NCBI GenBank assembly: GCA_017695115.1
Contig: JADILV010000056.1
Span: 1 to 52,035, forward strand
Direction: 5' to 3'
Length of the DNA stretch: 52,035 nucleotides
DNA from: Candidatus Cryptobacteroides avicola
Lineage (GTDB): Bacteria > Bacteroidota > Bacteroidia > Bacteroidales > UBA932
Numbering within the stretch: position 1 is the stretch's first letter; each line of letters opens with the position of its first letter. A program made the position numbers and the translations under genes. Positions 1-52,035 of the stretch are shown in pieces. The notes under the pieces are model-generated. The model saw nothing but the letters and a program-made list of their open reading frames with translations. It was not told the DNA's origin and made no database searches.

Positions 1-261
1 GAAATCATGAAGAAGTCCGGCATTTATCGTTATGTATTAAGTGGAGACTTGCGCGACCTCAGTTTCCGCACTTTTGATAAAAAGCAGAAACGTGAAGCCT
101 ACGAGCGGCAACAAGGAATTTGTGTTCATTGTGGCAAGCATTTCGAGTTGGAGGAAATGGAGGCCGACCACATCACGCCGTGGAAAGAAGGTGGCACGAC
201 TGTGGCGGAGAATTGCCAAATGCTTTGCAAGAATTGTAATCGGATTAAAGGAGGAAGATAA
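1..261 (+). CDS. HNH endonuclease, C-terminal end of a DUF262/HNH (GmrSD-like) protein, 5' truncated by window edge
   Basis: The reading frame is open to base 1, so the first in-frame ATG (7) is probably internal and the gene starts outside the window. Numbering from that ATG, the visible 84 residues hold a complete HNH module: zinc-ribbon cysteines C39/C42 and C74/C77, the D54-H55 catalytic pair, N69 and N78, and the closing KGG. This ending, with a KREAY-type lead-in to the zinc ribbon, is typical of the C-terminus of DUF262-HNH proteins related to the GmrSD type IV restriction enzyme, which cut modified DNA. That assignment is inferred, because the DUF262 part is not visible. It stops 2 nt before the next gene and so probably shares its transcript. 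Base composition resembles the AlbA_2 gene at 3360 rather than the A+T-rich genes directly downstream. Confidence 0.8.
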   Translation, partial: EIMKKSGIYRYVLSGDLRDLSFRTFDKKQKREAYERQQGICVHCGKHFELEEMEADHITPWKEGGTTVAENCQMLCKNCNRIKGGR

Positions 262-263
262 CT

Positions 264-1196
264 ATGGGAGAATGGTCAAAAAAAATCGGTGAATATGGGG
301 AGGATGTTGTGGAAAAATTCCTCTCAATTATTGGTTGGTGTGAACCGATGAAAGGCATCACTATGCCTTGTTCTATGCAAAATGGAGAACATAAAAACGA
401 TAAAGGAGAAAGTGTTAAAACACACGGTATTGATTTTATGTACTCATACATGAACCCACTTATTGATAATCAATTGAATAATGTAATCATTTCTTCAAAG
501 TATTCAATGGAGAAATATCCCAATAGTCCAACGCAAAAATTTAAGTGGTTTATGACGGATTTAATCAATACAATGCAATGCTTTGGCTGTTCAGGGAAGA
601 AAACAGAAATTGCAGAACAATATTCTTGCAGTTCTATTAATGATATCGGTGTATTGTTTTGGCTAAATGGAGCAAAAGATAGTAGTGATGACTTAATCAG
701 TGCTATTTCTTCCGCTAGGATAGATATTGAATGTAATAATCCAATCTATATTGTTGATAATAGACATATCGTATTTATTCTTGAGCTGATGAAATACATC
801 AAATCATTACAAAACTATAACTATTCATTTTATTACCCTTCAACTGGTCTAAACATAAATCCGGTAACTCGAAAGAATACGGGTGATTTTCTGCCAGTTG
901 AGTATATAAACTCATCGTTAATTCCATTTAAATTAGAGAATAAAAATAATCCAAATGAAACCATTCTATTTATTGGTACAATCGAAAATTTCGAAAAAGA
1001 TTCTTTCATACGATTAATGGGATTGGCAAAAGATCTTTCAACCAATTTGGCAGGTCAAGTGATTATAGGATTCCCAGATTACAACAATTTGTTACATGAA
1101 GATGTTGTCAAAACATCCAAATTGGGATTCCAAGATGCCAACTATACAAAAACTGTAAAAGCAGTAAACTTTCTTAACCCAATAGACGCATTATAA
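264..1196 (+). CDS. GapS4a-like putative nuclease subunit of an anti-phage system
   Basis: 310 aa, no signal peptide or membrane segment. The N-terminus has the layout of a PD-(D/E)XK nuclease: a helix containing GEYGEDVVEKFL (residues 9-20, with E10 and E13), then D57 in THGIDFMY, then a strand ending in S77-x-K79. The ExK position carries Ser instead of Glu, so the active site would be a variant one. The opening residues and the THG-D and ISxKYS elements look like the GapS4a family, first described as half of the two-gene GAPS4 anti-phage system of Vibrio islands; this is from memory and unverified. An AAAGGAGG ribosome-binding site at 247-254, inside the end of the preceding gene, fixes this ATG. 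The stop lies 2 nt before the next gene. Strongly A+T-rich, suggesting transfer. The remaining two thirds of the protein I do not recognise. Confidence 0.6.
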   Translation: MGEWSKKIGEYGEDVVEKFLSIIGWCEPMKGITMPCSMQNGEHKNDKGESVKTHGIDFMYSYMNPLIDNQLNNVIISSKYSMEKYPNSPTQKFKWFMTDLINTMQCFGCSGKKTEIAEQYSCSSINDIGVLFWLNGAKDSSDDLISAISSARIDIECNNPIYIVDNRHIVFILELMKYIKSLQNYNYSFYYPSTGLNINPVTRKNTGDFLPVEYINSSLIPFKLENKNNPNETILFIGTIENFEKDSFIRLMGLAKDLSTNLAGQVIIGFPDYNNLLHEDVVKTSKLGFQDANYTKTVKAVNFLNPIDAL

Positions 1197-1198
1197 TC

Positions 1199-2326
1199 AT
1201 GAATACCTTACATAAAGACATAAATAAAATCATTCCTTTTGGAGAATTTCTTAGAGGATTTATTAATCAACGTTATATAACAGTCTCCGACTTATCTAGA
1301 GTATTACGGGAACGTGGAATTTTTGTGCTTAATCATGAAAAAGACATCATGGTTCCTATAATGCAGAACCTCTTATTGTCTCCAGCTGAATTTGATAAGA
1401 TACGATATTCTTTCTCTGAAAAAGAAGATAACGAGAAAAAATTTTCAAGGGAAATAATATGGAGCCGTAACGCTCAGATATTTGACCAAGAATTTCTAAC
1501 TGTGCCATTGGATGACTTTATAAAAAAACGCTTGCCAACATGTAAATTAATTCGTCCTGTGATATTTACCAAACAAGATAATAACCCTGATCATATTATT
1601 GCAACTTTTGAAATAGAAAGACATGATATGAATAAGTCATGGTATGAACAAACAAATATTTTTCATGGTAGTATTGAGTTTATAAATGACAATGGGAAAG
1701 GCCATGTTAGAATAACTCACACAGCGACTGAAACCAAAGATTTAGCCGAAGAAATTTTGAGGGTCCAAGTCAATCGATATAAAAGTAAAGGAATTATACC
1801 GCAAGCTGTTATACCTAAAAAAATCCTCTTTTCAGAATTTACAAATGCAAATAGGTTCGTGTTTTTCTATCGTCTTACAAATCAACTGGTAAATGACACC
1901 TTTTCATGTAATAATATAAAAGATATTTCCATAAAACCAGAAGAAAATAGCACACTTCCGGAAGGTATATCATGGATGAATCGAATGAAGAAAATCCTGA
2001 TTTCTGGAGAGTCTTTAGATAAAACTTTTTTTATGAAAGAGAAAGCATATCACTCATCTCTAATTCTATGGAATATAGATGCTGTTTTTTCATTTGATTA
2101 TAAAGGAGAAAAAGGTACTGTAACTATTTGTTTGGGATTCCCTGATTATAATAAGAAATCACAAAATGCAGAATTTGAAATTACAATACATTCTTTAAAT
2201 AGCGATAATAGATTATTGCCTCGCGACAAGAAAAAGCTTGAATCACATTTACTTTCAGAGATGGATAAGCAAAAATCTTTAGTGCATAGCAACTTCATTG
2301 AATATCTTAAGGAACAAAAGAAATGA
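1199..2326 (+). CDS. GapS4b-like partner protein of the putative anti-phage pair
   Basis: 375 aa, soluble, no signal peptide. It begins with a segment rich in hydrophobic helices (DINKIIPFGEFLRGFI) followed by a possible winged-helix-like region (YITVSDLSRVLRERGIFVL, residues about 26-44), then mixed alpha/beta sequence without a catalytic motif I recognise. Position directly behind a GapS4a-like gene (2-nt gap), its size, and phrases such as NPDHI and FTNANR support a GapS4b assignment, but this rests on recalled resemblance, not on a search. If correct, the two proteins act together to detect phage infection and damage DNA or abort growth. Its last 4 nt overlap the ATG of the next gene, indicating translational coupling. 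A+T-rich like its neighbours on both sides. Confidence 0.55.
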   Translation: MNTLHKDINKIIPFGEFLRGFINQRYITVSDLSRVLRERGIFVLNHEKDIMVPIMQNLLLSPAEFDKIRYSFSEKEDNEKKFSREIIWSRNAQIFDQEFLTVPLDDFIKKRLPTCKLIRPVIFTKQDNNPDHIIATFEIERHDMNKSWYEQTNIFHGSIEFINDNGKGHVRITHTATETKDLAEEILRVQVNRYKSKGIIPQAVIPKKILFSEFTNANRFVFFYRLTNQLVNDTFSCNNIKDISIKPEENSTLPEGISWMNRMKKILISGESLDKTFFMKEKAYHSSLILWNIDAVFSFDYKGEKGTVTICLGFPDYNKKSQNAEFEITIHSLNSDNRLLPRDKKKLESHLLSEMDKQKSLVHSNFIEYLKEQKK

Positions 2327-3357
2327 AAGTTTCATATTTGGATACAATAATAGAATCTATTTGTTTGCACAAAGTTGGTAATAAGATTGCAGATGAAGGT
2401 ATCAAACTATCAAAAAAACATTTAATAGTACAAGATGATATCAAAAATATCCTTCTTAAATATTTTATAAGCTCCTTTCGTTTTGATGAATTGTATACAT
2501 TCTATCATGATTGTGACCTTTCATTAAACGAGGTTTATTACTATTGTTCAAAAATTTTTGCTACAAAAGAATGTATGCATGAGCAATCTATAAATCTCGC
2601 AAAGCATCTATATAATAATAGCACACATCCCAAAATCAAGATGGGAGAGTTTTATGTTGTCTATTTTAAAGATTGCGTTATAGATGAACAATTTGTAGAC
2701 GCAATAGGTATTTTTAAATCTGAAAACAAAGATACATTTTTGAAGATATATCCTAAAGATGATGATTTTGAAATAGAAAGCGAAAAAGGTATTAATGTTA
2801 ATAGATTAGACAAAGGTTGCTTAATCTTTAATACAGAGAAAGAAAATGGTTATATCGTTGCAGTTGTAGATAATACCAATAAAGGAACAGAAGCTCAATA
2901 TTGGATTAATGATTTTCTTCACATACGACAAAGAAAAGATAATTTCAATCAGACTCAAAATATGCTTTCTCTATGCAAGAGTTTTGTCTCTCAACTGTCT
3001 AGTAAGAATGGCAAGATAGGGAAAGCGACATATATGAACAGAAGTATTGAAGCTTTGAAAGAAGAATCTGTTAATATAAATACTTTTGCTGAACAAGTTT
3101 TTGAAACACCAGAATTGGTTTCTGAATTTAAACAATATAAAGAAACCTATCAAAGAGAACGTGATATAGAAATTGATGATACCTTTCAAACTGCATCAAC
3201 TGCAATAAAACGTAGAGCTACTGGTACCATGACAACAATCAAACTTGATAAGAACTTTGATATAAATATTCATGGTGGAGAGCAATATATAGTTCGGGGC
3301 TATGATGAAGAAAGAAAAATGTACTATTATCAATTATTCTTCAAAGAAGAAAAATAA
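2323..3357 (+). CDS. Nucleoid-associated protein, NdpA/YejK family (PF04245-like)
   Basis: 344 aa, close to the 335 aa of E. coli YejK. The family is recognised from YWINDFL (193-199) followed by RQRKDNFNQT (202-211), from the C-terminal pattern LDKNFDINIHGG, and from the closing tyrosine-rich strand. Bacteroidota versions end the same way. YejK proteins bind the nucleoid and, in E. coli, the ParE subunit of topoisomerase IV; the precise role is poorly known. The ATG overlaps the GapS4b-like stop by 4 nt and the stop sits 2 nt before the next start, so it is embedded in the defence-like operon and shares its low G+C. In this setting it may recognise foreign DNA or shield host DNA from the nuclease; that is inference. 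Confidence 0.8.
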   Translation: MKVSYLDTIIESICLHKVGNKIADEGIKLSKKHLIVQDDIKNILLKYFISSFRFDELYTFYHDCDLSLNEVYYYCSKIFATKECMHEQSINLAKHLYNNSTHPKIKMGEFYVVYFKDCVIDEQFVDAIGIFKSENKDTFLKIYPKDDDFEIESEKGINVNRLDKGCLIFNTEKENGYIVAVVDNTNKGTEAQYWINDFLHIRQRKDNFNQTQNMLSLCKSFVSQLSSKNGKIGKATYMNRSIEALKEESVNINTFAEQVFETPELVSEFKQYKETYQRERDIEIDDTFQTASTAIKRRATGTMTTIKLDKNFDINIHGGEQYIVRGYDEERKMYYYQLFFKEEK

Positions 3358-3359
3358 AT

Positions 3360-4712
3360 ATGATACTTACCGAATCCCAAAACATAGAGTTCAAAGAGTC
3401 TTGGCGTGACGAATACCAGAAATGGATTTGTGGCTTTGCCAATGCTCAAGGCGGTGTCCTTTATGTGGGCGTAAAGGATAATGGCGAGGTGTACGGCGTG
3501 CAGGATGCCAAGAAATTGATGGAGGACATTCCGAACAAGGTGCGCGACATGATGGGTATCTTGGTGGATGTCAATCTGAAAGAGAAGGACGGAAAGCAAT
3601 ATCTGGAGATTGTGACGGAGGCTTATCCTTATCCCGTCAGTTTTCGTGGCAAGTATTACCAGCGGAGCGGTGCGACTAATCAGGAACTGAAAGGAGCGGC
3701 ACTTGATCGCTTTATGCTTCGCAAGCAAGGCAAGACTTGGGATAGTGTGCCTGTACCTTATCTGAAAGCAGAGGATCTGGACAACGCTACATTTGATTTG
3801 TTCCGAAAGTATGCCAAGCTGAGTGGACGCATGGAGGAAGCGGACTTGATGGATGACAATCACGGACTGTTGGAGAAACTCCGGCTTTATGAGGGCAGTT
3901 ATCTGAAACGTGCTGCCGCCTTGCTGTTCCATCCTGACCCGGAAAAGTATGTGACCGGAGCGTTTGTAAAGGTCGGCTTCTTCCGTGAAGGTATGGATTT
4001 GGTGTATCAAGACGAAGTGCATGGCAATTTGTTCCAGCAAATCATGAAACTGATGGACTTGCTGTGCACCAAATACATGAAAGCCATCATTACCTACGAA
4101 GGCATCCAACGGATAGAAACTTTACCCATGCCCCGTGAGGTTCTACGTGAAGCGTTATTGAATGCCTGTATCAACAAAGACTACGCAGAACCTTCTCCCA
4201 TCCAAATCCGTGTGTATGAAAACAAGTTGGAGATTATAAACGGTGGTGTATTACCCGAAGGGTGGACTGTGGAAACCTTATTGTCTTCACATCGGAGTAT
4301 GCCTTACAACCCTGATATTGCTAACACATTCTTCCGTGCAGGTGAGATTGAGGCATGGGGACGCGGCATTGAACGCATCATCACGGCTTGTAAGAATGAC
4401 GGATTCTCCACACCGGAGTTCCGCTATGATGCTTCGGGTATTTGGACTACATTCAAGTTCGAATATCCGGAAAGGGCTACGACCCAGAAAACGACCAGAA
4501 AGCGACCAGAAAGCGACCAAAGCAAACAGGAAGATGCTATTATAGAACTTCTTAAAGAGAATCCCTATATTTCAAGAAAAGAGATTTCTGGCCGATTGGG
4601 ACTACATGACAGCAGTGTAAAAAGGCGATTAGCTTCACTTCAAGAGAAAGGAGCAGTTAAGCGTATAGGACCGGATAAAGGCGGCTATTGGGAAGTCCAA
4701 CAAGGATTTTGA
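3360..4712 (+). CDS. Schlafen/AlbA_2 domain, GHKL-ATPase-like, winged-helix regulator
   Basis: 450 aa. Residues 1-120 form a Schlafen AlbA_2 domain (SQNIEFKES at 6-14, then FANAQGGVLYVGVKDNGEVYG). Residues about 255-370 form the RecG-like ATPase domain of the HATPase_c_4 type (REALLNAC at 263-270, EIINGG at 291-296, EAWGRGIERI at 331-340). Residues about 390-447 form a winged helix (ISRKEISGRLGLHDSSVKRRL). Such proteins are common, poorly characterised regulators or defence components. The linker (373-389) is encoded by 11-bp tandem repeats at 4481-4523; because 11 is not a multiple of three, a change of one copy would shift the frame and remove the winged helix. G+C is clearly higher than in the three genes before it. 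It is the last gene of the packed operon. Confidence 0.8.
   Translation: MILTESQNIEFKESWRDEYQKWICGFANAQGGVLYVGVKDNGEVYGVQDAKKLMEDIPNKVRDMMGILVDVNLKEKDGKQYLEIVTEAYPYPVSFRGKYYQRSGATNQELKGAALDRFMLRKQGKTWDSVPVPYLKAEDLDNATFDLFRKYAKLSGRMEEADLMDDNHGLLEKLRLYEGSYLKRAAALLFHPDPEKYVTGAFVKVGFFREGMDLVYQDEVHGNLFQQIMKLMDLLCTKYMKAIITYEGIQRIETLPMPREVLREALLNACINKDYAEPSPIQIRVYENKLEIINGGVLPEGWTVETLLSSHRSMPYNPDIANTFFRAGEIEAWGRGIERIITACKNDGFSTPEFRYDASGIWTTFKFEYPERATTQKTTRKRPESDQSKQEDAIIELLKENPYISRKEISGRLGLHDSSVKRRLASLQEKGAVKRIGPDKGGYWEVQQGF
4481..4523 (+). repeat. 11-bp tandem repeat inside the AlbA_2/HTH gene
   Basis: Units of the form GACCAGAAAGC occur in a row: a first 12-bp variant (4481-4492), two identical 11-bp units (4493-4503 and 4504-4514), and a shortened 9-bp unit (4515-4523). 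Each unit is read in a different frame, giving the linker residues TTQK, TTRK, RPES and DQS. Both alternative frames downstream hit stops quickly (4543-4545 and 4553-4555), before the winged helix. Confidence 0.85.
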
Positions 4713-4805
4713 ACCAAGGTGGAGAAGTTTTCATGATCACATGTCTGACTTTCAAAAGAAAGCTGTATATTTTTCAAAGATAAAGGAAACCTCCACGCAA
4801 TCTGA

Positions 4806-4946
4806 CGCAGAACGCTGCAACAACTCGGTGGAGCAATAGCGGGAGATTACACTACTTGCCGATTTATAAATCAAAGATATTCAGCCACTTGGAAGGATAG
4901 TTCAATTCCTGGTGACCCTACACTGAAAAATCAAGCAGTTAGATGA
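4806..4946 (+). pseudogene. Possible decayed gene fragment (46 codons, no start)
   Basis: An open frame with protein-like composition runs from just after a stop at 4803-4805 to a TGA at 4944-4946 and ends inside the terminator hairpin, as a gene end would. Its translation includes LQQLGGAIAG and FINQRYSATWKDSSIPG. I do not recognise the family. No ATG/GTG/TTG with suitable context is seen near the left end. It may be the tail of a gene removed when the island was inserted or deleted, or chance. Confidence 0.3.
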
Positions 4947-4965
4947 AAATCTGACTGCTTTTTTT
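4933..4965 (+). terminator. Rho-independent terminator after the island
   Basis: Stem AAGCAGT-T-AGAT with loop GAAA and the matching arm ATCT-G-ACTGCTT, followed by seven T (4959-4965). It ends rightward transcription from the island, about 220 nt after the AlbA_2 gene stop. Confidence 0.85.
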
Positions 4966-5053
4966 CGTTTATGTCCGGCACCGTTTAAAGGCTGTTCTAC
5001 GGCTCAGAGTTAAACCGGGATGTAAACCGGAATTTCATTGGACCTGTGTTATT

Positions 5054-5587
5054 TTAGAACGTGATTCCGACAGTGATTTTAGGCATGGCCTTGACGTTTG
5101 ACGTGCCGTTTTCTCCGAACATGAAGACAGCTGCACCTAAAGTAAGGTTCATGCCGAGTCTGCTGTTGAATGCCCAGTCCCAGCCTATATTGGGGGCCAG
5201 TTCAAATGCGCTGCTGAAAGTATTGCCTGCCAGATTCTGCAAAGACGAGCAGTAACCGGCCCTGATGCCTGCTGTCGGAGTGCTGTTTTTTTCGAGAAAA
5301 TATGCTTTATACTCTGCGAAGAAGTGGAAGAATGACGGAATCTCGTCCATAGGTGCCGCGAACATTCCTACTCCGGCGCCCAGATAATGGTGCGGACTGA
5401 ACATATAGCCGTGTGAGGTGTCGAATCCTACCCAGACGCCGAGCTGGTCCGTAAAAGACACACTGCCTTTATAACCTGCTGTCCTGTAGAGGGGTCTGCC
5501 GTTGTCCAGCCTGTTTTTTGCTGATGATATATTGCATGCGGCGGCCATTGCAAGGCAAAGTGCCATAGTCAGAACAATTTTTTTCAT
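5054..5587 (-). CDS. Small outer-membrane beta-barrel-like protein
   Basis: 177 aa. An N-terminal export signal is clear (MKKIVLTMALCLAMAAAC). Cleavage could be by signal peptidase II at C18 (AAAC) or by signal peptidase I after NISSA. The mature part is rich in Gly and aromatic residues with alternating patterns (YLGAGVGMF, AGIRAGY, LGMNLTLGAAVF) and ends in a phenylalanine (ITVGITF), the classic C-terminal signal of outer-membrane barrels. The size suggests an eight-stranded barrel. It is the second gene of a leftward pair, 11 nt after the lipoprotein gene. No specific function can be assigned. Confidence 0.7.
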   Translation of the reverse strand: MKKIVLTMALCLAMAAACNISSAKNRLDNGRPLYRTAGYKGSVSFTDQLGVWVGFDTSHGYMFSPHHYLGAGVGMFAAPMDEIPSFFHFFAEYKAYFLEKNSTPTAGIRAGYCSSLQNLAGNTFSSAFELAPNIGWDWAFNSRLGMNLTLGAAVFMFGENGTSNVKAMPKITVGITF

Positions 5588-5598
5588 ACCATTATTTA

Positions 5599-5967
5599 TT
5601 AGTTTTGTTGCCGGATGTTGTCGTCTTTATGATGATGCTCATGATGGCAGTCCGAAGGTTTTTCTTCTTTCTGCGTCTTTCTGATCAGTTTGCCGTCTTC
5701 AAAATAGAACCAGGTGTCAAGCACGTTGCCGTATGCCAGTATTTCCTTGTACTGGATTTTCTCCATTGTCTTTCCGTTTTCCGAGTACATGCTTTCCGAG
5801 TAAGGTCGTCCGAATTTTCTTATAACCGATTCTCTGGTATCACCTATTGATATTTTTTCATTTGTATATTTTGTGTGGTATAAAGAGGCGCAACCCGCAG
5901 CTGACAGGAGCAGGAATCCGGAAACGGACAATAATGACAACATTTTTCTGATACAGATCGTTTTCAT
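5599..5967 (-). CDS. Small lipoprotein with BamE/SmpA-like domain and His-rich tail
   Basis: 122 aa. The signal peptide ends in a lipobox SAAGC with C26 as the lipidated residue. The middle (KISIGDTRESVIRKFGRPYS ... WFYFEDGKLI) has the motif layout of SmpA/OmlA/BamE-like domains: a helix following a GDT/GMT element, an FGxP turn, then a strand carrying the DGKL element. Such domains are widespread in envelope lipoproteins. The C-terminus is unusual, with C-H-H-E-H-H-H and acidic residues at 102-110, a possible metal-binding tail. First gene of a two-gene operon with the barrel protein. No promoter of the TAnnTTTG type is seen just upstream. Function unknown. Confidence 0.7.
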   Translation of the reverse strand: MKTICIRKMLSLLSVSGFLLLSAAGCASLYHTKYTNEKISIGDTRESVIRKFGRPYSESMYSENGKTMEKIQYKEILAYGNVLDTWFYFEDGKLIRKTQKEEKPSDCHHEHHHKDDNIRQQN

Positions 5968-6053
5968 TCGCTATAATTTTAAATGACGTCCGTATAGATG
6001 CACATAATATCACATTTGTTACATTCTTGTGGATAATGTATGTAAAAATAACA

Positions 6054-6075
6054 TATATTTGCAGTGTTACTAACA
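6054..6075 (+). promoter_or_regulatory. Promoter and candidate operator of the TetR-efflux operon
   Basis: The -7 element TATATTTG is at 6054-6061, followed by CA. An 11-bp perfect palindrome TGTTA-C-TAACA (6065-6075) sits at the expected transcription start, where a bound TetR protein would block initiation. No consensus -33 TTTG is found 19-20 bp upstream (a TTG lies at 6027-6029). Confidence 0.5.
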
Positions 6076-6119
6076 ATGCTGTTAAATAATACGGTTAAAC
6101 AGATTTGTAAACAGGTTTT

Positions 6120-6800
6120 ATGGATATGTTTCAAGATACGCAGGATAACGGAACCGCCTCTGTGAAAAGTACGGAACAGGCGATAATGGATGCGGCGGAA
6201 GAAGTGTTCCTGGAAAAGGGGTACAATCTGGCGACTACTGTGCTGATTGCCAAAAAGGCCGGAGTGACGCACGCGATGCTCCATTATTACTTCCGGACCA
6301 AGGAGCACATTTTCATGAAAGTGCTTGAAAAGATCTTGCGGGAACTGATGCAGTCTTTCCGTCCGGTAATGTCAAAAGGGGAACCGTTCTGGGAAACCCT
6401 TGAAAAAGGCATTTCCACTCATTTCGATTTCTTTGCGGAACACCCCCGCTTCGCCACTTTCCTTTATGATACCATAATGCACAACCCGGAACTGGTAGCG
6501 CGCCTGAAAGAGAATGTCTTTCCTGTCCTGCATAAGATATACGATTTCCATATCGGAATGATACGTGAAGAAATGGACAGAGGAAGGATAAATGAAGTGG
6601 ACCCGATGCAGCTCATAGCCGATATCGTTACACTCAATCTCTCTACATATCTGCTTCTGCCGGTGGCAGGAAGAATGTTTCAGAATGCCGGGGATCCTGC
6701 CCCTGTTCCGGATGAAACCACTCTGAAAGGAATTCTCGAAAACAGGAAGGCGGAAATCATTGCGCTGATAAGATACAGACTTTACGGAAAAATACAATGA
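6120..6800 (+). CDS. TetR/AcrR family transcriptional regulator
   Basis: 226 aa. The N-terminal TetR helix-turn-helix spans about residues 19-65 (AIMDAAEEVFLEKGYNLATT, then recognition helix GVTHAMLHYYF at 48-58, then RTKEHIF). The C-terminal all-helical ligand domain starts near residue 75. TetR proteins usually repress the adjacent pump and release DNA when they bind its substrate. The stop overlaps the ATG of the outer-membrane channel gene (ATGA at 6797-6800), so the regulator is the first gene of the six-gene pump operon it probably controls. A palindrome in its promoter (6065-6075) is a candidate autoregulatory site. Confidence 0.92.
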   Translation: MDMFQDTQDNGTASVKSTEQAIMDAAEEVFLEKGYNLATTVLIAKKAGVTHAMLHYYFRTKEHIFMKVLEKILRELMQSFRPVMSKGEPFWETLEKGISTHFDFFAEHPRFATFLYDTIMHNPELVARLKENVFPVLHKIYDFHIGMIREEMDRGRINEVDPMQLIADIVTLNLSTYLLLPVAGRMFQNAGDPAPVPDETTLKGILENRKAEIIALIRYRLYGKIQ

Positions 6801-8092
6801 GAAGGAGACTGACACATATTTTCGTCGCACTGTTGCCCGGTCTGATACTGTCTGCACCGGCACAGGCGCAGGTGACCATTGACCGGTGCATGGAAATGGC
6901 GCGGGAAAACTATCCGCAGATCCGGCAGCTGAACCTTATTGAAGAGGCGTCGCATTATGAGGTCGCAAGCATAGCGAAGTCCTGGCTGCCTCATCTGAGC
7001 ATTTCGGGCAAGGCTGCATACCAGTCGGATGTGGTCGAGATGCCGTTCGATATCCCCGGGTTCTCGTTCGACCTGCCGCATGACCAGTACTCCCTGGTCG
7101 GGGAAATCAGCCAGACGATTTGGGACGGAGGTGTGTCCGGACGCCAGAAAGAAGTGACCAGAACCGGTGCGCAGGTGCAGAAAGAGCAGGTTGAAGTGTC
7201 ATTGTATGCAATAAATGAGAGGGTCGAGAAAATATTTCTCGGGATACTGCTCTATGACGGTCAGCTGCAACAGAACGCCATACTGGAGGAAAGCCTGCAG
7301 AGGAATGCCAGGCATGCGCAGGCGTGCATCGAAAACGGGACGGCATACAGGTCGGACCTCGAGATGATACAGGTCAATATCCTGAACTGTGAACAGCAGC
7401 GCGAAGAACTGATGCAAGACAGGCAGACTTATGTGGAGATGCTTGAAAAGCTTACCGGGGCCAGTCTTGAAGGGAAAGAGTTCGTTGTCCCTGACGCAGA
7501 CTGCGGGTGGTTGTCCGGAAAGGAAATATCCAGGCCTGAAATCGGGCTTTATGATGCCCAGATCCGGCAGCAGGACGCGATGATACGCCAGCTCAATGCG
7601 AAGATATCCCCGAAATTCAGCCTTTCCCTTCAGGGCGGCATCGGCCGTCCGGGGCTGAACATATTGGAAAACACTTTCCAGCCATACTGGACTGCAGGGG
7701 TGAAGATGTCGTGGGATATAGGGGCGCTTTATACCAGAAAAGACGAAAGACGCAAACTCGATGCGCAGATGAGGAAGATAGAGTCCGACAGGGAGACTTT
7801 CCTGTTCAACACCGGGCTTGATGCGGTACAGATGAGAAGCGCGGTAGACAAGGCAAAGGCACTGCTTGAGAAAGACCGGAAAATAATATCCCTGCGGGAG
7901 TCGATCCGATCTTCCGGCGAAGAACAGTACCGTAACGGAGTCATTACGATGAATGACCTGATGTCCAGGATTGATGATGAATATAATGCGAAAGTTGCGG
8001 AGTCAATCCACAGGATACAGTTGCTGATGGCCGTATATGACTTGAAGAACTGCCTCGGGTACGGTATGCCTGTCGATAGGACAGAGTATTGA
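6797..8092 (+). CDS. TolC family outer-membrane efflux protein
   Basis: 431 aa, with a signal peptide ending in APAQAQ (about residue 25). The sequence is the usual OEP type: two long helical repeats containing YPQIRQLNLIEEA near the start, strand segments such as PHLSISGKAAYQ and PKFSLSLQGGIG, and an SIHRIQLL helix near the end. It would form the outer-membrane channel of the pump, docking on the HlyD-like adaptor encoded next. It overlaps the TetR gene by 4 nt. An 84-nt gap follows, containing an imperfect 21-nt palindrome at 8099-8119 that might be a second operator or an attenuating hairpin. Confidence 0.9.
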   Translation: MRRRLTHIFVALLPGLILSAPAQAQVTIDRCMEMARENYPQIRQLNLIEEASHYEVASIAKSWLPHLSISGKAAYQSDVVEMPFDIPGFSFDLPHDQYSLVGEISQTIWDGGVSGRQKEVTRTGAQVQKEQVEVSLYAINERVEKIFLGILLYDGQLQQNAILEESLQRNARHAQACIENGTAYRSDLEMIQVNILNCEQQREELMQDRQTYVEMLEKLTGASLEGKEFVVPDADCGWLSGKEISRPEIGLYDAQIRQQDAMIRQLNAKISPKFSLSLQGGIGRPGLNILENTFQPYWTAGVKMSWDIGALYTRKDERRKLDAQMRKIESDRETFLFNTGLDAVQMRSAVDKAKALLEKDRKIISLRESIRSSGEEQYRNGVITMNDLMSRIDDEYNAKVAESIHRIQLLMAVYDLKNCLGYGMPVDRTEY

Positions 8093-8175
8093 ATATCAGA
8101 AGTTGTTTGAAACGACTTCCCGGAATTATAGTCAAATGAAACCGTCGGACTGACGTTATTTAAAAAACAGATGAA

Positions 8176-9078
8176 ATGAAAAGGTCCAGTATCAATATGT
8201 TGTTGTCCGCAGCGGCTCTGATGTCCGCAGCCGGATGCGGAATGAAAGAGCCGGAGTTCGATGCCTGCGGGCAGGTTAATGCGACCGAAGTGACAGTATC
8301 GGCCGAGAACAGCGGGAGGATCATCAGTTTCGGCATCAGGGAAGGTGACAGGCTTGCTGCGGGAGATAAGGCCGGACAGATAGATTCTGTCCAGACTTTC
8401 CTGCAGAGGGAAGAACTCGTCACCAGAAAAGAAAGCGCAAAGGCGAAGCTGACCGACATAGAATGCCAGATGGCTTCGCAGTATGCCAGACTGGAGAATC
8501 TGCGTGCCGAACTCAGACGCTCGCAGTCCCTTCTGGAAAAAGATGCCGGAACGCAGAAGCAGGTAGATGACCTGGAGTCTGAAATCAGGATTCTTCAAGG
8601 ACAGATTGCTGCGGCAGAACAGAATTACAGGCAGAACAACGAGAGTGTCGGATGCGAGATAGCCACGATAGATGTCCAGATCGCCCAGACCGAGGACAAA
8701 CTGCGTAAATGCAGGATAACGGCCCCTGTATCGGGTACAGTCCTGGAAAAATATGCCGAAGAAGGGGAGAGCGTGACGGCAGGAAGGCAGTTGTTCAAGA
8801 TAGCGGATATGGACAACCTCTATGTAAGGGCATATTTTTCTTCATCGCAGCTGGCCTCTCTGCATGTCGGTGACAAAGTCAGGGTGATTCCTGACGACGG
8901 TACGGAAAATCCTGACAGTTACGAAGGTACAGTGACATGGATTTCCGATGAGGCCGAATTCACTCCGAAAAATATCCAGACAAGGGACGAAAGGGCCGAT
9001 CTGGTATATGCAGTGAAAGTCGCCGTACGCAATGACGGGAGGCTCCGTCTCGGAATGTACGCATATATCATGATATGA
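8176..9078 (+). CDS. HlyD-family periplasmic adaptor lipoprotein
   Basis: 300 aa. The signal peptide ends in the lipobox SAAGC with C21, so the adaptor is anchored by lipid rather than by a membrane helix. After a first biotinyl-lipoyl half (VSAENSGRIISFGIREGDRLAAGDKAG) comes a long helical hairpin (about 75-170), then the second lipoyl half (CRITAPVSGTVLEKYAEEGESV) and a beta-barrel domain (LYVRAYFSSSQL ... GDKVRVI). This is the membrane-fusion protein linking inner-membrane ABC components to the TolC-like channel, as in YbhG. The stop overlaps the ATG of the first ATPase gene by 4 nt. Confidence 0.92.
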   Translation: MKRSSINMLLSAAALMSAAGCGMKEPEFDACGQVNATEVTVSAENSGRIISFGIREGDRLAAGDKAGQIDSVQTFLQREELVTRKESAKAKLTDIECQMASQYARLENLRAELRRSQSLLEKDAGTQKQVDDLESEIRILQGQIAAAEQNYRQNNESVGCEIATIDVQIAQTEDKLRKCRITAPVSGTVLEKYAEEGESVTAGRQLFKIADMDNLYVRAYFSSSQLASLHVGDKVRVIPDDGTENPDSYEGTVTWISDEAEFTPKNIQTRDERADLVYAVKVAVRNDGRLRLGMYAYIMI

Positions 9079-9986
9079 ACAATACGATAGACATAGAAGG
9101 CATATCCAAAAGTTACGGGGACGTGCATGCTCTCAACGGCATTTCCCTGCATGTCGGGCCTGGTGAAATCTTCGGCCTGATAGGTCCTGACGGAGCCGGC
9201 AAGACGACACTTTTCCGGATAATGACGACCCTTATGCTTCCGGATTCCGGCACAGGCACGGTATGCGGTCTCGACATTGTGAAGGACTGCTCCAGACTGA
9301 GGCGGATTATCGGCTATATGCCCGGGAGATTTTCTCTGTATCAGGATCTTACCGTTAAGGAAAATCTGGACTATTTTGCTACTCTGTTCGGTACTACGGT
9401 CAAGGACAATTATGAGAATATCAAGGAAATATACTCCCAGATAGAGCCTTTCGCAGACCGTAGGGCAGGCAAGCTCTCCGGAGGTATGAAGCAGAAACTT
9501 GCGCTCTGTTGTGCACTTGTCCACAAACCGTCGGTGCTTTTCCTGGACGAGCCTACTACAGGAGTCGATGCCGTCAGCCGTAAGGATTTCTGGGCCATGC
9601 TTTCCAGGATCAGGGCCTCCGGAGTCACCGTATTGGTCTCTACACCGTATATGGACGAGGCGGCACGGTGCGACAGGCTCGCTCTGATCAGGGATGGCTC
9701 CGTCATCGGTATGGGCTCTCCGGAGGAAATCACTGCGGGCTTCCCGTTCAGGCTGCTTGCCGTGAAAGGGAGCAGGATGTATCCGGTACTGAAGATATTG
9801 AGAGGTACCGAAGGCGTCATCAGCTGTTTTTCGTTCGGAGACTCCCATCATCTGACCTACGATCCTGAAGTGACCGGCAGGGAGCGGATACTTGAAACTC
9901 TCGCCGACGCAGGATTTGACGACTGTACCGCCAGGGAGATAAGGCCTGGCGTGGAAGACTGTTTCATGTGGCTTTCCCATAATTGA
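9075..9986 (+). CDS. ABC transporter ATP-binding protein (YbhF N-terminal-half-like)
   Basis: 303 aa. Walker A GPDGAGKTT (37-45), signature LSGGMKQ (134-140), Walker B VLFLDEP (154-160) with the catalytic Glu. The switch histidine expected after the STx element is replaced by proline (VLVSTPYMDEA, P191). The PDGAG form of Walker A and LSGGMKQKL signature match the first ATPase half of YbhF/RbbA-type proteins. Here the two halves are separate genes; the second half follows 19 nt later. In a heterodimer, this subunit supplies a good signature motif but an incomplete hydrolysis site. It energises the two ABC-2 permeases downstream. The C-terminal 70 residues form a small extra domain seen in this family. 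Confidence 0.92.
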   Translation: MNNTIDIEGISKSYGDVHALNGISLHVGPGEIFGLIGPDGAGKTTLFRIMTTLMLPDSGTGTVCGLDIVKDCSRLRRIIGYMPGRFSLYQDLTVKENLDYFATLFGTTVKDNYENIKEIYSQIEPFADRRAGKLSGGMKQKLALCCALVHKPSVLFLDEPTTGVDAVSRKDFWAMLSRIRASGVTVLVSTPYMDEAARCDRLALIRDGSVIGMGSPEEITAGFPFRLLAVKGSRMYPVLKILRGTEGVISCFSFGDSHHLTYDPEVTGRERILETLADAGFDDCTAREIRPGVEDCFMWLSHN

Positions 9987-10005
9987 TTGTCAATAATATA
10001 TCCGT

Positions 10006-10755
10006 ATGATGGTATCAGATGCAGTGGAAATAAGGAATCTTACGAAAAGGTTCGGTGATTTTACGGCAGTGGACAATATCAGTTTCAATGTCCGCCGCGG
10101 TGAGATTTTCGGTTTTCTCGGGGCGAACGGGGCAGGGAAGACCACGGCCATGAGGATTCTGTGCGGGTTGAGCCGGCCGACATCCGGAGAAGGGACGGTG
10201 GCAGGGTATGACATAAATACGCAGCAGGAAAAGATCAAGCGCCGTATCGGATATATGAGCCAGAAGTTTTCCCTTTATCCGGATCTGACCGTAAGGGAGA
10301 ATATCCGCCTGTTCGGAGGAATCTACGGACTCAAGGACAAGGAGATTAAGGAAAAGACGGACACGCTGCTCTCTATGCTGGATATGCGGCAGGAAAGGGA
10401 CAAGTTTGCCGGGTCGCTTCCTCTTGGGTGGAAGCAGAAACTGGCGTTCAGCATTGCCATGATCCATGACCCCGAAATAATTTTCCTGGACGAGCCGACA
10501 GGAGGAGTGGATCCCGAGACGAGACGCAGGTTCTGGGAGATGATATATGACGCATCCGAAAAAGGGACGACGGTCTTCGTCACGACCCATTATATGGACG
10601 AGGCCGAGTATTGCGACAGGGTATCCGTGATGGTGGACGGCAGGATTGCGGCGTTGGATTCACCGGAAAGGCTCAAGGAGATGTACCGGGCTGAAAACAT
10701 GGACGAGGTGTTCAGGACCATAGTCGGAAGATCAGGAAAGGAGGACAGCAGATGA
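10006..10755 (+). CDS. ABC transporter ATP-binding protein (YbhF C-terminal-half-like)
   Basis: 249 aa. Walker A GANGAGKTT (39-47), Walker B IIFLDEP (158-164) and the switch histidine H195 (VTTHYMDEA) are all intact, but the signature is the degenerate LPLGWKQ (138-144) in place of LSGGQ. The same LPLGW form is found in the second ATPase half of YbhF-like proteins. Paired with the preceding subunit this gives one complete and one degenerate ATP site. An alternative start 3 nt later (second Met) is possible. The stop overlaps the first permease gene by 4 nt. Confidence 0.92.
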   Translation: MMVSDAVEIRNLTKRFGDFTAVDNISFNVRRGEIFGFLGANGAGKTTAMRILCGLSRPTSGEGTVAGYDINTQQEKIKRRIGYMSQKFSLYPDLTVRENIRLFGGIYGLKDKEIKEKTDTLLSMLDMRQERDKFAGSLPLGWKQKLAFSIAMIHDPEIIFLDEPTGGVDPETRRRFWEMIYDASEKGTTVFVTTHYMDEAEYCDRVSVMVDGRIAALDSPERLKEMYRAENMDEVFRTIVGRSGKEDSR

Positions 10756-11864
10756 GAGAGTTTGCCGCATCGGTGGTCAAGGAGTTCCTGCACATATTCA
10801 GGGACAGGCGCACCATACTTATCGCGATGGTGATGCCTGTGGTGCAGATTATTCTTTTCGGGTTTGCCGTGAGTACTGAAGTGAATGATGTCCGCGTGGT
10901 GTTCTGCGGCGACATGTCCGATCCTGCCATAAGGAATGCCGTAGACCGCATGGACAATAACAGGTATCTCAGGATTACCGGCCGGATAGACAGTCCGGAC
11001 GAGGTAGAAGGTGTATTCAGAAAGAACCGGGCTGATGCCATCGTCCTTTTCGGGAGGGATTTCGGCAGCGGTCTTGTGCAGCCGGGACATTCGCAGGTAA
11101 GGATAGTCGGTGACGGTTCCGACCCGAATACGGCGCAGATGATAACCAGCTATATTAAAGGCGTCCTGCAGGCGGAGCAGACTGATTTCAGCATATCTTT
11201 TACCGGAGAGAAGAAGACATCGATGACTCCTGTCGTGCAGCTTATGTACAACCCGGCGATGAAGTCGTCCTATAACTTTGTTCCCGGAGTCATGGGGCTG
11301 ATTCTCATGCTTATATGCTCGATGATGACGGCCGTGTCGATAGTCCGTGAAAAAGAAACGGGTACTCTGGAGCTTCTGCTCGTGTCTCCTGTCAGACCCT
11401 TGTGGATCATTGTGAGCAAGATGATACCTTATCTTGTGCTTTCTGCAGTGAATTTCATAAGCATACTGCTGCTGTCGCATTATGTGATGGAAGTCCCGGT
11501 AAATGGAAGCATCCTTCTTCTGTCGGCTGCGGCTCTTGTCTTTGTGGTCACGTCGCTTGCTCTCGGCCTGCTCATTTCAGTCATATCCCCTAACCAGAGG
11601 ACTGCGCTCCTGATATGCGGAATGGGGCTGACAATGCCGACAATGATATTTTCGGGTATTATCTTCCCTTGCGAGAGCATGCCGGAAATCCTGCAATGGT
11701 TTTCTGACATTATCCCGGCCAAGTGGTTCATAATAATAGTGAAGAAAGTCATGATACAGGGTAGCGGCCTTGCTTCGGCAGCCAAGGAAATGCTGATACT
11801 TACAGGTATGGCTGCCGTGCTTCTGGCGGTGAGCATAAAGAGTTTCAGAACCAGGCTTCAATAA
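10752..11864 (+). CDS. ABC-2 type permease (YbhS/YbhR-like), first subunit
   Basis: 370 aa. One N-terminal membrane helix (TILIAMVMPVVQIILFGFAV), a large periplasmic domain (about residues 40-165), then five to six helices starting at FVPGVMGLILMLICSMMTAVSIV. The cytosolic loop carries VREKETGTLELLLVSPVRP, the coupling element conserved in ABC2_membrane_3 permeases. It pairs with the next gene product to form the transmembrane part of the exporter. Typical substrates of this family are cationic drugs, dyes or bile acids; the substrate here is unknown. Confidence 0.92.
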   Translation: MREFAASVVKEFLHIFRDRRTILIAMVMPVVQIILFGFAVSTEVNDVRVVFCGDMSDPAIRNAVDRMDNNRYLRITGRIDSPDEVEGVFRKNRADAIVLFGRDFGSGLVQPGHSQVRIVGDGSDPNTAQMITSYIKGVLQAEQTDFSISFTGEKKTSMTPVVQLMYNPAMKSSYNFVPGVMGLILMLICSMMTAVSIVREKETGTLELLLVSPVRPLWIIVSKMIPYLVLSAVNFISILLLSHYVMEVPVNGSILLLSAAALVFVVTSLALGLLISVISPNQRTALLICGMGLTMPTMIFSGIIFPCESMPEILQWFSDIIPAKWFIIIVKKVMIQGSGLASAAKEMLILTGMAAVLLAVSIKSFRTRLQ

Positions 11865-11875
11865 AGGACAGGGTT

Positions 11876-12979
11876 ATGTGGAAATATCTTCTTGAAAAGG
11901 AATTCAAACAGTTTTTCAGGGATCCGGGACTTCCGAGGATGGCCCTGATGTTTCCCGTACTCATGATGCTGGTGTTCCCGTTTGCCGTGAGCATGGAGAT
12001 ACGCAACATCAACCTTGCGGTAGTGGACGGCAGCAGAAGCGAGGAGTCATCCCGCCTGCTGGAAAAATGCACGTCTTCCGGATATTTCCGGCTGGTCGAC
12101 ATGTGCAGGAGTCCGGAAGAGGCCATGCGCCTGATGGATGAAAACAAGGTCGATGCGATAATCACGATCGGATCGGACTTCGGTAAGGATATCGCGACAG
12201 GTTCCGGTTTCCCTGTGGGCATAAAGGTCAATACCGTCAACGGGACCAGAGGAAGCATCGGTGCCCAGTATCTGGCGAACTGTATCATGATGTACCTTCA
12301 GGACAGAAACCCGTCTGCAGGAGCGGAAGCCTCTCCTGCGATGGACATTTCGGAGAAATACTATTTCAACAGTCTCCTGGACTATAAACTGTTCATGATT
12401 CCTGCACTGATAGTCATAGGCATAACCATGATCACGGCTTTCCTTCCGTCACTGAATATCGTCTCGGAAAAGGAGACCGGCACCATAGAGCAGATAAACG
12501 TGACGCCGGTCAGCAAGTCCGCGTTCATCATCTGCAAGATGATACCGTACTGGGTGATAGCGTTTTTCGTGCTTACGGCCTGCCTGTTGATAGCATGGGC
12601 CGTCTTCGGGTACACCTGTCGCGGAAATGTGCTGTGGCTTTATCTTTTCACCACACTTGACATCATCGTAATGGCAGGGCTGGGCCTTCTCATTTCAAAC
12701 TACAGCAGCAATGCCCAGCAGGCGATGTTCGTCATCTGGTTCTTTGCCGTTATATTCATGCTGATGAGCGGCATTTTCACTCCTATTGCCTCCATGCCGG
12801 ACTGGGCCAGGGCTATCACTTATTTCAATCCTATGAGATACTATGCGGATGCCATGCGTGCAGTCTACCTTAAGGGCAGCACTCCGGCGGATGTATGGTA
12901 CGATGCTGCCGGGCTGGCCGCAATCGGCACCGTAATGGTCAGCTGGGCCATAGCAAGCTACCGGAAGGATAGATCTTGA
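11876..12979 (+). CDS. ABC-2 type permease (YbhS/YbhR-like), second subunit
   Basis: 367 aa, a paralogue of the previous gene: N-terminal helix (MALMFPVLMMLVFPFAV), periplasmic domain, five to six C-terminal helices and the coupling element SEKETGTIEQINVTPVSKS. The last helices contain FAVIFMLMSGIFTPIASMP, typical of the family. It starts 11 nt after its partner and is the last gene of the operon; a long structured hairpin (12990-13079) follows the stop. Together with the two ATPases, the adaptor and the channel this makes a complete tripartite exporter. Confidence 0.92.
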   Translation: MWKYLLEKEFKQFFRDPGLPRMALMFPVLMMLVFPFAVSMEIRNINLAVVDGSRSEESSRLLEKCTSSGYFRLVDMCRSPEEAMRLMDENKVDAIITIGSDFGKDIATGSGFPVGIKVNTVNGTRGSIGAQYLANCIMMYLQDRNPSAGAEASPAMDISEKYYFNSLLDYKLFMIPALIVIGITMITAFLPSLNIVSEKETGTIEQINVTPVSKSAFIICKMIPYWVIAFFVLTACLLIAWAVFGYTCRGNVLWLYLFTTLDIIVMAGLGLLISNYSSNAQQAMFVIWFFAVIFMLMSGIFTPIASMPDWARAITYFNPMRYYADAMRAVYLKGSTPADVWYDAAGLAAIGTVMVSWAIASYRKDRS

Positions 12980-12989
12980 AGTCGCGGTT

Positions 12990-13079
12990 GTCAGGCATGG
13001 CAGGAATGAAGAACCGTTGCGCCCGCATAGGGAGGGCCCCGCGTCTGCGGGAGGGGTTCTGAGTTCTGCCATGCCCGAC
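12990..13079. terminator. Long nested stem-loop between convergent genes
   Basis: A 14-nt arm at 12990-13003 pairs with 13066-13079 (GTCAGGCATGGCAG against CTGCCATGCC-C-GAC). Inside it, GAACC (13011-13015) pairs with GGTTC (13055-13059), and CCCGCA (13022-13027) with TGCGGG (13046-13051). It has no U-run, so it may stabilise 3' ends or act as a two-way terminator rather than being a textbook one. Confidence 0.5.
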
Positions 13080-13086
13080 GTCTTTG

Positions 13087-14262
13087 CTATTTTCCTGTTC
13101 CTATCCAGGTCCATTTATGCCAGATGAATTCGAGCGGACCCTGCCTGTGTGATTTCAGCCACCATTTGCAGAATATGACCTGCATGAAAAATACGGCTAT
13201 GCCGATCAGCAGGCTGACGGTGTATCCGCAGTGCGGCGCGAGATAGAGTCCGAACGGGAAATATATCAATGCTCCTATTACAGACTGGGATATGTAGTTC
13301 GTCAGGCTCATCTTCCCGTAGAACCGCAGATTTCCTACCGCTGCGCTGAATTTCCTGTTCTGATATAGAAGCACGAAAGATGATATCAGCACCATAGTAA
13401 AGGAGAGTTTCTGCCACATGTCAAGCGCAGTCCCTGCCGTCTGCTGCACGATAGGGCTGCCGTCCGTTACCAGTTCTTTCAATGTATATAGAGGTGCGAA
13501 TGCAATGGCTGAAACAGCCAGTATTTTCACCCAGGTACGGAGATTCTCTTCCGAAGATACGAAAAGACGCTTCCTGCCAATAAAGAATCCGAGCAGGAAC
13601 AGACCCGCCGTCTGTATGTAACGTCCTGCATTGACCGCCCACATCAGGCTGGCTTTCTGCCCGAGGGTTATATTGCACCACAGGAATTCCGGAAAATTAC
13701 CTCCTTTCGTATATTCCGCTACTTCCGCATACATTTCATCCACTTTGAGATCCGGAAGCTGATGTGCCGGATTGACCAGGCTTGCGAAATAGTGGAACCA
13801 TTCGACAGGCTGCAGCAAAAGAATGACCGATGCGATGAGTATTGCCCTGTCGCTCCAGTTCCTGGTTATGAACAGCACGATGCTGGCTGCGGCAAAAAGA
13901 AGAAGGACGTCTCCTGCCGGGAAGAATGCCGCATTCAGCGTTGCAAAAAACAGAAGCAGCACCATTCTCCAGAGAAACCTGTAGCCGAAATCCTTGCCTG
14001 AGAGTTTCCGGTTGTTCCACTGAATGTAGAAAGTGAAACCGAAAAGAAGGGCGAAGATAGCGTATGCCTTTCCGGCAAACAGGGAGAAAATGACATTGAA
14101 CACCCCCTGGTCCAGCACATTGAGCCATTCCGGTGTATGTTCCGGATAGACAGGGAAAATGAAATGTTCAAGATTATGCACAAGGATAATGGCCATTACC
14201 GCAAATCCGCGGAGTGCATCCACTACTTCAATGCGTGGATTTTTACTGGCAATCTGTTCCAT
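13087..14262 (-). CDS. DUF418 family (YeiB-like) inner-membrane protein
   Basis: 391 aa with about ten membrane helices. The N-terminus RIEVVDALRGFAVMAIILVHN matches the opening of the YeiB/heparan-alpha-glucosaminide acyltransferase-like superfamily, and the C-terminal DUF418 element is seen as GKMSLTNYISQSVIGALIYF followed by the WLKSHRQGPLEFIW-type ending. The family is widespread and lacks a firmly established function; acyl transfer at the membrane is suspected from the relationship. It is divergent from the lysO genes, with overlapping promoters in the 55-bp gap. Confidence 0.88.
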   Translation of the reverse strand: MEQIASKNPRIEVVDALRGFAVMAIILVHNLEHFIFPVYPEHTPEWLNVLDQGVFNVIFSLFAGKAYAIFALLFGFTFYIQWNNRKLSGKDFGYRFLWRMVLLLFFATLNAAFFPAGDVLLLFAAASIVLFITRNWSDRAILIASVILLLQPVEWFHYFASLVNPAHQLPDLKVDEMYAEVAEYTKGGNFPEFLWCNITLGQKASLMWAVNAGRYIQTAGLFLLGFFIGRKRLFVSSEENLRTWVKILAVSAIAFAPLYTLKELVTDGSPIVQQTAGTALDMWQKLSFTMVLISSFVLLYQNRKFSAAVGNLRFYGKMSLTNYISQSVIGALIYFPFGLYLAPHCGYTVSLLIGIAVFFMQVIFCKWWLKSHRQGPLEFIWHKWTWIGTGK

Positions 14263-14286
14263 TTATGTTTGTTTGATAATCTTTTG

Positions 14287-14308
14287 TATGTTTGCAGCCG
14301 CAAATATA
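14287..14308. promoter_or_regulatory. Divergent overlapping -7 elements for DUF418 and lysO genes
   Basis: Rightward TATGTTTG (14287-14294) would start lysO transcription just before its ATG at 14318. Leftward TATATTTG (read from the minus strand at 14301-14308) would serve the DUF418 gene. The two elements are only 6 bp apart, so the two promoters should compete. The -33 matches are weak. Confidence 0.6.
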
Positions 14309-14317
14309 CGATAAAAG

Positions 14318-14611
14318 ATGTTCTATTTGATACTTACAATGCTTGTCGGTGTAGTGGCAGGCCTTATGATGCGGAAAGTCAGGGTATTGTCCCATATCGG
14401 AAAAGCCATATCCGTGACTATATATGTGATGCTGTTTTTCCTGGGGGTGAAGATCGGAGCCGACAGGAATATACTTGCAAACCTTTCGACCCTGGGGGTG
14501 CAGGCTCTTCTGCTGGCACTTGCCGGAGCGATGGGTAGCGTGTTTTTCGCCGCGCTGTTGTACAGGTTCTTTTTCAGGACCGAAGAGAGCCGTGAGGAGG
14601 AAAGGCCATGA
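14318..14611 (+). CDS. LysO family transporter, N-terminal subunit
   Basis: 97 aa with three predicted membrane helices (MFYLILTMLVGVVAGLMM; VTIYVMLFFLGVKIGA; ALLLALAGAMGSVFFAALLY). It corresponds to the first third of LysO/YbjE (DUF340), an inner-membrane exporter of L-lysine and of the toxic analogue thialysine in E. coli. The remaining part is encoded by the next gene, with a 4-nt overlap (ATGA at 14608-14611). The positively charged tail after the third helix ends the subunit cleanly, so this looks like a genuine split gene pair rather than a frameshift. Confidence 0.8.
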   Translation: MFYLILTMLVGVVAGLMMRKVRVLSHIGKAISVTIYVMLFFLGVKIGADRNILANLSTLGVQALLLALAGAMGSVFFAALLYRFFFRTEESREEERP

Positions 14612-15243
14612 AAGGAACATTGGCGGTAGTTCTGGTCTTTGCTGCCGGATGTCTGGCCGGATGGTCAGGACTGGCAGACCTGGAAAGTTTCGGGGAGATA
14701 GGGAAGGATCTTACCATGTATGTGCTCTATCTTCTGATTTTTCTGGTGGGAATCAGCATGGGGTGCAACCCTGACCTGAAGAAAATCGTAAAGAGCGTGA
14801 GTCCGAAGATTTTCCTGCTCCCTGTGGTGACTATTCTGGGAACTCTTCTGTTTTCAGCCCTGGCGAGTCTGCTTATTTCAAAATGGAATGTATTTGACTG
14901 TCTTGCCGTCGGTAGCGGAATGGGTTACTACTCGCTTTCTTCAGTGCTGATTTCCCAGTATAAGGAAGCATCGCTCGGAGTGCAGCTGGCTGCCGAGCTC
15001 GGAACCATCGCTCTGCTGACCAACATTTTCCGTGAGATGTTCACTATCATCTGTACTCCGCTGCTCGGCAGGTGGTTCGGCCCGTTTGCTCCCATCGCGT
15101 CGGCCGGGGTGACCGCAGTGGATGTCTGCCTTCCTGTAATCGTCAGATTCACTGGCGACAGGATGCTTCCTGCCGCTATTGTCAGCGGTGTTGTCACCGA
15201 CTTCAGCGTTCCTGTCCTTGTCTCGTTCTTCTGCTCGCTATAA
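14608..15243 (+). CDS. LysO family transporter, C-terminal subunit
   Basis: 211 aa with six to seven membrane helices. Family features are GISMGCNPDLKK in a loop, the GSGMGYYSLSSVLISQ segment, the LGTIALLTNIFREM helix and the closing GDRMLPAAIVSGVVTDFSVP, all as in the C-terminal two thirds of LysO. Together the two subunits total 308 aa, about the length of the single-chain E. coli protein (299 aa). The gene is followed after about 20 nt by a 51-nt palindrome that separates it from the convergent tRNA-Asp gene. Confidence 0.88.
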   Translation: MKGTLAVVLVFAAGCLAGWSGLADLESFGEIGKDLTMYVLYLLIFLVGISMGCNPDLKKIVKSVSPKIFLLPVVTILGTLLFSALASLLISKWNVFDCLAVGSGMGYYSLSSVLISQYKEASLGVQLAAELGTIALLTNIFREMFTIICTPLLGRWFGPFAPIASAGVTAVDVCLPVIVRFTGDRMLPAAIVSGVVTDFSVPVLVSFFCSL

Positions 15244-15264
15244 ATAGGGGGAGGTGCTTAAATA

Positions 15265-15315
15265 AAGGAAAGAGACATAATAAATTGAATTTCAATTTAT
15301 TATGTCTCTTTCCTT
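15265..15315. terminator. 51-nt perfect palindrome, probable two-way terminator
   Basis: A 25-nt arm (15265-15289) is exactly complementary to 15291-15315 around a single central T (15290). It begins 2 nt beyond the 3' end of tRNA-Asp and about 20 nt after the lysO stop. Both outer ends are pyrimidine-rich when transcribed outwards (TCTCTTTCCTT), so it can end transcripts from both sides. Confidence 0.75.
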
Positions 15316-15317
15316 AG

Positions 15318-15391
15318 CGGTGCGGACGGGACTCGAACCCGCGACCCCGGGCGTGACAGGCCCGTATTCTAACCAGCTGAACTACCGCACC
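15318..15391 (-). tRNA. tRNA-Asp (anticodon GTC)
   Basis: 74 nt on the minus strand. Acceptor stem GGTGCGG pairs with CCGCACC, discriminator G at 15318. The anticodon stem CGGGC/GCCCG closes the loop CTGTCAC, with anticodon GTC at 15355-15357. The T arm carries GGTTCGAGTCC. CCA is not encoded (the genome continues CTA), so it must be added after transcription. A strong promoter lies at 15453-15483. Confidence 0.97.
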
Positions 15392-15452
15392 AGACTTTTC
15401 AAATTTCGCTGTAGGAGGAGGACTTTTGTGTCTCATTTCCTGATTGCGGATG

Positions 15453-15483
15453 CAAAGATACGCAAAAAATCCCAGTCTCCAAA
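15453..15483 (-). promoter_or_regulatory. Promoter of tRNA-Asp
   Basis: On the minus strand, -33 TTTG (15480-15483), a 19-bp spacer and -7 TATCTTTG (15453-15460) followed by CA. This is a full match to the Bacteroidales housekeeping promoter, placed about 60 bp upstream of the mature tRNA 5' end. Confidence 0.85.
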
Positions 15484-15560
15484 TTTTTCTTTACTTTTTT
15501 AACGAAAATTAAACTACTGTTAAAATTGTCCGGATGCATTCAATCCGTTCAGACAATAAT

Positions 15561-15613
15561 AAGAGGATGACCCGTACCTTGTCTATATTCTCAAAGGTAG
15601 GAGTCACCCTCTT
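15561..15613. terminator. Imperfect inverted repeat downstream of the fab cluster
   Basis: Arms at 15561-15580 and 15594-15613 pair at 17 of 20 positions around a 13-nt loop. It lies about 20 bp beyond the fabZ stop and could end the leftward fab transcript, although no U-run follows. Confidence 0.4.
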
Positions 15614-15634
15614 GTCAATTAATGCATTATGGAA

Positions 15635-16063
15635 TTATTCTGCCGGCTTGTTGTCTACAAGAGCAAAAGAAAGACTTCCTTTGCAGCAGAGCTTTCCGTT
15701 CACTTTGAGGTTGGCCTCAGTGAAGAAGAGCATTCCGCGGCGGTCGGTGAGCTTGGCTGTGATTTCACATACGTCACCAGGGCGTACAATGTTCTTGAAA
15801 CGCACATTGTCTATTCCGCTATAGAGTGTAGTACGGCCTTTAAGCTCGTCCTTTACGAGGAGAGCACAGCTTTGAGCCATGATTTCACACTGGATTACCC
15901 CTGGAACTATAGGATTGCCAGGGAAATGGCCTCTGCAGAAAAACTCATCCTCACGTATCGTGTACTTTGCATGAGCCACGCCGTCTGAGTCAATCTCTAT
16001 TTCATCGACAAGCAACATGGGCTCGCGATGCGGCAGATATTCCTTTAATTCTTCTCTATTCAT
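15635..16063 (-). CDS. fabZ: 3-hydroxyacyl-ACP dehydratase FabZ
   Basis: 142 aa, normal length for the single-domain enzyme. The hot-dog fold signature is GHFPGNPIVPGVIQCEIMAQ with catalytic H46 and E60. FabZ removes water from 3-hydroxyacyl-ACP in each cycle of type II fatty-acid elongation; the PLVDxI-like start (REPMLLVDEI) and a Glu active site favour FabZ over FabA. It is not fused to LpxC, as it is in many other Bacteroidota copies, so this may be a second paralogue. It is the last gene of the leftward fabH-fabK-fabF-fabZ cluster, 31 nt after fabF. Confidence 0.9.
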   Translation of the reverse strand: MNREELKEYLPHREPMLLVDEIEIDSDGVAHAKYTIREDEFFCRGHFPGNPIVPGVIQCEIMAQSCALLVKDELKGRTTLYSGIDNVRFKNIVRPGDVCEITAKLTDRRGMLFFTEANLKVNGKLCCKGSLSFALVDNKPAE

Positions 16064-16094
16064 ATCATTTAGGTTTTAGCTATATTGGGTGGTG

Positions 16095-17348
16095 TTACTC
16101 TGTAAATTTCCTGAATGCAATACATCCATTGTGTCCGCCGAATCCGAGAGAATCTGAGATGGCAAGGGTCAGGTCTGCTTTTACAGCCTTGTTCGGAGTG
16201 TAGTTGAGATCGCATTCCGGGTCCGGAGTATCGAGATTGATGGTAGGAGGCACAATGCCGTTCCTGAGAGCGAGTATGGAAGCAATGGCCTCTACTGCAC
16301 CTGTTGCTCCGAGCATGTGTCCTGTCATGGACTTCGTAGAGCAGATATGAGCCTTATAAGCATCATCTCCGAGCACCATTTTTATGGTCTTTGTCTCAAG
16401 AGAGTCATTGAGGCTTGTACCCGTTCCGTGCGCATTGATGTGGAGCACATCGTCTTTTGTGTAACCTGCTTCGTCCAGAGCCATCTTGATTGCGGCAGCC
16501 TGGGTCTTGCAGTCTGTACGAGGGGCTGTCATATGGTAGGCGTCGCATGTGTTTCCGTAGCCGCAGATTTCTGCAAGTATATTTGCTCCGCGGGCCTTTG
16601 CATGCTCATATTCTTCAAGAATCAGCATTGCTGCACCTTCTCCCATTACGAATCCGCCTCTGTTTGCATTGAACGGCAGTGAAGCATATTTAGGATCCTC
16701 TGATCTGGAAAGCGCTTTCGCATTTGCAAATCCTGCAATTCCGAGAGGAATGGTAGCAGCTTCTGAACCTCCGGCGATGATGGCGTCTGCATACCCGTGT
16801 TTGATTGCCCTGTATGCCTCTCCGATCGTATGGGTAGAAGTGGCGCAGGCAGTTACTACAGGTACGCAAGGCCCGCAGAGGTTGTGCCTTATGGCGATGT
16901 TGCCGGCTGCCATGTTGGCAATCATTGTCGGGATGAAAAGAGGGGAAATCCATTTAGGTCCGTCCTTGATCATCTTTTCGCTTTCCTTGTACTGGGTGCT
17001 GAAGCCTCCGATACCGGAACCTACATAGACTCCGAATCTTGTTGCATCTATGTTTCCGCCGTCTTCCGCCGTACTGAGTCCGCTCTGGCGTATGGCTTCA
17101 TTTGCAGCTGCAACGGCAAAAACGGAGAATTTATCCTGTTTTCTGGCGAAAGCCGGTTCGATGCCGTAATCGGCAGGGTTGAAGTTCTTTACTTCACCTG
17201 CAACTTTTGCAGGCAGGTCGTCTGTAGGGAATTCAGTGATGAAATCTATACCGCAGACTCCGTCAACGAGGCTTTTCCAGAAATCCTCGACATTGTTTCC
17301 TACCGGCGAAATCACGCCCATTCCGGTTACTACAACTCTTTTGTTCAT
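16095..17348 (-). CDS. fabF: Beta-ketoacyl-ACP synthase II FabF
   Basis: 417 aa, typical length. The Cys-His-His triad of KAS II is present: C168 in VTACATSTHTIGEA, H307 in INAHGTGTSLND and H344 in STKSMTGHMLGATG, with the conserved Lys just before it. The enzyme condenses malonyl-ACP with acyl-ACP to extend the chain. It starts 18 nt after the fabK stop and precedes fabZ, so it is probably co-transcribed with both. No frame damage is seen. Confidence 0.95.
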   Translation of the reverse strand: MNKRVVVTGMGVISPVGNNVEDFWKSLVDGVCGIDFITEFPTDDLPAKVAGEVKNFNPADYGIEPAFARKQDKFSVFAVAAANEAIRQSGLSTAEDGGNIDATRFGVYVGSGIGGFSTQYKESEKMIKDGPKWISPLFIPTMIANMAAGNIAIRHNLCGPCVPVVTACATSTHTIGEAYRAIKHGYADAIIAGGSEAATIPLGIAGFANAKALSRSEDPKYASLPFNANRGGFVMGEGAAMLILEEYEHAKARGANILAEICGYGNTCDAYHMTAPRTDCKTQAAAIKMALDEAGYTKDDVLHINAHGTGTSLNDSLETKTIKMVLGDDAYKAHICSTKSMTGHMLGATGAVEAIASILALRNGIVPPTINLDTPDPECDLNYTPNKAVKADLTLAISDSLGFGGHNGCIAFRKFTE

Positions 17349-17366
17349 TTCAGTCTTGTTTTAATG

Positions 17367-18314
17367 TTAAGCTAAGAATCTGTTCTGTGCCTCAAGAATG
17401 AGCTTTTCTGCTCCTCCGATAAGGTCTTCAATAATATCTTTTGCCGGTTCGATCTTCTTGACCATACCTGCGCATTCACCTGCCATGTAGCTTCCGTTTG
17501 TATCACCTTCTTTAACGGCCTTGCGCAGTGCGCCTGTACCGAAAGCCAGGATTTCTTCAGGTTTTACATTAGGGTCAGACTCCATTTTCGCGAATGTTTT
17601 CGAGAAAGGGGTCTTGAGAGAACGTACAGGATGACCGAGGGTCTTTCCGGTTACGATTGTCGATACGTCTGATGCTTTGAGAATCTTGTCTTTATATGCC
17701 TGGTTTACAGTACATTCTTCGGCGCAAAGGAATCTTGTCCCTACCTGTACGCCATCCGCGCCAAGCATAAAGGCGGCGGCTACTCCTCTTCCGTCGCAGA
17801 TTCCGCCTGCTGCAATGACAGGTATGTCAAGCGCGTCAACGACCTGGGGAACGAGAGGCATGGTGTGAAGTTCACCGACGTGTCCGCCTGATTCTGCGCC
17901 TTCGGCAACAACTGCCGTCGCTCCGATAGCCTGCATTTTCAGGGCAAGTGCAACTGAAGCTATTACCGGGATTACTTTGATTCCCGCAGCTTTCCATTCT
18001 TCCATATACTGCGCAGGAGATCCTGCACCGGTCGTGAGTATCTTGACACCCTCTTCAATAACCATCTTTGCTATTTCCCCCGCATTCGGAGCCTGAAGCA
18101 TGATGTTTACGCCGAAAGGCTTGTCCGTGAGCTCTTTGCATTTACGGATTTCGTTTCTGACAGCTTCCGTTCCTGCATTTATTGATGAGATGAGACCGAG
18201 ACCGCCGGCGTTGGAAACGGCAGCAGCGAGAGAGGCATCAGCTACCCATGCCATACCACCTTGAAAGACAGGGTATTTGATACCGAGTATTTCGCAAATT
18301 CTACTTTTTATCAT
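17367..18314 (-). CDS. fabK: FMN-dependent enoyl-ACP reductase II FabK
   Basis: 315 aa TIM-barrel flavoprotein of the nitronate monooxygenase/FabK family. Seen are YPVFQGGMAWVAD near the start, EGAESGGHVG (138-147) with H145 at the place of the FabK catalytic histidine, the phosphate-binding IAAGGICDGRG and GADGVQVGTRF. A nitronate monooxygenase is the alternative, but the position between fabH and fabF makes enoyl-ACP reductase far more likely. FabK is not inhibited by triclosan, unlike FabI. It has its own -7 element (18350-18357) in the 49-nt gap after fabH. Confidence 0.9.
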   Translation of the reverse strand: MIKSRICEILGIKYPVFQGGMAWVADASLAAAVSNAGGLGLISSINAGTEAVRNEIRKCKELTDKPFGVNIMLQAPNAGEIAKMVIEEGVKILTTGAGSPAQYMEEWKAAGIKVIPVIASVALALKMQAIGATAVVAEGAESGGHVGELHTMPLVPQVVDALDIPVIAAGGICDGRGVAAAFMLGADGVQVGTRFLCAEECTVNQAYKDKILKASDVSTIVTGKTLGHPVRSLKTPFSKTFAKMESDPNVKPEEILAFGTGALRKAVKEGDTNGSYMAGECAGMVKKIEPAKDIIEDLIGGAEKLILEAQNRFLA

Positions 18315-18349
18315 TGTTGTTCGGATTTAAGTTTTTTCTGTACAAAATG

Positions 18350-18357
18350 CAAATATA
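18350..18357 (-). promoter_or_regulatory. -7 element of an internal promoter before fabK
   Basis: TATATTTG followed by CA on the minus strand, about 36 bp upstream of the fabK ATG. No matching -33 box falls at 19-20 bp, so the promoter may be weak or regulated. It would let fabK-fabF-fabZ be transcribed apart from fabH. Confidence 0.5.
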
Positions 18358-18363
18358 TGAAAT

Positions 18364-19311
18364 TTACCACTCCATTATGACTGCACCGGACATGAACCCT
18401 GCTCCGAATGCGCTGAGAGCCAACATATCGCCTCTCTTCAGAATGCCGTTCCTGTTGCATTCGTCCAGAAGGATAGGACAGCTTGCAGATGAAGAGTTGC
18501 CGTGTGTTTCCACGTTGGTCGGGAATTTGCTTTCCGGCTGGCCGAGAAAATCGCGTATTGTGTTGATTATACGTATATTGGCCTGGTGAAGCAGATAATG
18601 GTCGATGGAGTCTGGGGTCATGCCCAGTTCGTCAAGAAGGAATTTTATGTCTCCGGAGGATGCCTTTACGGCGAATTTGAATACGTCCTGTCCCCTCATC
18701 TGGAGAGAAACGCTCTGTTCTTCTTTAGTAATATAAGGTGTCGGTTCAAGAGTCCGTATCTGGTACAGCTTGTCGGTAGCGCTTGCCGTAGAAAGTTTTA
18801 TGCCTTTTATATTGTCTCCTGCAGTCAGTACGGCAGCTCCGGCTCCGTCTCCGAACAGCACGCATACGTTCCTGTCTTTCCAGCTTGTCATTCTGGTAGG
18901 TTCTTCGGCACAGACTATCAGCACATTCTTGACTTTTCCCGCTTGAAAATGAGTTTCGGCGATGTCAATCGCGTAAATGAAACCGGCGCAGGCGCAGTTG
19001 ATGTCAATGGCAGGGCAGGTCGCTCCGATTCCTCCCTGGATGATGCATCCGAGACCTGGAGTAATGTACTCATTTACAACATTCGAGCAGATGATGAAAT
19101 CTATGTCTGAGGCAGACATGCCGGCATTGTCGAGAGCTTTCTTGGCGGCGCTTATTGCCAGGTCTTCTAGCTTTTCGTCAGAAATGACATGTCTGTGTTT
19201 GATGCCGGTTCGTGGGTAAATCCACGCATCGCTCGTGTCCAGAAATTCTGAAAGCATGTCATTCGTGACAATCTTCTTTGGAATCTCGCTTCCTGTTCCT
19301 ACTATCTTCAT
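18364..19311 (-). CDS. fabH: Beta-ketoacyl-ACP synthase III FabH
   Basis: 315 aa. The Cys-His-Asn triad of KAS III is complete: C108 in CACAGF, H242 in LHQANIRI and N272 in ETHGNSSSAS. The start MKIVGTGSEIPKKIVTN and the GDGAGAAVL element are typical. FabH starts chain synthesis by condensing acetyl- or branched acyl-CoA with malonyl-ACP. It is the promoter-proximal gene of the leftward fab cluster. No acpP, fabD or fabG is within reach, so those steps are encoded elsewhere. Confidence 0.95.
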   Translation of the reverse strand: MKIVGTGSEIPKKIVTNDMLSEFLDTSDAWIYPRTGIKHRHVISDEKLEDLAISAAKKALDNAGMSASDIDFIICSNVVNEYITPGLGCIIQGGIGATCPAIDINCACAGFIYAIDIAETHFQAGKVKNVLIVCAEEPTRMTSWKDRNVCVLFGDGAGAAVLTAGDNIKGIKLSTASATDKLYQIRTLEPTPYITKEEQSVSLQMRGQDVFKFAVKASSGDIKFLLDELGMTPDSIDHYLLHQANIRIINTIRDFLGQPESKFPTNVETHGNSSSASCPILLDECNRNGILKRGDMLALSAFGAGFMSGAVIMEW

Positions 19312-19362
19312 AGCGTTTCTTTTTTATGATTGTTGAATCTACAAAAATTCATAACGAACAGG

Positions 19363-19393
19363 CAAATTTAATTTTTCGGTTCTTTATCTTAAA
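19363..19393 (-). promoter_or_regulatory. Promoter of fabH
   Basis: Minus-strand -7 TAAATTTG (19363-19370) followed by C, with a near-match -33 TTTA (19390-19393) at 19-bp spacing. The start point would be about 45 nt before the fabH ATG. Confidence 0.6.
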
Positions 19394-19399
19394 ATAATT

Positions 19400-19503
19400 G
19401 TGGCGATTAATTTGTAGCAGGGGTGTCTGACCGGTCTTTCTTGTGGTGATAGTGGCGAAAATTTGATATTTGTGGCGAAAATTTATATTTTTGTGCCGAA
19501 TCT
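19400..19503 (+). repeat. Direct-repeat array over the LytTR gene promoter
   Basis: The word GTGGCGAAAATTT occurs twice exactly (19452-19464 and 19472-19484). Related words follow or precede: GTGCCGAATCT at 19493, GTGGTGATA at 19443 and GTGGCGATTAATTT at 19400. The three nearest the gene are spaced 20 and 21 bp, two helical turns, which places them on one DNA face over the -33 and -7 elements. LytTR proteins bind direct repeats, so autoregulation is a natural reading. Confidence 0.6.
19462..19493 (+). promoter_or_regulatory. Promoter of the LytTR gene
   Basis: -33 TTTG (19462-19465), 20-bp spacer, -7 TATTTTTG (19486-19493). The predicted start lies near 19500, which rules out the upstream in-frame ATG at 19463 and supports the ATG at 19514. 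Confidence 0.75.
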
Positions 19504-19513
19504 GAAAAAGGAG

Positions 19514-20380
19514 ATGAACAAGAAACTGCCGAAATATCTTCTGGGCAAATACCAGCTTCTTGGGACAGTGACGTTTTCTGTCCTTTTTGCGCTTATATTC
19601 CTTAATTTGTATATCCCGTTTTCCGATACGGCATGGTTCGGTCTGGGCAGATCGGTGAATTTCCTTTTTACTGCCGGTTTCATGTTCCTTTCCATGCTTA
19701 TCCTAGTTGTCAGCAGAGTCCTTATGTACAAAACACAGGACATGTTCGACATGACTTACCTGCAGTATGTCCTGTGGTGTCTCGGGGAGGTGTTTCTTAT
19801 ATGCGTCCTCTATACATTCGTTACCGTTGACATTGTAAAGCCGGAAGCTCCCGACTATTTCCATATTCTGTTGAAGGCCTTGCTTTATGGGATGATAGCT
19901 TTGGTCATTCCGTACATAATATCCGGGATGTTCATCGCCATTGTCGAGAAAAACAGGACAATCAGGCTGATGCGCTACCAGAGCCGTATTTCAGACCAGG
20001 ATTCCGTTTCGTCTCCTCAGGGCGGCCAGATAACCTTCTTTGACAACAGCGGAGCCCTGAAATTCTCTGTCAGTTCCCTTGACCTGTATTATATAGAATC
20101 TGATGACAACTATATAAACGTTTGGTATTCGGATAAGAAAGGCGACCTGAAAATGTATATGCTAAGATGCAGTCTGAAAGCCGTGGAGGACAGTTTTAAA
20201 GGCAGTACGCTTCTCAGGTGCCACAGAAAATATATCGTGAATCTTGCCAAGGCCAAAGTGCTGCGGAAAGAAAAGGACGGATACTTCATTGATCTTGACT
20301 GCAGTACGATAGACCCTATTCCCGTAAGCAAGACTTATTCCGACAATATTCTCGGATATTTTTCTTCCGTGCGTAAGTGA
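19514..20380 (+). CDS. LytTR DNA-binding regulator with four membrane helices
   Basis: 288 aa from the chosen ATG; the longer in-frame start at 19463 lies inside the promoter. Four membrane helices fill residues about 15-155 (VTFSVLFALIFLNLYI; FLFTAGFMFLSMLILVV; YVLWCLGEVFLICVLYTFV; LYGMIALVIPYIISGMFIAIV). The C-terminal LytTR domain follows (about 195-285) with LYYIESDDNYINVWY and LLRCHRKYIVNLAKA, the strand and loop that contact DNA. There is no receiver domain, so the signal is probably sensed in the membrane. Bacteroidota have many such one-component regulators of surface proteins and stress. Repeats in its promoter suggest it binds there. The 3' end lies 8 bp from the convergent DUF4293 gene. 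Confidence 0.88.
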   Translation: MNKKLPKYLLGKYQLLGTVTFSVLFALIFLNLYIPFSDTAWFGLGRSVNFLFTAGFMFLSMLILVVSRVLMYKTQDMFDMTYLQYVLWCLGEVFLICVLYTFVTVDIVKPEAPDYFHILLKALLYGMIALVIPYIISGMFIAIVEKNRTIRLMRYQSRISDQDSVSSPQGGQITFFDNSGALKFSVSSLDLYYIESDDNYINVWYSDKKGDLKMYMLRCSLKAVEDSFKGSTLLRCHRKYIVNLAKAKVLRKEKDGYFIDLDCSTIDPIPVSKTYSDNILGYFSSVRK

Positions 20381-20388
20381 TATGACCG

Positions 20389-20841
20389 TTATTTTCTTCG
20401 TTTTGCCTTCCGAAGCCTGTACGCCGACTGGACCATTGCTTCATCAAGAGCGATATTCCTTGCAGCCAGCATGTCCAGAATGGCGGCTATTATCGGGAAG
20501 ATTGCGGTAAACGAGAAAATCATTCTGGCTCCAGTGTCTTCCATTCCTATGCCGAGCTGGAATCTGGCGAATCCTATCCCGAGCCATATCTGGAAGAATA
20601 CCAGCAGGATGGCCGACAGCATGGCTACTCTCATCTGAAGCATTCTCGCCTTGAAGGAGAAAAGGGCTATTGCATTGGCCATCAATGTCATTATCAAGAA
20701 TATAAGATATGACATCTTTTCATAGTACTTGACACTTTCCGTGCCTTCGTCACCGATAATGGTGCCTACATTGCTGCCCAACATTGATATTATGAGTATC
20801 GTTGCAACTGCCAGATATAAAGTCTGTATTCTTTGCCACAT
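20389..20841 (-). CDS. DUF4293 family membrane protein
   Basis: 150 aa from the chosen ATG, which gives the family start MWQRIQTLYL; an ATG two codons earlier (20847) is also possible, and the longer open frame to 20913 overlaps the promoter. Four helices are predicted: LYLAVATILIISML, YLIFLIMTLMANAIALF, MRVAMLSAILLVFFQIW and FTAIFPIIAAILDMLAARNI, followed by a basic tail KRRK. DUF4293 is a Bacteroidota-restricted family of unknown function. It converges on the LytTR gene with only 8 bp between stops and diverges from the phosphorylase gene. Confidence 0.82.
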   Translation of the reverse strand: MWQRIQTLYLAVATILIISMLGSNVGTIIGDEGTESVKYYEKMSYLIFLIMTLMANAIALFSFKARMLQMRVAMLSAILLVFFQIWLGIGFARFQLGIGMEDTGARMIFSFTAIFPIIAAILDMLAARNIALDEAMVQSAYRLRKAKRRK

Positions 20842-20868
20842 GATCATGTGTGTTTTGTAATCGGGCAG

Positions 20869-20905
20869 CAAAAATAGGAAAAATTGCCGGAAAAAACTAT
20901 ATTTG
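20869..20905. promoter_or_regulatory. Divergent -7 elements for DUF4293 and phosphorylase genes
   Basis: Leftward TATTTTTG (minus strand, 20869-20876) for the DUF4293 gene and rightward TATATTTG (20898-20905) for the phosphorylase gene. The latter fixes the phosphorylase start at 20931 rather than the upstream in-frame ATG at 20850. Confidence 0.6.
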
Positions 20906-20930
20906 GAATCCATACTTAAATAATATCGTT

Positions 20931-21803
20931 ATGCGCATCGCTGAGTCAGAACTTATTATAAATGATGACGGGTCTGTTTTCCATATTCATCTCAGACCTG
21001 ATGAACTGGCGGATAATGTCATTCTGGTCGGGGATCCGGGCAGGGTTGATATGGTCGCGGAGTATCTTGAAGACAAGGAGTTCAGACATTCTTCCAGAGA
21101 GTTCGTTTCCGTTACGGGAAAGTACAGGGGCGTAAGGGTTACCGTCCTGTCTACGGGCATAGGAACAGACAATATAGATATTGTCATGAATGAACTCGAT
21201 GCACTGGCAAATATCGATTTTTCAACCAGAGAAATCAAACCGGTAAAGAAGTCGCTCAATATCCTCCGGATAGGGACTTCAGGCGCCGTGCAGCCTGATA
21301 TTCCGATAGGCTCTTTTGTGTTCTCGCACATATCGATAGGATGTGACGGGCTTCTTAACTGGTATGCAGACAGGGACAGCATTACAGTTCCCGGCATTGA
21401 AGAAGCGTTTAAAGCCCATGTGGGTTGGGACAGGCATCTTCCTGATCCTTATTTTGTCCATGCCGGTGAAGACATGTGCAGGAGATTCGAAGACTGTACT
21501 GTAAAGGGTATGACAGTTTCTGCTTCCGGTTTTTACGGACCGCAGGGAAGGGTGCTCCGTATGCCTTTGGCCATGCCTGATATGGTAGAGAAATTCGAGA
21601 CTTTCCGTTTCGACGGGTGGAGAATCACCAATTTTGAAATGGAAGGATCTGCCATAGCCGGAATCGCCGCACATCTCGGCCATAATGCCGGTACAGTATG
21701 TGCGATAATAGCGAACCGGCATTCAAAGAACAGCAATCCCGACTATAAGCCGATTGTCCGTTCTTTAGTGGAACTCGCCCTTGCCAGGATTACAGGTGCC
21801 TGA
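20931..21803 (+). CDS. Nucleoside phosphorylase, uridine phosphorylase-like
   Basis: 290 aa from the ATG at 20931. The PNP/UDP fold is shown by ILVGDPGRVDMVAEYL (phosphate-binding Gly-Asp-Pro with Arg), VLSTGIGTDNIDIVMNEL, RIGTSGAVQPDIPIGS and the base/ribose site FEMEGSAIAG. Bacteroidota enzymes of this type split uridine or related nucleosides with phosphate in salvage. Purine specificity cannot be excluded from sequence alone. The stop lies 2 bp from that of the convergent esterase gene, leaving no room for a terminator. Confidence 0.88.
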   Translation: MRIAESELIINDDGSVFHIHLRPDELADNVILVGDPGRVDMVAEYLEDKEFRHSSREFVSVTGKYRGVRVTVLSTGIGTDNIDIVMNELDALANIDFSTREIKPVKKSLNILRIGTSGAVQPDIPIGSFVFSHISIGCDGLLNWYADRDSITVPGIEEAFKAHVGWDRHLPDPYFVHAGEDMCRRFEDCTVKGMTVSASGFYGPQGRVLRMPLAMPDMVEKFETFRFDGWRITNFEMEGSAIAGIAAHLGHNAGTVCAIIANRHSKNSNPDYKPIVRSLVELALARITGA

Positions 21804-21805
21804 CA

Positions 21806-22738
21806 TCATTTCCCGGACGGGAATGCGATGTCGGGATTGTCCACCGTGGCGTCAATGCAGTATCCGGATTTTCCGATGACGTTATTCTCCAGGAAGAAAA
21901 GCTGCTCTGGAACGGTTTCATACATCGCTCCTGCGATTTCATGGTTGTGGCCTTTATGTCTGTATATATTATATATGTAGCCGAACTTTTCAAAACGTTC
22001 GGCTATTTTTGATGAACCGAAAAATCCGAGGCTGAATATCTTTATCTGGTTGAACGGTACAACGCTGTCATCCGTTCCGTGCATTAGCAGGGTAGGGGCC
22101 GGTTTCCTGTCATACTTCAGTTTCCCGTTTCTGGAAAGAATCGCCCCGGCGAAAGAGATGACTCCGGCATATTTGAATCCGTCCGGCAGCGGTTCTGCCC
22201 ATCTTGTTCCGTTACTCGTTTCGTAGTCTGTCTGGAGAGCGGTAATGGCTCCGGCTGAAGAACCGCTTATGACGATCGATGACGGATCGATTCCGAGCGT
22301 TTCCGCGTTGTCGATCAGGAATACCGTTGCGCTGACCATGTCTTCTACCGCCATGTGGATGGCGCGGTCAAGTGCGTTTACCTGAAAAACGCCTATCTTG
22401 TCATATCCTTTCATACCGAGCCTGTAGTCTATGGAGACTATCCGGTATCCGTTGTCAGCCATGGCGCGGAACCATGGCCGGTAATGTTCTGCATCGCGGC
22501 TTCCGGTCATGAAACTTCCCCCGAAAGCAAAAATTATGGTAGGTTTCTTTCCACCTCCGGCGAGCGTGTCTTTGTTTTCGGCAGGGTTGTATATGTCCAT
22601 GAAAAGATCGCATGTGTCCCTTCTTGCGAACATATATGTCTCATCCGGTGTGATTTCCTTTGTCACGGTACTTCCGGATGCGTTTGCTCCGGATATCCAT
22701 ACCAACAGGGCTAATGCCGCTATCAGGTAAGTCTTCAT
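21806..22738 (-). CDS. Secreted alpha/beta hydrolase (carboxylesterase-like)
   Basis: 310 aa with a signal peptide ending near GANA (residue 20). The nucleophile elbow is GSSAG (159-163, S161), the oxyanion-hole element is FGGSF (72-76; the usual HGG has Phe for His), the acid is in HGTDDSVV (D223/D224) and the histidine in HKGHNHE (H264 or H266). This resembles the BD-FAE/feruloyl and acetyl-xylan esterase-like group found in gut Bacteroidota. It overlaps the PerM-like gene by 4 nt and is translated after it. The substrate is unknown; no glycan-utilisation genes are nearby. Confidence 0.85.
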   Translation of the reverse strand: MKTYLIAALALLVWISGANASGSTVTKEITPDETYMFARRDTCDLFMDIYNPAENKDTLAGGGKKPTIIFAFGGSFMTGSRDAEHYRPWFRAMADNGYRIVSIDYRLGMKGYDKIGVFQVNALDRAIHMAVEDMVSATVFLIDNAETLGIDPSSIVISGSSAGAITALQTDYETSNGTRWAEPLPDGFKYAGVISFAGAILSRNGKLKYDRKPAPTLLMHGTDDSVVPFNQIKIFSLGFFGSSKIAERFEKFGYIYNIYRHKGHNHEIAGAMYETVPEQLFFLENNVIGKSGYCIDATVDNPDIAFPSGK

Positions 22739-23883
22739 CTGTTATTCTCTCCTGTAAGTTTTCTTATGAATTTGACATTCCGGAAGAATCTTGCAGCTAT
22801 TACTCTTATTACAGTGTAGCAAGGGATAGCGACGAGCATTCCGATTATTCCTCCGATATATCCCGCCATAAGCAGGACAATGAATATTTCAAGCGCGTTG
22901 GCCTTTATGCTGTTTGAATATATGACAGGCTGATAGATAAGCCCGTCGATGATCTGGGCAAACCAGAATATTGCTATCAGTATGATTATGAACACCCAGA
23001 AATTTACGTCCAGCCCTACCGGGAGTGCGCAGCAGTATTTCATGACAATGGCAAGTACGGAGCCGATGACGCCTCCCATAAGCGGCCCCACATAAGGTAT
23101 GATGTTGAGTACTCCGCAGATGAAGGCTATGCCTATGGATGCGTTGAATCCCAGTCTGGCTATCAGCAGCAGCCCCAGAAAATCAATGAGAGCGACTCCG
23201 AGGATTTCGATTATGAGTCCTATGAAGTACCGTGAAAGCAGGTGCTCTATATCATTGTAGGCTTCGCGTGCATTCTGTTCATGTTTGTCAGGCACCAGGG
23301 CTCCTATGATGTTCTCGAAAAGCTTGTTGTCCTTCAGGAAAAAGAACGCTATGAACATGACAGAGAATATGCCTACACCGAATGATGCCACGAATGATGC
23401 TATGGAGTTGATTATGGAAGAGAACAGGGATGCGTTTATGACATTGAGTTTCTTTATCTCGTTAAGTATCGCGGTCTCTATCCGGAAGTCCGCCCCGAGT
23501 CCCGGAAACTTTGCGATGAGGAAATCATTGAGTTCTTTCAGAGGTACGGATATTGACATTGCCGCGCTCTCGACATTCACCATGGATATGTCCTTTGCGA
23601 TACCGGCGATGATAGGGATTATGGTAGCTACGATTGCGAGGAACAGGCCTATGATAATCACGAGCGTGAGTATGGCATATATCCATGACGGCAACCCGTG
23701 CCCCTTGATTTTCAGCTTGTTCAGAAAAGTCATTATCGGCTGGCCTATAAGGGAAACCAGACCCGCCGCCAGCATGTATATGATGACATCACGGAAAAAC
23801 CAGCAGATTGCCAGTACGACCGTGGCGACTGCAGTGTACATCATGTACCTTGCCAGCTTGTCTACACTACGTTCTTTTTCCAT
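22735..23883 (-). CDS. AI-2E/PerM family membrane transporter
   Basis: 382 aa with about eight membrane helices. The PF01594 pattern is present: an N-terminal pair of helices (VATVVLAICWFFRDVIIYML, AAGLVSLIGQPI), a long helical cytosolic region, the FFFLKDNKLF motif, then GLLLIARLGFNASIGIAFICGVLNIIPYVGPLMGG and the C-terminal LEIFIVLLMAGYIGGIIGMLVAIPCYTVIRV. Members export small molecules or ions (AI-2 exporter TqsA, proton or sodium antiport), and the substrate cannot be told from sequence. First gene of a two-gene leftward unit. Confidence 0.9.
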   Translation of the reverse strand: MEKERSVDKLARYMMYTAVATVVLAICWFFRDVIIYMLAAGLVSLIGQPIMTFLNKLKIKGHGLPSWIYAILTLVIIIGLFLAIVATIIPIIAGIAKDISMVNVESAAMSISVPLKELNDFLIAKFPGLGADFRIETAILNEIKKLNVINASLFSSIINSIASFVASFGVGIFSVMFIAFFFLKDNKLFENIIGALVPDKHEQNAREAYNDIEHLLSRYFIGLIIEILGVALIDFLGLLLIARLGFNASIGIAFICGVLNIIPYVGPLMGGVIGSVLAIVMKYCCALPVGLDVNFWVFIIILIAIFWFAQIIDGLIYQPVIYSNSIKANALEIFIVLLMAGYIGGIIGMLVAIPCYTVIRVIAARFFRNVKFIRKLTGENNR

Positions 23884-23903
23884 ATATAATCAGTCCTATT
23901 GGG

Positions 23904-23942
23904 CAAATATACGCAACGGTATTTCTGCCGAAGGCAAATATA
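23904..23942 (-). promoter_or_regulatory. Tandem -7 elements before the PerM-like gene
   Basis: Two minus-strand TATATTTGC elements (23904-23911 and 23935-23942), 31 bp apart. Neither has a -33 TTTG at exactly 19-20 bp. Confidence 0.5.
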
Positions 23943-24012
23943 GGAAGAAACTGAGAGCAAAGGAAATTTTATTTAATTTGCCGAAGTGCCACAGTATATG
24001 TGGCCGCCTGCG

Positions 24013-24672
24013 TCAGGCTTCAAGTATCAGCCGGCAGAGCTGGTCCGGAGAATCGGCGATGGCCCATGGCCTGTATGCCATAAGCTCTTCCCTGGTGCGG
24101 AATCCCCATGTGACGCCGGCTGTTCTGACATCGGCATTGATGCCGGTCTGCATGTCGACATCCGAATCTCCGGAATAGATGACATCGGCCTTGTCGGAGA
24201 TTCCGGCAGCTGACATCGCTTCTGTAACTATCATCGGATCCGGCTTGATCGGCATTCCGTCCCGTTGTCCCAGTATTCTGACGAAACTGTATTTTCCGAA
24301 AAACCGCCTTACAAGCTTTTCTGTCCCGTCCTGGTATTTATTGGAAGCCACAGCAAGCCTTATCCCGTTTTCATTCAGTCTGTCAAGCATCCCGTATATC
24401 CCGTTATATGGTCTTGTCCTGTCGCATTTGTGTTCGTCGTAGAAAGGGATGAAATGCGTTTTCATTCTCATTACTTCCTTTTCTGTCCTGGCGCTTTGGG
24501 GCAGTGCCCCCATGAAAAGGTTGTATATTCCTCTTCCTACAAGCGTATTGTATTCACACATGTCCCTTTCCGGGTATCCGCACATTTTCAGGGCATGGTT
24601 GCATGCCGTACCGAGGTCTTCTATGGTATTGAGCAGTGTGCCGTCAAGATCAAAAATCGCAAGTTTTATCAT
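24013..24672 (-). CDS. HAD-superfamily phosphatase, phosphoglycolate phosphatase-like
   Basis: 219 aa. Motif I is FDLDGTLLNT with nucleophile D8 and acid D10, motif II is AVASNKY (Ser), motif III Lys is in MPIKPDP, and motif IV is SGDSDVDM. A four-helix cap follows motif I, as in the Gph/PGMB subfamily. Likely reaction is removal of phosphate from a small sugar or glycolate phosphate; specificity is uncertain. The stop lies 129 bp upstream of the PerM gene start. No clear TAnnTTTG promoter is seen directly upstream on this strand. Confidence 0.87.
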   Translation of the reverse strand: MIKLAIFDLDGTLLNTIEDLGTACNHALKMCGYPERDMCEYNTLVGRGIYNLFMGALPQSARTEKEVMRMKTHFIPFYDEHKCDRTRPYNGIYGMLDRLNENGIRLAVASNKYQDGTEKLVRRFFGKYSFVRILGQRDGMPIKPDPMIVTEAMSAAGISDKADVIYSGDSDVDMQTGINADVRTAGVTWGFRTREELMAYRPWAIADSPDQLCRLILEA

Positions 24673-24712
24673 AAAAACAGTGTTTGTATCATGTTTTGGT
24701 ACAAGTCGGGTT

Positions 24713-24720
24713 TAACTTTG
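24713..24720 (+). promoter_or_regulatory. -7 element before the small ORF
   Basis: TAACTTTG followed by CA, 39 bp upstream of the ATG at 24759. The -33 position has no TTTG (TTTTG lies at 24694-24698, spacing 14). Confidence 0.4.
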
Positions 24721-24758
24721 CATATGGAAAATGAAAAGAACCCCAAAAAAACAAAGCC

Positions 24759-24881
24759 ATGTATAAGACAGATTTCAACATCGATTCCATTTCTTCCGTC
24801 ATTTCATCCGAATCAATGGATATACTTTCAGGCCTTATTCAGGATATGGATCTTGAACTTGTTGATGTCAAGGCTGCATAG
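24759..24881 (+). CDS. Possible small acidic protein, 40 aa
   Basis: ATG at 24759, stop TAG at 24879-24881. The peptide is acidic and amphipathic (DFNIDSISSVISSE, DILSGLIQDMDLELVD) with no signal peptide and no Cys. It fills the gap between the HAD gene and the clp gene and overlaps the convergent clp 3' end by 14 nt. A -7 element lies upstream. I do not recognise it. It could be a real small protein or a chance frame. Confidence 0.4.
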   Translation: MYKTDFNIDSISSVISSESMDILSGLIQDMDLELVDVKAA

Positions 24882-27195
24882 TACACAGTTCAGCATGCCG
24901 CATTTTGACTTCGGTCCGTTTCCTGTCGGCGGATATGCCTACGGTGAGAACCGGAATGTCAGGGACGGTGCTCTCGGGTACCGGATGCTGCATCAGCCCG
25001 ATGATGAACTCGGAAACAGGATCTTCAATATATTTCTGGACAGCCCGCTTCAGAGGTCTGGCCCCGAAAACGGGATCATACCCGGCTTCGGCAACCAGCT
25101 TTTTCGCTGACGGAGTGACGTTCAGCCTGTAACCGGTCTCGGCTATTCTTGATCTGAGCCCTTTCAGCTGTATGTCGATGATCTTTTCCATGTCCTCTTT
25201 CCGGAGGGAGTTGAAGAACACCATTTCGTCTATCCTGTTGAGGAATTCAGGCGGGAAAGTCCTTTTTATGGCTTTCTGCAGTACGGTTTTTCTGTTTTCA
25301 TCCACTTTTCTTGCCGAAGTGTTGAATCCGAGCCCGTTGCCGTAGGCTTCCAGCTCCCTGCTGCCGGCATTCGAGGTCATTATCACTATGGTGTTCCGGA
25401 AATTTACAGTACGTCCGTTACTGTCGGTAAGCCGGCCTTCATCAAGAACCTGCAGGAGCAGGTTGAATATATCCGGATGGGCTTTTTCGATTTCATCCAG
25501 CAGGACAACGCAGTAAGGCTTTCTTCTTACCTTTTCGCTCAGCTGTCCACCATCCTCGAACCCGACATAACCCGGAGGGGCCCCTATGAGCCTTGATGCC
25601 GTGAATTTCTCCATGTATTCGCTCATGTCGATCCGTACGATGTTGTCTTCCGAATCGAACAGGTATTCTGCGATCGATTTTGCCAGCTGTGTTTTTCCTA
25701 CTCCGGTCGGTCCGAGGAAAAGGAATGAGCCGACAGGCCTTGCCGGATCCTTGATGCCTGCCCTGTTCCTCTGGATTGCCCTGGTCACTGTCTCTATGGC
25801 TTCATCCTGTCCGATAATGACTTTCTTCAGATTTTCACCCATCCTCACAAGTCTGGCCGCTTCTGATTCGGCCACTTTGTTTACAGGCACTCCGGAAGCT
25901 TTTGATATGACAGTGGCAATGTCATCTTCCGTGACAACAGGCTGCCTCCTTCCTTTTCTTGAAAGCGAGCATTGCAGCCTTACCATCGAGCCTGCCTCGT
26001 CAAGCGCATCAATGGCCTTGTCCGGCAGGCATCTATCTGTAATGTACCTTTCGGATAGCCGGGCGCAGGCTTCCAAGGCTTTCCCGGTATAAGATACGGC
26101 GTGGTATTGCTCGTAGTTGTCCTTGATTTTTTCAAGTATGTCTATCGTCTGTCTTACATCTGCCGGTTCCACAATGATTTTCTGGAAACGCCTGTCAAGT
26201 GCCCCGTCCTTTTCTATGATACGTGAGAATTCGTTCAGGGTAGTCGCTCCTATGCACTGGAGATCGCCTCTTGCAAGGGCCGGTTTCAGCATGTTGGCCG
26301 CGTCGAGATTCCCTCCGGCTCCTCCTGCCCCTACTATTGTATGGAATTCGTCTATGAACAGGATTATGTCGGGATTTCCGCTGATTTCATTGATGATTGA
26401 CTTCAGCCGCTTCTCAAAATCGCCTCTGTATCTGGTGCCGGCAACAACGGATGCGATATCCAGAGAAATCAGCCTTTTGCCGGCAAGGGATGCCGGTATG
26501 TCCCCTGAAGCAATCCTGATGGCTATCCCCTCTATGATGGCGGATTTTCCTACACCGGGGTCACCGACAAGCATCGGGTTGTTCTTTTTCCTGCGGCCGA
26601 GAATCTCTATCACCCGCATGATTTCCGCATCGCGGCCTACTACCGGATCCAGTTTGCCGTCTCTTGCCGCCTGGGTTATGTCATATCCGTATTCTTCAAT
26701 GGAAAACTGCCTTTTCCCTTCCGTCCCGGCCGTATCTTCTTTCTGCTCCTTTCCTGTAAGCCCGGCCTTGTTGATGTAGGCCAGTATTTTCCCGTAGTCA
26801 ATTCCCGTATCTCTGAGATATGACTGCGAGTAGCTTCCTGTGTTTCTGCACAAAGCCAGCAGGAGATGCTGTGAGGATGCTTCCCTGCCGTTCATTCGGG
26901 TCGCTTCCAGGATGGTGATGCTCAGCACATTCTGGGCTCCGCGCGAAAAAGTGACATGTCCGGCTTCAGAGTAGGGGATATGTTCATTCGTGAAGATTTT
27001 CGTATCGATGAATTGCTTCATCTCCAGGATATCGGTTTCCAGACCTTTCAGAATGTCCAGTGCCGTGTTTTCCCCATGGCGGATAATGCCCAGCATTAGA
27101 TGGTCTGGAGAAATTCCGTAGCTGCCGGTGCGCATTGCCTCGTCTCTGGCGAAATTTATAATGGCATTAAGTTCCTCAGATATTCTGATTTCCAT
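24868..27195 (-). CDS. ClpA/ClpC-type AAA+ unfoldase (Clp protease ATP-binding subunit)
   Basis: 775 aa. Order of domains: Clp N domain (about 1-140), a short linker, AAA1 with Walker A GDPGVGKS (211-218) and Walker B IILFIDE (277-283), AAA2 with Walker A GPTGVGKT (495-502), Walker B VVLLDE, and the D2-small C-terminal domain. The ClpP-docking tripeptide is LGF (622-624), so it is a ClpP partner, not ClpB. Between AAA1 helices there is no long coiled-coil M domain, which makes it ClpA-like in length (E. coli ClpA has 758 aa) although Bacteroidota more often carry ClpC. It delivers unfolded substrates to ClpP. No clpS or clpP is adjacent. Divergent from gyrA. Confidence 0.9.
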   Translation of the reverse strand: MEIRISEELNAIINFARDEAMRTGSYGISPDHLMLGIIRHGENTALDILKGLETDILEMKQFIDTKIFTNEHIPYSEAGHVTFSRGAQNVLSITILEATRMNGREASSQHLLLALCRNTGSYSQSYLRDTGIDYGKILAYINKAGLTGKEQKEDTAGTEGKRQFSIEEYGYDITQAARDGKLDPVVGRDAEIMRVIEILGRRKKNNPMLVGDPGVGKSAIIEGIAIRIASGDIPASLAGKRLISLDIASVVAGTRYRGDFEKRLKSIINEISGNPDIILFIDEFHTIVGAGGAGGNLDAANMLKPALARGDLQCIGATTLNEFSRIIEKDGALDRRFQKIIVEPADVRQTIDILEKIKDNYEQYHAVSYTGKALEACARLSERYITDRCLPDKAIDALDEAGSMVRLQCSLSRKGRRQPVVTEDDIATVISKASGVPVNKVAESEAARLVRMGENLKKVIIGQDEAIETVTRAIQRNRAGIKDPARPVGSFLFLGPTGVGKTQLAKSIAEYLFDSEDNIVRIDMSEYMEKFTASRLIGAPPGYVGFEDGGQLSEKVRRKPYCVVLLDEIEKAHPDIFNLLLQVLDEGRLTDSNGRTVNFRNTIVIMTSNAGSRELEAYGNGLGFNTSARKVDENRKTVLQKAIKRTFPPEFLNRIDEMVFFNSLRKEDMEKIIDIQLKGLRSRIAETGYRLNVTPSAKKLVAEAGYDPVFGARPLKRAVQKYIEDPVSEFIIGLMQHPVPESTVPDIPVLTVGISADRKRTEVKMRHAELCTMQP

Positions 27196-27217
27196 GTGTC
27201 AGTCCGTATTTATTCGG

Positions 27218-27225
27218 CAAAAGTA
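27218..27225 (-). promoter_or_regulatory. -7 element of the clp gene
   Basis: Minus-strand TACTTTTG followed by C, about 23 bp upstream of the clp ATG, which implies a short leader. The -33 region is not a clear match. Confidence 0.5.
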
Positions 27226-27247
27226 CTAAAAACAATGTAATTTTAAA

Positions 27248-27278
27248 CTTGCCGCACAAAGAAAAATTTGTACCTTTG
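27248..27278 (+). promoter_or_regulatory. Promoter of gyrA
   Basis: -33 CTTG (27248-27251), 19-bp spacer, -7 TACCTTTG (27271-27278) followed by CA. The leader to the ATG at 27324 is about 40 nt. Confidence 0.75.
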
Positions 27279-27323
27279 CATGCTTGATTGGATTGTATTT
27301 ATTGAAAATAACAAACATAATTA

Positions 27324-29813
27324 ATGGAAGAAAACAACGAGGTAAAGACCGGCAGGATTGAGACTGTCAACATAGACAGGCAGATGCGTAGTGCATACAT
27401 AGATTACTCCATGTCCGTAATTGTATCCAGGGCATTGCCTGACGTACGGGACGGACTGAAGCCTGTCCACAGGAGAGTGCTTTTCGGAATGGAAGGACTC
27501 GGTCTCAGCTATACCGGACAGACAAAGAAGTCGGCGAGGATTGTAGGAGAGGTGCTGGGAAAATACCATCCCCACGGTGACTCGAGCGTTTATGACGCGA
27601 TGGTCAGGATGGCCCAGTTCTGGAGCATGAGATACCCGCTGGTGTTCGGTCAGGGTAACTTCGGCTCGATGGACGGCGACCCGGTAGCGGCCATGCGATA
27701 TACCGAGGCAAAGCTCACGAAACTTTCCGATGAGGTGCTTGCCGATCTGGACAAGGATACCGTGGATATGGCCAACAACTTTGACGATACGCTTCAGGAA
27801 CCGACCGTGCTTCCGACCAAGGCTCCGCTGCTCCTTCTGAACGGTTCTTCAGGAATCGCCGTCGGTATGGCTACCAATATGGCTCCCCACAATATGTCGG
27901 AGTGTTGCGATGCTATATGCGCCTATATTGACAACCCTGAAATTTCAGTGGAAGAACTGATGCATTATATAAAAGGTCCTGATTTCCCTACGGGAGGCAT
28001 AATCCAGGGTACGCAGGGCATAAGGGATGCTTTCGAGACAGGCCGCGGCAGGATAGTCATCCGCTCTAAGACGGAAATCGAGGTGAGCGAGTCAGGAAGG
28101 GAGACCATAGTCGTTACGGAAATCCCTTATATGGTGAACAAGAGGGAGATGATCGAAAAGATCGCCGAACTGGTAGAGAACAAGAAGATAGAAGGTATAG
28201 CATACGTCAATGACGAGACTACCAGAAAGGGTGTCCGGGTGGTCATAAAACTGAAAATGGGGGCCAATGCCAATGTAGTGCTCAATATGCTCTACAAATA
28301 CACCCCGCTCCAGTCAAGTTTTTCTGTAAACAACGTCGCTCTTGTCGGCGGCAGGCCAAGGACGCTGAATCTCAGGGAACTCATTAAATATTTTGTAAAG
28401 CACAGACATGATGTGATCGTCCGCAGGACGAAGTTCGATCTTGACAAGGCCAGGAAACGTGCCCACATTCTGGAAGGACTGCTGAAGGCTCTTGATGTCA
28501 TAGACGAGATCATCAGGATAATCAGAGGATCCAAGACGGTCGAGGACGCCAAGTCCGAACTCATGTCACGGTTTGACTTTACTGATGCCCAGGCTACCGC
28601 CATAGTCGAAATGCGTCTGCGCCAGCTTACCGGACTGGAAAGGGAAAAGCTGCAGGCAGAGTACGATGAACTCATGAAATTCATACATTACTGCGAAGAA
28701 GTACTTTCAAGCTATGACAAGCAGATGGAGGTCATCAAGCAGGAGACCATGGAACTCAAGGCCAAATACGGCGATGCCAGACGCACTGAAATCGCCCTTT
28801 CCGCTGAAGAATTCAACCCTGAAGACTTCTATCCTGATGATGATGTCGTCATTACCATTTCACATCTCGGATACATCAAGCGTACGGCGCTTGCAGAGTA
28901 CCGCACTCAGAACAGAGGCGGTGTAGGGATAAAGGGCAGCACCACAAGGGATGAGGACTTCATAGAACATATCTATGTGGCGAACATGCACAGCACCATG
29001 CTGCTGTTTACCCAGAACGGCAAATGTTATTGGCTGAAAGTATATGAGATTCCAGAAGGCTCCAGAGCATCCAAAGGCCGCGCCCTGCAGAACATCATAA
29101 ATATAGAAGCCGATGACAAGGTAAAGGCCTATATAAACGTCAAGGACCTTAAGGATTCCGAATATGTCAATAACAACTATATAGTGCTTGCTACCAAAAG
29201 GGGCATAATCAAGAAGACATCGCTCGAAGCGTATTCGAGGCCGAGGACGAACGGCGTCAACGCCATTACGGTCAGGGACGGGGACGAGCTTCTCGAGGCA
29301 TCCATGACCAACGGCCGTTGCCAGATCCTTCTTGCCGGCAGAAAGGGACGCTGTGTCAGATTCGATGAAAACGATGCCCGCCCGCTGGGCCGTACTGCAT
29401 CGGGAGTCAGAGGAATCAATATCGATGCTGATGATGAAGTCATAGGTATGGTATGCTTTGATCCTGCTGCCGAAGATGCTTCGTCACGAACTATACTTGT
29501 TGTGAGTGAACACGGTTACGGCAAGAGGTCCGATATAGAGGAGTACCGTACTACCAGTCGTGGGGGAAAAGGCGTCAAGACGCTGAATATCACGGACAAG
29601 ACCGGTGACCTGATTGCCCTCAAGAACGTTACGGACGAGAATGACCTGATGATCATAACCCGCTCAGGACTTACTATCAGGATGGCGGTTTCTGATATCA
29701 GGGTGGCCGGAAGGGCGACACAGGGAGTCCGTCTCATAAATATAAAGGACGGAGACTCGATTGCGGCAGTGTCTGCTGTCAGCAGGAATGATGATGAAGA
29801 GAACAATAATTAA
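27324..29813 (+). CDS. gyrA: DNA gyrase subunit A
   Basis: 829 aa. The catalytic tyrosine is Y126 in AAMRYTEAK. The quinolone-determining segment [10 protein letters not shown] keeps S87 and D91 (E. coli S83 and D87), the susceptible state. The C-terminal beta-pinwheel contains the GyrA box as SRGGKGV (about residues 745-751), which separates gyrase from topoisomerase IV. With GyrB it introduces negative supercoils using ATP. Promoter at 27248-27278; the TPR gene follows after 18 nt and is probably co-transcribed, an arrangement common in Bacteroidales. Confidence 0.97.
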
Positions 29814-29831
29814 TTTCAATAACATTTTATT

Positions 29832-31151
29832 ATGAAAAAAATTCTAATTGCATTGGCTCTCGTCCTGTCAGTACAGGTCGCCGGTGCGCAGGTAAAGTCG
29901 GCTGCCGATTCAAAGAAAGCCGTAGAGGCTGCTGAAGCTGCAGCCCAGAATCCTAAGAAGGCTCTCAAGCCTGCTACCTGGCTCAAGCTGGGTGATGCCT
30001 ATGTAAATGCTTATAATTCACCTTATGGAAATGCTTGGGTAGGTGCAGGAAAGCAGGAACTTATGCTTATCATGGGCAGCGAGAAGCCGTCTTCTACTGA
30101 AATGGTGGAACTTATGGGCGAGCCTTATACAAAAGAGGTTTATGCCGAGAAGAATTTCTATTTCAACGGGGCAGGTGTTCTTGCGATGATCGAGGTTACA
30201 AAGCCGGTGTATGGTAATGCTCTTGCAAAAGCGCTGGACGCTTATAAGAAAGCATACGAGGTCGATGTGAAACATTCAAAGGACAAGGATGTCGCTGCCG
30301 GTATTCATAGCGTAGCTGCAAAATATCTTGATGAAGGTATGACACAGTATATGCTTGGCGATATCAAGGCTGCCAATGCATGTTTCTGTGCGGCTTCCGA
30401 GGCTTCTGAAACAGCTCCTCTCAATGTCGTGGATACTACGGCTACTTACAACGCCGGTTTCACTTCATGGTCTCTTCAGGACTATGCGACAGCAGTTACA
30501 TATTTCAAGAAGTGCATTGATGCAAAGTATTATGAAGACGGAGAGGTTTTCGCAAAACTTTCAGACTGCTACTCAAAGCTCGGAGACAAGGAAAATGCGA
30601 AGAATGTTCTTGAGAACGGTTTCAAGGCATTCCCTCAGAGCCAGAGCATCCTGATCGGCCTTATCAATTTCTATATTGAAAGCGGAGACGATACCGACAG
30701 GCTTTTCTCCCTTCTTGACGAGGCCAAGAAGAATGAGCCGAACAACGCTTCTCTGTACTACGTGGAAGGAAACATCCACAACCAGCTCGGGGATACAGAA
30801 GCTGCTGTTAAAGCATACGAAGAGGCCAATAAGGTTGATCCTAACTATGAGTATGGCTTCATAGGTATCGGAATCCTCTATTACAACCAGGCTCTTGATC
30901 TCCAGACAAAAGCCCAGGAGGAACTGGATGACGCCAAGTATATGGCTTTGGTTGAAGAATTCGAGACAGCCCTTAAGAATGCCATCGATCCGTTCGAGAA
31001 GGCATACGGACTTTCAAAGAACAATGAAATCAGGGTCAACATCGCTGAATACCTGAAGAACATCTACTATCGTTTCCGCGATGAAAATGCCGACTATCAG
31101 GCAAAATATGAAAAATACGCAGAGGTGGTTTCAACAGGAAATCCTCTTTAG
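29832..31151 (+). CDS. Exported tetratricopeptide-repeat protein
   Basis: 439 aa with a signal peptide ending in VAGAQ (about residue 20). TPR units are visible at about 206-245 (ATYNAGFTSWSLQDYATAVTYF), 240-275 (AKLSDCYSKLGDKENAKNVL), 310-345 (YYVEGNIHNQLGDTEAAVKAY) and beyond. A long helical tail ends the protein. It is probably periplasmic and acts in protein-protein contacts; no enzyme motif is present. Same gene order behind gyrA is seen in other Bacteroidales. A strong two-way terminator at 31168-31207 follows. Confidence 0.82.
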   Translation: MKKILIALALVLSVQVAGAQVKSAADSKKAVEAAEAAAQNPKKALKPATWLKLGDAYVNAYNSPYGNAWVGAGKQELMLIMGSEKPSSTEMVELMGEPYTKEVYAEKNFYFNGAGVLAMIEVTKPVYGNALAKALDAYKKAYEVDVKHSKDKDVAAGIHSVAAKYLDEGMTQYMLGDIKAANACFCAASEASETAPLNVVDTTATYNAGFTSWSLQDYATAVTYFKKCIDAKYYEDGEVFAKLSDCYSKLGDKENAKNVLENGFKAFPQSQSILIGLINFYIESGDDTDRLFSLLDEAKKNEPNNASLYYVEGNIHNQLGDTEAAVKAYEEANKVDPNYEYGFIGIGILYYNQALDLQTKAQEELDDAKYMALVEEFETALKNAIDPFEKAYGLSKNNEIRVNIAEYLKNIYYRFRDENADYQAKYEKYAEVVSTGNPL

Positions 31152-31167
31152 TATATTTACCGTATGG

Positions 31168-31207
31168 AAAAACGGCTCCGGGAAATATCCTTCCGGAGCC
31201 GTTTTTT
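31168..31207. terminator. Bidirectional terminator between TPR gene and phoH
   Basis: Arms AAAACGGCTCCGG and CCGGAGCCGTTTT pair around a short A+T-rich loop, with T tracts on both outward strands (31202-31207 on the plus strand, about 31168-31172 read from the minus strand). The phoH stop codon (31206-31208) touches the right edge. Confidence 0.9.
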
Positions 31208-32171
31208 ATTTGCCGGAGTCTTCGGCAGAATCGAAAGCATGGACGATTTTGCTTACTAAAGGATGGCGAACAATGTCTTCCTTCCTGAAAAAAATGCTGG
31301 CAATGCCTTTGATCCCTTTTGTCAGTTCTATCCCTTTGAGCAACCCGGAATCTTCCTTATGCGGCAGATCGACCTGGCTCGCATCGCCGGTCACTATGAA
31401 TTTTGCATCGCTGCCCATTCTGGTGAGGAACATTTTCAGCTGCCCGAGGTTTGTGTTCTGTGCTTCATCGAGTATTACGCAGGCCCTGTCCAGGGTACGG
31501 CCTCTCATGTAGGCAAGAGGTGCTATCTGTATTATGCCGTCCGACATGAATTCCTGTAGCCTTCTCGGCGGAATCATGTCTCCGAGCGCATCATACAGAG
31601 GCTGCAGGTATGGGTCCAGCTTGTCTTTCAGGTCACCGGGGAGGAACCCTAGCCGTTCTCCTGCTTCTACAGCCGGTCTTGTAAGTATGATACGTCTTAT
31701 CTCACGGTTCTTCAAAGCCCTGACTGCCAGTGCAATCGCTATGTATGTCTTTCCTGTGCCGGCAGGTCCGACCGCGAAAACAAGGTCATTTTCGAAATAT
31801 GCTTTCACCATTTCCTGCTGGGTGCGGTTCCTGGCCTTGATCGGCTTTCCGTCGATGCCGTATACGATTGTCGCTTCTCCGGAGAGTCTGAATCTCTCAT
31901 TCGGTGATTCGCCGTCGAATATGTCTTCCACATCGTACGGGGTCAGGTTCATCTTGTGTCTGCGCCTTTCCGTGAGCATGTCGAGTTTGGACGAAAAGGA
32001 GTCGATATCCTGCTGTTCTCCCTCCAGAATGATGTCATTTCCCCTTGCTACGACTTTAAGTCCTGGAAAATAGCTGCAAAGCGCTTCAAGTATCCTGTTT
32101 CCTGCCCCGAAAATTTCTACCGGGTCAATTGCCTCAAGTGTAATCGTTTGTCTAGCGTTGTGTTCACTCAT
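31206..32171 (-). CDS. phoH: PhoH family ATPase
   Basis: 321 aa. N-terminal KH-like segment (about 10-70), then the PhoH ATPase: Walker A GPAGTGKT (135-142) and Walker B VILDEAQN (232-239), with RTQQEMVKAYFENDLVFAVGP before it as in the family. PhoH-like proteins bind ATP and probably RNA; they are linked to RNA processing with YbeY. It lies 15 nt behind the capA-like gene and is probably the second gene of that transcript. Confidence 0.93.
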   Translation of the reverse strand: MSEHNARQTITLEAIDPVEIFGAGNRILEALCSYFPGLKVVARGNDIILEGEQQDIDSFSSKLDMLTERRRHKMNLTPYDVEDIFDGESPNERFRLSGEATIVYGIDGKPIKARNRTQQEMVKAYFENDLVFAVGPAGTGKTYIAIALAVRALKNREIRRIILTRPAVEAGERLGFLPGDLKDKLDPYLQPLYDALGDMIPPRRLQEFMSDGIIQIAPLAYMRGRTLDRACVILDEAQNTNLGQLKMFLTRMGSDAKFIVTGDASQVDLPHKEDSGLLKGIELTKGIKGIASIFFRKEDIVRHPLVSKIVHAFDSAEDSGK

Positions 32172-32186
32172 ATATTACAGATGTCT

Positions 32187-33398
32187 TTACTGATCTTTTA
32201 TTCCAGTTGCAGTCTTCACTCTTGTATATGAATCCAGCATCTTGTCATATTCATATTGCATTCTCCACATTCCGGGTCTTGACAGATATTTTTTTACCGG
32301 TATAGTGCAGTGGGTGTCTTTGAGCCTTCCGGGCAGGGAGCACCAGAGGTACGTGAATTCAATGGGGAAGATCTCTACTTTTCCGTTCAGATGCTTTACA
32401 GCGCACACTTTGGCCAAAAGTCCTGTCTGGGTGTCCCGGGCACTCATGTTGGAAATGGCATTGCCCAGGGAGAAGATTACAGGTACTTTTTTTCCGGAGA
32501 ATTGTCCTCTGCGCACTGTGATGACCGTACTGTCCTGAACAACGTGCGGATGAGTCCCTATGATTATATCCGCACCGTTTTCTGCGAGCCATTCCGCCAT
32601 CAAGTATTGGTGCGCTGAATGCAGCAGGGAATATTCTTCGCCCCAGTGCGGCAGGGCGATTATGATGTCCGCCCTTGATTCTTCGGCTTTTCTGAACTGT
32701 CTCAGCAGCTGTCCCTTGTCTGTCCGGTTCACTCTCGGATATTCCTCGTGGACATAAGCGTTTGTTCCGTATGTGAAATTGACAAGTGCGGCCTTGAGTC
32801 CGCCTATGTCGACGATGAGAGGGTTGGTTTCGCTGAATTCAACCGGTCCGGTGCCTGTCCCGGTATATCTGGTTCCGAATTCTTCCTTCAGACCCGTATA
32901 TACGTTGAGCGTGCGTACTGCCCCTTGTGCTCCTTTGTCGAGGATGTGGTTGTTGGCTGTAAGGAACACGTCGATTCCGCACTCGGCCATGTATCTCGCA
33001 TAACCGTCAGGGGCGCTGAAAGCGGGGTAGCCTGTGAACGGCGGCCCTCCGAGGGTGAACTCCATGTTCGCGACAGCAAGGTCGGCGGCCGATATATATT
33101 CCTGGATGTCGGAAAAGTATTGGCTGAAATCAAAAGAATAATGCCCTGTGGTGTCGGACCTGTCAGGACCGGTGAACTTTTCCGAAGCGTTTGCTATCTG
33201 GGCGGAATGCAGCATTATGTCACCCAGAAAGACGAAAGAGACAGTATCCGGCTCGGGAGCGGGTTCGGTTATCTCCTTGTTGAACAGCCTGAATACCGAT
33301 GCGTCATCTATATTCTGCCCATGGCATGGGAGAGGACCTCCTGTCCCTATGGAAAGAGAGATGACGGTCAGAGTGGTTGTTTTTAAAAGGTCCATCAT
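32187..33398 (-). CDS. CapA family protein (metallophosphatase-like, secreted)
   Basis: 403 aa with an N-terminal export signal of about 27 residues (TLTVISLSIGTGG ... CHGQ). The CapA (PGA_cap) fold is shown by GDIMLH (59-64), ANNHILDKG (148-156), HWGEEY (251-256) and GTHPHVVQ (281-288), which are the metal-binding motifs of this phosphatase-like family. The family is named for poly-gamma-glutamate capsule synthesis, but most members in Bacteroidota have unknown roles and no capB/capC is nearby. A -7 element lies directly against the first ATG, so translation may start at the second Met (33395). Confidence 0.85.
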   Translation of the reverse strand: MMDLLKTTTLTVISLSIGTGGPLPCHGQNIDDASVFRLFNKEITEPAPEPDTVSFVFLGDIMLHSAQIANASEKFTGPDRSDTTGHYSFDFSQYFSDIQEYISAADLAVANMEFTLGGPPFTGYPAFSAPDGYARYMAECGIDVFLTANNHILDKGAQGAVRTLNVYTGLKEEFGTRYTGTGTGPVEFSETNPLIVDIGGLKAALVNFTYGTNAYVHEEYPRVNRTDKGQLLRQFRKAEESRADIIIALPHWGEEYSLLHSAHQYLMAEWLAENGADIIIGTHPHVVQDSTVITVRRGQFSGKKVPVIFSLGNAISNMSARDTQTGLLAKVCAVKHLNGKVEIFPIEFTYLWCSLPGRLKDTHCTIPVKKYLSRPGMWRMQYEYDKMLDSYTRVKTATGIKDQ

Positions 33399-33399
33399 G

Positions 33400-33407
33400 C
33401 AAATATA
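33400..33407 (-). promoter_or_regulatory. -7 element touching the capA-like start codon
   Basis: Minus-strand TATATTTG, followed by C and then the ATG at 33398. If used, transcription would start at or just before the second ATG (33395), giving a leaderless mRNA. No consensus -33 box. Confidence 0.45.
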
Positions 33408-33415
33408 ACATTTAT

Positions 33416-33446
33416 TTTGCCGAGGTTGATTATTTGGTTAAATTTG
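33416..33446 (+). promoter_or_regulatory. Promoter of the SPOR-M28-leuS-yitT operon
   Basis: -33 TTTG (33416-33419), 19-bp spacer, -7 TAAATTTG (33439-33446) followed by C: a full consensus match. Leader to the ATG at 33470 is about 17 nt. Confidence 0.85.
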
Positions 33447-33469
33447 CGGCTATGCTATAGAAAAAAGTA

Positions 33470-33985
33470 ATGAAAAAGTTTTTATTGCTCCTGTCTGCTC
33501 TCTCCCTTCTGACTTTGGGCGGGTGTGATATGTTCCGCCGTCTGGCCGGAAGGCCTACGGCAAAAGAGCTGGAGCAGATTAAAATGGAGATGCTACTCCG
33601 TCAGGAAGCGCAGCAGGTAGCCCGCATCGACTCTTTGAGGAGAGTGGAAAAGGCTCTGAGCGATTCGATAGCAGTGCTGGACTCCATCAGGCAGTTGCAT
33701 GGGACCATACTCAATCCATCTGAAATCGGGGGACTGTTTACAACCAGACTCGATTTCAGGTATTATATTGTGGTAGGAGCGTTTAAAGACAGGGCAAATG
33801 CCGAGAAACTGCTGTCGGAGGTCAGGGAGAAAGGCTACAGTCCGGTACTTATCAATTTTAGGAACGGCTTCAATGCCATAGGGATTGCTCCGGCGAATGA
33901 TCTTTTCAATATCTTCCGGTCTCTCAAGCGGGTAAAAACGGAAGAATTCTGTCCCGATGATGTCTGGATTCTTGTTAATGACTGA
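33470..33985 (+). CDS. SPOR-domain lipoprotein
   Basis: 171 aa. Lipobox LGGC with C19. A charged helical segment rich in E, R and Q spans about 34-78, followed by a SPOR domain (about 92-168): FRYYIVVGAFKDRANAEKLLSEVREKGYSPVLI. SPOR domains bind denuded peptidoglycan at the division septum. First gene of an operon continuing 5 nt later with the M28-like gene. Probably an outer-membrane lipoprotein facing the periplasm. Confidence 0.87.
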   Translation: MKKFLLLLSALSLLTLGGCDMFRRLAGRPTAKELEQIKMEMLLRQEAQQVARIDSLRRVEKALSDSIAVLDSIRQLHGTILNPSEIGGLFTTRLDFRYYIVVGAFKDRANAEKLLSEVREKGYSPVLINFRNGFNAIGIAPANDLFNIFRSLKRVKTEEFCPDDVWILVND

Positions 33986-33990
33986 AATTC

Positions 33991-35385
33991 ATGATAAAAA
34001 AGGTATATATACTTCTTGTGGCCGCTCTGGTATGTCCGACGGTTTTCTCACCGTTGCATTTGTATGCGCAGTACAGGACAGACGGGAATTATTCCGGTCT
34101 TTATGACAGCGAGACGGCGGCATCTATGCGCAGGCATGTCTCGGAGATTGCCTCTGCCGCAAATCAGGGACGCAAGGCCGGTTCCGAAGGAGAGAAAAAT
34201 GCTGCCGGCTATCTTTATAATGTCCTGAAGGACTATGGCGTGGAAATGCTGTGCCTTGAAAGCGGGGATGAATTCGGGATTTCTTTGGCTGACGGGGACA
34301 CGTTGGCTTCAAGAAACGTGATAGGGTTCGTGCAGGGCTATGACGCGCGTCTCAGGAACAGATATGTCATCGTTGGGGCGAGACTTGACAATCTGGGAAC
34401 GAACAGCATGACAGTCAACGGAAAACCTCATGAGCAGATATATTTCGGGGCCAACGGCAATGCTTCCGGTCTGGCCATGATGATGGAGCTTGCCAGGATG
34501 GTTTCCACCAATTCGATTCTTTTCAGACGCTCTGTGATTTTTATAGGTCTTGGTGCATCCTCCGAGACCTTTGCCGGGTCTTGGTACTTCCTGAACAGGT
34601 CTTTTTCTGATACCGATGCTATAGATGCCATGATAAATCTGGATATGCTCGGTACAGGAGACAGCGGTTTTTATGCCTATACTGCATCAAATGCGGATCT
34701 GAATTCGATTCTGGATGCCATGTCCGCAGAACTGCAGCCCGTTCATCCGGAAGTAGTGGCCTACGAACCTTATCCATCCGATCACAGAGCGTTCTATGCG
34801 GCTGAGATTCCGGCAGTTTACTTTACGACAGGGCAGTATCCGCAGCACAATACTCCCAAAGATACGGGGGACATAATCGATTACGGCATGATGGAGCGGG
34901 AGTTGGAGTACATTTACAACTTCACTGTGAACGTGGCCAATACGGATGACGTGATTGCGTTCCGTCCTGAAGAAAAAGAAGTAAGGAAAGTGCCTCAGAA
35001 GGAAGATGTCGTTCCGTATTATGAATGTGACTTCAAGCCTTCTTTCCTTAACAGCACGGATCCGCGCCAGTTCCTGACAAAGTGGGTGTATCCGTATCTG
35101 AAATATCCGGCTGAGGCTGTGAAGAATGGTATTCAAGGTACCGTACAGGTCAATTTCGTGATAGACAAGGACGGTAAGGTCCGTGATGTGGAAGTGGTGA
35201 AAAGCGTAGATCCTTTGCTTGATGCGGAAGCTGTCAAAGTGATAAGCGCATCTCCGAAGTGGCGTCCGGCACGTGTCAACGGGCAGAAAGTAAACAGTTC
35301 CATGACGCTTCCTGTAGAATTCAGGCTTGAAAAGAAGTCAAAAAGCGGTGGATTCGGTATAAACGGCCGCAGGCAGTCATGGTAA
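33991..35385 (+). CDS. M28-like protein with lost metal ligands, fused to a TonB C-terminal domain
   Basis: 464 aa with a signal peptide ending near LYAQ (residue 27). Residues about 40-320 follow the M28 aminopeptidase fold, but ligands are changed: the expected AHxD is A130-R131-L-D133 (His to Arg), the bridging Asp of GADDNASG is Gly (GANGNASG, G156), and the catalytic EE pair is S190-S191 before the AGS. The later Asp (D218 in NLDMLG) and His (H286) remain. A linker leads to a TonB C-terminal domain (about 364-447: YLKYPAEAVKNGIQGTVQVNF ... WRPARVNGQ). With four of six usual positions lost it should not bind two zincs. It may be a peptide-binding or scaffold protein. Sits between a SPOR lipoprotein and leuS. 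Confidence 0.8.
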   Translation: MIKKVYILLVAALVCPTVFSPLHLYAQYRTDGNYSGLYDSETAASMRRHVSEIASAANQGRKAGSEGEKNAAGYLYNVLKDYGVEMLCLESGDEFGISLADGDTLASRNVIGFVQGYDARLRNRYVIVGARLDNLGTNSMTVNGKPHEQIYFGANGNASGLAMMMELARMVSTNSILFRRSVIFIGLGASSETFAGSWYFLNRSFSDTDAIDAMINLDMLGTGDSGFYAYTASNADLNSILDAMSAELQPVHPEVVAYEPYPSDHRAFYAAEIPAVYFTTGQYPQHNTPKDTGDIIDYGMMERELEYIYNFTVNVANTDDVIAFRPEEKEVRKVPQKEDVVPYYECDFKPSFLNSTDPRQFLTKWVYPYLKYPAEAVKNGIQGTVQVNFVIDKDGKVRDVEVVKSVDPLLDAEAVKVISASPKWRPARVNGQKVNSSMTLPVEFRLEKKSKSGGFGINGRRQSW

Positions 35386-35428
35386 AGAACAAATAGTGAC
35401 AGGGAAATAAATATTGTTATAATAATAT

Positions 35429-38194
35429 ATGGAATACGATTTCAGGAAAATTGAGAAGAAATGGCAGTCTTACTGGTCCTCTCACCGGACTTTCAAGGCT
35501 GTGGAGGATACGTCTAAACCGAAATATTATGTATTGGACATGTTTCCTTACCCGTCCGGGGCCGGGCTGCATGTGGGGCATCCTTTAGGTTATATCGCCA
35601 GCGACATATACAGCAGGTACAAAAGACTTTGCGGATTCAATGTCCTGCATCCTATGGGGTATGACGCTTTCGGTCTTCCTGCCGAACAGTATGCCATACA
35701 GACAGGACAGCATCCTGCCGTGACCACCGAGAAGAACATAGCAAGATACAGGGAGCAGCTGGACAGGATAGGGTTCTCGTATGACTGGTCCCGCGAAGTG
35801 CGTACATGTGATCCGGGTTATTACAAGTGGACCCAGTGGGCTTTCCTGAAAATGTTCGATTGTTATTATGACAACACGCAGAAGAAGGCAAGGCCTGTAT
35901 CGGAACTGGTAGAGGCCTTTTCAAGAACCGGGACCGAGGGTATAGATGCCGCCTGTTCAAAAGAGATGTCGTTTACTGCAGACCAGTGGAACGGCATGTC
36001 TGAAAAGGAGAAGTCGGATGTCCTGATGAATTACCGCATAGCCTATCAGAGGGAGACATCGGTAAACTGGTGCCCGAAGCTCGGGACAGTGCTTGCAAAT
36101 GACGAAGTGAAAGAAGGGTATTCTGTCCGCGGAGGCTATCCTGTAGAACAGAAGAAAATGACCCAGTGGCAGTTGCGCGTTTCGGCATACGCCGAACGCT
36201 TGCTGGAGGATCTTGAAGATCTGTCATGGACGGACTCGCTCAAAGATATGCAGCGAAACTGGATAGGCCGTTCCCAGGGTGCCGAGATGGTGTTCAAGGC
36301 CTATAATGGGGACCGTGAGTATGACATGCTCATTTTCACTACACGTGCGGATACGGTATTCGGTGTCACTTTCATGGTCCTGGCTCCGGAGAGCGAGTGG
36401 GTGGAGAAACTTACTTCAGCGGAGCAGAAGCCGGCTGTCGAGGAATATCTGAATGAGGTGAAAAAGAAAACCGAAAGGGAGCGGCTGGCAGAAACGAGAA
36501 AAGTCACCGGAGTCTTTTCAGGATCGTATGCCGTAAACCCCCTTACCGGAGAAAAAGTACCTGTATGGATTTCCGAATATGTCCTTGCAGGCTACGGGAC
36601 CGGTGCCATCATGGCGGTTCCTGCACATGACAGCAGGGATTATGCTTTTGCCCGTCATTTCAATCTTCCGGTAATCCCTCTTATTGAAGGCTGTGATGTC
36701 AGCGAATCAAGTTTCGATGCCAAAGAGGGTATAATGTGCAATTCCGGTTTTCTGAACGGCATGACAGTGAAAGAGGCCATACCGGCGGCAATCGACTATG
36801 TTGAAAAGCATGGTATAGGCCGCCGCAAGATAAATTTCAGACTCCGTGATGCCATATTTTCAAGACAGAGATATTGGGGAGAACCGTTCCCTATATATTA
36901 TAAGAACGGGATTCCGACTCCTGTTCCGTTTGACAGACTGCCGCTCCAGCTTCCGGAGGTGGACAAATATCTGCCGACCGAAAGCGGAGAACCTCCGTTG
37001 GCAAGAGCTGCAGACTGGACATACCAAGGCTGGCCCATAGAGAAGAGCACAATGCCTGGATTCGCCGGGAGCAGTGCATACTATCTCAGATATATGGATC
37101 CCCATAACGACGAAGCTCTTGTAAGCCGCGAAGCGGATGAGTACTGGCGCAGTGTCGACCTTTATATCGGAGGAACGGAGCATGCCACAGGACATCTTAT
37201 CTATTCCCGTTTCTGGAACAAGTTCCTGTATGACCTCGGCTATGTATGCGAGAAAGAGCCGTTCAGGAAGCTGATCAACCAGGGCATGATCCAGGGCAGG
37301 TCAAACTTCGTATACAGGATCGTCAACACCAACAAGTTCGTATCATGCGGCCTTAAAGACAGTTATGAAACCACCGAAATCCATGTAGATGTCAATATAG
37401 TCCACAACGACAGGCTGGATATAGAGGCTTTCAGAAAATGGATGCCGGACTTCTCGGATGCGGAGTTCATTCTTGAGAACGGCGAGTATATATGCGGGTA
37501 TGCGACAGAGAAGATGAGCAAATCCATGTTCAATGTTGTGAATCCGGATATGGTATGTGACACTTACGGTGCCGATACCCTCCGTCTGTACGAAATGTTC
37601 CTCGGCCCCCTCGAGCAGTCCAAGCCATGGGATACCAAAGGTATAGACGGTGTACACAGGTTCCTCAGAAGGGTGTGGAGGCTGTTCTGCGGAAAAGACG
37701 GGCTTATCGTAACCGATGAAAAGCCTGTTCCTGCCGAACTCAAGACCCTGCACAAATTGATAGGCAAAGTACGGACAGACATCGAAGCTTTTTCATTCAA
37801 CACTGCAGTGAGCGCTTTCATGATTGCGGTTAATGAACTTTATGATCTGAAATGCAGCAAGCGGGAAATTCTGGAGCCGCTTATCATCCTGCTGTCTCCG
37901 TTCGCTCCTCATATAGCGGAGGAACTTTGGGAGGCGCTCGGGCATAAAGAGAGCATTTCGTTCGCCTCTTTTCCTGATTATGATGAAAAGTACGTAGCGG
38001 AGGACAATTGTACGTACGCAGTATCTTTCAACGGGAAAACGAGGTTTACTGTCGATCTTCCGAAGTCAAAGTCAAAAGAGGATGTCGAGTCGGAAGTGCG
38101 TTCCCTCGAGCAGACAGCAAAATATGTCGGGGACGGGAACATAGTAAAGGTAATAGTCGTACCTGGAAAAATAGTCAATATAGTTGTCAGATAA
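35429..38194 (+). CDS. leuS: Leucyl-tRNA synthetase
   Basis: 921 aa class I synthetase. The HIGH motif is HVGH (48-51) within [15 protein letters not shown], the KMSKS motif at about 695-699. The CP1 editing domain contains [12 protein letters not shown] and the aspartate-containing [13 protein letters not shown]. It charges tRNA-Leu and edits mischarged norvaline or isoleucine. The gap to the preceding gene is 43 nt without a TAnnTTTG element, so it is probably read from the promoter at 33416. The yitT-like gene follows after 12 nt. Confidence 0.97.
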
Positions 38195-38206
38195 TCAAGC
38201 CGGCCT

Positions 38207-39133
38207 ATGAACGCCAAGAACATATTTGCCCATGTCTGGGATTACATAGTCCTGACATTCGGAATAGTAATATATTGTCTCTCGTGGACTTCATTCCTTA
38301 TTCCCAACGGAATAGCGAGCGGTGGAGGTACAGGTTTGTGTACGATCGTATATTTCGCGACAGGAGTCCCCGTGGCGGTTTCCTTTTTCATACTCAATGC
38401 GATTCTGCTCATCCTCGGCTTTTTGGCTCTGGGAAAGGCTTTTGGCGTGAAGACAATCTATGCAATCATATTGTCGACGCTCCTGTTTGACCTTTTCCCG
38501 AAGTTCGATTGGGTGATAACCTTCGACAACAAACTCCTGATAGCTGTGGTCGGAGGTATTCTCGAGGCTCTTGGAATCGGACTTGTCCTTCTCAGAGGCG
38601 GCAGTACGGGAGGAACGGACATCGCCGCCATGATCGTCAACAAATACTGGCCGGTATCTCCTGGGAAAGTCTACCTTTTTTCCGACATATTCATAATAGC
38701 GTCCGTGCTTCTTATCCCTGGAAAGACATTGGAGGATATGATATACGGATATGTGGTGATGGTGACATTCTCCTTTATGGTGGATTTCGTGCTTCTGGGC
38801 CAGAAATCATCGGCCCAGGTGCTGATTTTCTCTTCAAAGTACAAAGAGATTGCCGATAACATTTCCCGGAAAATGCACAGGGGAGTGACTGCATTCCAGT
38901 CCATAGGGTGGTATTCGCAGACCGAGAGCAGGGTGCTGCTTGTGGTTGTCCGCCAGCACCAGCTGCATGAGGTGGTAGCTATGATAAAGAGCATCGACAA
39001 CAAGGCTTTTGTTTCCGTGTCTTCTGCCAGCGGGGTATATGGAGAAGGTTTTGACGAGATGAAGACCGGTCTCAGTCTTAAGAAAAAGGAGCAGAAAGGT
39101 GAGAAACCTTCCGGGCAGGAACAAGATTCGTAA
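38207..39133 (+). CDS. YitT family membrane protein (DUF161/DUF2179)
   Basis: 308 aa. Five to six N-terminal helices (for example DYIVLTFGIVIYCLSWTSFLIP and AVSFFILNAILLILGFLALG) carry the conserved GGGTGL and RGGSTGGTDI loops of the family. The C-terminal DUF2179 domain (about 220-290) reads GVTAFQSIGWYSQTESRVLLVVV and DNKAFVSVSSASGVYGEGF. Function is not established. Last gene of the SPOR-M28-leuS operon; a terminator at 39188-39220 follows. Confidence 0.9.
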   Translation: MNAKNIFAHVWDYIVLTFGIVIYCLSWTSFLIPNGIASGGGTGLCTIVYFATGVPVAVSFFILNAILLILGFLALGKAFGVKTIYAIILSTLLFDLFPKFDWVITFDNKLLIAVVGGILEALGIGLVLLRGGSTGGTDIAAMIVNKYWPVSPGKVYLFSDIFIIASVLLIPGKTLEDMIYGYVVMVTFSFMVDFVLLGQKSSAQVLIFSSKYKEIADNISRKMHRGVTAFQSIGWYSQTESRVLLVVVRQHQLHEVVAMIKSIDNKAFVSVSSASGVYGEGFDEMKTGLSLKKKEQKGEKPSGQEQDS

Positions 39134-39187
39134 AAAAGCTGTAAAAAAGAGAAAAAACATTAAGAAACATAAAAAAATTGATTTTAC

Positions 39188-39220
39188 AAGCCCCTCAGGA
39201 TATAGTTCGAGGGGCTTTTT
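39188..39220 (+). terminator. Rho-independent terminator after the leuS operon
   Basis: Arms AAGCCCCTC (39188-39196) and GAGGGGCTT (39209-39217) with T tract to 39220. Confidence 0.88.
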
Positions 39221-39224
39221 ATTG

Positions 39225-39232
39225 TATTTTTG
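39225..39232 (+). promoter_or_regulatory. -7 element of the AraC-type gene
   Basis: TATTTTTG followed by CC, directly behind the terminator. It overlaps the TTG at 39230 and so rules that out as a start, pointing to the ATG at 39257. No -33 match at 19 bp. Confidence 0.55.
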
Positions 39233-39256
39233 CCGGCTCAAAATCCAAGCGAAGTT

Positions 39257-40246
39257 ATGGTTAGTTGTTCTGTGTTATGTGAAAGTAAAAAGAAGGGGTG
39301 GAACATTTTCTCAAGTATGCTTCCTCTGATGTCGGTAATCAGCCTTGCTGGTATGGTCATATCAGATATGATTTTAAATGCAGGCAGATTTGATTCCCCG
39401 GTATCCGATATGATGGCTCCGGCGATGATACTTATTTTCTCTCCGTCAGAAGCCCGTGCCTACAGCCGGAAGTCGGTGTTTTTCCCGGTGTTGATGACAG
39501 TGCTGGCACTCACTGTTTCCGTAATAAGGATAGCAATGATGATGACGAGCCGGTATTATCCTGTCATAGAGTACCTTCCGGCCCTGCTGGCATTTATCAT
39601 GCTTGTTTTTCTCGGTATAAGATCAGTGTCGAAAACGGCTTCTCCTGTAATAAAGGACCTGCATCTTGCCATATTCTTTGCTCTGCTCATCGTGGCCGTG
39701 TATGACGGCAAGGCTCCGGGAAAGATACCGCTGCTCCTGCTTTTCGGTTCGTCTGCTCTGTTTTATCTGTATACCTATGTATTGCTCAGGCAGGGAAACC
39801 GTCCTGTGCGATGTCGGAAACGCGGTGATGCCGGCCTGAAGGCCGTACAGGCAAAGTCCGGTGATGAAAAGGCCGATAATATGGAGCTGCTCTATTCCAG
39901 ACTCCGGACTTTGTTCGAAGAGGAGAAGCCGTATCTGGATGAGAATATCACAGTCGGAGATATAGCCAGAAGGCTTTACACGAACAAGGCATATCTGTCT
40001 CGTGCAATAAAAGAGCATGCGGGGAAGAACTTCTGCCAATATGTAAATCATTACAGAATAATGTACGCGATGGAGGCGTTCAGGGAAAATCCGTGGCTCC
40101 GGGTGGCGGAACTTGCCGATATAAGCGGATTCCATACCATAGTGTCGTTCAATATGGCGTTCAGGCTTGTTACCGACGAGTCACCGGGTGAATGGTGCAA
40201 GCGCGTCAGACTCGAACAGGAACCGAAAAACAATATGGGACACTGA
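39257..40246 (+). CDS. AraC-type helix-turn-helix regulator with membrane helices
   Basis: 329 aa from the ATG at 39257. Residues about 20-185 contain six hydrophobic helices (MLPLMSVISLAGMVISDMIL; FFPVLMTVLALTVSVIRIA; LPALLAFIMLVFLGIRSV; LAIFFALLIVAVY; and others). The C-terminal HTH_18 domain (about 240-325) has ITVGDIARRLYTNKAYLSRAIKEHAGKNF and VAELADISGFHTIVSFNMAFRLVTDESPGEW, the two helix-turn-helix units of AraC proteins. It is a membrane-sensing one-component regulator. Targets are unknown; it stands alone between terminator and ettA. Confidence 0.87.
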   Translation: MVSCSVLCESKKKGWNIFSSMLPLMSVISLAGMVISDMILNAGRFDSPVSDMMAPAMILIFSPSEARAYSRKSVFFPVLMTVLALTVSVIRIAMMMTSRYYPVIEYLPALLAFIMLVFLGIRSVSKTASPVIKDLHLAIFFALLIVAVYDGKAPGKIPLLLLFGSSALFYLYTYVLLRQGNRPVRCRKRGDAGLKAVQAKSGDEKADNMELLYSRLRTLFEEEKPYLDENITVGDIARRLYTNKAYLSRAIKEHAGKNFCQYVNHYRIMYAMEAFRENPWLRVAELADISGFHTIVSFNMAFRLVTDESPGEWCKRVRLEQEPKNNMGH

Positions 40247-40253
40247 GTTATAT

Positions 40254-40284
40254 TTTGTAGAACGTGAGGATAAGATTATCTTTG
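40254..40284 (+). promoter_or_regulatory. Promoter of ettA
   Basis: -33 TTTG (40254-40257), 19-bp spacer, -7 TATCTTTG (40277-40284) followed by CA. Full consensus; leader about 10 nt. Confidence 0.87.
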
Positions 40285-40300
40285 CAGCAAAACGTTTTTT

Positions 40301-41977
40301 ATGGCAGACGAAAAAATCATCTTTTCAATGAATGGGGTAGGGAAGATACTGCCCCATAACAATAAAGTAATCCTCAAGGACATCTATCTGTCTTTCTTTT
40401 ACGGAGCGAAGATAGGTATCATAGGTCTGAACGGTTCCGGCAAATCCACTCTCATGAAAATCATCGCCGGAGTGGAGAAAGGTTATCAGGGAGAAGTCGT
40501 ATGGGCTCCAGGCTATTCCGTAGGCTATCTGGAGCAGGAACCGCAGATGGATCCGGAAAAGACAGTGATAGAAGTCGTCCAGGAAGGTGTTCAGGAAGTG
40601 ATGGACCTGTTGAAGGAGTATGAGGACGTGAACATGAAATTCTGCGAGCCGATGTCGGACGACGAGATGGCCGCCCTGATAGAAAGACAGGGTGAGCTCA
40701 CGGAAAAAATAGAACATTGCGGAGGGTGGGAGATAGATTCCAAACTCGAAAGGGCGATGGATGCCTTGCAGTGTCCTCCTCCGGACGCAAAAGTAGCTAC
40801 CCTCAGCGGGGGAGAGCGCAGAAGGGTTGCGCTTTGCCGGCTTCTGCTCAGACAGCCCGATGTCCTGCTTCTTGACGAACCTACCAACCACCTTGATACG
40901 GAAAGTATCCAGTGGCTCGAAGCGCACCTGCAGCAGTATAAAGGTACTGTCATTGCCGTTACGCATGACCGTTATTTCCTTGATAATGTGGCAGGATGGA
41001 TTCTTGAACTTGACAGGGGTGAAGGAATTCCGTGGAAAGGGAACTATTCTTCATGGCTGGAACAGAAGAGTACCAGACTGGCAATGGAAGAAAAACAGGA
41101 GAGCAAGCGCCGCAAGACTCTCGAGCGGGAACTGGAGTGGGTGCGGATGGCTCCTAAAGCCCGCCATGCGAAATCGAAGGCACGACTTGGCGCATACGAG
41201 AAACTGGCAAGTGAAGACGGAAGGGAGAAGGAGGCGAATCTCGAGATCTTCATACCCAATGGACCGAGGCTTGGAAGCAAGGTCATTGAGTTCAACGATG
41301 TGTCCAAAGCATACGGGGACAAGCTTCTGTTCGAACATCTTACATTTACCCTTCCTCCGGCCGGCATAGTCGGTGTCATCGGACCTAACGGTGCGGGGAA
41401 GACCACTCTTTTCAGGCTTATCATGGGGCTTGAAAAGCCGGATGCAGGTACAATCACTATCGGCGAGACGGTCAAGCTTGCCTATGTGGACCAGCAGCAC
41501 AAGAGCATAGACCCGGAGAAGACAGTCTATGAGACCGTTTCAGGCGGAAGCGAATTCATAAAGCTCGGCAAGAAGGATGTAAATTCCAGGGCGTATGTCT
41601 CCAGATTCAATTTTTCCGGTGCGGACCAGGAGAAACTCTGCGGAGTGCTTTCCGGAGGAGAAAGGAACAGGCTCCATCTTGCCCTAACGCTGAAGGATGA
41701 AGGTAACGTGCTGCTTCTTGACGAGCCTACCAATGATGTGGATGTAAATACTATACGTGCCCTTGAAGAGGGCCTGGAGAATTTCGCCGGATGTGCCGTA
41801 GTGATTTCGCACGACCGCTGGTTCCTGGACAGGATTGCCACACATATCCTTGCCTTTGAAGGCGATTCCGAGGTGTATTTCTTTGAAGGATCCTACTCTG
41901 AGTACGAGGAGAACAAGAAACGCCGTATGGGGGACGTCACTCCAAAGCGGTTCAAATACAAGAAACTGATGGAGTAG
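40301..41977 (+). CDS. ettA: ABC-F protein EttA, energy-dependent translational throttle
   Basis: 558 aa, against 555 in E. coli. Two ABC domains: Walker A GLNGSGKST (42-50) and GPNGAGKTT (about 362-370), signatures LSGGERRRV and LSGGERNRL, both with DEPTN. The linker between them (RLAMEEKQESKRRKTLERELEWVRMAPKAR in part) is the P-site tRNA interaction motif, and the arm expected in EttA is present in domain 1. EttA binds the ribosomal E site and restrains initiating ribosomes when ATP is low. Terminator at 42012 follows. Confidence 0.93.
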   Translation: MADEKIIFSMNGVGKILPHNNKVILKDIYLSFFYGAKIGIIGLNGSGKSTLMKIIAGVEKGYQGEVVWAPGYSVGYLEQEPQMDPEKTVIEVVQEGVQEVMDLLKEYEDVNMKFCEPMSDDEMAALIERQGELTEKIEHCGGWEIDSKLERAMDALQCPPPDAKVATLSGGERRRVALCRLLLRQPDVLLLDEPTNHLDTESIQWLEAHLQQYKGTVIAVTHDRYFLDNVAGWILELDRGEGIPWKGNYSSWLEQKSTRLAMEEKQESKRRKTLERELEWVRMAPKARHAKSKARLGAYEKLASEDGREKEANLEIFIPNGPRLGSKVIEFNDVSKAYGDKLLFEHLTFTLPPAGIVGVIGPNGAGKTTLFRLIMGLEKPDAGTITIGETVKLAYVDQQHKSIDPEKTVYETVSGGSEFIKLGKKDVNSRAYVSRFNFSGADQEKLCGVLSGGERNRLHLALTLKDEGNVLLLDEPTNDVDVNTIRALEEGLENFAGCAVVISHDRWFLDRIATHILAFEGDSEVYFFEGSYSEYEENKKRRMGDVTPKRFKYKKLME

Positions 41978-42011
41978 ACCCAGTCTATATCCTGTTTGTA
42001 AGGCATTTATG

Positions 42012-42053
42012 ATCTCCGGAGAGACTGCGCGTGCAGACGCTCCGGAGATTTCT
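42012..42053 (+). terminator. Terminator after ettA
   Basis: Arms ATCTCCGGAG (42012-42021) and CTCCGGAGAT (42040-42049) with an inner CTGC/GCAG stem and a short T-rich end. Confidence 0.8.
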
Positions 42054-42095
42054 GTTATTGCATGGCATTGTTTCTTTACTGTCTTGAAGTTTCGT

Positions 42096-42126
42096 ATTGT
42101 TTTATCATATAATATGATTAAATTTG
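42096..42126 (+). promoter_or_regulatory. Promoter of secA
   Basis: -33 ATTG (42096-42099), 19-bp spacer, -7 TAAATTTG (42119-42126) followed by CA. Leader to the ATG at 42198 is about 65 nt. Confidence 0.78.
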
Positions 42127-42197
42127 CAAGATTTCGGTTTCCTGCTTCAATGCGGAAACACCGGGAGTTTTGAGTTGAAATAAAAACAATTACAGAT

Positions 42198-45100
42198 ATG
42201 TCATTTACTGATGTTTTCAAGAAGATCTTCGGGACCAAGGCGGAAAGGGACCTGAAGCAGCTGCAGCCTGTCCTCCAGAAGGTGCTGGCTGCCTATCCTG
42301 AAATAGACAGCCTTTCGGATGATCAGTTGAGGGAGAAGTCGGCTGAGCTTAGACGTATTATCCGTGAGAGGATTGCCGGCGATGAGGAAAGGATCGCGCA
42401 GATAAAGGAAGAACTGGAGAAGGATATCCCGCTCGACCAGAAGGAGGCGCTTGCCACCGAGTCGGACAAATTGGTCAAGAAAGTGGACGAGGACATAGAG
42501 AAGGTGCTTGACGAGATACTTCCGATTGCGTTTGCAGTGATGAAGTCTACGGCACGCAGATTCAAGGAGAACGAGACTATAAGGGTGAAAGCCACTGAAT
42601 TCGACCGCATACTGAGTACAACCAAGGATTTTGTGGAGATTGACGGAGACTATGCCGTATGGCACAACCATTGGATGGCCGGCGGAAACGAGATCACCTG
42701 GGATATGGTCCATTATGATGTCCAGCTTATCGGCGGCATCGTCCTTCACCAGGGAAAGATCGCCGAAATGGCTACGGGTGAAGGAAAGACTCTTGTCGCG
42801 ACGCTTCCTGTATTCCTTAATGCATTGGCAGGTAAGGGAGTACATGTCGTTACAGTCAATGACTACCTTTCGAAACGAGACTCCGAGTGGATGGGCCCGC
42901 TCTACATGTTCCACGGACTTTCAGTGGACTGCATAGACAAGCACCAGCCTAACAGCGAATCACGCAGGAAAGCATACGCATGCGATATCACTTTCGGGAC
43001 CAACAATGAATTCGGTTTCGATTATCTGAGGGACAACATGGCGGTTTCCCAGAAGGACCTCGTGCAGCGCAAGCATCACTATGCCATCGTCGATGAGGTC
43101 GATTCCGTGCTTATCGACGACGCCCGTACTCCTCTGATCATTTCCGGCCCTGTACCGAAAGGTGATGACCAGCAGTTCATGGAGTACAAACCGTATGTCG
43201 AGAAGCTGTACAACAACCAGAGAACTCTGGTTACCAACACTTTGAATGAAGCGAAGAAGCTTATTGCGGCAGGTGACGAGAAAGAAGGCGGGAAACTGCT
43301 TCTCAGAGCCTATAAGGGACTTCCAAAATACAAGCCGCTCATCAAGTTCCTCAGCGAGCCGGGCATGAAACAGCTCCTGCAGAGGACGGAAAACTATTAT
43401 ATCCAGGACAATGAAAGGGAGATGCCTGTCGTTACTGACCCTCTCTATTTCGTCATAAACGAGAAGCAGCATGCTGTAGAAATGACCGATAACGGCCATG
43501 ACCTTCTCAGCGGTACGCTTTCTGACCCTAAATTCTTCATCCTTCCTGATGTCGGCAGTGAAATAGCCGAAGTCGAGAAATCCGATCTCAGCGCAGAGGA
43601 CAAGCATGCGAAGAAAGATGCCATCATGGCTGATTTCGCACTTAAGTCGGAGCGCGTTCATACTGTAAACCAGCTTCTCAAGGCATACGCGATGTTCGAA
43701 AAGGATGTCGACTATGTCATCATGGACAACAAGGTGAAGATCGTCGACGAGCAGACCGGACGTATTATGGAAGGACGCCGTTGGAGCGACGGGCTCCATC
43801 AGGCTGTCGAGGCAAAAGAGAGCGTCAAGGTCGAGGCGGCTACCCAGACATTCGCTACCATTACTCTGCAGAACTATTTCCGTATGTACCACAAACTTGC
43901 AGGTATGACAGGTACTGCGGAAACGGAAGCCGGGGAGTTCTGGTCCATCTACAAGCTGGATGTGGTAGTGATTCCTACCAACAAGCCAATCGCCAGAATC
44001 GACGAGAACGACAAGATATACAAGACAAAGAAAGCCAAATACGAGGCTGTCATCAACAGGATAGAGGAACTTACCAAAGCCGGACGTCCGGTCCTGGTCG
44101 GAACTACAGATGTCGAAACTTCGGAACTTCTGAGCAGGATGCTGAAACTCAGAGGTATTTCACATCAGGTCCTCAATGCCAAGCAGCATGCCCGCGAGGC
44201 TGAAGTGGTCGCACAGGCCGGACAGAGAAGTACCGTTACCATTGCGACCAACATGGCAGGCCGTGGTACCGATATCAAGCTTTCCGATGAAGTCCGTAAG
44301 GCCGGAGGTCTTGCCATCATCGGAACTGAGCGGCATGACAGCCGCCGTGTCGACCGCCAGCTCAGAGGACGTGCAGGACGTCAGGGCGATCCGGGATCTT
44401 CTACATTCTATGTCTCTTTCGAGGATAAGCTGATGCGTCTTTTCGGCTCGGAGAGAATCGCCAGCGTTGTGGACAAGCTCGGAATGGAAGAAAATGAGGC
44501 TTTGGAGAACAACATGCTGTCCAATTCCATCGAGAAGGCCCAGAAAAAGGTCGAAGAGAACAACTTCGGTATACGTAAACGTCTCCTTGAATACGATGAT
44601 GTCATGAACTCCCAGAGGGAGGTCATTTACACGAGAAGAAGGAACGCACTTTCGGGAGAAAGGGTCGAAATAGATGTCATGAACATGATGCAGGACATGT
44701 CCGAAATCATAGTCGAGAACTGTGCTGGCTATGACTATGATTCATTCGCCGAGTATGTCATGGCCACCCTGTCTATCGACCTCGGTTTTGACGAGCAGTT
44801 CTACGGCAATGCCAAGCCTGCCGAAATTTCCGACAGGCTTTTCCAGAACATGCAGGATACCTACAGGCGCAGGATGGATGCCATGTCCCAGAGAGCTTTC
44901 CCGATCATCAAGGAAGTATATGAAAAACAAGGGGCTATATATCAGAATATCGCAATTCCTATTTCCGACGGACACAAGATGCTCACTCTGTCGGTGAACC
45001 TCAAGAAGGCTTACGAGACGGAAGGCAAGGAGATTGCACGGGCTCTTACCAAATCGATCACACTGTATCAGATCGATGATCACTGGAAAGAACATCTGCG

Positions 45101-45467
45101 CGATATGGATGACCTGAAGCAGTCCGTGCAGAATGCCTCATACGAGCAGAAGGATCCGCTCCTTATCTATAAATTCGAGAGTTTCAACCTTTTCAAGGCA
45201 ATGCTTGAGGCTCTCAGCAAGGACATCCTGTCATTCCTTATGAGGGCGCACATTCCTCTCAGGGATGCCAACTCTGTCCAGGCTCCCGCCCCTGCACGCA
45301 AACCTGATATGAGCCAGATGCAGACCAGCAGGACCGATCTGGTTACCAACAGCGGAGAACCGAAGTCCAGGATGCCTGTCCATGTCGAAAAGACTGTAGG
45401 CAGAAACGATCCGTGTCCATGCGGTTCCGGAAAGAAATACAAGAACTGCCATGGTAAAGGCCTGTAG
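42198..45467 (+). CDS. secA: Preprotein translocase ATPase SecA
   Basis: 1089 aa, longer than the 901 aa of E. coli, as usual in Bacteroidota, which carry extra sequence at about 270-340 and 400-480. Walker A MATGEGKT (about 191-198), [31 protein letters not shown] and [12 protein letters not shown] are all present. The C-terminal zinc site is [13 protein letters not shown] (C1073, C1075, C1084, H1085). It drives proteins through SecYEG. Strong upstream promoter; the bactofilin gene follows 64 nt later. Confidence 0.97.
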
Positions 45468-45531
45468 CAGTCCGCAGCATGCATAGAAACAGTATTTTCA
45501 TTACAGACGAAAGAGAAAAAACAGACAAATT

Positions 45532-45960
45532 ATGGCAAGGACTGAAGAAATAGTCAATTCCGTAAGCCGGATTTCCTCCGGGACGAAAATCTCCGGAGAG
45601 CTTTTTTCTACCAATGATCTAAGGATAGACGGCTGCTTTAGCGGAAAGATCTTTTCGAAAGGAAGGATAGTAATAGGTGAGACGGCTGAAGTCTCGGGAG
45701 AGATAATCTGCACCAATGCGGATATCTGGGGCCGGCTTAAAGGCGATATCTATGTAAAGGATATCCTTTCAATGAAAAAAGGATCGAAAGTGGACGGGAA
45801 CCTGAACGTCAACAAAATTGTGGTTGAGCTGGGCGTTGCATTCAACGGCACCTGCCGGATGATTACGACTGAGGAGTTCGACAAGACAGCAGGGACGGCC
45901 TGTGCCCAGATGGATGCTTCCGTAGAGGACGGTGGCCGCAAGAAAGAAGCAGGAAAGTAA
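45532..45960 (+). CDS. Bactofilin (polymer-forming cytoskeletal protein)
   Basis: 142 aa. The right-handed beta-helix bactofilin domain (about 15-115) is recognised by repeating hydrophobic-Gly turns: ISSGTKISGELFSTNDLRID, FSKGRIVIGETAEVSGEI, SMKKGSKVDGNLNVNKIVV. Bactofilins polymerise without nucleotides and help place cell-wall enzymes. The tail is short and acidic-basic. No M23 peptidase partner is adjacent here. No promoter is seen in the 64-nt gap, so it may be co-transcribed with secA. A terminator follows at 45968-45987. Confidence 0.9.
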   Translation: MARTEEIVNSVSRISSGTKISGELFSTNDLRIDGCFSGKIFSKGRIVIGETAEVSGEIICTNADIWGRLKGDIYVKDILSMKKGSKVDGNLNVNKIVVELGVAFNGTCRMITTEEFDKTAGTACAQMDASVEDGGRKKEAGK

Positions 45961-45967
45961 GGGAAGG

Positions 45968-45987
45968 AAGCCGGTAATGGCTTTTTT
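45968..45987 (+). terminator. Terminator of the bactofilin gene
   Basis: Arms AAGCC (45968-45972) and GGCTT (45979-45983) with a T run to 45987. Confidence 0.75.
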
Positions 45988-45997
45988 AGATACAAAA

Positions 45998-46037
45998 AAG
46001 AACGGCGGCCTGGTAAAACTACCGGGTCGCCGTTCTT
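45998..46037 (-). terminator. Terminator of hsp20
   Basis: Arms AAGAACGGCG (45998-46007) and CGCCGTTCTT (46028-46037) with an inner CCTGGT/ACCGGG stem. On the minus strand a run of six T follows the hairpin (complement of 45994-45999). Confidence 0.8.
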
Positions 46038-46051
46038 CCGTTTGCTGCCGT

Positions 46052-46483
46052 TTATTTGACTTCGATTACTCTCTTGCTGTCATCGACTTTGGCTTTCTGT
46101 ACTTTAGGAATGTTGACATTCAGCACGCCATGCTCTACGCGGGCACTGATCTGCTCCCTTTCCGCATCGTCCGGAAGGACCATCGTCTGCTGGAATTTTG
46201 AGTATGAGAATTCACGACGGAGATAGTGTCCGTGCTTTTTCTCGTTCTTTTCATCTGTTTTCTTTTCCATCTCGATTACGAGGTTTCCTTCTTCGTCAAG
46301 ATGAACGTTGAAGTCTTCTTTTGTCATCCCCGGAGCTGCAAGTTCCAGTTCATAACCGTTTTCATCTTCTAATACATTGATGGCAGGCGCTGTAGCGTTC
46401 ATTCTGTCCATCCAGTTAGTATCAAAAAAGTCGTTGAAAATGTCAGGCAGCCAAGCCTGGTTGTTTCTTCTTGAAGGTACCAT
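46052..46483 (-). CDS. Hsp20/alpha-crystallin small heat-shock protein
   Basis: 143 aa, normal length. The alpha-crystallin domain spans about 35-130 (INVLEDENGYELELAAPGMTKEDFNVHLDEEGNLVIEME ... in part), with the conserved A-x-x-x-x-GVLNVNIPK strand (VEHGVLNVNIPK) and a C-terminal tail. It holds unfolding proteins in soluble form under stress. An AAGGAG site precedes the ATG. No TAnnTTTG promoter is seen upstream, which suggests another sigma factor or a distant promoter. Confidence 0.94.
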   Translation of the reverse strand: MVPSRRNNQAWLPDIFNDFFDTNWMDRMNATAPAINVLEDENGYELELAAPGMTKEDFNVHLDEEGNLVIEMEKKTDEKNEKKHGHYLRREFSYSKFQQTMVLPDDAEREQISARVEHGVLNVNIPKVQKAKVDDSKRVIEVK

Positions 46484-46760
46484 AATATAATCTCCTTTTT
46501 TTTAATTGTCTTATATCTTTCCTGTCCCGAATCCTGGCCTCCTGTCTTCCGGCAGGCTGTCCCGGTTTTCGGAACCGCTATAGGGTATATCAATTCCCGT
46601 ACCTTAAGGTATAATGATTAAAAATGTTCAAAAGGAGGAAAATTTGTCATGTTTTTATGACACAATGTCGGGTTTGAATGTCAAAATGTCCATTTCTTTT
46701 CTTTACTCATGCTTAGGTTTCATGTTAAATTATTACCTTTGGAATCCTATTTTATCGGAT
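46484..46760. promoter_or_regulatory. Divergent hsp20/uvrA regulatory region with several inverted repeats
   Basis: Contains a 12-bp perfect palindrome TACCTTAAGGTA (46600-46611), an inverted repeat TGTCAT-N6-ATGACA (46645-46662), the overlapping GACA-CAA-TGTC (46659-46669), and two further AATGTC words at about 46678-46692. These are candidate sites for a stress regulator acting on either gene. Confidence 0.4.
46734..46741 (+). promoter_or_regulatory. -7 element of uvrA
   Basis: TACCTTTG, 20 bp before the ATG at 46761. It shows that the in-frame ATGs further upstream (46614 and later) are not used. The -33 region is weak. Confidence 0.6.
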
Positions 46761-49634
46761 ATGTCAGAGACGGGTAATATTGTCATTAAAGGAGCCAGGG
46801 TCAACAACCTCAAGAACGTGAATCTTGAAATTCCGAGGGGCAGGTTCGTTGTGATTACCGGAATTTCGGGATCAGGGAAGTCTTCACTGGCTTTTGATAC
46901 TCTTTTTGCGGAAGGGCAGAGGCGCTTTGCCGAAAGTCTTTCTTCTTATGCGAGGCAGTTCCTCGGCAGAATGTCGAAGCCGGATGTTGAATTCATTGAG
47001 GGGATACCTCCTGCAATAGCGATTGAACAGAAAGTGAATACCCGGAATCCGAGGTCGACCGTAGCTACGACTACAGAGATATTCGACTACTTGAGGCTTA
47101 TATTCGCCAGAATCGGAAGAACCTATTCACCGGTATCCGGAGTGGAAGTCAAATGTCATAGTGTCAACGATGTGATGGAATTCATCCTGTCTCCGGAGCC
47201 GTCGGTTGTCTATCTGCTTTCGGACCTCGGCTGGAAGAACAGGGAGGACAAGGTAGAGCTGATGCTGCGGCTGAAAGAGGAAGGCTACTCCCGTTTCTTT
47301 ACCGGTTCTCCGGTAAGAATAGAGGAAATTATGCGCATGGCCGAATCCGGGGATTATCCGGATGAACTCTATCTGCTGGTGGACAGGCTGCGCATTCCGG
47401 CGTTTACGGACGGCGGCCCTGTCAAGGAAGACGGTTCTCCGATGCCGCAGACAGACTGGGAGGATCTTCAGACAAGGCTTCATTCGTCCGTGCAGACAGC
47501 CTTTGATAAAGGTGGCGGTTCGTTATATGTCAGGAAAGAGTACGCTTCCGGAGTGGTAGAGACTAGGAATTTTGTCAACCGTTTCGAGGCTGACGGCATT
47601 ACTTTCCAGGAACCGGACGAGTATATGTTCAGCTTCAACAGTCCGCTCGGTGCATGTCCGGTCTGCGGAGGTCTCGGCCAGATAATAGGCATAAGCGAAG
47701 ATCTTGTTATCCCGGACAAAAGTAGGACGATATATGACGGTGCCATCGCCTGCTGGAGAGGAGACAAAATGGGATGGTTCAAGGATCAGCTTGTCAAAAA
47801 CGCCGAAAGGTACGGGATTCCGGTTTTCGAGCCGTATTGCAACCTTACCGACAAGCAGAAGGACATAATATGGCAGGGCAGGAAAGGTGCGACGGAAGAA
47901 GATTCGATAATAGGTCTCAATGAGTTTTTCCGCTGGGTTGACGCCAATAAATACAAGATACAGTACAAGTATATGCTCAGCCGCTATTCCGGCAAGACAG
48001 TGTGTCGGGAATGCGGAGGCAGCAGGCTCCGCAAGGACGCGCTGTATGTGAAAGTAGGCGGAAAGAATATACAGCAGCTGCTGTCCATGAACGTAGACCA
48101 GCTGCTGGACTTTTTCGACCGTCTGGAACTTACCGAGTATGAGTCAGGCATAGTTTCCAAGGCTGTAGACGAGATAGTTTCCAGACTCAGGTATATTAAG
48201 GATGTCGGACTGTCATATCTCACTCTCAACCGTACATCCAATACGCTCTCCGGCGGGGAAAGCCAGAGGATAAATCTTGTGACGGCCCTCGGGAGTTCGC
48301 TGGTCGGTTCCCTTTATATACTTGATGAACCGAGTATCGGTCTTCATCCGCGTGATACGGACCGGCTTATATCCGTTCTGAAAAGACTGCGCGATATCGG
48401 AAATACGGTCGTTGTCGTTGAGCATGATGAAGAAATCATGAGGGCGGCGGACATGTTGGTCGATATCGGTCCTAAAGCTGGAGTAAACGGAGGGGAAATA
48501 GTCTACCAGGGAAGGATTCCTGACAGTATTCCGGATACTCCGGCCATAGACAGATCACTCACGCTCCAATATCTTTCAGGAAAACGCAGGCGTTATGTGA
48601 GGGAAAAAAGACAGTGGTCCTATTCCATTACTGTAGAAGGTGCCATGGAGCATAACCTGAAAGATGTCGATGCCCGTTTCCCTCTTGGTGTGCTGACTGT
48701 AGTGACAGGGGTGAGCGGCAGCGGCAAGTCTTCACTTGTGGGGGACATCCTTTATCCTGCTATGTTCAGGTATCTGAACCATACAGGATCCGCTCCCGGT
48801 ACTTTCCGCGGCCTTTCCGGGAATCTTGACAGGATAAGCCAGGTAGAGTATGTCGATCAGAATCCGATAGGGAAGAGTTCGCGTTCCAACGCGGTCACAT
48901 ATCTGAAAATCTATGATGATATAAGGAAACTGCTCTCCGAGCAGCAGTTTGCAAAATTGAACGGATTCACACCTTCTTACTTTTCTTTTAATATGGACGG
49001 GGGGCGCTGTCCTGAATGTCAGGGGGAAGGATTCGTGAAGATCGGCATGCAGTTCATGGCCGATGTCAGGATGGTCTGCGAATCTTGCGGAGGCAAGCGT
49101 TTCAAACCGGAGATTCTGGAGGTGAGATATAAAGGGAAGAATATCGATGACATCCTCAATATGAGCGTCGAGGAGGCCATAGATTTCTTCGGTTCACAGA
49201 AAGACCAGGCGGCAGTACGCATAGCCGGACGTCTCCAGCCGCTTGTCGATGTCGGCCTGTCCTATATCAAACTCGGACAGAGCAGCAGCACTCTCTCCGG
49301 TGGGGAAAGCCAGAGGATAAAGCTTGCCTATTTCCTGTCCATGAACGACACGCAGTCATCTTCTGACCGAATCATGTTCATATTCGATGAACCGACTACC
49401 GGCCTGCACTTCTATGATGTGGAGAAGCTGCTGAAATCGTTTGATGCCCTGTTGTCCAAAGGACATACAATTGTCGTGGTCGAGCACAATCCGGATGTTA
49501 TCCGCTCTGCGGACTGGGTCCTGGACCTCGGTCCTGAAGCAGGTGACGGAGGCGGCAGGATTGTCTTCGAAGGTACTCCGGAAGATCTTGTGGCGGAAGG
49601 AAAGACCTGGACAGCAAAATATCTCAGGCAGTAA
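46761..49634 (+). CDS. uvrA: Excinuclease ABC subunit A
   Basis: 957 aa from the ATG at 46761, which gives the normal UvrA start ([22 protein letters not shown]). Two ABC modules: Walker [10 protein letters not shown] and GVSGSGKSS, signatures [13 protein letters not shown] and [13 protein letters not shown]. The C-terminal zinc module CPECQGEGF ... CESCGGKRF is intact, as is the first one (CPVCGG ... CRECGG). UvrA with UvrB finds bulky DNA damage for nucleotide excision repair. A 49-codon upstream extension is open but lies over the promoter. The stop is 12 bp from the convergent lipoprotein gene. Confidence 0.96.
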
Positions 49635-49646
49635 TGCCGCGAGGTT

Positions 49647-50942
49647 TCATTCCACCAATACGGTTATGATTTCGGACTGGTTGATGGGCTGGCCTGTTTC
49701 CATGTAGAGCATGCCGCTTCCGCGTTTTTTGAGCAGCAGTGTGACACCGTCTCCGTCGTTGTCTACGGTGTAGTCGTAAATGCCTCTCTGTCTGTCATAC
49801 TCCAGTTCCTCCAGGCCTATATCGAAATCCGCTGATCTGGGATAGTATTCGCATCTGATGTGGAATGATTCTCCCACTTTCCCTCTGATGAATGTGCCAG
49901 GCGTTATTTTCATGAAGTACGGGTAGTAGGAACTGAGTCCGCTCTGGTCGACTCTCCAGCTGTTTTCGTTCAGTCCGCTGTTTTCAGGCGTGATTGTGAC
50001 ATGGTAATGCGTGTTTCTTCTGACATCGAAGTTGCCTGGATTGTCTCCCAGATAGAACCGGTAGACAAGTTCGTCTCCGGGCAGCGTATAGTATGTGTCC
50101 GAGACATAATCCGCCCTGATTTCGATATATGAACAGACGGCGGCTTTCGGGTCTGAAGGATCCAGAATCTTGTCACTGTCCGTCTCTGCATCTTCCAGCA
50201 GGTCTCCCTGCATGTTTTCGAACATATACACGGAAACTTCCCCGCTTTTTCCCCATCCAAAGTCTGAATTCAGATTGTCTACCTGACCGTCCTTTTTTGA
50301 AAAACCTTTCAGAAAAGTATCGTATTCTGATGAAATGGAGCTTTCTTTGAAAGGTGTGACCACTTTAGGACAGCCACCGATACTGATACTGTTGATGTAG
50401 AATGATACGTCCTTGTCCAGCCGGCTCCTGTCTATACTGACCGATATTCTGGACATGGTCCGTTCAAGCTGTAATCTGAGAGGCTGCCCCTTGTGGACTG
50501 TACAGCCGTGTATTTGCCCGCTCATGGGGATTCCTGTCCTGAATTCGTCAGGGTAAGTGAAATAGTACTTGATGTCCAGCACTTCCTGTTCCGTATCCGG
50601 ATACATGGCATATCCGGCGTTTGCGAGCGCATAGACTGTATATATACCTTCTCCGAGAAGTTCCGTGCGGACAGAATAGCCTTCTGTACTTTCCTGCATC
50701 TGTGATGTCGTTTTGTACAGCCGTCTTTCAAGCTGGCCCCTGTCGTTGAAAATGAACAGATTGATGTCCGTAACCAGATTTTCCTGAGGGTCCTCTGACC
50801 TGGTGTGTACCATGTCTCCTGTCTCCAGTATGATTTCGGTTCCGGTACGGCAGCAGAGCATTTCTCCGTCCGGCCTGTCTTTTTCACAGGAAACGAGAGC
50901 GGCTGCCATAAAAGCCGCAAGTGTGGCATCGGTAGTCTTCAT
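49647..50942 (-). CDS. Fimbrillin-type lipoprotein, DUF4906-like
   Basis: 431 aa. Lipobox LVSC with C19. The N-terminal domain has the fimbrillin/Mfa-like strand pattern (TDINLFIFNDRGQLERRLY at about 58-76, GIYTVYALANAGYAM), and the middle carries LQLERTMSRISVSID, a typical second-strand element of this superfamily. The C-terminal region (about 330-431) is a separate beta domain, as in DUF4906 proteins found in Bacteroidales fimbrial loci. It is probably an accessory or tip subunit displayed at the outer membrane. It starts 1 nt after the stop of the preceding lipoprotein gene, so the two are made from one mRNA. Confidence 0.75.
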   Translation of the reverse strand: MKTTDATLAAFMAAALVSCEKDRPDGEMLCCRTGTEIILETGDMVHTRSEDPQENLVTDINLFIFNDRGQLERRLYKTTSQMQESTEGYSVRTELLGEGIYTVYALANAGYAMYPDTEQEVLDIKYYFTYPDEFRTGIPMSGQIHGCTVHKGQPLRLQLERTMSRISVSIDRSRLDKDVSFYINSISIGGCPKVVTPFKESSISSEYDTFLKGFSKKDGQVDNLNSDFGWGKSGEVSVYMFENMQGDLLEDAETDSDKILDPSDPKAAVCSYIEIRADYVSDTYYTLPGDELVYRFYLGDNPGNFDVRRNTHYHVTITPENSGLNENSWRVDQSGLSSYYPYFMKITPGTFIRGKVGESFHIRCEYYPRSADFDIGLEELEYDRQRGIYDYTVDNDGDGVTLLLKKRGSGMLYMETGQPINQSEIITVLVE

Positions 50943-50943
50943 T

Positions 50944-51945
50944 TCAGAAAATTATTTCCGTATTGTCTTTTTCATCCCATGGGGCTATCAGGCACGCGAT
51001 GTCAATGTCGGCCGGCGATACGGCAGTGTCCGGATCCGATGAACCTGTGCTTTTAAGAGTGACATCGAATATATAGCGGCAGTTTCTGCTTATGCCTGTC
51101 CCTGACCGTCCGTCCCTGTTGATGTTTATAGGGTAATAGCATGTCTGTCCGTTGATCCTGCCTTCTATGACAAGCCTTGTGAAAGGGGAGCCCGCAGTCT
51201 CTTCCATACATTCATTGGGATAGCATATCAGAGAAATGTCCGGATAGACTGTCTGAGATCCGACTTCATTGCCTATTTTCCGGACTATCAGGTCCCGGTC
51301 GGCAAATGCCAGTACATCGTCCTTTACCAGTCCGCCCTGGTTGCAGAGAGTTTCGGGTGAAAATCCGTCCTTCTGCAGTATTTTAGCTACGGCATTGACA
51401 TTTGTCAGGTAGGCTTTGACGTCTTTTATTGCGGATTCCTGATACGGCTTGCCGGAGAAGTCACATCTGAGCGATCTGAGCTGCACTTCGGCTGCAAGAG
51501 CGGAGATGCTGATATCACAGACTGCGTCTTTTCCGGCTTCAACGTAGCCGACCCCGCTCATAAGCATTCCATGTCCTGTTTCTTTCTTCAGGTCCGCCAC
51601 TTCATTTTGCAGTGCCTGGAACGAACTGATATGATCCCAGCCGTAACTGTCCGATTGTGGATTTATTATTGCCGCTATGATCTTTTTCCCGTTCTGTGAT
51701 GCGGCAGAAGGCATTTCTCCCGGTCTGCACCGTATCCTCTGGTATGAGTCCAGCCTTTGGAGCCTGTCGTCATCGAATACGAATATGTCGGCAGTGTATT
51801 CTTTGTCCTGCTCCGCTGACGTAGCCTTGTCCGTCAGTTTTACCGATATCCGCGTGCCGTTTTCGGTGACGGCCTGCGGCACATCATAATAGGCTGAACA
51901 GGAGAAAGACAGCACCGGCAAAAATAGAATCGAAAGGTTTTTCAT
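50944..51945 (-). CDS. FimB/Mfa2-like fimbrial lipoprotein
   Basis: 333 aa. Lipobox SFSC with C16. The N-terminal half shows YTADIFVFDDDRLQRLDSYQ (about 49-68) and a GVGYVEAG ... ISALAAEVQLRSL element, which resemble FimB/Mfa2-type anchor subunits and fimbrillins. The second domain (about 215-333) ends in NCRYIFDVTLKSTG and an IACLIAPWDEKD motif, close to the common C-terminal WxxG/WD ending of fimbrillin-like proteins. Expected at the cell surface, perhaps as anchor or minor subunit. First gene seen of this leftward operon; a -7 element is at 51962-51969. Confidence 0.72.
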   Translation of the reverse strand: MKNLSILFLPVLSFSCSAYYDVPQAVTENGTRISVKLTDKATSAEQDKEYTADIFVFDDDRLQRLDSYQRIRCRPGEMPSAASQNGKKIIAAIINPQSDSYGWDHISSFQALQNEVADLKKETGHGMLMSGVGYVEAGKDAVCDISISALAAEVQLRSLRCDFSGKPYQESAIKDVKAYLTNVNAVAKILQKDGFSPETLCNQGGLVKDDVLAFADRDLIVRKIGNEVGSQTVYPDISLICYPNECMEETAGSPFTRLVIEGRINGQTCYYPININRDGRSGTGISRNCRYIFDVTLKSTGSSDPDTAVSPADIDIACLIAPWDEKDNTEIIF

Positions 51946-51961
51946 CGCAATGTTTTTTCTG

Positions 51962-51969
51962 CAAAACTA
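51962..51969 (-). promoter_or_regulatory. -7 element of the fimbrial-type operon
   Basis: Minus-strand TAGTTTTG followed by CA, 17 bp upstream of the ATG. No consensus -33 box at 19-20 bp, so activation by a regulator is possible. Confidence 0.55.
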
Positions 51970-52035
51970 TGGTTCCGGTCTCTGAAAAAATATTTTATGT
52001 GGCGAAATGCGGCAGTTTTTTACGTTTTTTAAATT

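Follow-up and report, generated by a model that had tools for sequence, protein, structure and literature searches.

The GAPS4 system, as published, consists of two genes; this pair is reported to be protective in E. coli and is said to sense DNA ends, and it reportedly came out of the work on Gamma-Mobile-Trio islands by Mahata et al. (2024, Nat Microbiol). The NA37 family of proteins includes YejK/NdpA of E. coli, StaR of S. pneumoniae and NdpA2 of P. aeruginosa. StaR and YejK are described as nucleoid-associated (PMC10053502), and, according to PMC8565334, NdpA2 of the Pseudomonas element PAPI-1 controls, together with TprA, the genes and the transfer of that element and increases the DNA affinity of MvaT; an island-borne NdpA acts there as a transcription co-regulator. 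Our literature search, which covered sources other than preprints, returned nothing for GapS4a, GapS4b, GAPS4 with phage and nuclease, or GAPS4 with DefenseFinder, a result that does not imply absence in print. The combination of NdpA, anti-phage and defense led to one paper, on the mobile elements of a Pseudomonas.

Here, we analysed a window (the whole stretch of DNA, 52,035 bases, which is one entire contig of a probable Bacteroidales genome) that opens with five consecutive open reading frames on the + strand, spaced by 2, 2, -4 and 2 nt, an arrangement listed in the initial annotation and reproduced by our own ORF call. As the window is a whole contig, its left edge cuts through the first gene and leaves the C-terminal 86 aa visible. 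The features are as follows:

1..261, + strand: HNH endonuclease-type protein, C-terminal 86 aa, open at the first base of the window (PF01844, PDLC03418)
263..3356, + strand: conserved three-gene cassette, given by the limits of blastn homology to Barnesiella locus L008
264..1196, + strand: gapS4a, 310 aa, NF047933, predicted PD-(D/E)XK nuclease with E13, D57 and S77-x-K79
1199..2326, + strand: gapS4b, 375 aa, NF047934, predicted RdgC/CENP-L-like fold at residues 78-368
2323..3357, + strand: ndpA, NA37 nucleoid-associated protein, 344 aa, PF04245, third gene of the cassette, 4-nt overlap with gapS4b
3360..4712, + strand: SLFN_AlbA_2 / HATPase_c_4 / winged-helix protein, 450 aa, identified by domain matches, a neighbour in a minority of loci
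4933..4960, + strand: terminator-like hairpin and T run 3' of the AlbA_2 gene, by consensus match only

Terminator-like sites of this kind numbered 4 in positions 1-5100, against 2.5 expected. The pair belongs to the same families as published GAPS4 and has the same gapS4a-gapS4b order. However, whereas the two E. coli copies that we opened, annotated in RefSeq as gapS4a-gapS4b, have no ndpA neighbour, the window adds an ndpA whose start lies within gapS4b and which is found repeatedly beside the pair. One of these two E. coli copies is located on the chromosome, surrounded by phage tail genes that form a cluster. Our best reading is that gapS4a-gapS4b-ndpA represents a new three-gene variant of GAPS4, with a predicted function in defence.

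Results

GapS4a and GapS4b

In profile searches both proteins scored above the curated NCBI cut-offs (GapS4a, NF047933, 351.7 bits against 270; GapS4b, NF047934, 340 bits against 300), both genes are whole and gapS4b starts 2 nt downstream of gapS4a, so that the GapS4-like pair proposed from the bare sequence is borne out. The same applies to the site with D57 and S-x-K79, proposed as that of a variant PD-(D/E)XK nuclease: D57, S77 and K79, together with E13, were invariant in an alignment of 29/29 diverse GapS4a proteins and in all 113 full-length relatives among the best 120 of 239 matches, forming a conserved acidic/lysine site of the PD-(D/E)XK type in which the middle acid is replaced by serine. 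The structural model (pLDDT 84.7) gave tentative support for the fold through its VIA matches; acetyl-CoA carboxylase chains, which occupied the top Foldseek rows, had an rmsd over 14 and were set aside as spurious. GapS4a is a predicted DNA-cutting nuclease with an invariant nuclease-type site. For GapS4b, the predicted fold resembles the DNA-binding fold of RdgC, CENP-L and Iml3 through a weak match, and we infer that the protein may be an RdgC-like, DNA-holding subunit. A search by sequence for relatives of either protein with solved structures yielded none that was credible, and the idea that GapS4a and GapS4b are paralogues was dropped at a profile-comparison probability of 0.8%.

NdpA is a recurrent third gene

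The assignment of the fourth gene to the NdpA nucleoid-associated proteins was upheld by a PF04245 match over residues 15-321 (111.4 bits, gathering cut-off 24.6), which places it in the NA37 family. Although it is only 11 and 17% identical to two aligned gammaproteobacterial NA37 proteins, an NA37 profile that includes two gammaproteobacterial members matched the YejK chain of PDB 9be2 (E 2.8e-6). When we surveyed the neighbourhoods, as the initial annotation had suggested, NdpA lay directly 3' of GapS4b in 26 of the 31 assessable loci outside Gammaproteobacteria (5/31 had no adjacent NdpA) and in 0/6 gammaproteobacterial loci; in the genomes found by the family model alone, the figure was 7/10. 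The gene order was constant and the genes mostly overlap or nearly touch, with 20/26 GapS4b-NdpA junctions at -4, -1, 2 or 3 nt and the other six spanning -52 to 142 nt, where starts were called mechanically. Adjacency was seen in three distinct regions of the tree of GapS4b, and no other neighbour recurred like NdpA in the loci compared.

Since this trio of genes recurs as a group in 26/31 loci outside Gammaproteobacteria, NdpA is likely to be functional within the cassette, where it would direct the predicted nuclease. Our main reading, to which we assign a probability of about 0.6 on the basis of sequence, is a three-gene GAPS4 cassette in which GapS4a would cut DNA, GapS4b would hold it, and NdpA would either dock the two proteins on DNA or gate the pair such that the host chromosome is spared. 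NdpA may be needed for the activity or for the safety of GapS4ab. The loci without an adjacent NdpA and the reported protection of E. coli by the two-gene form weigh against this reading, as does the co-regulator role of NdpA2.

NA37 genes across genomes carrying GapS4

An NA37 protein, linked or encoded elsewhere, was present in 22/22 checked genomes with whole GapS4 genes and in 25/27 GapS4a-bearing genomes, against 38/198 in the background of the phylum, a comparison in which relatedness is not controlled. Both GapS4a-bearing genomes without NA37 are partial cases: in one the GapS4a match stops at residue 153, and in the other the match is limited to 57 residues at the end of a contig. For unlinked cases alone the ratio was 4/6 against 35/195 (the 198 phylum genomes minus G000, G012 and G154; Fisher p 0.014, relatedness ignored). 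The gammaproteobacterial cases gave 2/2 against 2/92 (Fisher p 0.0014, relatedness ignored), but one of these two genomes had served as the centre of the sample because it has GapS4a. As both tests ignore relatedness, we did not take the unlinked NA37 genes to prove that GapS4 depends on NA37 in trans; the pattern is suggestive. Furthermore, unlinked NA37 is common in some hosts (9/9 in the genus of G324/G154 and 59/71 in Mucilaginibacter), and its presence there may be coincidence. The unlinked NA37 genes that were scanned lie mostly beside housekeeping-type genes, whereas the NdpA of the window is encoded within the GAPS4 cassette.

These counts bear on the possibility that NdpA is an immunity factor that protects the DNA of the host against a GapS4ab nuclease that is always active, in which case GapS4ab would be viable only in hosts with NA37. 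The 22/22 pattern and the partial state of both NA37-free cases agree with this; however, an NdpA that activates GapS4ab predicts the same pattern equally well, and NA37 is universal or frequent in some hosts in any case. We regard such shielding as a less likely alternative.

Cassette limits, selection and the fused variant

Comparison of the window with Barnesiella locus L008, its nearest relative, by blastn gave 76.3% identity over 3,096 columns (263-3356 against 10000-13093), a homologous block that runs from the start codon of GapS4a to the stop codon of NdpA and contains exactly three genes. In the pairs G012/G696 and G253/G285, too, the block limits were no more than 35 nt away from the cassette genes. 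In two distant pairs, dN/dS was 0.04 and 0.05 for NdpA and 0.02-0.07 for GapS4a/b, the mark of purifying selection common to NdpA and its partners. Distances of NdpA and GapS4b were correlated over 19 loci (r 0.80; none of 5000 permutations was as high), and the linked NdpAs clustered when 61 NA37 proteins were placed in a tree (4 changes, shuffled mean 18.7), the Kaistella NdpA (L027) grouping with unlinked NA37 proteins. Loci L017 and L018 have nearly identical GapS4b (dS 0.01) and NdpA at dS 0.21, from which it follows that NdpA can have its own history.

We also identified a widespread fused variant of GapS4, in which the GapS4a site is lost and a CBASS-type endonuclease domain is gained. 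Its N-terminal 98 aa match the PADLOC 'Effector' model PDLC00735 (E 1.8e-18, 1.6e-13 and 5.9e-19), which we take to be a CBASS model, and D43, Q57 and K59 of this domain are invariant in 113/113. Compared with CBASS-type endonuclease effectors, the domain is here joined to GapS4a-like and GapS4b-like parts; it occurs in these fused relatives only and is absent from the GapS4a of the window. The fused variant precedes NdpA in both of the two readable loci, and the block shared by G012 and G696 is the fused gene plus NdpA. Two plasmids carry GapS4 copies. A plasmid search for further contexts of the fused variant gave no full-length copy. No GapS4 copy was found in the phage records searched or in IMG/VR (53 IMG/VR stretches matched a pattern, 0 were confirmed).

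That NdpA regulates the operon or the transfer of an island from outside the defence machinery, as NdpA2 does with TprA on PAPI-1, is encouraged by the nucleoid association of StaR and YejK, but we consider it rather unlikely: the cassette sits between unlike flanks with block limits at its three genes, a Pfam scan of 19 flank proteins revealed no ribbon-helix-helix protein resembling TprA, and NdpA is retained despite the swap of the nuclease domain. The genes around the GapS4 loci are of defence type (restriction-modification, TIR, AbiE, RhuM and others), and in such surroundings genes often become neighbours by chance, yet an NdpA that merely hitch-hikes on the island with no functional tie to GapS4 is very improbable given the lack of any equally recurrent neighbour in the loci compared, the adjacency in three parts of the GapS4b tree, the block limits and the purifying selection.

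Flanking genes

The initial annotation had proposed an extended GAPS4 of five genes. The truncated first gene matches PF01844 (HNH, 56.5 bits) and the PADLOC REase_II model PDLC03418 (91.2 bits, model positions 288-367 of 372). Its label 'DUF262' went unconfirmed, as a search of the genome for the missing N-terminal half found a single GmrSD_N/DUF262 gene, complete and on another contig. When the 86-aa HNH fragment was used as a phmmer query, no relative came up in the loci compared (E <=1e-4, or <=1e-3 near GapS4), several of which have little upstream DNA, and the gene lies outside the block shared with L008. The domains foreseen for the last gene, a Schlafen/AlbA_2 ATP-binding winged-helix protein, were matched in Pfam (SLFN_AlbA_2, HATPase_c_4 and winged helix), but its place in the system was not: AlbA_2/HATPase_c_4-type genes follow NdpA in 4/20 readable loci, namely the window, L008, L011 and L014, the last two being near-copies, and the 3' third of the gene is matched in L008 as a separate blastn segment (window 4217-4723). 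Thus, of the co-occurrence expected for NdpA and AlbA_2 genes, the first half was found and the second largely fails, and NdpA is what stands of the proposed extension. Despite the tight spacing of all five frames and the AlbA_2-type genes elsewhere, HNH, GapS4ab, NdpA and AlbA_2 acting jointly is hardly credible, and we rejected a five-gene operon given the end of the block at the NdpA stop codon and the neighbour survey; judged by these limits, the unit is gapS4a-gapS4b-ndpA only, with the HNH and AlbA_2 genes as outside neighbours.

Discussion

If the three-gene cassette is a nuclease docked or gated by NdpA, the two-gene versions may use an NA37 protein encoded elsewhere, which in E. coli would be YejK. 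More speculatively, GAPS4 might everywhere be a nuclease gated by a nucleoid-associated protein, with Bacteroidota bringing their own NdpA and gammaproteobacterial copies borrowing YejK, and with an interchangeable nuclease (the GapS4a site or the CBASS-type domain) relying on the chromosome-packing protein to recognise self; we hold this generalisation to be possible but doubtful.

For several immune systems that cut DNA, it is still unclear how the chromosome of the host escapes damage, and an article of 2026 names the influence of nucleoid-binding host proteins on immune systems as future work (PMC12904381). We believe that a predicted defence cassette with its own nucleoid-associated protein, together with the occurrence of NA37 in all 22 checked genomes with whole GapS4 genes, makes this question directly testable in E. 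coli by way of yejK. Furthermore, the exchange of nuclease domains that occurred naturally in the fused variant points to which part of GAPS4 is exchangeable.

The three-gene cassette and its families

The five reading frames, with their coordinates and gaps of 2, 2, -4 and 2 nt, stand as the initial annotation gave them, and its recognition of genes 2 and 3 as GapS4a and GapS4b is supported by scores over the family cut-offs:

1-261, forward: first gene, cut by the contig start; the C-terminal 86 aa left to judge it by are HNH (PF01844, 56.5 bits)
264-1196, forward: GapS4a, 310 aa (NF047933, 351.7 bits; cut-off 270)
1199-2326, forward: GapS4b, 375 aa (NF047934, 340 bits; cut-off 300)
2323-3357, forward: NA37/NdpA protein, 344 aa (PF04245, 111.4 bits; cut-off 24.6), the single NA37 gene of this genome
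3360-4712, forward: AlbA_2/HATPase_c_4/winged-helix protein, 450 aa

The window spans an entire contig of 52,035 bases, hence the truncation of the first gene. Genes 2-4 had no match in PADLOC (2023 copy).

NdpA recurs beside the GapS4 pair

The comparison drew on 40 distinct GapS4 loci. Besides the window, a one-genome-per-species scan with two peptide patterns (biased to window-like sequences) gave 22, the GapS4a family model 13, plasmids two and E. coli two, out of four genomes; genomes G506 and G1109 are loci L021 and L029 again, each counted once. Three were left out of the adjacency count, namely G463 and G690 (contig edge) and G1069, where the GapS4a match ends at residue 153 and GapS4b was not detected beside it. 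NdpA lies directly 3' of GapS4b at 26 of the 31 assessable loci outside Gammaproteobacteria, bearing out its proposed recurrence with the pair, and at none of the six within that class:

Adjacent NdpA (26): window, L008-L025, L027, G012, G253, G285, G696, G819, G974
Outside Gammaproteobacteria, no adjacent NdpA (5): L026, L028 (gapS4a broken), G154, G324, G410 (genes broken)
Gammaproteobacteria (6): L029 (gapS4a in two frames), G1172, a Pantoea plasmid, an Ewingella plasmid, two E. coli

The 26 are not all independent, as they include near-copies (L024/L025, L011/L014), nor all labelled Bacteroidota, since L009 and L010, both metagenome bins, carry the labels Bacillota and Saccharibacteria. 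L016 was scored as adjacent from unjoined contigs of one genome, the first stopping inside gapS4b and the second carrying a gapS4b end, then NdpA. Among assessable family-model genomes, from the window's phylum, class and order (13 besides the window), adjacency is 7/10. Of the 26 GapS4b-NdpA junctions, 20 have a gap of -4, -1, 2 or 3 nt and the others one of -52 to 142, with starts called mechanically.

In E. coli EH01-18-02, gapS4a-gapS4b (L130:5001-7074) sits between prophage tail fibre assembly and tail sheath genes, the prophage being P2-like by our reading of gene order; at L131:5001-7041 the pair adjoins an integrase beside tRNA-Gly.

Bounds of the unit

Window positions 263-3356 are homologous to the Barnesiella locus (L008), beginning 1 base upstream of the GapS4a start codon and ending at the penultimate base of the NdpA stop codon, with two further short homologous pieces past this block. 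In the block common to G012 and G696 there is a fused GapS4a-GapS4b gene, NdpA and nothing else. G253 and G285 share several blocks, one of which starts 32 bases upstream of GapS4a and reaches the end of NdpA. Between L011 and L014 homology extends into the AlbA_2-type gene downstream and covers part of it; the stretch common to L017 and L018 is 8.7 kb long and takes in AbiE-type genes. Cassette flanks differ, with type I, type III and Eco57I-type modification genes, TIR, UvrD, GmrSD_N, AbiE, RhuM and TmtA-like genes (Pfam, 19 flank proteins).

These comparisons do not support the composite five-gene operon initially proposed. Of the 20 loci where about 1 kb or more is available past NdpA, 4 (window, L008, L011, L014) have an AlbA_2/HATPase_c_4-type gene following it and L012 has a 90-aa remnant, and the window/L008 block stops at the NdpA stop codon; phmmer found no HNH relatives at the other loci, several of which have little upstream DNA. 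Window 4217-4930 covers the last third of the AlbA_2 gene plus sequence downstream. Its two parts occur in L008 in swapped order (14903-15409 and 14726-14829), beyond another AlbA_2-type gene, which looks like turnover at the site.

A fused variant with another nuclease

In G012, G696 and G463, a single protein of ~895-902 aa combines GapS4a-like and GapS4b-like parts, that of G012 scoring under the NCBIfam cut-offs (161.5 and 129.6 bits):

L043:9594-12281, fused GapS4 gene
L044:8497-11187, fused GapS4 gene
L033:150-2858, fused GapS4 gene

Residues 1-98 match the PADLOC 'Effector' endonuclease model, which we take to be that of CBASS (E 1.8e-18, 1.6e-13 and 5.9e-19). In 113 full-length relatives, aligned from the best 120 of 168 protein hits (7,994 candidates scored), D43, Q57 and K59 of this domain are invariant; in the GapS4a-like part the D57-equivalent position is D in 56, N in 41 and E in 16, with no conserved lysine at the K79 position. 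The fused relative is widespread; its GapS4a part lost the site, and an N-terminal endonuclease-effector domain was gained. Source names, where given among the 120 listed, are 'hypothetical' or 'uncharacterized'. NdpA overlaps the fused gene upstream by 4 nt at both loci with readable downstream DNA. The nuclease can be exchanged without loss of the GapS4b-like part or of NdpA. This retention favours NdpA acting together with the scaffold over its acting with a single nuclease, on two loci, which are few.

Proteins of 359 aa with the fused variant's N-terminal nuclease-type domain, each gene preceded by one for an ATP-binding protein, occur on Agrobacterium (L134:5001-6080) and Aminobacter (L135:5001-6080) plasmids.

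NA37 in genomes with GapS4a

By family search, 25 of 27 GapS4a-bearing genomes have NA37, the others being G1069 (truncated GapS4a) and G690 (57-residue match at a contig end). With whole GapS4 genes the count is 22/22, including a Dysgonomonas pair read in two pieces; G1109, G1111 and G410 have NA37 and broken GapS4 genes. The background is 38/198 genomes in the phylum and 4/94 in Gammaproteobacteria, in a sample centred on one of the two known GapS4a-bearing genomes of that class, both among the four. NA37 is present in 11/13 of the family-model set against 35/195 (Fisher p 1.2e-6) and in 4/6 unlinked or unassessable cases (p 0.014), both tests ignoring relatedness. NA37 is universal (9/9) in the genus to which G154 and G324 belong, common in Mucilaginibacter (59/71) and patchy in the family of G1172 (4/13). 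Because relatedness is ignored and NA37 is common in some host groups, we offer dependence of GapS4 on NA37 in trans as a suggestion. Nine neighbours of unlinked NA37 genes at eight loci comprise six of housekeeping type (Tex, histone-deacetylase-like, MFS, M3 peptidase, ABC, asparaginase), one DUF3810 and two without a match. At G324, which has no linked NdpA, GapS4b is followed (L039:10614-13320) by a 565-aa protein without a Pfam or PADLOC match and a 347-aa protein without a Pfam match.

NdpA as a possible partner or regulator

NdpA dN/dS is 0.04 (window/L008) and 0.05 (G253/G285), GapS4a and GapS4b being alike at 0.02-0.07, with synonymous sites near saturation; G012/G696 was not computable. 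The close pair L017/L018, with few changes, gives 0.10 for NdpA, 0.30 for GapS4a and 0.12 for GapS4b. Pairwise distances at 19 loci (20 tried; L012 dropped for lack of a GapS4a call) correlate at r 0.97 for GapS4a-GapS4b, 0.78 for GapS4a-NdpA and 0.80 for GapS4b-NdpA, values reached in 0/5000 permutations, with shared host phylogeny still inside the test. In a tree built from 61 NA37 proteins (of 63 chosen, two were unrecognised and dropped; 23 linked; partial L009 and L015 and near-copy L025 excluded), GapS4 linkage takes 4 changes, where shuffling gives a mean of 18.7 (0/500). The linked NdpA of Kaistella (L027:12007-13047) clusters with unlinked NA37 genes and apart from the remaining linked genes, a placement that looks like recruitment of a host copy, and on a GapS4b tree (34 sequences) NdpA linkage falls in three separate parts. 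Counting against a working partner, L017 and L018, from different families (Segatella baroniae, Capnocytophaga felis), share the cassette within their 8.7-kb block at 93%, and since GapS4b is nearly identical (dS 0.01) while NdpA dS is 0.21, NdpA can have its own history.

The main rival explanation is that NdpA acts as a regulator, like an NA37 relative that works on an integrative element jointly with a regulator (PMC8565334). NA37 relatives are also linked to nucleoid association and modulation of topoisomerases (PMC10053502). For NdpA as a working partner, we hypothesise that it would be a docking or gating component that couples the complex to the DNA's state, with GapS4a as the putative cutter and GapS4b perhaps, from a weak fold match, the DNA-holding subunit. 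The GapS4a site and the three-gene cassette are established at the sequence level. We believe that the window cassette, which differs from GAPS4 in carrying three genes, represents a new variant of that system, solid in its genomic standing and predicted in its function.
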